Shown here: piece by piece, positions 1 through 33,489 of the stretch
Position numbering within the stretch: the stretch's first letter is position 1
Layout: every line of letters begins with the position of its first letter
Notes under the pieces: model-generated
The model's database searches: none
Seen by the model: only the letters and a program-made list of their open reading frames with translations
Told to the model about the DNA's origin: nothing
Source: Acidobacteriota bacterium
GTDB taxonomy: Bacteria > Acidobacteriota > Thermoanaerobaculia > UBA5066
Length of the DNA: 33,489 nucleotides
Reading direction: 5' to 3'
Assembly: GCA_030278895.1 (NCBI GenBank)
Contig: JARXKK010000024.1
Coordinates: forward strand, 1-33,489
Made by a program: the position numbers and the translations under genes

Positions 1-2
1 AC

Positions 3-1922
3 CGCTGGTGGAAGTGCAACAACCTGCCGGTCTCCCAGTTCTACCACGTGTCCGTTGACGAAAAAGAGCCGTACCAGGTGTACGGCGGCCTGCAGGACAA
101 CAGCTCGTGGGCCGGCGATTCCTCATATCCCGGTGGCATCACGAACGGCCGCTGGGAGAACCTCTTCGGCGGCGACGGATTCTGGGTGTTCGTGGATCCC
201 GCCGACCCGAACTTCGTTTACGCGGAGGCGCAGGGCGGCTTCATCGGACGGATCGACCGGAAGAACCTCGCCGCCCGCGACATCCAGCCGAAGGCTCTCT
301 ACAAGGAAAAACTCCGCTGGAACTGGAACGCGCCGATCCACCTCTCGCGCCTCGAGAAGGGAAAGCTCTACCTCGGCGCGCAGTTCCTGTTCGTGACGAA
401 AGACGGCGGCCAGTCGTGGCAGCGGATCTCGCCCGATCTCACGACGAACGATCCGGAGAAGCAGAAGCAGGAGCAGTCGGGCGGCATCACGGTCGACAAC
501 TCCGCCGCCGAGATGCACACGACGATCTACTCGATCTCCGAGAGCCCGCGCGACGGGAAGACGATCTGGGTGGGCACCGACGACGGCAACCTCCAGCTCA
601 CGAGGGACGGCGGGGCCGTGTGGACGAACCTCGTGAAGAACGTGCCCGGCCTTCCGCCCGCGAGCTGGGTTTCGTGGATCGAGGCCGGCCCGCACGCCGA
701 CGGCGCCGCGTACGCGGCCTTCGACCGCCATACTTTCGGCGACCTTTCGCCCTGGGTCTACGCGACGAAAGACTTCGGGAAGACGTGGGAGCGCATCGCG
801 GGCCCGTCTTCGGGCGTCCGCGGCTGGGCGTACGTGATCAAGGAAGACCCCGTGCGAGAGGGCCTTCTTTATCTCGGAACGGAGTTCGGGCTCTGGATCT
901 CCGGGGACGCCGGAAAGACGTGGAGGGAATTCAAGGGCGGGAACTTCCCGTCCGTCTCCGTGCGGGACCTCGCGTTCCAGACGCGCGATCAGGACCTCGT
1001 CGTCGCGACGCACGGGCGAGGGATCTGGATCGTCGACGACCTGACGCCGCTCCGCGCGCTCACCCAGGACGTCCTCGCGAAGGACGTCGCGTTCCTCCCG
1101 GGACGCCCGGTCGTCCAGAAGGCGCGCGGCCAGGGCGGGTGGCCCGAAGGCGACGCCTCGTACACGGGCCCGAACCCGCCGGCCGGCGCGGACATTTCCT
1201 ACTTCCAGAAGACCCGCCACACGTTCGGGCGCATGAGGCTCGAGGTCCTCGACGCGTCGGGCCGCGTCGTCGACACACTGCCCGCAGGCAAGAGGAAGGG
1301 GATCAACCGCGTCATGTGGTCGATGCAGGAGAAGCCCCCGCGCGTGCCGACGGCCGCGCAGACGGGCGGCGCGAGCAGCGGGCCGCGCGTCCTGCCCGGC
1401 ACGTACACCGTGCGCCTCACGAAGGGCAAGGACGTCGTCGAGACGCCGCTCGTCGTCTCACTCGACCCGAAGGCTCCGTTCACGCTCGCCGACCGCAAGG
1501 CCCAGTACGACGCCGCGATGCACGCCCACGCGCTCTTCGGGCGCATGAGCGAAGCCGTGGACCGTTTGAACCGGCAACGGGCGGTCGCGGCCGAGCGCGC
1601 GAAGGGCCTTCCGGCGGGCGACGCCGTGCGCAAGGATCTCGACGCGTTCGCGGCGAAGGCGGACGCGATCCGCAAGGACGTCGTCGCGACGTCCGAGGGC
1701 GGCGCGATCACCGGCGAGGAGCGCCTGCGCGAGCACCTCGCATACGTCTATGACGCGCTCCTCTCGTACGAGGGCCGGCCGGGCGACTACCAGGTCGAGC
1801 GGGTCGCCGTCCTCGAGCGCGAGCTGAAGGACGTGGAGGCGCGCGCGACGGAACTGGCCGTGAGAGACCTCTCGGCTCTGAACAAGACGCTGAGGGAGAA
1901 GAAGGTCGCGCCGATCGAGTAG
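3..1922 (+). CDS. BNR/VPS10-like beta-propeller protein, 5' truncated by window edge
   Basis: The reading frame is open to the left edge: codons from position 3 read RWWKCNNLPVSQFYHV and run straight into the tracked ORF, so the GTG at 48 is internal and the gene starts upstream. The family signature LPVSQFYHVSVD...YGGLQDN is visible, followed by repeated BNR (Asp-box) motifs such as TKDGGQSW, TRDGGAVW, TKDFGKTW and SGDAGKTW, which form the blades of a propeller. The last roughly 200 residues are charged and helix-rich, after a beta-rich segment with LPGTYTVRL. Such proteins are often annotated as glycosyl hydrolase, sortilin or VPS10-domain proteins and are usually exported. The substrate is unknown and hydrolase activity is not established for the family. 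The N-terminus and any signal peptide lie outside the window. The gene converges on the esterase gene with a 21-base gap. Confidence 0.88.
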   Translation, partial: RWWKCNNLPVSQFYHVSVDEKEPYQVYGGLQDNSSWAGDSSYPGGITNGRWENLFGGDGFWVFVDPADPNFVYAEAQGGFIGRIDRKNLAARDIQPKALYKEKLRWNWNAPIHLSRLEKGKLYLGAQFLFVTKDGGQSWQRISPDLTTNDPEKQKQEQSGGITVDNSAAEMHTTIYSISESPRDGKTIWVGTDDGNLQLTRDGGAVWTNLVKNVPGLPPASWVSWIEAGPHADGAAYAAFDRHTFGDLSPWVYATKDFGKTWERIAGPSSGVRGWAYVIKEDPVREGLLYLGTEFGLWISGDAGKTWREFKGGNFPSVSVRDLAFQTRDQDLVVATHGRGIWIVDDLTPLRALTQDVLAKDVAFLPGRPVVQKARGQGGWPEGDASYTGPNPPAGADISYFQKTRHTFGRMRLEVLDASGRVVDTLPAGKRKGINRVMWSMQEKPPRVPTAAQTGGASSGPRVLPGTYTVRLTKGKDVVETPLVVSLDPKAPFTLADRKAQYDAAMHAHALFGRMSEAVDRLNRQRAVAAERAKGLPAGDAVRKDLDAFAAKADAIRKDVVATSEGGAITGEERLREHLAYVYDALLSYEGRPGDYQVERVAVLERELKDVEARATELAVRDLSALNKTLREKKVAPIE

Positions 1923-1943
1923 AGAATTCCCCCTCTTCACCCT

Positions 1944-2633
1944 CTAAGAGAATCTCTTCAGAAACTCTTTCACATCCGGGAATGAGGCGGACGGCACGTT
2001 GTGGCCGCCGTCATACATTCGGTGCTCTGCCGATCGGAAGCGCGTCGCGAGGATCTCCTTGTAGGGCGCGATGCGCGAGCCGGGGTAGTAAGGGTCGCTA
2101 TTCGTCGAGACATGGAGGACGTCCGTCGCGCCCGAGGCGGCGGTCGTCTCGCCCGGGCCGGTCCACTCGCCGGGCACGCCGCCGCAGAACGCGAGGACCG
2201 CGGGGAACGGGATGCCGCCGGGCGGGTCGGCCGCGAGCCGGTAGTTGAACGAACAGGGCTGGCTGAAGCCCGCGAGGATCGCGCGGGTGGGATCGCCGCC
2301 ATTTTCGGCGGCCCAGGCGAGAGCGGCCACGGCGGCGCGCCTGTGAACGATCCGATTGTCCTCCGCGCGCGGCGAGACGCCCCAGTGGAAGCCCCGCTTC
2401 GTCTCGGGGTCGTCCACGCCCGTCACGAGCGTGGAATGCGGTCCTTGCAGGGACAGGACGAGAAAAGACGCCGGCGCGGTCTTCAGGAGTACCGCCAGAA
2501 ACGACTCGGCGTCCATCCCGTAGCCGTGCATCCCGAGGAGGACGGGCGCGGGGCCGGGGCCTCCCTCCGGCCTTCTCGCGAGGAGGCGCAGAGGTACCGC
2601 AACCGACAGGAACGCCTCGACTTGTCCCGCCAC
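1944..2633 (-). CDS. Alpha/beta hydrolase (phospholipase/carboxylesterase-like)
   Basis: A 229-residue single-domain alpha/beta hydrolase. The oxyanion-hole region reads GMHGYGMD (about residues 34-41). The nucleophile elbow is GFSQ with Ser124, and plausible acid and base residues are Asp180 (NSDPYY) and His211 (DGGHNVP), in the order and spacing typical of the family. This resembles small carboxylesterases and lysophospholipases of the YpfH/Est type. No signal peptide is evident, so it is probably cytoplasmic. The start used is a GTG at 2633; no ATG in this frame precedes the conserved first strand. It is divergent from the ABC transporter genes, with only 62 bases between the starts. The actual ester substrate cannot be read from sequence. 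Confidence 0.82.
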   Translation of the reverse strand: MAGQVEAFLSVAVPLRLLARRPEGGPGPAPVLLGMHGYGMDAESFLAVLLKTAPASFLVLSLQGPHSTLVTGVDDPETKRGFHWGVSPRAEDNRIVHRRAAVAALAWAAENGGDPTRAILAGFSQPCSFNYRLAADPPGGIPFPAVLAFCGGVPGEWTGPGETTAASGATDVLHVSTNSDPYYPGSRIAPYKEILATRFRSAEHRMYDGGHNVPSASFPDVKEFLKRFS

Positions 2634-2674
2634 CCGGCCTCCTTCGGGAACTCCCGGCCCGCCTCTCTCGTACT

Positions 2675-2686
2675 AGAGGAGGTGAG
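2675..2686 (+). promoter_or_regulatory. Strong Shine-Dalgarno site of the ABC ATPase gene
   Basis: An AGAGGAGGTGAG stretch lies about 9 bases before the ATG at 2696 and fixes that start. Another ATG at 2688 is out of frame and too close to the site. Confidence 0.75.
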
Positions 2687-2695
2687 GATGTTGGC

Positions 2696-3691
2696 ATGAC
2701 CGCCGCGATCGAGGTCCGGGGCCTCCAGAAAACCTATCGCGAGGGCCTCGGGGGCCGCGAGGTGAGGGCCCTGGCCGGTATCGACTTCGCCGTTCAGCCC
2801 GGTGAATTGTTCGGCCTTCTCGGCCCGAACGGGGCCGGGAAGACGACGACCGTGAAGATCCTCCTTGGTCTCACGCACGCGACGTCGGGCGAGGCGTCGC
2901 TCCTCGGCCTGCCCGCGTCCGATCCCGAGAGCCGACGCCGCGTCGGCTACCTGCCCGAGGGCCACCGCTTCCCCGGGTACCTCACGGCCCGCCAGACGCT
3001 GTCGGTCTTCGGGCGCATGTCCGGCATCGACCACGCGACGCTGAAGGCCCGCATTCCGGGCCTTCTCGAGCGCGTGCAGCTCGCCGACTGGATCGACGTG
3101 AAGGTGAAGAAGTTCTCGAAGGGCATGACGCAGCGCCTCGGCCTGGCCTCCGCGCTCGTGCACGACCCCGAGGTCCTCCTCCTCGACGAGCCGACGGACG
3201 GCGTCGATCCCGTGGGGCGCCGCGAGATCCGCGACCTCCTGCGCGCGGAGGCCGCGAAGGGCCGCGCCGTCCTCCTCAACTCTCACCTCCTCTCCGAGAT
3301 CGAGCTCACGTGCGATCGCGTGGCGGTGCTGCGCAAGGGGCAGATGGCTGCGATGGGGACGGTCGAAGAATTGACGAAGAGGGAAGAAAAGAAAGATTCT
3401 TTGAATGTCTACAAGCTGGTTGCCTCGGGGATCGACGACGCGGTCCTTGCGGCGTTTCGCGAGGCGGGCGCCGGCGCCGAGCGCGTCAACGGGCACTTCC
3501 GCGTCGCGGCCCGCGACCCGAGGCATCTGAACGTGCTCATCGACGTCGCGCGTCAGCGCGGCGCGCTCCTGACCGAGCTCACTCCTGAGAAATCCACCCT
3601 CGAAGACGTGTTCGTGGATCTCGTGCGCGCCGGCGATTCCGCCGACGCGGCCCCCTCTTCACCTTCTAGGAAATCCGAAAGCGCCCTATGA
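2696..3691 (+). CDS. ABC transporter ATP-binding protein
   Basis: 331 residues with a complete nucleotide-binding domain: Walker A GPNGAGKTT (about 43-51), signature SKGMTQ (about 141-146), Walker B VLLLDEP (about 160-166) and H-loop His197 (NSHLLSE). The C-terminal extension of roughly 100 residues ends in EKSTLEDVFVDL, the ending typical of the ABC-2 exporter class (CcmA/NosF/YadG-like). It would energise the membrane protein encoded next. Its stop overlaps the permease start by 4 bases (ATGA), indicating translational coupling. The substrate is unknown. Family-level assignment is secure, transport direction (export) is inferred from the class. Confidence 0.95.
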   Translation: MTAAIEVRGLQKTYREGLGGREVRALAGIDFAVQPGELFGLLGPNGAGKTTTVKILLGLTHATSGEASLLGLPASDPESRRRVGYLPEGHRFPGYLTARQTLSVFGRMSGIDHATLKARIPGLLERVQLADWIDVKVKKFSKGMTQRLGLASALVHDPEVLLLDEPTDGVDPVGRREIRDLLRAEAAKGRAVLLNSHLLSEIELTCDRVAVLRKGQMAAMGTVEELTKREEKKDSLNVYKLVASGIDDAVLAAFREAGAGAERVNGHFRVAARDPRHLNVLIDVARQRGALLTELTPEKSTLEDVFVDLVRAGDSADAAPSSPSRKSESAL

Positions 3692-4542
3692 GAGCGCTCG
3701 CCGCCAACATCGAAGAGGTCTTCCGCGAAGCGGCGGCTCGCTGGACGCTGCTCGCGTACTTCGCGCTGTCGTCGCTCTTCATTCTCCTCTTCGCCGTCGC
3801 CGTGAACCTCGACGTCGTGAACGGCGCCCTCGCGGGCGCGAAAATCTTCGGCGCGAACGTCCAGATGGGCCGCCAGAGCGTGGACCTCGACAAGCTCGTC
3901 CTCGGTTTCGAGTCCGGCTTCGCGGGCTTTCTCTACGTCGTCGGGACCTTCCTCGCGATCTTCGCCACCGCGCACCTCGTGCCGCGCCTCCAGGAGAAGG
4001 GAACGATCGACCTCTATCTGTCGCGCCCCGTCGGCCGCGTGCCGCTCCTCCTCTCGCGCTATCTCGGGGGCCTGCTGCTCTCCGCCTCGAACGTCGTCTA
4101 TCTCCTCGGCGCCATGTGGCTCCTCGTCATCTGGAAGACGCACCTCGTGCACCCGCGTTTCTTCTTCGCGGCCGGGATCATCCTGTTCGGGATCGCCGCG
4201 CTCATGGCCTTCGCGTTCCTCGTCGGGACGCTGACGTCCTCGACGGCCGTCTCGATCATGGCGACGTTCGCTCTCTTCTTCGTTTCCGCGATTCTCTCCA
4301 ACCACGACCGCATCGCGGCCGCGGTCTCGACCGAGTGGGCCGCCCAGCTCGTCCATGGCCTCTACTGGGTTTTTCCCAAGACCGCGCAGCTCGGGGGCGC
4401 GGTCGTCGCCCTCGTGATGGGCGACGAGGGCCCGCGCCGGATGCGCGACGCTCTCACCCTCCAGCCCTTCCTCACGACGGGCCTCTTCGGAGCCGTCTGT
4501 CTCACGCTCGCGTGCCTCCGTTTCCGGAGAAAGGACTTCTGA
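3688..4542 (+). CDS. ABC-2 type transporter permease
   Basis: 284 residues with about six hydrophobic segments: near 19-40, 78-98, 128-150, 158-180, 186-204 and 263-280, plus a weaker one near 235-250. It has the architecture of ABC-2 permeases, with a soluble loop after the first helix and a charged motif between helices (LQEKGTIDLYLSRPVGR) that is frequent in this class. The start codon overlaps the ATPase stop (ATGA), so the two are surely one operon. The gene for an exported protein begins two bases after its stop. No substrate can be assigned. Confidence 0.9.
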   Translation: MRALAANIEEVFREAAARWTLLAYFALSSLFILLFAVAVNLDVVNGALAGAKIFGANVQMGRQSVDLDKLVLGFESGFAGFLYVVGTFLAIFATAHLVPRLQEKGTIDLYLSRPVGRVPLLLSRYLGGLLLSASNVVYLLGAMWLLVIWKTHLVHPRFFFAAGIILFGIAALMAFAFLVGTLTSSTAVSIMATFALFFVSAILSNHDRIAAAVSTEWAAQLVHGLYWVFPKTAQLGGAVVALVMGDEGPRRMRDALTLQPFLTTGLFGAVCLTLACLRFRRKDF

Positions 4543-4544
4543 CC

Positions 4545-5561
4545 ATGAAGAGACTCGCCTCCACCGCTCTCGCCCTGGCCTTCGCCACGATCGCGCTCCC
4601 GGCCGCCGCCCGCGGCGGCAGCGACGACGCGCTCGCGCTCGTCCCGACGGACGCGGCCTCCGTCGGCGTGATCCACGTCGCGGACCTGCGGTCCAGCCCG
4701 CTCGCCGCGCGGCTCTTCTCGGACACCGACCGCATCATCGTGGACGGCGACGCGCAGCATTTTCTGGAAGCCGCGCGACTCAACCCGAAGGAGGACGTGG
4801 ATCTCGTCGTCGCGGCCGGTTCGCCGAAAGGGGCCGGTGGGAGTGACGGATGGGGACTCGTCCTCTTCGAGGGGCGCTTCGATCCGGCGCGGCTCTCTCA
4901 GGCGCTCGTCGACAGAGGTGCGACGCGCAAGTCCACGCCCGCGGGCGAGTACCTCCTTCTGAAGAACGAGCACCCCGACGGTTCATCCCATGGCAACGGC
5001 CCCGCGGCGATCGCCTTCGCGAGCACGCACCTCGTGATCGCGGGCTCCGAGTCCGCGGTCGTCACGGCTCTTGCGCAGCGGAGCGGGGGCGGCACGGGGT
5101 TCTCTTCGGGTGCCGGCCTCGGCCGCCACCTCTCACGCATCGACTCCAGCGCGTCCGCCTGGGCTCTCGTGGACGTCGCGCGCATTCCGGCGAAGGACGC
5201 CGCGATGCGGCGGGCGCAGGCTCAGGGGTCGGGGAACGACGCCGCGACGGCGCTCGTCTCGTCCATGAAGTCCGTTCAGTTTCTCGCGCTCCAGGCGACC
5301 GCGAAGGGCGACGCTCTGAAGCTCAACGCGACCGGCCTCGTCAGCGACGGCGAGACGGCCGGCCTCATGGAGGACGCGCTTCGCGGCGTTCTCGCGGCCT
5401 GGCGCCTCGCGGCCCAGGAGAAGTCCCCGGAGACCGTTTCGATGCTCCGCAAGTTCACGGTCTCGCGCGACAAGACGACCGTTTCGATCAGCGGCACGCT
5501 CTCCGGCGCGGCCGTGCGCGCTCTCGCCGAGAAGAAGCACGCGGACAAGCTCGCCGACTGA
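4545..5561 (+). CDS. Exported protein of unknown function, co-operonic with the ABC transporter
   Basis: The tracked ORF opens at 4116, but the gene should start at the ATG at 4545: this gives a signal peptide (MKRLASTALALAFATIALPAAARG) and sits two bases after the permease stop. The mature part of about 315 residues begins DALALVPTDAASVGVIHVADL and alternates beta strands and helices, with no cysteine pairs or recognisable catalytic motif. It loosely recalls periplasmic proteins of the DUF3352 style, but I do not assign it. The tight spacing suggests that it works with the transporter or is exposed where the transporter acts. Function unknown. Confidence 0.82.
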   Translation: MKRLASTALALAFATIALPAAARGGSDDALALVPTDAASVGVIHVADLRSSPLAARLFSDTDRIIVDGDAQHFLEAARLNPKEDVDLVVAAGSPKGAGGSDGWGLVLFEGRFDPARLSQALVDRGATRKSTPAGEYLLLKNEHPDGSSHGNGPAAIAFASTHLVIAGSESAVVTALAQRSGGGTGFSSGAGLGRHLSRIDSSASAWALVDVARIPAKDAAMRRAQAQGSGNDAATALVSSMKSVQFLALQATAKGDALKLNATGLVSDGETAGLMEDALRGVLAAWRLAAQEKSPETVSMLRKFTVSRDKTTVSISGTLSGAAVRALAEKKHADKLAD

Positions 5562-5642
5562 GTCAGCCGCGGCCCGGGACCCCGTTCTCCGGCAGACGCC
5601 TTTCCTCTCTTCGGGCCTACACTCCTTCGAACAGGAGGACGA

Positions 5643-6485
5643 ATGAAAGGCTACCGCTGCCTCGGGGTCCTGCTCGCGGCCGGCGTCATCGCGGCCCCCG
5701 CCCTTGCCCAGACGGGCAACGCCTACTACCAGCATCAGCGCGGGATGGACGAGACTTTCCGGCTCGACGTCGGAGGTTTCATCCAGAAATTCACGACGAA
5801 CCTCCGGGCGGGTGACGCCATCGGCAGCGCGGGCACCCCGTTCGGCCTCGAGGACGTGCTCGGCGCGCCCGATTCGAAGACGACACTTCGCGTGGACGGA
5901 GCTCTCCGCCTGAGCCGCCGCAGCAGCTTCCTCTTCGGGTATCGGACGTCCAGCCGGTCGAGCTCCGTCGCCCTCCAGCGCGACGTCTCGTTCGGCGACC
6001 AGACGTTCCACGTCGGCGGGCAGGTCGATTCCGAGCTCCGCGTGGACGTCGGCGAGCTCTACTACGCGTACGCGCTCGTGAACAACGGCGATGCCGAGCT
6101 CGCGCTCATGCTCGGCGTCTCGGCGTTCTACAACCGGGCGACGATCGCGGCCGCGGGTGCCGTCGGCGGCGTGGGCGCGGCCGCGCAGACCGAGTCGCGA
6201 AATCTCGTCGCGCCGGTTCCCGCCGTGGGACTCACCTTTCGATATGCGCTTTATCCGAAGTTTTTCGCCTGGGGAACCGCCAAGGGCATTTCGGGAACGG
6301 CCTCGGGATATCACGGCAGCATGTTGAGCTGGGCCGCCGGCCTCGACTGGTACTTCACGCGGAACATCGGGATCGGCGGCGGGTATGAATACCTCAAGCT
6401 CGACTTCGAGAAGCGCGAGGCCCGGCAGTTCGCCCTCGACTACAGGACCGACGGCCCGGTCGCGTACGTTTCGATCGCGTTCTGA
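5643..6485 (+). CDS. Outer-membrane beta-barrel protein
   Basis: 280 residues. An N-terminal signal peptide (MKGYRCLGVLLAAGVIAAPALAQ) is followed by alternating amphipathic strands rich in Tyr, Arg and Gly, and the protein ends in ...AYVSIAF. A C-terminal phenylalanine is the usual BAM-complex targeting signal of outer-membrane barrels. Strand-like segments such as FLFGYRTSSRSSS, LYYAYALVN and WYFTRNIGIGGGYEYLKL fit a small OmpA/OmpW-like barrel of 8-10 strands. A good ribosome site (AGGAGG) lies before the ATG at 5643. The cargo or ligand is unknown. The carbonic anhydrase gene follows 15 bases downstream, so co-transcription is likely. Confidence 0.82.
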   Translation: MKGYRCLGVLLAAGVIAAPALAQTGNAYYQHQRGMDETFRLDVGGFIQKFTTNLRAGDAIGSAGTPFGLEDVLGAPDSKTTLRVDGALRLSRRSSFLFGYRTSSRSSSVALQRDVSFGDQTFHVGGQVDSELRVDVGELYYAYALVNNGDAELALMLGVSAFYNRATIAAAGAVGGVGAAAQTESRNLVAPVPAVGLTFRYALYPKFFAWGTAKGISGTASGYHGSMLSWAAGLDWYFTRNIGIGGGYEYLKLDFEKREARQFALDYRTDGPVAYVSIAF

Positions 6486-6500
6486 GGCCACGGAACCGCC

Positions 6501-7193
6501 ATGAGGAAGCTTCTCGAGGGCCTGTCGCTCTTTCAGCGTGTCGCCTACCCGCGGCATCGGAAGCTCTTCGAGCGCCTCGCGAAGAACCAGACGCCGCAGG
6601 CCGTCTTCATCTCGTGCTCGGACTCGCGCGTCGTGACGAACCTTCTCGTTCAGGCCGAGCCGGGCGACCTCTTCATCATCCGCAACGCGGGCAACATCAT
6701 CCCGCCCGCGGGCTCGTCCTACGGCGGGACGACGGCCTCGCTCGAGTACGCGATCGTCGCGCTCGGGATTCGCGACGTGATCCTCTGCGGCCACTCGAAC
6801 TGCGGCGCGATGAAGGGCGTTCTCCACCCGGAGACGCTCGACGGGATGCCCGCGGTCCGGCAGTGGGTCTCGTACGCCGACGCGGCCCGCCGCGCGGCGG
6901 TCGCGGCGCATCCCGGCGCATCGGACGACGAAATGCTCGAACGCGTCGTGGACTTCAACGTCATCGCGCAGGTCCGGAACATGATGACGTTCCCGTTCGT
7001 GAGCCGCCTCGTCGAGAAGGGCGAGCTCCAGCTCCACGGCTGGGTCTACGACATCGCGACCGGCCGCGTGAAGGGCCTCGACGCGAGCGGACGGCGCTTC
7101 GTGCCGCTCGGGGGTGACGAGAAGGGCTCGCCTGACGAACGTAACGCCCTCGCGTCCGTCGAGGGCGACGAAGAATTCTGGGAGCGGCTCTAG
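6501..7193 (+). CDS. Beta-class carbonic anhydrase
   Basis: Catalyses reversible hydration of CO2 to bicarbonate in the cytoplasm. The 230-residue protein shows all beta-class hallmarks: zinc ligands Cys39, His98 and Cys101 (in SCSDSR and GHSNCGAMKG), the Asp41-Arg43 dyad in CSDSR, and the conserved RNAGNIIPP segment. Length and order match the bacterial Can/CynT family. It begins 15 bases after the barrel gene and converges on the membrane-protein gene with 24 bases between. The family is certain, the symbol (can or cynT) is not, because no cyanase or sulfate-transporter neighbour decides it. Confidence 0.95.
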   Translation: MRKLLEGLSLFQRVAYPRHRKLFERLAKNQTPQAVFISCSDSRVVTNLLVQAEPGDLFIIRNAGNIIPPAGSSYGGTTASLEYAIVALGIRDVILCGHSNCGAMKGVLHPETLDGMPAVRQWVSYADAARRAAVAAHPGASDDEMLERVVDFNVIAQVRNMMTFPFVSRLVEKGELQLHGWVYDIATGRVKGLDASGRRFVPLGGDEKGSPDERNALASVEGDEEFWERL

Positions 7194-7217
7194 GAGGCTC
7201 TAGGCAGGCGACAGGCC

Positions 7218-7928
7218 TCAGTCCTCTTCTGGGGTCTCCGGAATGCCTCCTCCGCAATGATCCGCGACGGTGCGGGCGCGGGTGACGAGGTTCGCCTCCC
7301 ACGAGCCCGGCCGGACGGGGACGCGGGCGACAGCGCGCGCGGCCTCGTCCGCGAGGGCCTTGGCTTCGGAGCAGCGCCCGGCGTGGCTCTCGACGAACGT
7401 GGCGATCGCGAGGTGTTCGGGCCGGCCGTCCAGCGCGAACGCCGCGCGGTAGAACGCGACCGCCTCCGGCCGCCGGCCGGCGTCACACGCACGCGCCAGA
7501 TTGGCGAGCGTCCACGCCTCGCCGCCCGTCAGGACGACGGCCGCCATCGGGCTTCTCAGGGAGAGTGGCGGGAGCACGCGCACGCGTCCCGCCTCGGCCG
7601 CAAGAAAGACGAGCACCCACGCGAGGACGAGCGCGGCCCGGCGGGCGATTCCCCCCGCGGGCGGCGCCGGGGTCCGCCGCCTTCCGACGGCATAACCCGC
7701 GAGAACGGCGGAGCCACCGAGGAAGCCGGCGACGGCCGGACCGAGGATGGAGGCCGGCCCGCCGAGGTGCGCCATCAGGGCGCCGACGACCGACGACACC
7801 ATGACGGCCGCGAGGCGCGTCCGCTTCCGCGCGAGCCACCCCGCGGCGAAGCCGAAGGGAAACGCGAGGAGGGAGACGAACGGAAGCCAGGCGGGCAGCA
7901 GCGCCCGAGCCGCGGAGACGGGATCCAC
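7218..7928 (-). CDS. Membrane protein with C-terminal helical (TPR-like) region, unknown function
   Basis: 236 residues starting at a GTG (7928), as no ATG lies near. About four hydrophobic helices occupy residues 10-113 (for example LLAFPFGFAAGWLA, AAVMVSSVVGALMAHL, AVAGFLGGSAVLAGYAVG, ALVLAWVLVFLAAEAG). The C-terminal half is soluble and helical with a TPR-like cadence (TLANLARACDAGRRPEAVAFYRAAFALDG). I do not recognise a named family. The gene is followed on the other strand by the carbonic anhydrase stop and preceded by the toxin-antitoxin pair 30 bases upstream, with no sign of a functional link. Confidence 0.6.
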   Translation of the reverse strand: MDPVSAARALLPAWLPFVSLLAFPFGFAAGWLARKRTRLAAVMVSSVVGALMAHLGGPASILGPAVAGFLGGSAVLAGYAVGRRRTPAPPAGGIARRAALVLAWVLVFLAAEAGRVRVLPPLSLRSPMAAVVLTGGEAWTLANLARACDAGRRPEAVAFYRAAFALDGRPEHLAIATFVESHAGRCSEAKALADEAARAVARVPVRPGSWEANLVTRARTVADHCGGGIPETPEED

Positions 7929-7957
7929 GCGCGGAGGTTAGCGCGATGGTTGCCTGG

Positions 7958-8365
7958 TCAGCGCCCGCGAAGAACCTCGAGGAACTCGCGGGGTGAAACG
8001 ACCGCGACTCCGTGCCGCGCGCGCGGTGGGAAGTGCCGGAGGCTCCCCGTGACGAGGTAGTCGGCGCGAGCCGAAATCGCGACGGCGAGAAAGACCTCGT
8101 CCTTCGGATCCGGAAGGGGCGCCAGGAGGGGCTCGGCGGAAACGAACTCGCCAGTGGCCTCGACCTGAAGCAGAAGAGACTCGACCCGTGGGGGATCGAA
8201 CCCGAACCTGCGGCGTGCCAGGACCTCACGGTACTCACCGAGGATGCGTTCCTCGAGTAAGAGGGGGAGCGTGCCCGCGGCGACGAGTCCGACGATTGTC
8301 GCGGGCGGACCGAAGGACGACCAGAGCCCCGACACCAATACGTTCGTGTCGAGGACGACCCTCAA
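7958..8365 (-). CDS. PIN-domain ribonuclease toxin (COG1569-like)
   Basis: 135 residues of a PIN fold. The acidic active-site residues expected for Mg-dependent RNases are present: Asp6 in VVLDTNVLVS, Glu44 in ILGEYREVL, Asp89 in LPDPKDEVFL and Asp102 in ARADYLVTG. It is the toxin half of a two-gene module: its start overlaps the antitoxin stop by 4 bases. The start codon is TTG (positions 8365-8363), the only start able to deliver the conserved N-terminal strand. A TTG start coupled to upstream translation would keep toxin output below antitoxin. Expected action is cleavage of RNA (tRNA, rRNA or mRNA); the target is unknown. Confidence 0.85.
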   Translation of the reverse strand: MRVVLDTNVLVSGLWSSFGPPATIVGLVAAGTLPLLLEERILGEYREVLARRRFGFDPPRVESLLLQVEATGEFVSAEPLLAPLPDPKDEVFLAVAISARADYLVTGSLRHFPPRARHGVAVVSPREFLEVLRGR

Positions 8366-8649
8366 CGCGGTCGCTTGGCGCGAACGGCCTTGATTTCGGC
8401 GTTGATCTCGCGAAGGGACATCCCCTTCGGGAACCTCCGGACGGAGTCCCGCTGAATCTCCCGAACGGCCCGCACGGCGCGATCCCGGCGCAACGCGGCG
8501 AGCGTGCTCTCGAGGGACTCCTCCCCGACGCCCGTGATGATCGCCATCGGCTTGCCGTTCGAGGTCAGGATGAGGTCCTTTTCCGTCTTGAGGTCTTTCC
8601 AGACCTTCGCCGACCGGCCCCTCAGATCGCGGACTGTGACGAACTTCAT
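8362..8649 (-). CDS. Phd/YefM-family antitoxin
   Basis: 95 residues. The N-terminal part MKFVTVRDLRGRSAKVWKDLK...LILTSNGKPMAIITG is the Phd/YefM DNA-binding fold, in which proteins dimerise on their own operator. The C-terminal Arg/Glu-rich helical tail is the region that usually wraps and neutralises the toxin. It lies upstream of, and overlaps (TGA within TTGA), the PIN toxin, the standard antitoxin-first order. Autorepression through the roughly 50-base region before 8649 is expected from the family, but no clear operator palindrome was identified there. Confidence 0.85.
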   Translation of the reverse strand: MKFVTVRDLRGRSAKVWKDLKTEKDLILTSNGKPMAIITGVGEESLESTLAALRRDRAVRAVREIQRDSVRRFPKGMSLREINAEIKAVRAKRPR

Positions 8650-8697
8650 GACTTCACCGTCACCCAGTAGTGTGCACGATCGTCACCCGGCTCACGC

Positions 8698-9771
8698 CTA
8701 GCCGATGACTTCGATCACTTTCCCGTCGCGATCGCGGATCTCGCTCTTTACGACCCCGAATCCGGCATCGGGGACTTCGTGGAAGTCGATCTCGCCCGCG
8801 CGGGACTGCAGGGCGTCGGAGAACCGGCGGGCGAGCGCGGGCGGCAGCGTGATTCGCGCTCCATCGTCGGTGATCTCCCAGCGGGGGGAGTCCCCGGGAA
8901 CGAACACGATCGACGACGTGGAAGAGGACACCGAGAGTTCACGGCCGTGGGTGAGCCGTGCGGGAAGAACGGTCTTCAGGTCGCGGACCGCATTGGCACC
9001 GAACGTGACCGAGAGCATCCCCCTCCCGATCAGAACTTTTCTCACCAACCATTCGCAATGACCGACGAAGAGGCTCGCGGTCGAAGAGCCCTCGCGCCGT
9101 TTGCCTTCCTCGATCCGATCCGCGATCGCAAAGTTCTCGAGGATGGACCCGCGTGCGAGATCCGTCACGAGGAAAGGCGTCTTTTCCTTTACGAGTTCGA
9201 GGAATCGTTCCCCGTTCCACGCCTTGATCGCGTCGAGTTCGTCCAGTGTCACGCCGACGACCTGGAGGAATTCAAGACGTCCGTTGGGTGTCTCCATCCC
9301 GGGGAGCTCGGGGTCGACGTCGAAGATCACCGCCCGGATGGCGGTCTCGACGTTCAGAGCGATCGGGCCGTTAGCGTCCATGTAGTGCCCGCGAGCGAAC
9401 GAGTTCCCCGTGTCGAAGACGTAGCGGGCGAGGTTCTGGAGAAGGTTGAGTGCCCAGGCGGGCGGGGTGGATTCGGCGCGGGAACGCTTCAGGCGAAACG
9501 TCAGCTCAAAGCCATAGCCTGAACGTTCGAGGTCCTTCGACTCCTTCTCATAGAGCTCCGAGAACCCGAACGAGATGAAGTGCCAGTGCGGAACGGGCTC
9601 TTCTCGCGGATACGCCGAAATTCCGTCCAGGGGGTCCGGACCCCCGAGCCGGTAGTTGATGATGGAGCCCCAGTGCATAGGTTGATGGGCGCCGTAGATC
9701 GGCTGAAGAGCCGAGTTGATCGCGTCCCAGCCGGGCGTAGCTGGGTCAGCCGGATCGTCGCTTGAGTCCAC
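8698..9771 (-). CDS. Suppressor-of-fused (SUFU) domain protein
   Basis: 357 residues. The N-terminal half carries the SUFU signature: WDAINSALQPIYG...PMHWG, DPLDGISAY, PHWHFISFGFSELYEKE and GFELTFRLKR, then LLQNLARYVF and GHYMD. This is the fold of the animal Hedgehog-pathway regulator. Bacterial members are soluble and several are predicted immunity proteins of polymorphic toxin systems. No toxin gene is adjacent here. The start is a GTG (9771) with no good ribosome site, and the frame remains open upstream into the E1 gene, so the exact start is uncertain. It lies 50 bases after the E1 stop on the same strand and 48 bases before the antitoxin. Confidence 0.82.
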   Translation of the reverse strand: MDSSDDPADPATPGWDAINSALQPIYGAHQPMHWGSIINYRLGGPDPLDGISAYPREEPVPHWHFISFGFSELYEKESKDLERSGYGFELTFRLKRSRAESTPPAWALNLLQNLARYVFDTGNSFARGHYMDANGPIALNVETAIRAVIFDVDPELPGMETPNGRLEFLQVVGVTLDELDAIKAWNGERFLELVKEKTPFLVTDLARGSILENFAIADRIEEGKRREGSSTASLFVGHCEWLVRKVLIGRGMLSVTFGANAVRDLKTVLPARLTHGRELSVSSSTSSIVFVPGDSPRWEITDDGARITLPPALARRFSDALQSRAGEIDFHEVPDAGFGVVKSEIRDRDGKVIEVIG

Positions 9772-9821
9772 TTTGGTGATTCTGAGCGAAAGTTCGGCAG
9801 AACGCCCGGTGGGGGTGTGTC

Positions 9822-11924
9822 CTAGTACGCGAGCGTCTTGCGCGCCGCCTCGACGACCCTCTCGGTATTCGGCAGGATGGCGCGCTCGAGGACGCGGTTG
9901 AAGCCGACGGGCGTGAACGTCGAGCCGACGCGGTCGACGGGCGCGTCGAGGTGCTCGAAGAGCTCCGACGCGGCGCGCGCCGCGAGCTCGCCCCCGAATC
10001 CGCCGTGAACCTTGTCCTCGTGGACGACGAGGAGGCGCGACGTCTTCTTCACCGAGGCCTGGATCGCGTCCCAGTCGAGCGGCACGAGGGAGCGAAGGTC
10101 GAGAACCTCGACGCTCTTTCCCTCTTTCGCGAGAGTCTCGGCGGCGGCCAGCGCGAAGTGCACCGGCGTGCCGTATGCGACGATCGTCAGGTCGCGGCCT
10201 TCCCGTCGGCGGCGCGCCTTCCCGAACGGCACGGCGAAGTCCACGGGCACCCGCGCCTTGGCCTGCGCGGAGTTGTAGAGGAATTTCGGTTCGAGGTACA
10301 CCGTGATGCCGCGCGAGCGCATCGAGGTCCGGAGGAGTCCCGCCGCGTCGTCCGCGAAGGCGGGAACGACGACGCGGATCCCGGGAAGCGTCGTGAGCCA
10401 GCCCTCGATGTTCTGCGAGTGGTAGAGGCCGCCCCCGATGTAGCCGCCCGAGGCGATGCGCACGGTGACGTTCGGGACGAATTGCCCGTTCGTGCGCCAG
10501 TACTCGTGCGACATCTCGACCATCTGCTCGGCCGCGGGCCAGAAGTAGTCGGCGAACTCGGCGCCTTCGACGACGATGCGGATCTTCTCGTCGAAGCGCG
10601 AGAAGCCATCGGCCGTGCCGAGGATAAAGTCCTCGGCGATCGGTCCGTTGAAAACGCGCTTCTCTCCGAACTCCTGCTGCATGCCCTTCGTGACGTTGAA
10701 GATGCCGCCCTTCTCCTTGTAGGCGACGTCCTGCCCCCAGATGTAGGTGTCGGGGTTCTCGCGGAACATCTCCTTGAGCGTCCCGTTCAGCGCCTGGATG
10801 AGGGACATCTCGGGCGCCGGCTTGCCGTCCACGGTCTCGGGCGTGACGTATGTGTCCGCGAGCCCGTCGCCCGCGGGGAGCCAGGGCTCGGGGGAGACGT
10901 GCTCGAAGATGGAGGCCGCATCGGGGTCAGGCGCGCGGCGCGCGCGGTCGGCGGATTCCTCGTAGGTCTTGAGGTTGCCGTCCTCGATCGCGGCGATCTC
11001 CGCTTCGGAGAACGCCCCGCCTTCGACGAGGGAACGGCGGAGTCGCGCCAGCGGGTCGCGCGCCTTCGCCGCCGCGAGCTCTTCGGGCGAGCGGTACAGC
11101 TCGTGCCGGTCGGAGTTGGAGTGCGAGTGGATGCGCACGCACTCGGCGTGCACCATGGCGCAGCCCGCGCCCGACCTCACGTACGCCACGGCCTCGCGCA
11201 GCGCGCGGAGCGAGTCGAAGAGATCCGTGCCGTCGCAGTGGACGATCTTGACGTTCAGGAACCCCGCGAAGTTGTCCGAGGCGAAGAGGTTCGCGGTCTG
11301 ATCGCTCTTCGGAACGGCGATCCCGTAGCCATTGTCCTGCACGACGAACACGACCGGGAGCTTCTCGCGCGACGCGCCGTTGACGGCCTCGTAGAAGTAG
11401 CCCTCGGACGTGGAGGACTCGCCCAGCGAGCAGAAGATGATCGCGTCCGACCCGTACGTCTTCACGGCGCGGCCGAGGCCCGCGGCATGCAGGGCGTGAT
11501 TCGAAACGCAGGACGAGACGTTCTGGATGTGGATCTCGGGCTTCGCGAAGTGGTTCGACATGTGGCGGCCGCCCGAAGCCACATCGTCTTTTTTCGACAT
11601 CCCGTTCAGCAGGATCTCCTCGGCCGACAGTCCGCCCGCGAGGCATGTCGTGAGGTCGCGGTAGTACGGGAAGAGATAGTCGTGCCGGGGGCGGAACGTC
11701 ACGCCGAGGGCGACCTGGATGCCGTCGTGCCCCGCGCAGGGCGCGTGATACGACCAGCCGAGACCCTGCTTGAGGTAGTTCGGAGCCTTGTCGTCGAGCA
11801 GCCGCCCGAGATGCATGAGCGCGTACCACCGCCTGAGATCGTCCCGGCTCGCGGCGAGTCTCGCGATGGTCGCGGCTTCGGACGGCGAAGCGCCCGCGGC
11901 TGTCAGGACACCCGGTTCGGCCAT
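9822..11924 (-). CDS. Fused 2-oxoacid dehydrogenase E1 alpha-beta (branched-chain type)
   Basis: 700 residues joining both E1 subunits. Residues about 25-345 are E1 alpha: SYHAPCAGHDGIQVALG, then the thiamine-diphosphate motif from GES (about 168) to DNGY (about 197-200). Residues about 370-700 are E1 beta: QALNGTLKEMF, GQDVAYKEKGGIF and the C-terminal transketolase segment VEVLDLRSLVPLDWDAI...HEDKVHGGFGGELAA. The enzyme decarboxylates a 2-oxoacid and passes the acyl group to lipoyl E2. Similarity in the His/Ser-rich loop suggests the 2-oxoisovalerate (branched-chain) or general E1 group; pyruvate cannot be excluded. Genes for E2 and E3 are not in the window. A GGAGGAG ribosome site precedes the ATG at 11924. 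It is divergent from the S1-protein gene. Confidence 0.93.
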   Translation of the reverse strand: MAEPGVLTAAGASPSEAATIARLAASRDDLRRWYALMHLGRLLDDKAPNYLKQGLGWSYHAPCAGHDGIQVALGVTFRPRHDYLFPYYRDLTTCLAGGLSAEEILLNGMSKKDDVASGGRHMSNHFAKPEIHIQNVSSCVSNHALHAAGLGRAVKTYGSDAIIFCSLGESSTSEGYFYEAVNGASREKLPVVFVVQDNGYGIAVPKSDQTANLFASDNFAGFLNVKIVHCDGTDLFDSLRALREAVAYVRSGAGCAMVHAECVRIHSHSNSDRHELYRSPEELAAAKARDPLARLRRSLVEGGAFSEAEIAAIEDGNLKTYEESADRARRAPDPDAASIFEHVSPEPWLPAGDGLADTYVTPETVDGKPAPEMSLIQALNGTLKEMFRENPDTYIWGQDVAYKEKGGIFNVTKGMQQEFGEKRVFNGPIAEDFILGTADGFSRFDEKIRIVVEGAEFADYFWPAAEQMVEMSHEYWRTNGQFVPNVTVRIASGGYIGGGLYHSQNIEGWLTTLPGIRVVVPAFADDAAGLLRTSMRSRGITVYLEPKFLYNSAQAKARVPVDFAVPFGKARRRREGRDLTIVAYGTPVHFALAAAETLAKEGKSVEVLDLRSLVPLDWDAIQASVKKTSRLLVVHEDKVHGGFGGELAARAASELFEHLDAPVDRVGSTFTPVGFNRVLERAILPNTERVVEAARKTLAY

Positions 11925-12004
11925 TCCACTCCTCCACGGGGGGATCCTCCGGGGCTGTCGGGTGCGGCCGGCCGGAGAAGAAGTCTCATCTTAACCGCTT
12001 CGGG

Positions 12005-12010
12005 TAGAAT
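12005..12010 (+). promoter_or_regulatory. Candidate -10 element for the S1-protein gene
   Basis: TAGAAT matches the TATAAT consensus in five of six positions and lies 36 bases before the GTG start. No convincing -35 hexamer is found 16-18 bases upstream, so this is a weak call. Confidence 0.35.
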
Positions 12011-12046
12011 CCGCGGTCCCGCAGTCTGCGGGCCAGGAGAATCCCC

Positions 12047-13540
12047 GTGTCCCAGACGCTCATCTCTCCGTCCGCCGCCGAAACCGCCGATCGCAACACC
12101 TTCGAGGCCGCCCTCGCGGCCGACGCGGCTTCTCCGAAGAAGAAGCTGATGGAAGGGCAGGTCGTGAACGGCGTCATCGTCGGCATCACTCCCGACATCG
12201 TTCTCGTTTCGATCGGCGGCAAGTCGGAAGCGCTCATGGACCTGAAAGAGCTCGAGGGCGAGAAAGTCGGCGACCGCATCGAAGCCGTCGTCGTGAAGGC
12301 GGGGCCGGACGTGCGGCTCAGCCGCAAGCTCGCGGTGGGACATCGCACGAAGGCCGAGCTCCGGGCCGCTTCCGAGGCGAAGATTCCTGTCGCCGGAAAA
12401 GTCATGGCGCGGAACAAGGGCGGCTTCGAGGTGATGATCGGAGGCGCGCACGGCCTCCGTGCCTTCTGTCCGGTCTCGCAGATCGACCTCGGCCGCCACG
12501 AAGAACCGGCCCTCGCGGCGTACGTCGGGCAGACCTTCGACTTCCGCGTCCTCGAGTACACCGAGGACGGGCGGCGCGTCGTGGTCTCTCGCGTGGCGCT
12601 TCTCAAAGTCGAGCAGGACGAGAAGGCCGCGGTGGCCCGCGAGAAGATCATCGTCGGCGCCGTGATGACGGGACGGGTCCGCTCCCTCACCGACTTCGGC
12701 GCGTTCGTGGACCTCGGCGGCGTGGACGGGCTCGTCCACGTCACGGAGATCTCGCGGCGCCGCGTCGCCCACCCGAAAGACGTCCTCACCGTGGGCCAGG
12801 AGGTCACGGTCAAGGTCACGAAGCTCGCGGGCGAAGGGAAGCGCATCTCCCTTTCGATGAAGGAGCTCGAGACCGATCCCTGGCAGACGCTCCCGGAGCG
12901 CTTCGCGCCCGGCGCCTCGTTCACGGGAACGGTCGCGCGGCACGCGGACTTCGGCCTCTTCGTCGAGGTCGAGCCGGGTGTTGACGGCCTCGTGCACGTG
13001 TCTGCTCTTCCGCCGGGGGTTGCCATCAAGGACCCGGCCGTCGCCGTGGGTCAGTCGGTGCAGGGCTGGGTGAAGGAAGTCGATCCGAAACAGCGCAGGC
13101 TTTCCCTGTCCCTCCGCGAAGTCAATACCTCGAATCCGTGGGACGGCATCCTGGAGCGCCATCCCGAAGGTTCCATGGCGCAGGGCGAAGTCGAGACGGT
13201 CGCCCAGTTCGGCGTCTTCGTACGCCTCGAGCCGGGCCTCACGGGCCTCATCCCGAACTCCGAGACGGGCGTGCCGCCCGGCACGGTCGTTCGCCACTTC
13301 TCGCCGGGCCAGAAGATCGAGGTCAAGGTCATCGGAGTGGATCCGACCAAGCGGCGCATCTCGCTTTCGGCGCCCAACGCGAAATCGAACACGAGCAACG
13401 AGGGCGACCGCGGCGACCTGAAGAACTATCGAGAAGAGTCCGCCAAGAGAGAAAAGGCCGCGGTGCCGTCCGTCTCGATCTTCGGCTCGTCCCTTCTGCA
13501 GGCGCTCAACAACCCGAAGAGCAAGCAGAAGAAGGGCTGA
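12047..13540 (+). CDS. S1 RNA-binding domain protein (ribosomal protein S1-like), five S1 repeats
   Basis: 497 residues with five successive S1/OB folds, at roughly 30-90, 106-175, 190-262, 275-345 and 360-430. The third has the most canonical sequence (GRVRSLTDFGAFVDLGGVDGLVHVTEIS...VKVTKLAGEGKRISLSMKE), and the fourth and fifth keep the DFGLFVEVEPGVDGLVH-type core. Bacterial S1 helps the 30S subunit bind structured mRNA. E. coli S1 has six repeats and 557 residues, so this is shorter and could be either the true S1 or a paralogue. The start is GTG (12047), fixed by an AGGAGA site a few bases upstream. No cmk or other usual rpsA neighbour is present, so I leave the symbol open. Confidence 0.88.
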   Translation: MSQTLISPSAAETADRNTFEAALAADAASPKKKLMEGQVVNGVIVGITPDIVLVSIGGKSEALMDLKELEGEKVGDRIEAVVVKAGPDVRLSRKLAVGHRTKAELRAASEAKIPVAGKVMARNKGGFEVMIGGAHGLRAFCPVSQIDLGRHEEPALAAYVGQTFDFRVLEYTEDGRRVVVSRVALLKVEQDEKAAVAREKIIVGAVMTGRVRSLTDFGAFVDLGGVDGLVHVTEISRRRVAHPKDVLTVGQEVTVKVTKLAGEGKRISLSMKELETDPWQTLPERFAPGASFTGTVARHADFGLFVEVEPGVDGLVHVSALPPGVAIKDPAVAVGQSVQGWVKEVDPKQRRLSLSLREVNTSNPWDGILERHPEGSMAQGEVETVAQFGVFVRLEPGLTGLIPNSETGVPPGTVVRHFSPGQKIEVKVIGVDPTKRRISLSAPNAKSNTSNEGDRGDLKNYREESAKREKAAVPSVSIFGSSLLQALNNPKSKQKKG

Positions 13541-13591
13541 TTTCGGGCGAGGCCGCAGCTCCCGGGCGTAAACTTCGGATTCGGTCCTAAC

Positions 13592-16500
13592 ATGACAAAC
13601 CTGCGCCCCATCCCCCGGTGGGCCGGAGCCCATCTGCAGGCGCTGGGGCTGTCCTTTCTATTCATCGTTTTCGCGGCCGCCGTCCTCTGGTTTTTCGCGA
13701 CCTTCGTTCCCGACCGGCGGCAGGTGGCGATCGACGGCTGGAGACAGGAGCTCTCGATGCGCGCGGATCTCACGCGCGACCTCCTCGAGCGGCGCCTCCT
13801 CGACGCGAAGCAAGATCTGACTTTCGTCGCGGCTTTCCCGTCCGTGCGCGGGCTGATGGCACCCGGCCTGTCGGAGGAGGCCGCGGGCGCCCAGGCCGCG
13901 CATCTGGAAGGAATCCTTTCCGACTACCGGCGCAACTACCGCCTGCGATCCGTTTCGATCGTCGACCCGTCCGGGCGCGTCCGCGCGTCGGGCGGCGGTC
14001 CCGTCCCCGGCACGGCGGCGCTGGCGCTCGCCGCGGACGTGATTCGTTCGGGTGCTCCGGGAGTCGCTCTCGTGCGCGAACCCGACGGGGCCGTGGGTCT
14101 CCTGAGCATGGTGCCGGTCGCGGGCGATGCAGCTGGCTCCGGGCCGCGCCAGACACTCGGAGCCATGCTCGCCGTGGTCGATGCCTCGACGTCTCTCTTC
14201 GATCCTCTCCGCCAGCCCGGCCCGACCGCGTCCAGCGAGTCCTTCCTCGTCCGCCTGGAGGGGAACGACATCCTCTTCCTCTCGCCGCTGCGGTTCCGGC
14301 CGGATCCACCGCTCTCGTTCAGGCTCCCGCGGACGAACACGGACCTCGCCGCCCGCGCGGCGGTGACGGAGCGGGAATCTTTCCAGGCTTTCGTGGACTA
14401 TCGCGGCGTGCGCGTGCTCGCCGCCGTGCGGCGGCTGGAGGGCGCGCCCTGGGGTCTCGTCGTCAAGGTGGATGAATCCGAGGCTCTCGCGGCGTTCCGG
14501 AAGGAAATGCTCGAGAAAGCAGTCACGTGGGGCTTTCTCTTTCTCGCGCTCCTCGGGGCCGTGTTCGCGTTCTGGTACGCGTTCCTCGCCGCGCAGGAGA
14601 TGAAGCTCGCGCGCAGCGAGGCCGCCGAGAGCCGCATCCGAAAGCTCAACCGGCTGCTGCGGACGATCTCGGAAGTGAACCAGCTCCTCGTCCGGGCGAC
14701 GGACGAGGAGGCGCTCCTGAAGGACGTTTGCAAAATTCTTGTCTCGCACGGCGGCTACGCGCTCGCGTGGATCGGGCGCGCCGACCGGGAGACGATGCGC
14801 GTCGTGCCGGTCGCGAGTGCCGGAGACGAGGCCGGAGACGAGGCCGGATATCTCCAGCGGATCGACGTGCGCTGGGACGACACGCCCGAGGGCCGGGGCC
14901 CGCTCGGGATCGCGATCCGCGAAGGGCGCGCGATGGTCGTCTCGGACGTTCAAATCGATCCGCTCGTCGGTTCCTGGCGCGGTCTGATGCTTCTCCACGG
15001 CTTCAAGTCTCTGGCGGTCATTCCCGTCCGCCGCGGGGGCCTCGTGACGGCGGGCCTCGCCGTCTATGCCGCGGAGAAAGCCATCATCGACGAAGAGGAG
15101 CTCGCGCTCCTCGAGGGGCTGGGCGGCGATCTCTCCTTTGCTCTCGATGCGCTCGACGCGCGCGCGGCCGTCCGCCTCGGCGGCGTCGAGCTGCGCAAGC
15201 TCGGGCGCGCCGTGGAACAGTCGCCCGCGTCCGTTCTCATCACGGATCTCGAGGGCCGGATCGAATACGTGAACCCGCATTTCACGAAGGCGACGGGCTA
15301 CACCGCCGAAGAGGCCCTGGGGCAGAACCCGCGCATCCTGAAGTCCGACCGGACGCCGCCCGAGGTGCATCGCGTCATGTGGCAGACGCTCGCTGCCGGC
15401 GGCGTCTGGCAGGGCGAGCTCTGCAACAAGCGGAAAGACGGGTCGTTGTTCTGGGAGTACGCCTCGATCTCCCCGGTTCGGGACGAGCACGGTGTTACGA
15501 CGAGCTACGTCGCGGTCAAGGAGGACATCTCCGACCGTAAACGATCCGGGGAGGCTCTCGCTAAGAGCGAGGCCTACTTTCGGTCGCTCATTGAAAGCGG
15601 CTTCGATTTGACGGCCGTGCTGGATCCCGATGGCGGTCTGCGCTACGTGAGTCCGTCCGTCGAGCGCATCCTCGGGTACAAATCGAAGGAACTGGTCGGC
15701 CGTTCCATCTTCGAGTTCATCCACGAAGAGGACCGAGAGAAGGCGGCGGTCAGGCTCCGTCAGGCCGTCGTCGAGGGAATCCACGAGACGATCGTCGTCC
15801 GTTTCCGCCACAAGGATGGCTCCACGCGGACCCTTTCGGCCATCGGAAACAACCTTCCCGCCGAGACGGGGATGACCGGCCTCGTCATCAACGCGCGGGA
15901 CATCTCGGACCGTCTGCAGCTCGAGGTGCAGCTTCAGCAAGCGCAGAAGATGGAGGCGGTGGGCCGGTTGGCGGGCGGGGTCGCGCACGACTTCAACAAC
16001 CTCCTCACGGTGATCCAGGGCTACGGCGAGCTGCTGACGGCGTCCCTCGCCGGCGACTCACAGGAGCGCGAGAGCGTCGCCGAGATCGTGAAGGCGGCCG
16101 AACGCGCCGCGGCGCTGACGCGGCAGCTCCTCGCCTTCAGCCGCAAGCAGGTCCTCGAGATGCGCGTCCTCGACCTCGGCGCGATCGTCGCCAACATGAA
16201 CAAGATGCTCAAGCGCCTGATCGGCGAGGACGTGGAGGTCGTGATCGTGACGCCTGCGGCTCTCGGCCGCGTGAAGGCGGACGCGGGACAGGTCGAGCAG
16301 GTCGTCCTCAACCTCGCCGTGAACGCGCGGGACGCGATGCCCGGTGGCGGCCGCCTGACGATCGAGTTGGCCGACGCCGATCTCCCTTCGCCGGTCGCGG
16401 CGGCGCAAGACATGATCCCGCCCGGACCGTACGTTGTCCTCTCGATCGCGGACACCGGGAGCGGGATCGACGCAGAGACGCTCGACCACATTTTCGAGCC

Positions 16501-17071
16501 CTTCTTCACGACCAAGGAGAAAGGGAAGGGGACGGGCCTCGGCCTCGCGACCGTCTACGGCATCGTCCGACAGACCGGCGGGTACGTGAGGGTGGAAACC
16601 GCGCCGGGCGCGGGGACGAGGTTCCGGATCTACCTGCCCCGGTGCGCCGAGCACATGACGACGTCGGGGATCCGGTCGTCTGTCTCGCCCCGCCACGGGA
16701 CGGAGACCGTGCTTCTCGTCGAGGACGAGCCCGCCGTCCGGGCCATCGCGAGGGTGATCCTCGAACGGCACGGCTACACCGTCGTCGTCGCTGAAAGCGG
16801 GGAAGCCGCGCTCGATGTCCTCGCCCGCGAACCGCGGGTCATTCACGTCCTCTTGACCGACCTCGTCATGCCGGGGATGAACGGACGGGAGCTGGCGTCC
16901 TGCGTCCTGGCGCTCCGCCCGGCAATCAAGGTCGTCTTCATGTCGGGCTACGCCGCCGACGTCGTGACGAGCGTGGACGAGAGTGGGGCGGCCGGTTTCC
17001 TCCCCAAGCCCTTCACCGAACGTGCCCTCACGGCGAAGATCCGCGAAGTCATCGACACGCCGTCAGCCTGA
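13592..17071 (+). CDS. Hybrid sensor histidine kinase (membrane sensor, GAF, two PAS, HisKA, HATPase, REC)
   Basis: 1159 residues. Transmembrane helix 1 is near 13-38 and helix 2 near 308-335, enclosing a periplasmic sensor region of about 270 residues. A GAF domain follows (about 355-520), then two PAS domains (about 535-655 and 660-780; the first has [14 protein letters not shown]). The HisKA H-box is [22 protein letters not shown] with His799 as phosphoacceptor. The ATPase domain shows the N-box [15 protein letters not shown]-box DTGSGID and [18 protein letters not shown]. The C-terminal receiver has VLLVEDEP and phosphoacceptor Asp1090 ([12 protein letters not shown]). No partner regulator is adjacent, so it probably passes phosphate to a distant phosphotransfer protein. 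The signal is unknown. Confidence 0.95.
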
Positions 17072-17134
17072 GATCCTCTCGACCGCGCCGCGCGCGGCGT
17101 GGTAGCTTCCGTTCTCGGCGTTCTTTCAAATCGT

Positions 17135-17325
17135 CCTCGAGTCCCCTCGACCTCCGGGGGGTGAAAGAGGGAAGCGGGTGAGATTCCCGCGCGGCCCCCG
17201 CCACTGTGACCGGGGACGCGCTCGGCGAGATCCCACTGGCGGCGAGAGATCGGCTTCGGGCCGGTCGCGCCTCCGGGAAGGGGCCGTGCGCGGACGATCC
17301 GGGAGCCAGGAGACCTGCTCGAGAA
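17135..17325 (+). ncRNA. Cobalamin (adenosylcobalamin/B12) riboswitch
   Basis: The stretch carries the conserved cobalamin-riboswitch elements in order: GGGTGAAAGAGGGAA, GGTGAGATTCCCGC, CCCCGCCACTGTGACCGGG, a GCG/CACTGG segment, GGGAAGGGGCC, and the hallmark GAGCCAGGAGACCTGC (here GGGAGCCAGGAGACCTGC). The outer helix can close through CTCGAG at 17136-17141 and the identical self-complementary CTCGAG at 17318-17323. It lies in the 370-base gap before a BtuB-like receptor gene, the classic target. When B12 is plentiful the switch is expected to lower receptor synthesis. Exact class (I or II) and boundaries are approximate. Confidence 0.93.
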
Positions 17326-17371
17326 CATCGCTTTCGCAACGCCTTCTCCGGGGCTCGGGAAGTCGCGGCTG

Positions 17372-17435
17372 CCTCCGTCCCCGGGCGGGCGCGCCGCTCC
17401 TTTTCGATGGGAGGGTGAAGCCAACGGAACGGAGG
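17372..17435 (+). promoter_or_regulatory. Predicted anti-Shine-Dalgarno expression platform of the B12 riboswitch
   Basis: CCTCCGT at 17372-17378 is the exact complement of ACGGAGG at 17429-17435, the receptor gene's ribosome-binding site, and two further G:C pairs extend the helix beyond one mismatch. The 50-base loop between them contains a GC-rich segment. Folding would hide the ribosome site and block initiation at 17442, pointing to translational control. I also see a weaker GC-rich hairpin followed by TCCTTTT around 17362-17404, so a transcriptional component cannot be excluded. The pairing is seen in sequence; the switching mechanism is inference. Confidence 0.5.
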
Positions 17436-17441
17436 TGTTCC

Positions 17442-19313
17442 ATGGTTTCTCGTTTCGTGTTCGCCCGGTCTTCGTGTGCCTTCCTCGTCCTTCCCCTTGC
17501 TCTCTGCCCGGACCTCCTCGCTCAGTCGTCCGCGACGCCGGGGGCCTCGAAGCTAGCCGCCGACGTCGTCGTCTCGGCGGCGGCCGAGCCCGAACCCGCC
17601 GTCTCGCTGGGAGCCGCGGCGACGGTGATCGACGCCCAGGAGATCGTCGCGTCCCGGGCCACGACGGTCCTGGACCTTCTCCGGACCGTTCCGGGTCTCG
17701 ACGTCGTGCAGTCGGGCGGGCCGGGCACGGTGGCGTCGCTGTTTCTCCGGGGGACGAGCTCCACGCAGACGCTCGTTCTCGTGGACGGTGTCGCGCTGAA
17801 CAGTCCCTACTTCGGCGGCACCGACTTGTCCGGGCTGTCCACCGCGAACGTCGAGCGAGTCGAGGTCGTGCGCGGGCCGTTCTCGGCGCTTTATGGCTCG
17901 GACGCGATCGGGGGCGTCGTGCGCATCTTCACGCGCCGGGCGGCGGACGCGGGAGTGAGCGGACACGCGAGCTTTGCTCTCGGAAATGCGGGAGGGAAAG
18001 AGGGACTCGGAGAATTGGGATTCTTAGAAGGTGATTTGTCGGGGACATTCGCTTTTCGAAGGACTCTTTCTTCCGGGGATCAATTCAATGAATTCTTCTC
18101 AGGCAGCTCGCTCTCGGGCGCGCTGACGGCACGGCTCGGCGAGGGCGCCACGGCGGGCGTCGTCGTCCGCCGCGAGACGGGACGGACCGGCATCCCCACG
18201 GACGGCGCCACGCCCACGCCCCAGCGGTCCACGACGAGTGACACGACCGCCGTCGAGCTCCCTCTTTCTTTCTTACTTTCAAAGAATCTCTCTCTCTCCG
18301 CCTCGATCCGCTACGTCCGCGACAGGCCCGGGTACGCCGACCCCGCCGACCCGTTCTTCACGTGGTCCACGACGGACGCGCGCCGCGCGGGGGGCCGCGT
18401 CACCGCGTCGGGCACGTGGGGCGTGCACCGCCTCGCGGTGGGCGCCGACTACGAGCGGACGCTCGTCTCGAACGAGAGCAATTTCGGGGTCGCGCTCGAC
18501 GACGCCTCGACCCGGACCTTCGCGCTCTTCGGCGAGGACCGCGTCGCGCTCCTCGGCGAGCGGCTCGTGGTGACCGCCGGCGTCCGCTGGGACGATGCAA
18601 GCACCTACGGCAGTCACTCGTCACCACGAATTACGGCGGCCTGGCGCGTGACGCCGGCGCTGAAGCTGCGCGCGGCGGCCGGCACGGCCTTCCGCGCCCC
18701 GTCCACCGGCGAGCTTTATTACCCCTATTCGGGAAACGCGGCGCTTCGGCCCGAGAAATCGAACGGGTACGAGGCGGGCGTCGAAAGAACGTTCGCAAGG
18801 GGCGTCGTCCTCGAGGCAACGGGATTCTGGAACGAAATCCGCGACCTCATCGACTACGACGCGTCCGCGACGTTCATGGACCAGAACATCGGGCGCGCGC
18901 GGACGCGCGGCGTCGAGCTGGCGCTTCGGACGCCCGTCGGGGCTCGGTCGATCCTGCGGGCGTCCTACACGTATCTCGACGCGAAGGATCTCGACGCGGG
19001 AACCTTTCTCCTGCGCCGCCCGCGCCACCGCGCCTCCGTGACGTACGCGACGAACTTCGTCGCCGGCGGGGCGTTCAGCCTGACCGGAATGTGGGTGGGC
19101 GCCCGCCCCGACCGGGACGCCGTGGATTTCAGGAGGCTGGTCGAAAATCCGTCCTACTTGAGGGTCGACGCGGCCGTGACGTTGCCTCCGATTGCTCTTT
19201 CACTCGCGCCGTTCGTCCGCTTGACGAATCTCCTCGGTCGCGACTACGCCGAATCGAGCGGATTCCCGGCGCCCGGCCGCCGTTTCACGGCCGGGCTCGC
19301 CACGGCTTTTTAG
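17442..19313 (+). CDS. btuB: TonB-dependent outer-membrane receptor, BtuB-like (cobalamin uptake)
   Basis: The ATG at 17442 follows a GGAGG site; the longer tracked ORF from 17178 would be translated riboswitch. 623 residues: a signal peptide (to about residue 28), a TonB-box-like DVVVSA, a plug domain (about 45-160: TTVLDLLRTVPGLDV, SLFLRGTSSTQTLVLVDGVALN, VERVEVVRGPFSALYGSDAIGGVVRIFTRR), then a 22-strand-type barrel ending in ATAF with the usual C-terminal Phe. TonB-ExbBD would power import of its ligand. The cobalamin riboswitch just upstream makes B12 or a cobinamide the likely cargo. No BtuFCD genes accompany it here. Confidence 0.9.
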   Translation: MVSRFVFARSSCAFLVLPLALCPDLLAQSSATPGASKLAADVVVSAAAEPEPAVSLGAAATVIDAQEIVASRATTVLDLLRTVPGLDVVQSGGPGTVASLFLRGTSSTQTLVLVDGVALNSPYFGGTDLSGLSTANVERVEVVRGPFSALYGSDAIGGVVRIFTRRAADAGVSGHASFALGNAGGKEGLGELGFLEGDLSGTFAFRRTLSSGDQFNEFFSGSSLSGALTARLGEGATAGVVVRRETGRTGIPTDGATPTPQRSTTSDTTAVELPLSFLLSKNLSLSASIRYVRDRPGYADPADPFFTWSTTDARRAGGRVTASGTWGVHRLAVGADYERTLVSNESNFGVALDDASTRTFALFGEDRVALLGERLVVTAGVRWDDASTYGSHSSPRITAAWRVTPALKLRAAAGTAFRAPSTGELYYPYSGNAALRPEKSNGYEAGVERTFARGVVLEATGFWNEIRDLIDYDASATFMDQNIGRARTRGVELALRTPVGARSILRASYTYLDAKDLDAGTFLLRRPRHRASVTYATNFVAGGAFSLTGMWVGARPDRDAVDFRRLVENPSYLRVDAAVTLPPIALSLAPFVRLTNLLGRDYAESSGFPAPGRRFTAGLATAF

Positions 19314-19330
19314 ATCTTTTTTCTGGCGTC

Positions 19331-19858
19331 TCAGGATTTCGGAGGGAAGCCGTCGAACAGCTTGTTCACGGCTTCCTGGACATTCTCATCGCGGTCCTTC
19401 GGAGTCTCGTCGCTTTCCAGTATGCGCGACGCGCTCCCACGCCAGACGAGCTCCTTGGCCTTCGTGTCGATCAGGTCGACCATCAGCGTGCCGATGGGGA
19501 TCTGCTCCACGCGGGCGCTGTTCCAGTACCCCCCGCGCCAGCCCCAGCCCCAGCCCCAGCCGGAGTTGTAGGTCGTGACCTGCGTCTGGCGGCGCGTTCG
19601 GGTGTGGAGAACCACCCAGAGGTCGGGTGTACCCTCCGCCCTCGCGAAGCCTCGCGACGTCAGCGTCCTGTCGATGGCGCCCTGGACCCGCCGCATCGAG
19701 ATGGGGCTGTCGGGCGAGCGCACGTCCTTGAATGCAAACGTCTTGTAGGAGGAAAAGCTCGCATTACGGTCGTAGTCGACCTTCGTTTCGATGCTGGAGC
19801 AACCCGCGAGAAATCCCGCGAGAAACAGCGTGGCTACAAGAACGGGAGTCCTTTTCAA
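19331..19858 (-). CDS. DUF4136 lipoprotein
   Basis: 175 residues. The signal peptide ends in a lipobox, FLAGC, giving acylated Cys20, so it should be membrane-anchored in the cell envelope. The rest fits DUF4136: VDYDRNASFSSYKTFAFKD at the start, an RRVQGAIDRTLTSRGF helix and a ...IGTLMVDLIDTKAKELVWRGSAS...VQEAVNKLFDGFPP ending. A Gly-Trp run (GWGWGWGWRGGY) sits in the middle and is encoded by a hexanucleotide repeat. The start is TTG at 19858; a GAGGAGGT site six bases upstream strongly supports it. Function of the family is unknown. It converges on the receptor gene with 17 bases between. Confidence 0.85.
   Translation of the reverse strand: MKRTPVLVATLFLAGFLAGCSSIETKVDYDRNASFSSYKTFAFKDVRSPDSPISMRRVQGAIDRTLTSRGFARAEGTPDLWVVLHTRTRRQTQVTTYNSGWGWGWGWRGGYWNSARVEQIPIGTLMVDLIDTKAKELVWRGSASRILESDETPKDRDENVQEAVNKLFDGFPPKS
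19537..19561 (-). repeat. In-frame hexanucleotide repeat coding for Gly-Trp
   Basis: Four nearly perfect copies of CCAGCC (GGCTGG on the coding strand) encode the GWGWGWGW run in the DUF4136 lipoprotein. Copy-number change would lengthen or shorten the run without shifting the frame. Confidence 0.7.
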
Positions 19859-19927
19859 CTGAGCACCTCCTCGGTGAGGACGTGCAAGAGCCTTGCCGGG
19901 TTTACGCGTTCCCCTCGGGAGACGGTG

Positions 19928-20821
19928 TCAGCGCGCCTGCGCGAACGTGTCGCAGGCCCCGACCTGGCCCGTCTGGAGCCCCCTCATGAACCATTCCTGA
20001 CGCGATTTCGAGGAGCCGTGCGTCCACGTCTCGGGCCTCACGCGCCCGGTGGCGGCCTTCTGGAGCCGGTCGTCGCCCACCGCTGCCGCGGCCGCGAGGC
20101 CCGCCTCCACGTCGCCCTTCTCGAGGACGTTGCGTGCGCTGGTCGCGTGTCCCCAGACGCCGGCGAGGCAGTCGGCCTGCAGCTCGAGCCGCACGGAGAG
20201 CTCGTTTTTCTGGGAGGGACGCTCGGCCTGGGCGCGCCGCATCTTCTCGTCGATGCCGAGCAGCGTCTGGACGTGATGCCCGAATTCGTGAGCGATCACG
20301 TACGCTTCCGCGAATTCTCCAGGCGCCCCGAAGCGCGACCGCAGCTCATCGAAGAACCCGAGGTCGAGATAGACCTTGCGGTCCTCGGGGCAATAGAACG
20401 GTCCCGCCGCGGACTCGGCGAATCCGCAACCCGATCGAATTGCGCCGCGGTAGAGGTCGAGCTTCGCGTGCTGGTACGTTCCGCCCAGCTTTGGAAATTC
20501 CGCGTCCCAAGTCTTCTGGACGTCGTTGACGACGAACGAGACGAACTTCACACGCTCCTGGTCCTGGGCGGACTGGGCCACGGGCGGCCCCGAGCGGGTC
20601 ACGTCCGCGGCCGGAGGAAGGCCGGCTTGCGGGGATGAGCCCGAGTCGAACAGCGCGAAGAAGTTCTGCTTGAAGATGAGGCTCAGTATTCCGACGACGA
20701 TGATTCCGCCGCAGCCCAGGCGCATCCCGCCGCCTCCGAACCCGAAGCCTCCGCCGCCTCCGCCCTCTCCGCGGCGATCCTCGATGTCGGGGCTGATTTC
20801 TTCATCTCGATTCCAGCGCAT
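19928..20821 (-). CDS. YpfJ-family neutral zinc metallopeptidase (membrane-anchored)
   Basis: 297 residues matching the putative zinc metallopeptidase family PF04228. It starts MRWNRDEEISPDIEDRRG, then has a Gly-rich stretch and one transmembrane helix (about 36-52, CGGIIVVGILSLIFKQ), so the catalytic part is likely outside the cytoplasm. The zinc motif is HEFGH, with His178, Glu179 and His182, and a conserved ELQADCLAGVWGH segment (about 213-225) supplies a further ligand. Two cysteine-containing segments (GCGFAESAAGPFYCPEDRKVYLD) are typical. An AGGAG site precedes the ATG. The biological substrate is not known for the family. It is upstream of the lipoprotein gene on the same strand, with a 69-base gap. 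Confidence 0.92.
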   Translation of the reverse strand: MRWNRDEEISPDIEDRRGEGGGGGGFGFGGGGMRLGCGGIIVVGILSLIFKQNFFALFDSGSSPQAGLPPAADVTRSGPPVAQSAQDQERVKFVSFVVNDVQKTWDAEFPKLGGTYQHAKLDLYRGAIRSGCGFAESAAGPFYCPEDRKVYLDLGFFDELRSRFGAPGEFAEAYVIAHEFGHHVQTLLGIDEKMRRAQAERPSQKNELSVRLELQADCLAGVWGHATSARNVLEKGDVEAGLAAAAAVGDDRLQKAATGRVRPETWTHGSSKSRQEWFMRGLQTGQVGACDTFAQAR

Positions 20822-20862
20822 GGGTGTCTCCTGAGGACGATCCTATCTCTCGAACCCGCCGT

Positions 20863-20892
20863 TTGACCTCGCGGTCGCCCCGGTGTTACCTT
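20863..20892 (+). promoter_or_regulatory. Candidate promoter of tRNA-Ala
   Basis: TTGACC (five of six matches to -35) is followed 18 bases later by TACCTT, a weaker -10. The expected transcript start, near 20899, would precede the tRNA by about 15 bases. Confidence 0.4.
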
Positions 20893-20913
20893 TCCCGCCT
20901 CTCCGCACGGCGT

Positions 20914-20989
<76 letters not shown>

Positions 20990-21260
20990 CTTTGTTCCTC
21001 TTCGTTCCTCCCGGCGACTCTCGGAACACCCCTGAGCCGGTAGACGGACAGACGGACGCCGCTGCCTTCGCGTCATCTCGGACATGGGTTCCCGTGTGTG
21101 CGCCCCTTGCCCGAAAACGCAAGATTGATGCCGCGAACTCGGCATCGCTGCTCTCGCCGAAGGGTCGTTGCGATGGAACAAGGAATGGCACGAAGAATGC
21201 GGAAGGAGGCAGCGCCCGCAATTATTACAACGCGAGCCGAAAGGAACCGAAAGGAAGACG
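20990..21260 (+). other. Untranslated stretch between tRNA-Ala and catalase gene
   Basis: No convincing gene is seen. ORFs in the track across this region are shadows or spurious extensions. A perfect 7-bp hairpin (GATGCCG, six-base loop, CGGCATC) occurs at 21127-21146, and the ribosome site AGGAAG precedes the catalase ATG at 21261. The composition is less GC-rich and more AT-containing towards the gene (GCAATTATTACAAC). Confidence 0.5.
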
Positions 21261-23486
21261 ATGAGAACAGGGAAGAAAGCTGCGACAAAGTCCGATAAGA
21301 AGGGGCTCGAGCGTGCCCTGGGTGCTCCAAAGGCGGTTCGGTCTTCGCCTAAAGATCGCGACCTCGCACGCAACACGAAGGATGCGGAGGGCCAGTTCCT
21401 CACGACGAATCAAGGCCTCCGCATCAATGACGACCAGAATTCTCTCAAAGCGGGAGAGCGGGGGCCTTCCCTCCTGGAAGACTTCCACCTTCGCGAAAAG
21501 ATTACGCATTTCGACCACGAGCGAATTCCGGAACGCATCGTCCACGCTCGCGGCAGCGCGGCGCATGGAGTCTTCCAGGTCTACGAATCCATGGCCCGCT
21601 ACACCCGCGCCGCTTTCCTCAACGACCCGGCCGCGCGCACTCCCGTCTTCGTGCGATTCTCGACCGTCGCGGGGTCGCGCGGATCGTCGGACCTCGCCCG
21701 CGACGTGCGGGGCTTCGCTGTAAAGTTCTACACTTCCGAGGGCAACTTCGATCTGGTCGGGAACAACATGCCGGTCTTCTTCATCCAGGATGCCTTGAAG
21801 TTTCCGGATCTCGTTCACGCCGTCAAGCCGGAGCCGGACCGCGAGATTCCCCAGGCCGCTTCGGCCCATGACACGTTCTGGGACTTTATCTCCCTGATGC
21901 CGGAATCCGCCCACATGATCATGTGGGTCATGTCGGACCGCGCGATCCCTCGTAGCTTCCGCATGATGGAAGGGTTCGGGGTTCATACGTTCCGGCTCGT
22001 GAACGAAGCCGGAGAAAGCTCTTTCGTAAAATTCCATTGGAAACCGCTTCTCGGCGTTCACTCCATTCTGTGGGATGAAGCACAGAAGATCTCGGGGCTT
22101 GACCCGGACTACCACCGCCGAGACCTCTGGGAGGCGATCGACAGTGGCGCGTTCCCGGAGTGGGAACTCGGCGTGCAGATCGTCCCGGAGAAAGACGAGC
22201 ACAAGTTCGCGTTCGACCTTCTCGACCCGACGAAGCTCATTCCGGAAGAGGTCGTGCCCGTCAAGCGGGTCGGCAAGCTGACTCTGAACCGCAATCCCGA
22301 CAATTTTTTCGCCGAGACGGAACAGGTGGCGTTCCATCCCGGCCACCTCGTATCGGGAATCGACTTTTCGAACGACCCGCTGCTTCAGGGAAGGCTTTTT
22401 TCCTACACCGATACGCAGCTGTCGCGCCTCGGCGGCCCGAATTTTCACGAGATCCCCATCAACCGGTCCGTGGCCCCGGTCCATAACAACCAGAGGGACG
22501 GGCACATGCGGCAGGAAATCAACCGGGGAACGGCGAGCTACCAGCCGAACTCGGTCGGCGGAGGTTGTCCGTTTCAGGCCGGCCGCGCGGACGGCGGCTT
22601 CGTGAGCCACGCGGAGAAAATCGACGCTCACAAGGTCCGCGGCCGGAGCAAGAGTTTCTTCGACCATTTCAGCCAGGCCGCTCTCTTCTTCAAGAGCCAG
22701 TCCGACGTCGAAAAGGAGCACCTCATTCAGGCGCTGCGCTTCGAGCTCTCCAAAGTCGAACGTCCGGAGATCCGAGAGCGCATGGTGAGGGTGCTGGCTC
22801 AGGTGGATGGCGGCCTCGCGGGCCGCGTGGCCGAGGGGCTGGGAATTGCCGTGCCGAAGGCGCAGAACGGCCCGTTGAATCTCAGCGTGCCAGCCGACGG
22901 CGACGCGGCAGCCTTCCAGCCGGAGCCGGTCAGGAAGAAGATCCTTCTTTCGCCCGCCCTGAGCATGGCGAACAAGCCCCTCAAGGGCATTCAGACAAGG
23001 AAGGTCGCGGTGCTCGCCGCGGACGGGGTGAGCGGGAGCTCGCTCGCCGCAATGACCGAGGCCTTGAAGGCCGCGGGTGCGACCCCTGCTGTCGTGAGTA
23101 CCCGCGTCGGGTTCCTCAAGACCGATACCGGAAAAGACATCAAGATCGACGCGAGCCTCCTGAACACGGGCTCCGTCCTGTTCGACGCGGTGTGCGTTCC
23201 CGGCGGCAAAGCGAGCGTCGCAGCCCTCCTCGCCGAGCCACGCGCGGTGCGCTTTGTGAAGGAAGCCTACGGACATGCGAAAGCGATCGCCGCCACGGGC
23301 GAGGGCATGCAGCTTCTCTCCGCCGCGGGCGCGCTCGCGGCCTCGAAGGCGCAGGCTGCCGCACCCGCGGCCGGCATCGTCGTGGGAGAGATCCCGAAGA
23401 CGAAAAGCGTTGCCGAAGCCTTCATAGCGGCGATCGCCGCTCACCGTCACTGGGAGCGCGAAGAGAAACCGCCAACTCCGAGCTGA
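21261..23486 (+). CDS. katE: Large-subunit monofunctional catalase (HPII/KatE type)
   Basis: Decomposes hydrogen peroxide to water and oxygen. The 741-residue protein has the clade-2 layout: an N-terminal extension, a haem-catalase core and a C-terminal flavodoxin/DJ-1-like domain (about 575-735, starting RKVAVLAADGVSG and including VCVPGGKASV). Essential residues are visible: distal His95 in RIVHARG, Asn168 in DLVGNNMPVFF and proximal haem-ligand Tyr382 in RLFSYTDTQLSRLG. The ATG at 21261 has an AGGAAG site; the tracked start at 21168 lacks support. It sits next to two small stress-type genes and converges on the glycine-zipper gene through a terminator. Alternative symbols such as katG are excluded by the fold. 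Confidence 0.95.
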   Translation: MRTGKKAATKSDKKGLERALGAPKAVRSSPKDRDLARNTKDAEGQFLTTNQGLRINDDQNSLKAGERGPSLLEDFHLREKITHFDHERIPERIVHARGSAAHGVFQVYESMARYTRAAFLNDPAARTPVFVRFSTVAGSRGSSDLARDVRGFAVKFYTSEGNFDLVGNNMPVFFIQDALKFPDLVHAVKPEPDREIPQAASAHDTFWDFISLMPESAHMIMWVMSDRAIPRSFRMMEGFGVHTFRLVNEAGESSFVKFHWKPLLGVHSILWDEAQKISGLDPDYHRRDLWEAIDSGAFPEWELGVQIVPEKDEHKFAFDLLDPTKLIPEEVVPVKRVGKLTLNRNPDNFFAETEQVAFHPGHLVSGIDFSNDPLLQGRLFSYTDTQLSRLGGPNFHEIPINRSVAPVHNNQRDGHMRQEINRGTASYQPNSVGGGCPFQAGRADGGFVSHAEKIDAHKVRGRSKSFFDHFSQAALFFKSQSDVEKEHLIQALRFELSKVERPEIRERMVRVLAQVDGGLAGRVAEGLGIAVPKAQNGPLNLSVPADGDAAAFQPEPVRKKILLSPALSMANKPLKGIQTRKVAVLAADGVSGSSLAAMTEALKAAGATPAVVSTRVGFLKTDTGKDIKIDASLLNTGSVLFDAVCVPGGKASVAALLAEPRAVRFVKEAYGHAKAIAATGEGMQLLSAAGALAASKAQAAAPAAGIVVGEIPKTKSVAEAFIAAIAAHRHWEREEKPPTPS

Positions 23487-23510
23487 GCACGATCGGCAGA
23501 ACCAAAAGCA

Positions 23511-23545
23511 ATGCCCGGGCCTCCTGGCCCGGGCATCTTTCTCCT
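23511..23545 (+). terminator. Bidirectional Rho-independent terminator
   Basis: A perfect 11-bp stem ATGCCCGGGCC/GGCCCGGGCAT with TCCT loop (23511-23536) is followed by CTTTCTCCT on this strand and by TTTT-containing sequence (TGCTTTTGG) on the other. It separates the convergent catalase and glycine-zipper genes and should end both. Confidence 0.85.
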
Positions 23546-23556
23546 ATTCCTCGATG

Positions 23557-24078
23557 TCAGGACTTGTGCGCGGTCGCGCGCACGCGGTTCCAGGCGTCTT
23601 TTACTGATTCTTTGGATTCGGCCCAGGCCGCGCGCTTCGAGGAATCTCCCTGGGACGCCCACTGGTCACGCAGAAGCGGCTCCGTTTCGTCGAAGCTCTT
23701 GTTCGTGAATTCCGGCCGGGCGGCGTTCTCCCAGCCATATCGATAGGCAGGCTCGTAGTAATCAAAGGAATTGCCGGACTTGTAATAGGGACGCGTCTTG
23801 TAGACGCTCTCCCAGTACTGCTTCTCGACGGTCGGATTGGCGGCTTCAGCAGCCGCGTGACCGGCACCGCCACCGAGGACAGCGCCCGCCACTCCCCCGA
23901 CGAGAGCGCCGATCGGACCGCCCACGACGGCGCCGACCGCGGCCCCTGCGGCCGCTCCTCCGGCCGATCCCGCGCCGGTGCCCACAGGATGCGAGCCCGG
24001 CTCGCCGGTGATTGGATCGGGATTCGCTCCAGCAGCACGCTCCATCTTTTTCGTTTTTTCAAGAACGGATTCGGTCAT
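23557..24078 (-). CDS. Glycine-zipper protein of unknown function
   Basis: The start is ATG 24078 with a GGAGGT site; the tracked ORF start at 24147 has no such support. 173 residues. Residues about 30-85 form a long Gly/Ala run (GTGAGSAGGAAAGAAVGAVVGG...GGAGHAAAE), a glycine-zipper membrane-inserting pattern. The C-terminal part is aromatic and polar with repeated Tyr and Trp (VYKTRPYYKSGNSFDYYEPAYRYGWENAARPEF), ending in a helical LLRDQWASQ...DAWNRVRA segment. Similar proteins occur near stress genes, but no role is established. It is transcribed away from the ElaB/YqjD-like gene, so both may share a divergent stress-responsive region (24079-24197). Confidence 0.75.
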   Translation of the reverse strand: MTESVLEKTKKMERAAGANPDPITGEPGSHPVGTGAGSAGGAAAGAAVGAVVGGPIGALVGGVAGAVLGGGAGHAAAEAANPTVEKQYWESVYKTRPYYKSGNSFDYYEPAYRYGWENAARPEFTNKSFDETEPLLRDQWASQGDSSKRAAWAESKESVKDAWNRVRATAHKS

Positions 24079-24197
24079 AAGTACCTCCAGGTCGTCCACC
24101 GCAAGATCGATACCAGACCATCGCCGGTTGGTGCACCCTAAAATCATGCTCCGGGGATGGCATCGAGGTTGCGAGAGGCAGGACGGAGGACATAGTC

Positions 24198-24557
24198 ATG
24201 GAAACTTATTCACCCACATCGCAGTTCGGAAAGTCTCCGGTCGTCGGAGCCGCCCAGAAACTGGGCTCAGAAATCAAGTCCGAGTTCAAGAACGACGCTT
24301 CGGGGCTCGCCGATCGCGCTGGCGAAGCGGCCAAGACGCTTGGTGAGCATGCGAGCTCGGCCCTGGGCGACCTCAAGTCGGCCGGCCAGGGAATCGTCGA
24401 CGAGTACGGCGACAAGCTCGCGAAGGGAAAGAAGCGCCTCGACGAAGCCGCCGAGCGCGTCAGCAAGTACGCCGACAACAACACGGCGCTCGTCGCCGGC
24501 GGATCGCTGGTCCTCGGCATCCTCCTGGGCCACCTCCTGACCCGGCGGAGCAACTAG
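24198..24557 (+). CDS. ElaB/YqjD/DUF883-like small membrane protein
   Basis: 119 residues: a long amphipathic, Lys/Glu/Ala-rich helix (about 20-92) followed by one C-terminal transmembrane segment, NTALVAGGSLVLGILLGHLL, and a short basic TRRSN tail. This matches the ElaB/YqjD group, inner-membrane proteins that in E. coli bind stationary-phase ribosomes through the soluble part and are controlled by RpoS. A GGAGGA site lies seven bases upstream of the ATG. Neighbouring catalase and glycine-zipper genes agree with a stress or stationary-phase role. Ribosome binding here is an inference only. Confidence 0.8.
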   Translation: METYSPTSQFGKSPVVGAAQKLGSEIKSEFKNDASGLADRAGEAAKTLGEHASSALGDLKSAGQGIVDEYGDKLAKGKKRLDEAAERVSKYADNNTALVAGGSLVLGILLGHLLTRRSN

Positions 24558-24660
24558 GAAAGGCTCTCCTCGGCGGCAATTGCCATCCAGCGCAACCAAG
24601 AACAGGGACTCGCGGGCGCTTCACCGCGCGCGATCACGTAAATCCGGTCCTTCTTTCGGC

Positions 24661-26160
24661 TCAGTCCTCCCCTTGGGCCTTCGTCCATCCCGGCTTGCCG
24701 CCGATCTCCTCGAGCTTCTCGACGTGCATCCAGCGATACCGACGGGTGATCCGCGAGAGCAGGTCGAGGATCGCGCCGTCCAGCACCTCCGCGCCCGGCT
24801 GGCGCGGGAAGAAGCGGCAGCGGAAGTGGTCGACGCAGTCCGTCATTGCCGACCCCATGGGATAGACCTTCGTCCCGCGGTTGGAGACCATCTTCAGGGC
24901 AAACTGCGTCTCGAGCGCAAGGTCCTCGAGCGAGGCTCCGAGCGCGTTCGGCGCGAGGTCCGTCTCGACGAAGACGTCCACGCCGGCCGTCTTACGTGGC
25001 ACGGCCGGCACTATTGCCCCGTGCGCTGCCGACACCGGCATTCGGAGAGGCCGGTAGTCGCGCGCGTGCCAGTGCTCCGAGATCCATCCGAAATTCGCGA
25101 TGACGGCGTCGGCGAACTTCTGCGTGCCGACGGCGTCGGACTTCGAGACGTCGCGCGTATGGATGCCCTTCTCGAGGGTCACGAACAGGGCGTTCTCCAC
25201 ACGCGCCGCGGCCTCGATCTCGCCGAGGTGGCGCAGCATGAGAACCGCGGACAGGAGGACGGCCGTGGGGTTCGCCACGTCCTTGCCCGCGTACTTCGGC
25301 GCCGAGCCGTGCACGGCCTCGAAGATCGCGACCTCCGACCCGAGGTTCGCCGAGGGCGCGAAACCGAGCCCGCCGACGAGGCCGGACGTGAGATCCGACA
25401 GGATGTCCCCGTTCATGTTGCTCATGACGAGGATCTCGAAGGCCTCCGGGAAGCGCACGAGCTGGTGGGCCGCGTTGTCCACGATGATGTGCTCCGCGCG
25501 GATCTGCGGGTACTCCGGCGCGATCTCCTCGAACGTGCGCTTCAGGAGCCCCTCCGTGAGCTTCATGATGTTCGCCTTCGTCGCGCAGTGGATCGACGTC
25601 CGCCCTTCGGCCACCGCGAGCTCGAACGCGATCCGGACGATCTTCTCGCAGCCTTTCCGGGACATGAGCTTCAGGCACTGCGCGACGCCGGGCGTCTGCA
25701 TGTGCTCGATGCCGGCATACAGGTCCTCGACGTTCTCGCGCACGATGATGAGGTCGATCCCGCGGCCCGCGTACGGCGTCGGGACGCCGGGCATCTCGCG
25801 CACGGGCCGGACGTTCGCGTACGTCTCGAAGAGCTTGCGCAGCGTGACGTTCGCGCTCTTCTCACCGAAGCCGACGGGCGTCTCCAGCGGCCCCTTCAGG
25901 ACGAGACGGGTCTTCCGGATCGACTCGATCGTCTCCTCCGGCACGCCCGACGACAGCCCCTGCCGGAAGACCGATGCGCCCGCCTCCCGGACCTCCCAGT
26001 CGAGGCGCACGCCCGTCGCCTCGAGGACGCGGCGCGCGGCAGCCGTCACCTCGGGACCGATCCCGTCCCCCGGGATCAACGTCACCGTCCGGACCGCGCG
26101 CTCCCCCGCGACAGCCCCGCCCTTCGCTTCCGCCGGCTCCCGTTCGATCACGACGCTCAT
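24661..26160 (-). CDS. icd: Isocitrate dehydrogenase, Thermus-type with C-terminal extension
   Basis: Oxidative decarboxylation of isocitrate to 2-oxoglutarate in the TCA cycle. 499 residues. The isopropylmalate/isocitrate dehydrogenase core has the substrate motif SANVTLRK (about 102-109), ENVEDLYAGIE, the metal-binding MNGDILSDL, and the cofactor segment EAVHGSAPKYAGKDVANPTA. About 140 extra residues at the C-terminus end in GWTKAQGED, as in the Thermus enzyme group. NAD versus NADP preference is not certain. The ATG at 26160 has a GAGGAGGAG site; the tracked 26190 start does not. It is divergent from a winged-helix regulator with operator-like palindromes between. A 103-base gap separates its stop from the ElaB-like gene. 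Confidence 0.93.
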   Translation of the reverse strand: MSVVIEREPAEAKGGAVAGERAVRTVTLIPGDGIGPEVTAAARRVLEATGVRLDWEVREAGASVFRQGLSSGVPEETIESIRKTRLVLKGPLETPVGFGEKSANVTLRKLFETYANVRPVREMPGVPTPYAGRGIDLIIVRENVEDLYAGIEHMQTPGVAQCLKLMSRKGCEKIVRIAFELAVAEGRTSIHCATKANIMKLTEGLLKRTFEEIAPEYPQIRAEHIIVDNAAHQLVRFPEAFEILVMSNMNGDILSDLTSGLVGGLGFAPSANLGSEVAIFEAVHGSAPKYAGKDVANPTAVLLSAVLMLRHLGEIEAAARVENALFVTLEKGIHTRDVSKSDAVGTQKFADAVIANFGWISEHWHARDYRPLRMPVSAAHGAIVPAVPRKTAGVDVFVETDLAPNALGASLEDLALETQFALKMVSNRGTKVYPMGSAMTDCVDHFRCRFFPRQPGAEVLDGAILDLLSRITRRYRWMHVEKLEEIGGKPGWTKAQGED

Positions 26161-26191
26161 GGCTCCTCCTCGTTTGACCCAGTATCTCAAG

Positions 26192-26211
26192 ACCGGAATC
26201 GCATTTCCGGT
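26192..26211. promoter_or_regulatory. Inverted repeat, likely operator
   Basis: ACCGGAA - 6 bases - TTCCGGT is a perfect 7-bp inverted repeat in the icd 5' leader, just downstream of the candidate icd promoter. It fits a dimeric regulator site, possibly for the divergent winged-helix protein. Confidence 0.5.
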
Positions 26212-26213
26212 AA

Positions 26214-26243
26214 TTTATAACATGACATAAAATCGCGTTGCAA
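26214..26243 (-). promoter_or_regulatory. Candidate icd promoter with overlapping palindrome
   Basis: On the minus strand, TTGCAA (-35, at 26243-26238) and TATAAA (-10, at 26219-26214) are separated by 18 bases. The -10 and spacer overlap an imperfect 16-base palindrome TTATAACATGACATAA (26215-26230; 12 of 16 bases symmetric). The sequence is strikingly AT-rich for this window. Confidence 0.45.
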
Positions 26244-26251
26244 GAGGGCCC

Positions 26252-26581
26252 ATGAAAAAATCCCCCGGTCGCCCGGTCGCCCAGGAGCCGGCGGCCTGGA
26301 CGTTCCTGACGAACCACGCCCACGTCCTGCTCTGCGTCGCCGGGGAGCCGGACGTCAGGATGCGGGACCTCGCGGTCCGCGTGGGGATCACGGAGCGGGC
26401 CGTGCAGCGCATCCTCGGCGAATTGGAGGCCGCGGGCTACGTGCGCCGCGAACGCACGGGACGCCGGAACCGCTACGACGTGCGGGCCGACCTGCCGCTC
26501 CGCCACCCGGTCGAGCGCCACAACAAGGTGGCCGCGCTTCTCGATCTGCGGAAAAGCGGGCCGGACTCCCGCCGGCCCTAG
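26252..26581 (+). CDS. Winged-helix (MarR-like) transcriptional regulator
   Basis: 109 residues, mostly one winged helix-turn-helix. HVLLCVAGEPDVRMRDLAVRVGITERAVQRILGELEAAGYVRRERTGRRNRYDVR contains the recognition helix (RAVQRILGELEAAG) and wing. No ligand domain is evident beyond short flanks, so it may act as a simple dimeric DNA-binding protein. A GAGGG site lies just before the ATG. Its position divergent from icd, with two palindromes between, suggests that it regulates icd, itself or both. It converges on egtD with a single base between stop codons. Confidence 0.82.
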   Translation: MKKSPGRPVAQEPAAWTFLTNHAHVLLCVAGEPDVRMRDLAVRVGITERAVQRILGELEAAGYVRRERTGRRNRYDVRADLPLRHPVERHNKVAALLDLRKSGPDSRRP

Positions 26582-26582
26582 G

Positions 26583-27524
26583 CTAGATGTCGATTGCGCG
26601 GCAGAGGGTAAGGGCGAACCGGGCGTCGCCGTCGATCCACTGACGCTCGCGGCGAAAACCGGCCGCGAGGGCGAGGCTCTCCACGTCCGGAAGTTCGTAC
26701 TTGTACGAGCTTTCCGTGAAGATCGTCTCGCCCGCCGCGAAATCGGCCACGACGCCCGCACGCGGGATCGCGACCCTCTGCCTCACGAGGCTCACGAGGT
26801 GCATCTCCACGCGGCGCAGGTCCGCGTTCCACACGGCGCGGTGTTCCCAGGCCGCGAGATCGAAGTCGGCGCCAAGCTCGCGATTCAGGCGGAGGAGGAC
26901 GTTGCGGTTGAAGACCGCCGTCAGGCCGAGCGGATCGTCGTAGGCCTCGAGGAGTGTCCGCTCCGGCTTCACGAGATCGACCCCGAGGAGGAGCGCGTCG
27001 CCCGGACGGAGCCGCCGGCGGACGCTGGCGAGGAAACGCTCCGCATCGTGCGGATCGAAGTTCCCGATGTTCGACCCGAGGAAAAGGACGAGGCATTCTC
27101 CGCGTCCGCGCGGCGGGTGTGTTGCTTCGAGGAGACCCTTCTCGTAAGTCGCGTGGTGCCCCCGGGCTTTCGCGCCGGGGATCTTCGCGAGGCGCTGGAG
27201 CGAGTCCGCGAGCGCCGCGGCCGAGAGGTCGACGACATGAACGACCGTGGTCTTCCGGCGCGCGCGCAGGGCCTCGATGACGAGGGCGATCTTCTCGCCG
27301 CTGCCCGAGCCCAGCTCGACGACGCGGACCGGCCCCGTCAGAGCGCCCGCCACCGCCGGAGCCGCCCGCCGAAGAAGGCGCTTCTCGGCCTTGGTGATCC
27401 GGTACCACGGGAGCTGTCCGATCGCTTCGAAGAGGCGTGAGCCGAGCGCGTCGTAGAAGTACTTCGGCGGTAGCGAGCGCGGCCTCCCCGCGAACCCGGC
27501 CTTCACGTCCCGGGCGAGGCTCAT
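26583..27524 (-). CDS. egtD: L-histidine N-alpha-methyltransferase EgtD
   Basis: Trimethylates histidine with SAM to give hercynine, the first step of ergothioneine synthesis. 313 residues: KYFYDALGSRLFEAIGQLPWYRITKAE at the N-terminus (a family signature), the SAM site VVELGSGSGEKI (about 68-79), and LFLGSNIGNF containing the Asn expected to hold the histidine substrate. The end, ESSYKYELPDVESLALAAGF, has the conserved E-x-S-x-K-Y segment. The start overlaps the egtB stop by 4 bases (ATGA), so the two are co-translated. The tracked ORF extends upstream to 28766 in the shadow frame of egtB. Confidence 0.95.
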   Translation of the reverse strand: MSLARDVKAGFAGRPRSLPPKYFYDALGSRLFEAIGQLPWYRITKAEKRLLRRAAPAVAGALTGPVRVVELGSGSGEKIALVIEALRARRKTTVVHVVDLSAAALADSLQRLAKIPGAKARGHHATYEKGLLEATHPPRGRGECLVLFLGSNIGNFDPHDAERFLASVRRRLRPGDALLLGVDLVKPERTLLEAYDDPLGLTAVFNRNVLLRLNRELGADFDLAAWEHRAVWNADLRRVEMHLVSLVRQRVAIPRAGVVADFAAGETIFTESSYKYELPDVESLALAAGFRRERQWIDGDARFALTLCRAIDI

Positions 27525-28828
27525 GGCCGCACGCACCGGAATTTCGCGTAGACGTATGGGTAGCGCGCCTGGAACCAGTTCCGGAGCGTTCGGCGGACGA
27601 GCGCGACGGGCGTCGCCGGAGACGCGCCCTTGAGAACAAAATGCCGCCCGTCGAAGAAGTCGGCCGAGTAGCGGGGGTACGAGGCCATGGGAGCGAAGCC
27701 GCCGAATCCCGCGAACGGCGTGGACGTCCATTCCCACCCGTTCCCGACGAGCTCGTGCACGCCCCAGGCGCTCGCGCCTTCGGGCCGGGAGCCGGCGGGC
27801 ACGGGGTCGTTGCGCTCGCCGCCGAAGTTCCCGTGGGCCGCCGTGGGCGCCGCGTCGCCCCACGGGAACGCGCGCTCCCTCCCCTCCGGCGTTCCGAACG
27901 CGGCGCGGTGGAACTCGGCTTCCGTCGGGAGGCGCCTCTTGCACCACCGCGCGTAGGCCGACGCCTCGGCATGGCTCACCCAGACGGGCCACGCCGGGGG
28001 CAGCGGAACGAGGCCGAACTGCCCGGCCCAGAGCCAGGCGCGGCCTTCTCTCCGCCAGAAGGATGGACACGTGACGCCGCTCTCGGAGAGCCACTCCGCG
28101 TCGCCGGCCTGCCAGAAGGAGGGATCGGCATAGCCGCCCGCCTCGACGAAATCGAGAAACTGCTCGTTCGTGACGGGCGCCGCGTCGATCGTGAACGCCG
28201 GAACGGACCGGCAGCTCTTCGGGAACTCGTTGTCCCAGCCGAACGGAATCTCGTCGCGGCCCGCGCCGAGCGTCGCGACGCCCGCGGGGACGCGGACGAC
28301 CGGCTCCCGGCGGGTGGGACCCGACGTCTCGAGAGGCGGCGACGCCGCAGGGGCGCGCTTTTCCGAATAGGGGAGGCGGTGGAGCATGTAGCGCAAGGTC
28401 TCCTGGTGCATCGGCTCGTGCTCGAGCACGGTGAAGACGGCCTCCCGAAACTCCTCGCCCGCGAGCGTCTCCGAGGCGAGTGCCTCCTCGACGGCGGTGT
28501 CGGCGCGCCGGACATACGCGGACACGTCCCTGCGTGAAGGCCAGCGCCCTTCCGGCTGCGCGCCACCCTCGGCGGGCGGGTCGATGCCGCGCTCGAACAG
28601 GAGCTCGAGCGACGCGTCGATTCCCGGCCGGCCGAGCGCTCCCTTGAGGAGCGTGTTCACGCCGAACGCCGCAAGATGGCCTTCGTAGAAGACGAACGGA
28701 TGGCGCAGGGCGATCGGGCGCGCTTCGTACGCGCCTGGCGCCAGCGTCTCGTCGAAGAAGCGCCATGTTGACGCCCGCGTCGCGCTCCAGCGCCCGAGGA
28801 CTTCTTCCATCCCTGCATTCTCCGACAT
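27521..28828 (-). CDS. egtB: EgtB-type non-haem iron sulfoxide synthase
   Basis: Joins hercynine to a thiol donor using O2, making the C-S bond of ergothioneine. 435 residues in two domains: an N-terminal DinB-like bundle with iron ligands His51 (FVFYEGHLAAF), His137 and His141 (LEHEPMHQETL), at spacings like those of mycobacterial EgtB; and a C-terminal FGE/sulfatase-modifying-like fold (RVPAGVATLGAG, FPWGDAAPTAAHGNFGG, VHELVGNGWEWTSTPF). The start chosen is ATG 28828; the frame runs on in the track only because no stop intervenes. It is upstream of, and overlaps, egtD. No egtA, egtC or egtE is present, so the sulfur donor may be free cysteine or gamma-glutamylcysteine. The ribosome site is weak. 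Confidence 0.93.
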   Translation of the reverse strand: MSENAGMEEVLGRWSATRASTWRFFDETLAPGAYEARPIALRHPFVFYEGHLAAFGVNTLLKGALGRPGIDASLELLFERGIDPPAEGGAQPEGRWPSRRDVSAYVRRADTAVEEALASETLAGEEFREAVFTVLEHEPMHQETLRYMLHRLPYSEKRAPAASPPLETSGPTRREPVVRVPAGVATLGAGRDEIPFGWDNEFPKSCRSVPAFTIDAAPVTNEQFLDFVEAGGYADPSFWQAGDAEWLSESGVTCPSFWRREGRAWLWAGQFGLVPLPPAWPVWVSHAEASAYARWCKRRLPTEAEFHRAAFGTPEGRERAFPWGDAAPTAAHGNFGGERNDPVPAGSRPEGASAWGVHELVGNGWEWTSTPFAGFGGFAPMASYPRYSADFFDGRHFVLKGASPATPVALVRRTLRNWFQARYPYVYAKFRCVRP

Positions 28829-28893
28829 GACCGCCCCGCCGGCCGCTCGGGGTCTCGGCCTACGCTTCGATGATCGACAAACTCTGCTCTCCT

Positions 28894-28927
28894 GTGTCTG
28901 ACACCGTGCCGGGCACAGTGCTGACAC
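28894..28927. repeat. Imperfect palindromic repeat (GTGTCTGACACCGTGCC type)
   Basis: GTGTCTGACACCGTGCC is followed by its near inverse GGGCACAGTGCTGACAC. The arms pair over about 16 bases with a bulge. It lies in the 228-base intergenic stretch between egtB and the peptidase-like gene. The layout is like a REP/BIME-type dispersed palindrome; only one copy is seen in this window. It could also act as a structural or regulatory hairpin. Confidence 0.6.
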
Positions 28928-29001
28928 ACCGAGCCGGTTTGGCGACCGAACTAAGTAGCGTGTTTCCAATGGTATTCGGGCTCGCTCTCGAGGCTGGCAG
29001 C

Positions 29002-29017
29002 GGTCCTCGGGTTGCAA
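29002..29017 (+). promoter_or_regulatory. Weak sigma-54-like promoter candidate
   Basis: GG (29002-29003), ten bases, then GC (29014-29015) within TTGCA gives the invariant -24/-12 spacing, but the -24 half poorly matches TGGCAC. It would start transcription about 30 bases before the ATG at 29057. Offered with low certainty. Confidence 0.25.
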
Positions 29018-29056
29018 CGTGTCTCGCAGCGGGAACTCTCGCCAAGAGACACGCAC

Positions 29057-31780
29057 ATGAAGACTTCTTTCCGCCTCCTCGCACTTGCCACCGCCGTTCT
29101 GGCCACGGGATCCGTCCAGACGGCGCGGGCTCAGGTGGTCCCGGGCGGCTCCCCCCTGCTCCGCGACGCGCAGGCCGGAGAAGTCTGGATCACGCAGCCG
29201 ACTCTTGCCGGCGCCCCCCTGATCCAGGCGCGAGGTTCCCGGCAGGCATTCGTCGCCGACACGACGCCGCCGAGCGCTCCCGGCAGTCTCGTCGCCGGTA
29301 CCTCGGGCCTGTTCCTGGTCGAGGCGACGTGGACCGACGCCGTCGACGCCGAGTCCGGAATCCATGACTACGCATTCGCGGTGGGAACGGGAACGGGGCC
29401 GGAAACCGAAGCCAACGTCAAGGCGTGGCAGTCGAACGGCCCCGGGAAGAAAGTGAAAATCAACCTCGCGCTCACGCAGGGGACGACGTACTTCTTCAGC
29501 GTGCGTGCCACGAACGGTGCCGGCTTGTCGAGCTCCGTGGTGCGCAGCGCTCCTCTGGCGGCAGCGCCCCGGATCTACGGAGAGACCGGGAACCGGATTT
29601 CCTACACGATCGCTTCTGCCGGGCTCGCCGCCGACGGCACCCCGACGGCGAGCTGGCCGGCCGAGAAGGCCGCTGCGCTCAGCGCCTTCATGGATCAGAT
29701 GCTCCCCGTTCTCCACGACCTTTACGGGCCACCGGCCACGAACTACACGGTCAGCCTCCTCCGCGACCTGAGATACACGGCGTCGGCCGTCTTCTTTCCT
29801 TCCACCGACGAAATCCATGCCGGCGACAACATTACGTACCAGCTGCTCACCCACGAGCTCGTGCATGCCTTCCGGCGCGACCAGATCCTGAGCAGCGATT
29901 CGAGGTGGCAGTTCGATCCGACGCTGAGCGGGTTCGAAGAGGGCTTCGCCCAGGCCGTGTCCTACGAGGCGATGACCGAGTTCGCGCGCCGATATCCGTC
30001 GTTCGGGCTCACGCAGCAGGTCTACCAGTCCAGCAACGAGTGGGACTACGACTTCCAGAACGTCCCCGAGCTCCGGACGCGCGACTTCTGGAGCGATTCC
30101 GGCGGAATGCTTCTTTACTGGACCCGATACGAGATGGCCTCCGCCGCGATCGCCAAGGTTGAAAGGGAGCATCCGGGCTTCCATCGGGCGTTCAACGCCG
30201 AGTATTTCCGCCGCCTCAGCACGGACCCTCACCTCACCCCGTCGCGCGACCTCGTCACGGACATCATCCGTACGGTTGCACCGACGATCGAGGGGCGACC
30301 CGCGTTGCAGTGGATCGACCAGCAGAATGTCTTCGACTGCGCCGACCACCCGGGCAAGAAGGTCTGGCTTTCGACCCAGCACTATCCCGCGCCCGCGGAC
30401 TACTTCATCTTCAACCGCATCTTCTTTTACGAGACGTTCCCCAACGGTTCGGACTGGTCCGCCCCGAACCCGGCCGGCGGGTACGACTACTACCGCCTCA
30501 ACGGCTCGTCCGGGACGGCCACCTTCCGCGCGAGCAGCGGTTCCGTCGTCTGGCAGACGGCGCTGACGATCTCGCCTACGGAAAACCCGCCCGTGTACTA
30601 CGGATTCGGCAACGAAAGCGTGAACCTCACGACGCAATCCACGAATCTTCCCTGGCCGGGCGGCGATTCTTCCCGGTACGCCACGAACCTCGTTCCCTTC
30701 GACCTTTACCGGTTGAACGTCCAGTTGACGTCGGGGACGACCGTCACGAGCGATTCCTATCGGGTCATCGGCGCGGCCATTCGCAATACGAAGGGAATTT
30801 TCGGCGGGATCGTCGGCGCGAACGGCGGGACCATCTCTCTGAACCACAGGAGCCACCCGGCCGAGCCTCCCGTGCCTGTGGTGAACGGCGTGTTCCAGGC
30901 GGCGCCTTCCTGGGCAAGTCAGCCGCACCCCGAGACGGCGTCACTCGACACCGACCCGGGCATCGTCGATGTAACTTACGTCGACGCGACCGGAGTCACG
31001 TACACCGACGTGCGCGTGATCGGGTACGGAAGCGTGCACGGCAACCAGACGTTTCTCTTCGATGTGGCCCGCATGAGCAGCGCGTCCCAACGGCCGGTCT
31101 CGATCGTGTCGCAGCCGTCGAGCCGGGCGGCGACGGCCGGACAGAGCGTCCAGTTCGCGGTCGTGGCGACGGGAGCGCCGGCCCCCGTGTATCAGTGGCA
31201 GGTCTCGACCAATGCGGGCTCGACGTGGACGAACCTGGCCGACGGCGCCCCATATGCGGGCGCGCGGACGCCCGTGCTCGCGCTCGCCAGCGTGACTCTC
31301 GGAATGAACGCAAGGCAGTACCGCGCCGTGGCGACGAACGCGCTCGGCGGAGCGGTGAGTTCGGCGGCGGCGCTGGGCGTGTCGCCGTCCGGGCAGAGCG
31401 CCACGTCCTTTTACCCGCTCAGCGCCTGCCGCGCCTTCGACAGCCGCAACACCAGCGGTCCGGACGCGGCCGCGCCCGCCCTCGCCGCCGGCGTCTCGCG
31501 CGTCTTCCCGCTCGGAGGGCGATGCGGAATCCCGGCGACGGCGGCGGCCGTGTCCGTCAACGTGACCGTCACGCAGCCGACGGCCGCCGGTTCCCTCGTC
31601 CTCTACCCCGGAGACGAGCCTGTGCCCGTGGCGAGCACGGTTTCGTTTCGGGCGGGACAGACACGGGCGAACAACGCGATCATCAAGATCGCGGGAGACG
31701 GGAGCGGCACGCTGGGAATTTCCAATGGCGCGCCCGGGGCCGTTCAGTTCATCGTCGACGTGAACGGCTATTTCGAGTGA
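29057..31780 (+). CDS. Secreted modular metallopeptidase-like protein (Fn3, HExxH, Ig-like, C-terminal VNGYF-ending domain)
   Basis: 907 residues. Signal peptide MKTSFRLLALATAVLATGSVQTARA; a fibronectin-III-like domain (about 70-170: SAPGSLVAGTSGLFLVEATWTD...); a gluzincin-like core with HELVH (His266, Glu267, His270) and downstream Glu294/295 in FEEGFAQAVSY as the probable third ligand; then a beta-rich region (about 480-680), an Ig-like domain (about 685-785) and a C-terminal domain of about 115 residues (FYPLSACRAFDSRN...GGRCGIPATAAAVSVNVTV...FIVDVNGYFE) found at the ends of many secreted bacterial proteins. Zinc peptidase activity is inferred from motif only. The start at 29057 supplies the signal peptide. 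It ends exactly where the regulator gene's stop begins. Confidence 0.85.
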   Translation: MKTSFRLLALATAVLATGSVQTARAQVVPGGSPLLRDAQAGEVWITQPTLAGAPLIQARGSRQAFVADTTPPSAPGSLVAGTSGLFLVEATWTDAVDAESGIHDYAFAVGTGTGPETEANVKAWQSNGPGKKVKINLALTQGTTYFFSVRATNGAGLSSSVVRSAPLAAAPRIYGETGNRISYTIASAGLAADGTPTASWPAEKAAALSAFMDQMLPVLHDLYGPPATNYTVSLLRDLRYTASAVFFPSTDEIHAGDNITYQLLTHELVHAFRRDQILSSDSRWQFDPTLSGFEEGFAQAVSYEAMTEFARRYPSFGLTQQVYQSSNEWDYDFQNVPELRTRDFWSDSGGMLLYWTRYEMASAAIAKVEREHPGFHRAFNAEYFRRLSTDPHLTPSRDLVTDIIRTVAPTIEGRPALQWIDQQNVFDCADHPGKKVWLSTQHYPAPADYFIFNRIFFYETFPNGSDWSAPNPAGGYDYYRLNGSSGTATFRASSGSVVWQTALTISPTENPPVYYGFGNESVNLTTQSTNLPWPGGDSSRYATNLVPFDLYRLNVQLTSGTTVTSDSYRVIGAAIRNTKGIFGGIVGANGGTISLNHRSHPAEPPVPVVNGVFQAAPSWASQPHPETASLDTDPGIVDVTYVDATGVTYTDVRVIGYGSVHGNQTFLFDVARMSSASQRPVSIVSQPSSRAATAGQSVQFAVVATGAPAPVYQWQVSTNAGSTWTNLADGAPYAGARTPVLALASVTLGMNARQYRAVATNALGGAVSSAAALGVSPSGQSATSFYPLSACRAFDSRNTSGPDAAAPALAAGVSRVFPLGGRCGIPATAAAVSVNVTVTQPTAAGSLVLYPGDEPVPVASTVSFRAGQTRANNAIIKIAGDGSGTLGISNGAPGAVQFIVDVNGYFE

Positions 31781-33142
31781 TCACGGCGGTGCCTCCGGGT
31801 GACCCTTCCGGAGCAGCCGGTAGAGCGTCGAGCGGCTGATGCGAAGCTGACGCGCCGCTTCCACACGGTTGCCGCCCGTCCGGACGAGGGCCTCCTGGAG
31901 GCGCTCGGGCGTTACGGTGCGGACACCGTCGCCGCCGGCATCGACGTCGGGCTCGCCGGCCGCGTCGGCGCGGGCGAGAAGGAGAGGAAAGTCGTCGGCC
32001 ACGAGCTCGTCACGCGCCGAAAGTGCGCACGCCTGCTCGATCGCGTGCTTCAGCTCGCGGATGTTGCCGGGGAACGGATCGTGGAGGATGAGGTCCCGCG
32101 CGTCGGCGGAGAGCCGCCGGGGGTACTGGGACGGCTTCGAGAACATCCTCAGGAAGTGATCGGCGAGGAGGAGCTTGTCCTCTCCGCGGTCCCGGAGAGC
32201 CGGCACGAGGAGCGTGACGACGGCAAGCCGGTAATAGAGATCGTCGCGGAAGGTCTGCCCCCGGACGGCCGTCTCGATGTCGAGGTTCGTCGCGGCGAGG
32301 ATCCGAACGTCCACGGCGACATTTCGGTTGTCTCCGACGCGGCGAATCTGGAATTCCTCGAGGGCGCGGAGGACCTTGGCCTGGGCGGCCATCGGCATCG
32401 AGCCGATCTCGTCGAGAAGAAGCGTTCCGCCCTCGGCCTCCTCGAAAAGACCGCGCCGCGCGTTCGTGGCACCGCTGAAGGCTCCGCGCACGTGGCCGAA
32501 GAGCTCGCTCTCGATGAGGTCGTCCGGAATCGCGGCGCAATTGAGGGTGACGAACGGCTTGCCGGCTCGCGGGCCGAACGACGCGATGTACTTCGCGACG
32601 ACCTCCTTTCCCGTGCCCGTCTCCCCGCGGATCAGGACCGTGGACGAAAGCTCCGCGACCCGCTTCGCCTTTTCGAGCACGCTCTTCCATGCGGTGGAGT
32701 TGCCGATCGCGAAGTTCTGCGCCTTTTCGCGTTTCCAGATGCCGGACGCCGTCCGGGGGGCGACGTCGAGAGTGAGGCGCTTGACGACGTCGAGAAGGCT
32801 CTGGATCCTGAACGGCTTGACGAGGAAGTCGGTCGCGCCGGCCTTCATCGCCTCGATGGCGTCCGAAACGGCGGCCTGGCCCGAGATGATGATGAAGGGA
32901 ACGTTCGGAGCCTTGCCCCGCACTTCGAGGAGGAGGTCGATGCCCGAAAGGCCCGGGAGCATGAGGTCGCAGAAGATGAGGTCGTAGTCGGTGAAGATGG
33001 CCCGGTCGAGGAAGACCTGGGAGCCGGGGTATATATCGACCGTCGCGCCCACGCGGTCCAGAGTTGTGCGCATCAGCTCGCGCACCCCTTCGTCGTCGTC
33101 GACGACAGCGATCCGGAGTGTGCGAGGACCGAGGGGCGACAC
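31781..33142 (-). CDS. NtrC-family sigma-54-dependent response regulator
   Basis: 453 residues: a receiver (VVDDDEGVR, phosphoacceptor Asp59 in FCDLMLP, Lys109 in LVKPF), an AAA+ domain (Walker A GETGTGKE about 173-180, Walker B GTLLLDEIG about 239-247, and the sigma-54 contact loop GAFSGA, about 220-225), and a C-terminal Fis-type helix-turn-helix (GNRVEAARQLRISRSTLYRLLRK). It would remodel sigma-54 RNA polymerase at enhancer-linked promoters once phosphorylated. The usual loop is GAFTGA; here Thr is Ser. The GTG start has no clear ribosome site; a TACAAT (-10-like) lies only 8 bases upstream, so the leader may be very short. No sensor kinase is adjacent. Confidence 0.94.
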   Translation of the reverse strand: MSPLGPRTLRIAVVDDDEGVRELMRTTLDRVGATVDIYPGSQVFLDRAIFTDYDLIFCDLMLPGLSGIDLLLEVRGKAPNVPFIIISGQAAVSDAIEAMKAGATDFLVKPFRIQSLLDVVKRLTLDVAPRTASGIWKREKAQNFAIGNSTAWKSVLEKAKRVAELSSTVLIRGETGTGKEVVAKYIASFGPRAGKPFVTLNCAAIPDDLIESELFGHVRGAFSGATNARRGLFEEAEGGTLLLDEIGSMPMAAQAKVLRALEEFQIRRVGDNRNVAVDVRILAATNLDIETAVRGQTFRDDLYYRLAVVTLLVPALRDRGEDKLLLADHFLRMFSKPSQYPRRLSADARDLILHDPFPGNIRELKHAIEQACALSARDELVADDFPLLLARADAAGEPDVDAGGDGVRTVTPERLQEALVRTGGNRVEAARQLRISRSTLYRLLRKGHPEAPP

Positions 33143-33150
33143 GGCAACTC

Positions 33151-33156
33151 ATTGTA
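33151..33156 (-). promoter_or_regulatory. Candidate -10 element of the response-regulator gene
   Basis: TACAAT (five of six matches to consensus) on the minus strand ends 8 bases before the GTG start. If used, transcription would begin at or just before the start codon, giving an almost leaderless mRNA. No matching -35 was seen. Confidence 0.35.
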
Positions 33157-33196
33157 GCCGCTCGGTTCCACGTTTCTCTCAGGGAGCGCCCGGCTC

Positions 33197-33409
33197 TTAC
33201 CCGAGGGGGCCCGACGCGTCGTCGGGCACGAGGTGCGCTCCGTCCCTGCCGCAGCTCTCGCACGTGAAGCGGCGCGATCGGGACCAGCCGGGTTTCGCCT
33301 CTTCGGAAGAGGAAACGACTCCCGAGCACGCGGGGCATTCGAGAGGCCTCCCCAGCCGCCACGCCAGATAGAGGGACGCGGACTCCTGATCGTTGAAGGG
33401 TTCGCTCAT
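33197..33409 (-). CDS. Small zinc-ribbon protein, unknown function
   Basis: 70 residues with two CxxC pairs, CPAC (about 25-28) and CESC (about 50-53), the spacing of a zinc ribbon. The N-terminus SEPFNDQESASLYLAWRLGRPLECPAC is acidic and helical, the tail short. A GGGAG site precedes the ATG at 33409. It is upstream of the response-regulator gene on the same strand with 54 bases between and could be co-transcribed. No named family is recognised. Confidence 0.6.
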   Translation of the reverse strand: MSEPFNDQESASLYLAWRLGRPLECPACSGVVSSSEEAKPGWSRSRRFTCESCGRDGAHLVPDDASGPLG

Positions 33410-33427
33410 GGCTCCCTCATGCCTCCC

Positions 33428-33489
33428 TCACCATACCCGGACGCGGTCGTTCGGCGAGAGATAGAGCGCCTGCCCCGGTTTGACGGAGA
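33428..33489 (-). CDS. 3' end of a gene continuing beyond the window (possibly TOBE-domain ABC ATPase)
   Basis: In one minus-strand frame the edge reads SVKPGQALYLSPNDRVRVW and a stop at 33428-33430. The cadence (KPGQ-x-LYLSP-x-x-RVRV at a C-terminus) resembles the TOBE end of sulfate/molybdate-type ABC ATPases, but 19 residues are too few for a firm call. It ends 18 bases before the zinc-ribbon gene starts, in the same direction. Confidence 0.35.
   Translation of the reverse strand, partial: SVKPGQALYLSPNDRVRVW

Follow-up and report, generated by a model that had tools for sequence, protein, structure and literature searches.

A tiny winged-helix regulator encoded divergently from icd, the isocitrate dehydrogenase gene, is a real and recurrent unit, and the gap between the two genes very probably holds a binding site of the regulator, as judged from sequence comparison. 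The gene pair, the operator and the position of the operator are conserved, the operator is rare in the genomes, and the surroundings are those of an inorganic-carbon neighbourhood. The regulator is likely to be a local one-component repressor, acting at positions 26220-26238 in the -35/-10 spacer of the putative icd promoter and relieved by a signal linked to CO2/HCO3-.

The window, a stretch of 33,489 nucleotides from an Acidobacteriota genome, contains icd on the reverse strand (24661..26160, with its ATG at 26160) and the regulator gene on the forward strand (26252..26581, with its ATG at 26252). The coordinates bear out the original prediction of icd and a tiny divergent regulator facing each other across a 91-base gap (26161-26251). 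The icd product (499 amino acids) comprises an Iso_dh and a bacterial ICDH C-terminal domain (Pfam PF00180 and PF18324) and is of the NF006673/PRK09222 type, with a score of 580 bits against NCBIfam NF006673 (cut-off 509). On the 3′ side of the regulator gene lies an ergothioneine pair on the reverse strand (26583-28766), consisting of egtD, which scores above the cut-off of TIGR03438, and an apparent egtB; the identity of egtD is only about 55% with same-genus copies and 58% with a copy from another family of the order. The genome assembly comprises 3.47 Mb in 243 contigs.

The regulator (109 amino acids) contains a MarR DNA-binding domain, with matches to the Pfam models MarR_2 (PF12802, 38.9 bits, cut-off 27) and MarR (PF01047, 25.7 bits, cut-off 24.6); further wHTH models match as well. 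It does not have the full-length MarR architecture of about 140 residues with N- and C-terminal dimerisation helices. Against the ArsR/SmtB metalloregulator model NF033788 it scores 22.1 bits, compared to a cut-off of 55, and weak matches to this model are found in 41 of 60 family members; among the curated NCBIfam families the regulator falls below the cut-off of every one. The AlphaFold2 model (mean pLDDT 82) displays a generic winged helix, consisting of three helices, a wing and a single short C-terminal helix, and its nearest solved folds are those of ArsR, MarR and AspA proteins. A search of the PDB sequences with the regulator as single query gave no match, while the family profile gave distant matches, the closest sequences and folds being SmtB, ArsR, MarR and AspA structures.

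The family motifs of the regulator are WTFLTNHAHVLLC...VGITERAVQRI...GRRNRY...LRHPVExH. In the window's regulator the patterns WTFLTNHxH, VGITERAVQRI, GRRNxY and LRHPxExH occupy residues 16-24, 44-54, 70-75 and 83-90, respectively, and the residues agree with alignment columns that are mostly at least 90% conserved among 144 members. The reading frame is intact, all family-invariant residues are present, and the recognition helix is unchanged with respect to the family. The invariant residues outside this helix, i.e. N21, H22, H24, R84, H85, E88 and H90, are candidates for signal sensing.

Homologues were gathered by similarity to the window's regulator. From the 456 or more candidate stretches of one scan, 80 were retained, and others came from genomes sampled in three phyla; after removal of duplicates the set contains 144 distinct members. 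Within this sample, to which the partner frequencies apply, icd is the commonest divergent partner, lying within 600 bp of the regulator gene in 18 of the 144 members, the window included, and in several phyla. The pairs carry labels such as Acidobacteria, Myxococcales, Deltaproteobacteria, Phycisphaera and a Chthonomonas assembly, and they involve two icd subtypes, which share 61-70% and 41-48% identity with the icd of the window. Mirror-tree comparison of the icd and regulator distances over the 18 pairs gives a weak correlation (r 0.14, p 0.07), which is therefore not counted as support. In 60 related genomes, including three of the same genus, the regulator was not found at high score. No account of this regulator family beside DabA/DUF2309, Sbt, carbonic anhydrase or icd was found in the open-licence literature.

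A conserved, palindromic 20-bp operator, ACACGAAAT-nn-ATTTCGTGT, was learned by expectation-maximisation on 80 regulator upstream regions, from which the window was excluded. Four out of five starting points converged on this motif, and its log-likelihood is 341, compared to 19-33 for shuffles. It occurs in the gap of all 17 other icd pairs with scores of 15.8-27.2 bits, in some cases as a perfect palindrome, e.g. ATACGACATATATGTCGTAT. The spacer between the half-sites is 2 nt in 72 of 75 strong family sites and 1 nt in none of them. When ten genomes with an icd pair were scanned with a strict operator pattern, it was found in four, once each and always at the regulator gap, with 0 control matches; the single occurrence at this place makes the regulator look local. 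In addition, outer half-sites of more than 5 bits are positioned exactly 14 bp outside the inner ones, on the left in 7 and on the right in 5 of the 18 icd pairs. Such half-sites, on one or both sides, are observed in the upstream regions of L052, L056, L072, L093, L139 and L080. The resulting array of four half-sites suggests that more than one dimer may bind cooperatively.

Besides icd, the recurrent neighbours of the regulator are DabA, DabB-like proteins, Sbt_1 bicarbonate transporters with a P-II-like protein, PurK, PurE and carbonic anhydrase. The neighbour categories are BLAST clusters, of which one representative each was checked against Pfam (DabA, Proton_antipo_M for the DabB-like proteins, Sbt_1, P-II, PurK, AIRC for PurE, and Pro_CA). 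An inorganic-carbon-related gene is present within 2.5 kb in at least 78 of the 144 members, many loci having a flank of 1.5 kb only, and in the window the adjacent gene of this kind is the divergent icd. Combined loci also occur, with the order icd-regulator-carbonic anhydrase (L038, L052, L056) or purK-purE-icd-regulator (L014, L035). The core partners all produce, transport, fix or release inorganic carbon; for example, the isocitrate dehydrogenase reaction yields CO2, and that of PurK uses HCO3-. Across many bacterial phyla, relatives of the regulator adjoin, and probably control, genes for importing, hydrating, fixing or releasing CO2. For the proposal of a dedicated icd regulator, the recurrence of the pair and the operator in the 17 other gaps are favourable, but the pairing is not peculiar to icd, given that DabAB, Sbt-type transporters, carbonic anhydrase and PurEK are partners of the same family, too.

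Less expected partners include an ABC-type transport cluster, universal stress proteins (Usp), NhaA, other ion exchangers, a CLC channel and an M48 peptidase; four of these, namely the ABC transporters, Usp, the M48 peptidase and NhaA, are at odds with a purely carbon-related role. The ABC-type cluster is a second recurrent partner: in L012, L015, L060, L076 and L083 a cluster of an ABC ATPase, an HlyD-like protein and an OEP protein is divergent from the regulator, with no obvious link to inorganic carbon. In loci L026, L028, L037, L043 and L065 the regulator is flanked on one side by an Sbt-type bicarbonate transporter, a P-II-like protein and an unassigned protein of about 190 residues, and on the opposite side by a LysR gene, which places two regulators at one carbon locus.

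Where the regulator gene is the last of a dabB-dabA operon, an operator of at least 16 bits is usually located upstream of dabB (L027, L046, L062, L066, L068 and L090); L041 has a 10-bit site only. In L064 a 23.1-bit operator (5349-5368) lies between the end of the dabB-dabA-regulator operon and purK-purE, which suggests that a single regulator may control both units. Sites of at least 16 bits outside the training regions also precede nhaA in L058 and L087. Over 933 kb, 27 sites of this strength occur away from regulator starts, compared to 2 in all for a column-permuted matrix. As the operator moves to dabB or purK when the regulator gene is elsewhere, its position goes with that of the target genes rather than with the start of the regulator gene.

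The probable operator of the window is ACATGACAT-A-AAATCGCGT at 26220-26238, consisting of two half-sites of 10.6 and 8.6 bits that are separated by a single nucleotide. It scores 19.2 bits when the spacer is left free, and corresponds to a 19-bp version of the family operator with a spacer of 1 instead of 2 nt. Among 3000 dinucleotide shuffles, none reaches its score at spacer 1 and one does so at spacers 1-3; among real stretches of sequence with a comparable AT content the fraction is 0.4%, some true sites being counted in it. No spacer-1 site elsewhere in the window scores as high. A 17.0-bit spacer-1 match at 21491, inside a long ORF with a translation resembling catalase, is probably due to chance, and in view of this second match the site at 26220-26238 is by itself not beyond chance. 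The outer half-sites at 14 bp, present in several relatives, are absent around it. Closely following the site is TGCAAG, in the same relative place as in L072, L056 and L052. On the reverse strand, a putative icd -35 element TTGCAA (26238-26243) and a putative -10 element TATAAA (26214-26219) were assigned by eye, and a TTGCAA-like element is found just outside the operator in several relatives. The spacer of 18 bp between the two elements is filled by 26220-26238. A consensus scan missed this promoter, because its -10 element does not end in T.

In the proposed mechanism, the regulator would bind the palindromic operator at 26220-26238, the 19-bp variant being presumed to work. Since the site lies between the -35 and -10 elements, a classic place for steric repression, the bound regulator would block RNA polymerase and repress icd, and its own gene would probably be repressed at the same time (autorepression). 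Repression would be lifted by a signal most likely tied to CO2/HCO3- status, given that the uptake, hydration or fixation of inorganic carbon is the function of the other recurrent targets. This signal could be the ion itself or a proxy such as 2-oxoglutarate or pH; 2-oxoglutarate/NADP+ or pH may be considered as alternative signals to CO2/HCO3-. When CO2 is scarce, derepression of icd would lead to an intracellular release of CO2, whose supply would fall to DabAB, Sbt and carbonic anhydrase elsewhere, and a joint derepression of the core partners would make physiological sense.

The original prediction had drawn attention to two other elements of the gap, both of which exist: a perfect 7-bp inverted repeat, ACCGGAA-TCGCAT-TTCCGGT, at 26192-26211, and an imperfect 16-base palindrome, TTATAACATGACATAA, at 26215-26230, which is palindromic at 12 of its 16 bases. 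Neither of them is conserved where the gene pair is kept, whereas a third element, which overlaps in part, is conserved. When the gap is shuffled with its dinucleotide composition preserved, 31% of the sequences contain a 16-mer as symmetric as 26215-26230 (6 or more of 8 pairs), and as a palindrome this element is at chance level. It had been placed over a plausible icd promoter, and putative promoter elements are indeed readable there. It is half-overlapped by 26220-26238, its right part containing the left half-site of the probable operator. A perfect 7-6-7 repeat occurs in 0.6% of the shuffled gaps, and any perfect 7-bp repeat with a loop of 0-20 nt in 7%. With the spacer fixed, the 26192-26211 repeat is the best match of the gap in the 20-bp register, and it was first taken as the operator in that register, to be demoted once half-sites were scored with free spacing. 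It is rather unlikely that this repeat is nevertheless the true operator, drifted in its arms (ACCGG for ACACG), retaining the 20-bp span and lying over the icd start site, with 26220-26238 as a remnant. Its perfect symmetry would agree with such a role, as would the combination of a perfect 7-6-7 repeat and its score, found in 0 of 5000 shuffles, the presence of one ACCGGAAAT arm in the operator of L054, and its uniqueness: it is the sole exact copy in the 3.47-Mb genome, where seven near copies with 1-2 mismatches all fall within long ORFs. However, its score of 4.8 bits is reached by 8% of the shuffled gaps, the repeat is absent from all loci of other organisms examined, including the gaps of all relatives, and the unchanged recognition helix leaves a shifted specificity unexplained.

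Similarly improbable is that the regulator is an activator in the icd gap, or acts on its own gene alone with icd as a bystander. Divergent gaps always serve two genes, and the assignment of the icd promoter by eye leaves room for such a reading; the position of the window site between these promoter elements, from which a bound protein usually prevents transcription, and the operators upstream of dabB or purK at loci where the regulator gene lies elsewhere argue against it. Decay of a horizontally acquired pair, or misbinning of the contig, with an operator that is no longer functional, would account for the spacer deletion and for the absence of the regulator from the three same-genus genomes and from all of its family searched, and the fragmentation of the assembly into 243 contigs is compatible with misbinning. 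This explanation is quite unlikely, given the intact frame of the regulator with all family-invariant residues kept, and the adjacent egtD has same-genus homologues, though at the modest identity of about 55%. A local repressor of icd at 26220-26238 is preferred over these explanations.

It is conceivable, if doubtful, that this widespread, undescribed family of about 100 residues senses CO2/HCO3- directly, perhaps via the invariant H22, H24, R84, H85, E88 and H90, and places icd, DabAB, Sbt, carbonic anhydrase and PurEK under CO2 control. Outside cyanobacteria, the sensing of CO2/bicarbonate supply by heterotrophic bacteria, and their response to it, are poorly understood. A family with a defined operator that links DabAB, Sbt transporters, carbonic anhydrase, purine carboxylation and isocitrate dehydrogenase would provide a direct handle on this question, and an enzyme of the TCA cycle would be seen to have a dedicated regulator encoded beside it. 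With the operator model, target genes can be predicted from sequence.

The proposed system resembles the local autorepressors of the ArsR/SmtB and MarR types (SmtB, AdcR, ZitR), which are likewise small winged-helix proteins encoded beside or divergently from their target, with a palindromic operator in the promoter, the latter being predicted from sequence in the window. Unlike MarR, the family has about 100 residues and is devoid of the long flanking dimer helices; it has its own invariant motifs, NHxH and LRHPxExH, and its partners are carbon genes, whereas the ArsR/SmtB- and MarR-type targets are metal or drug resistance. The cyanobacterial LysR-type regulator CcmR/NdhR also controls inorganic-carbon uptake genes, and its signals, according to the title of the published account, are 2-oxoglutarate and NADP+, which are also the product and the cofactor of ICDH (PMC3401165). 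It differs in belonging to the LysR family, with a ligand domain, and is unrelated in sequence to the window's regulator. CcmR/NdhR is not known to control icd. In model bacteria, icd is under transcriptional control by ArcA, Cra and CcpC, so that the same enzyme is, by the present prediction, a transcriptional target in both cases. ArcA, Cra and CcpC are global or multi-target regulators encoded away from icd; in contrast, the gene of the window's regulator adjoins icd, and the predicted operator is rare in the genome.
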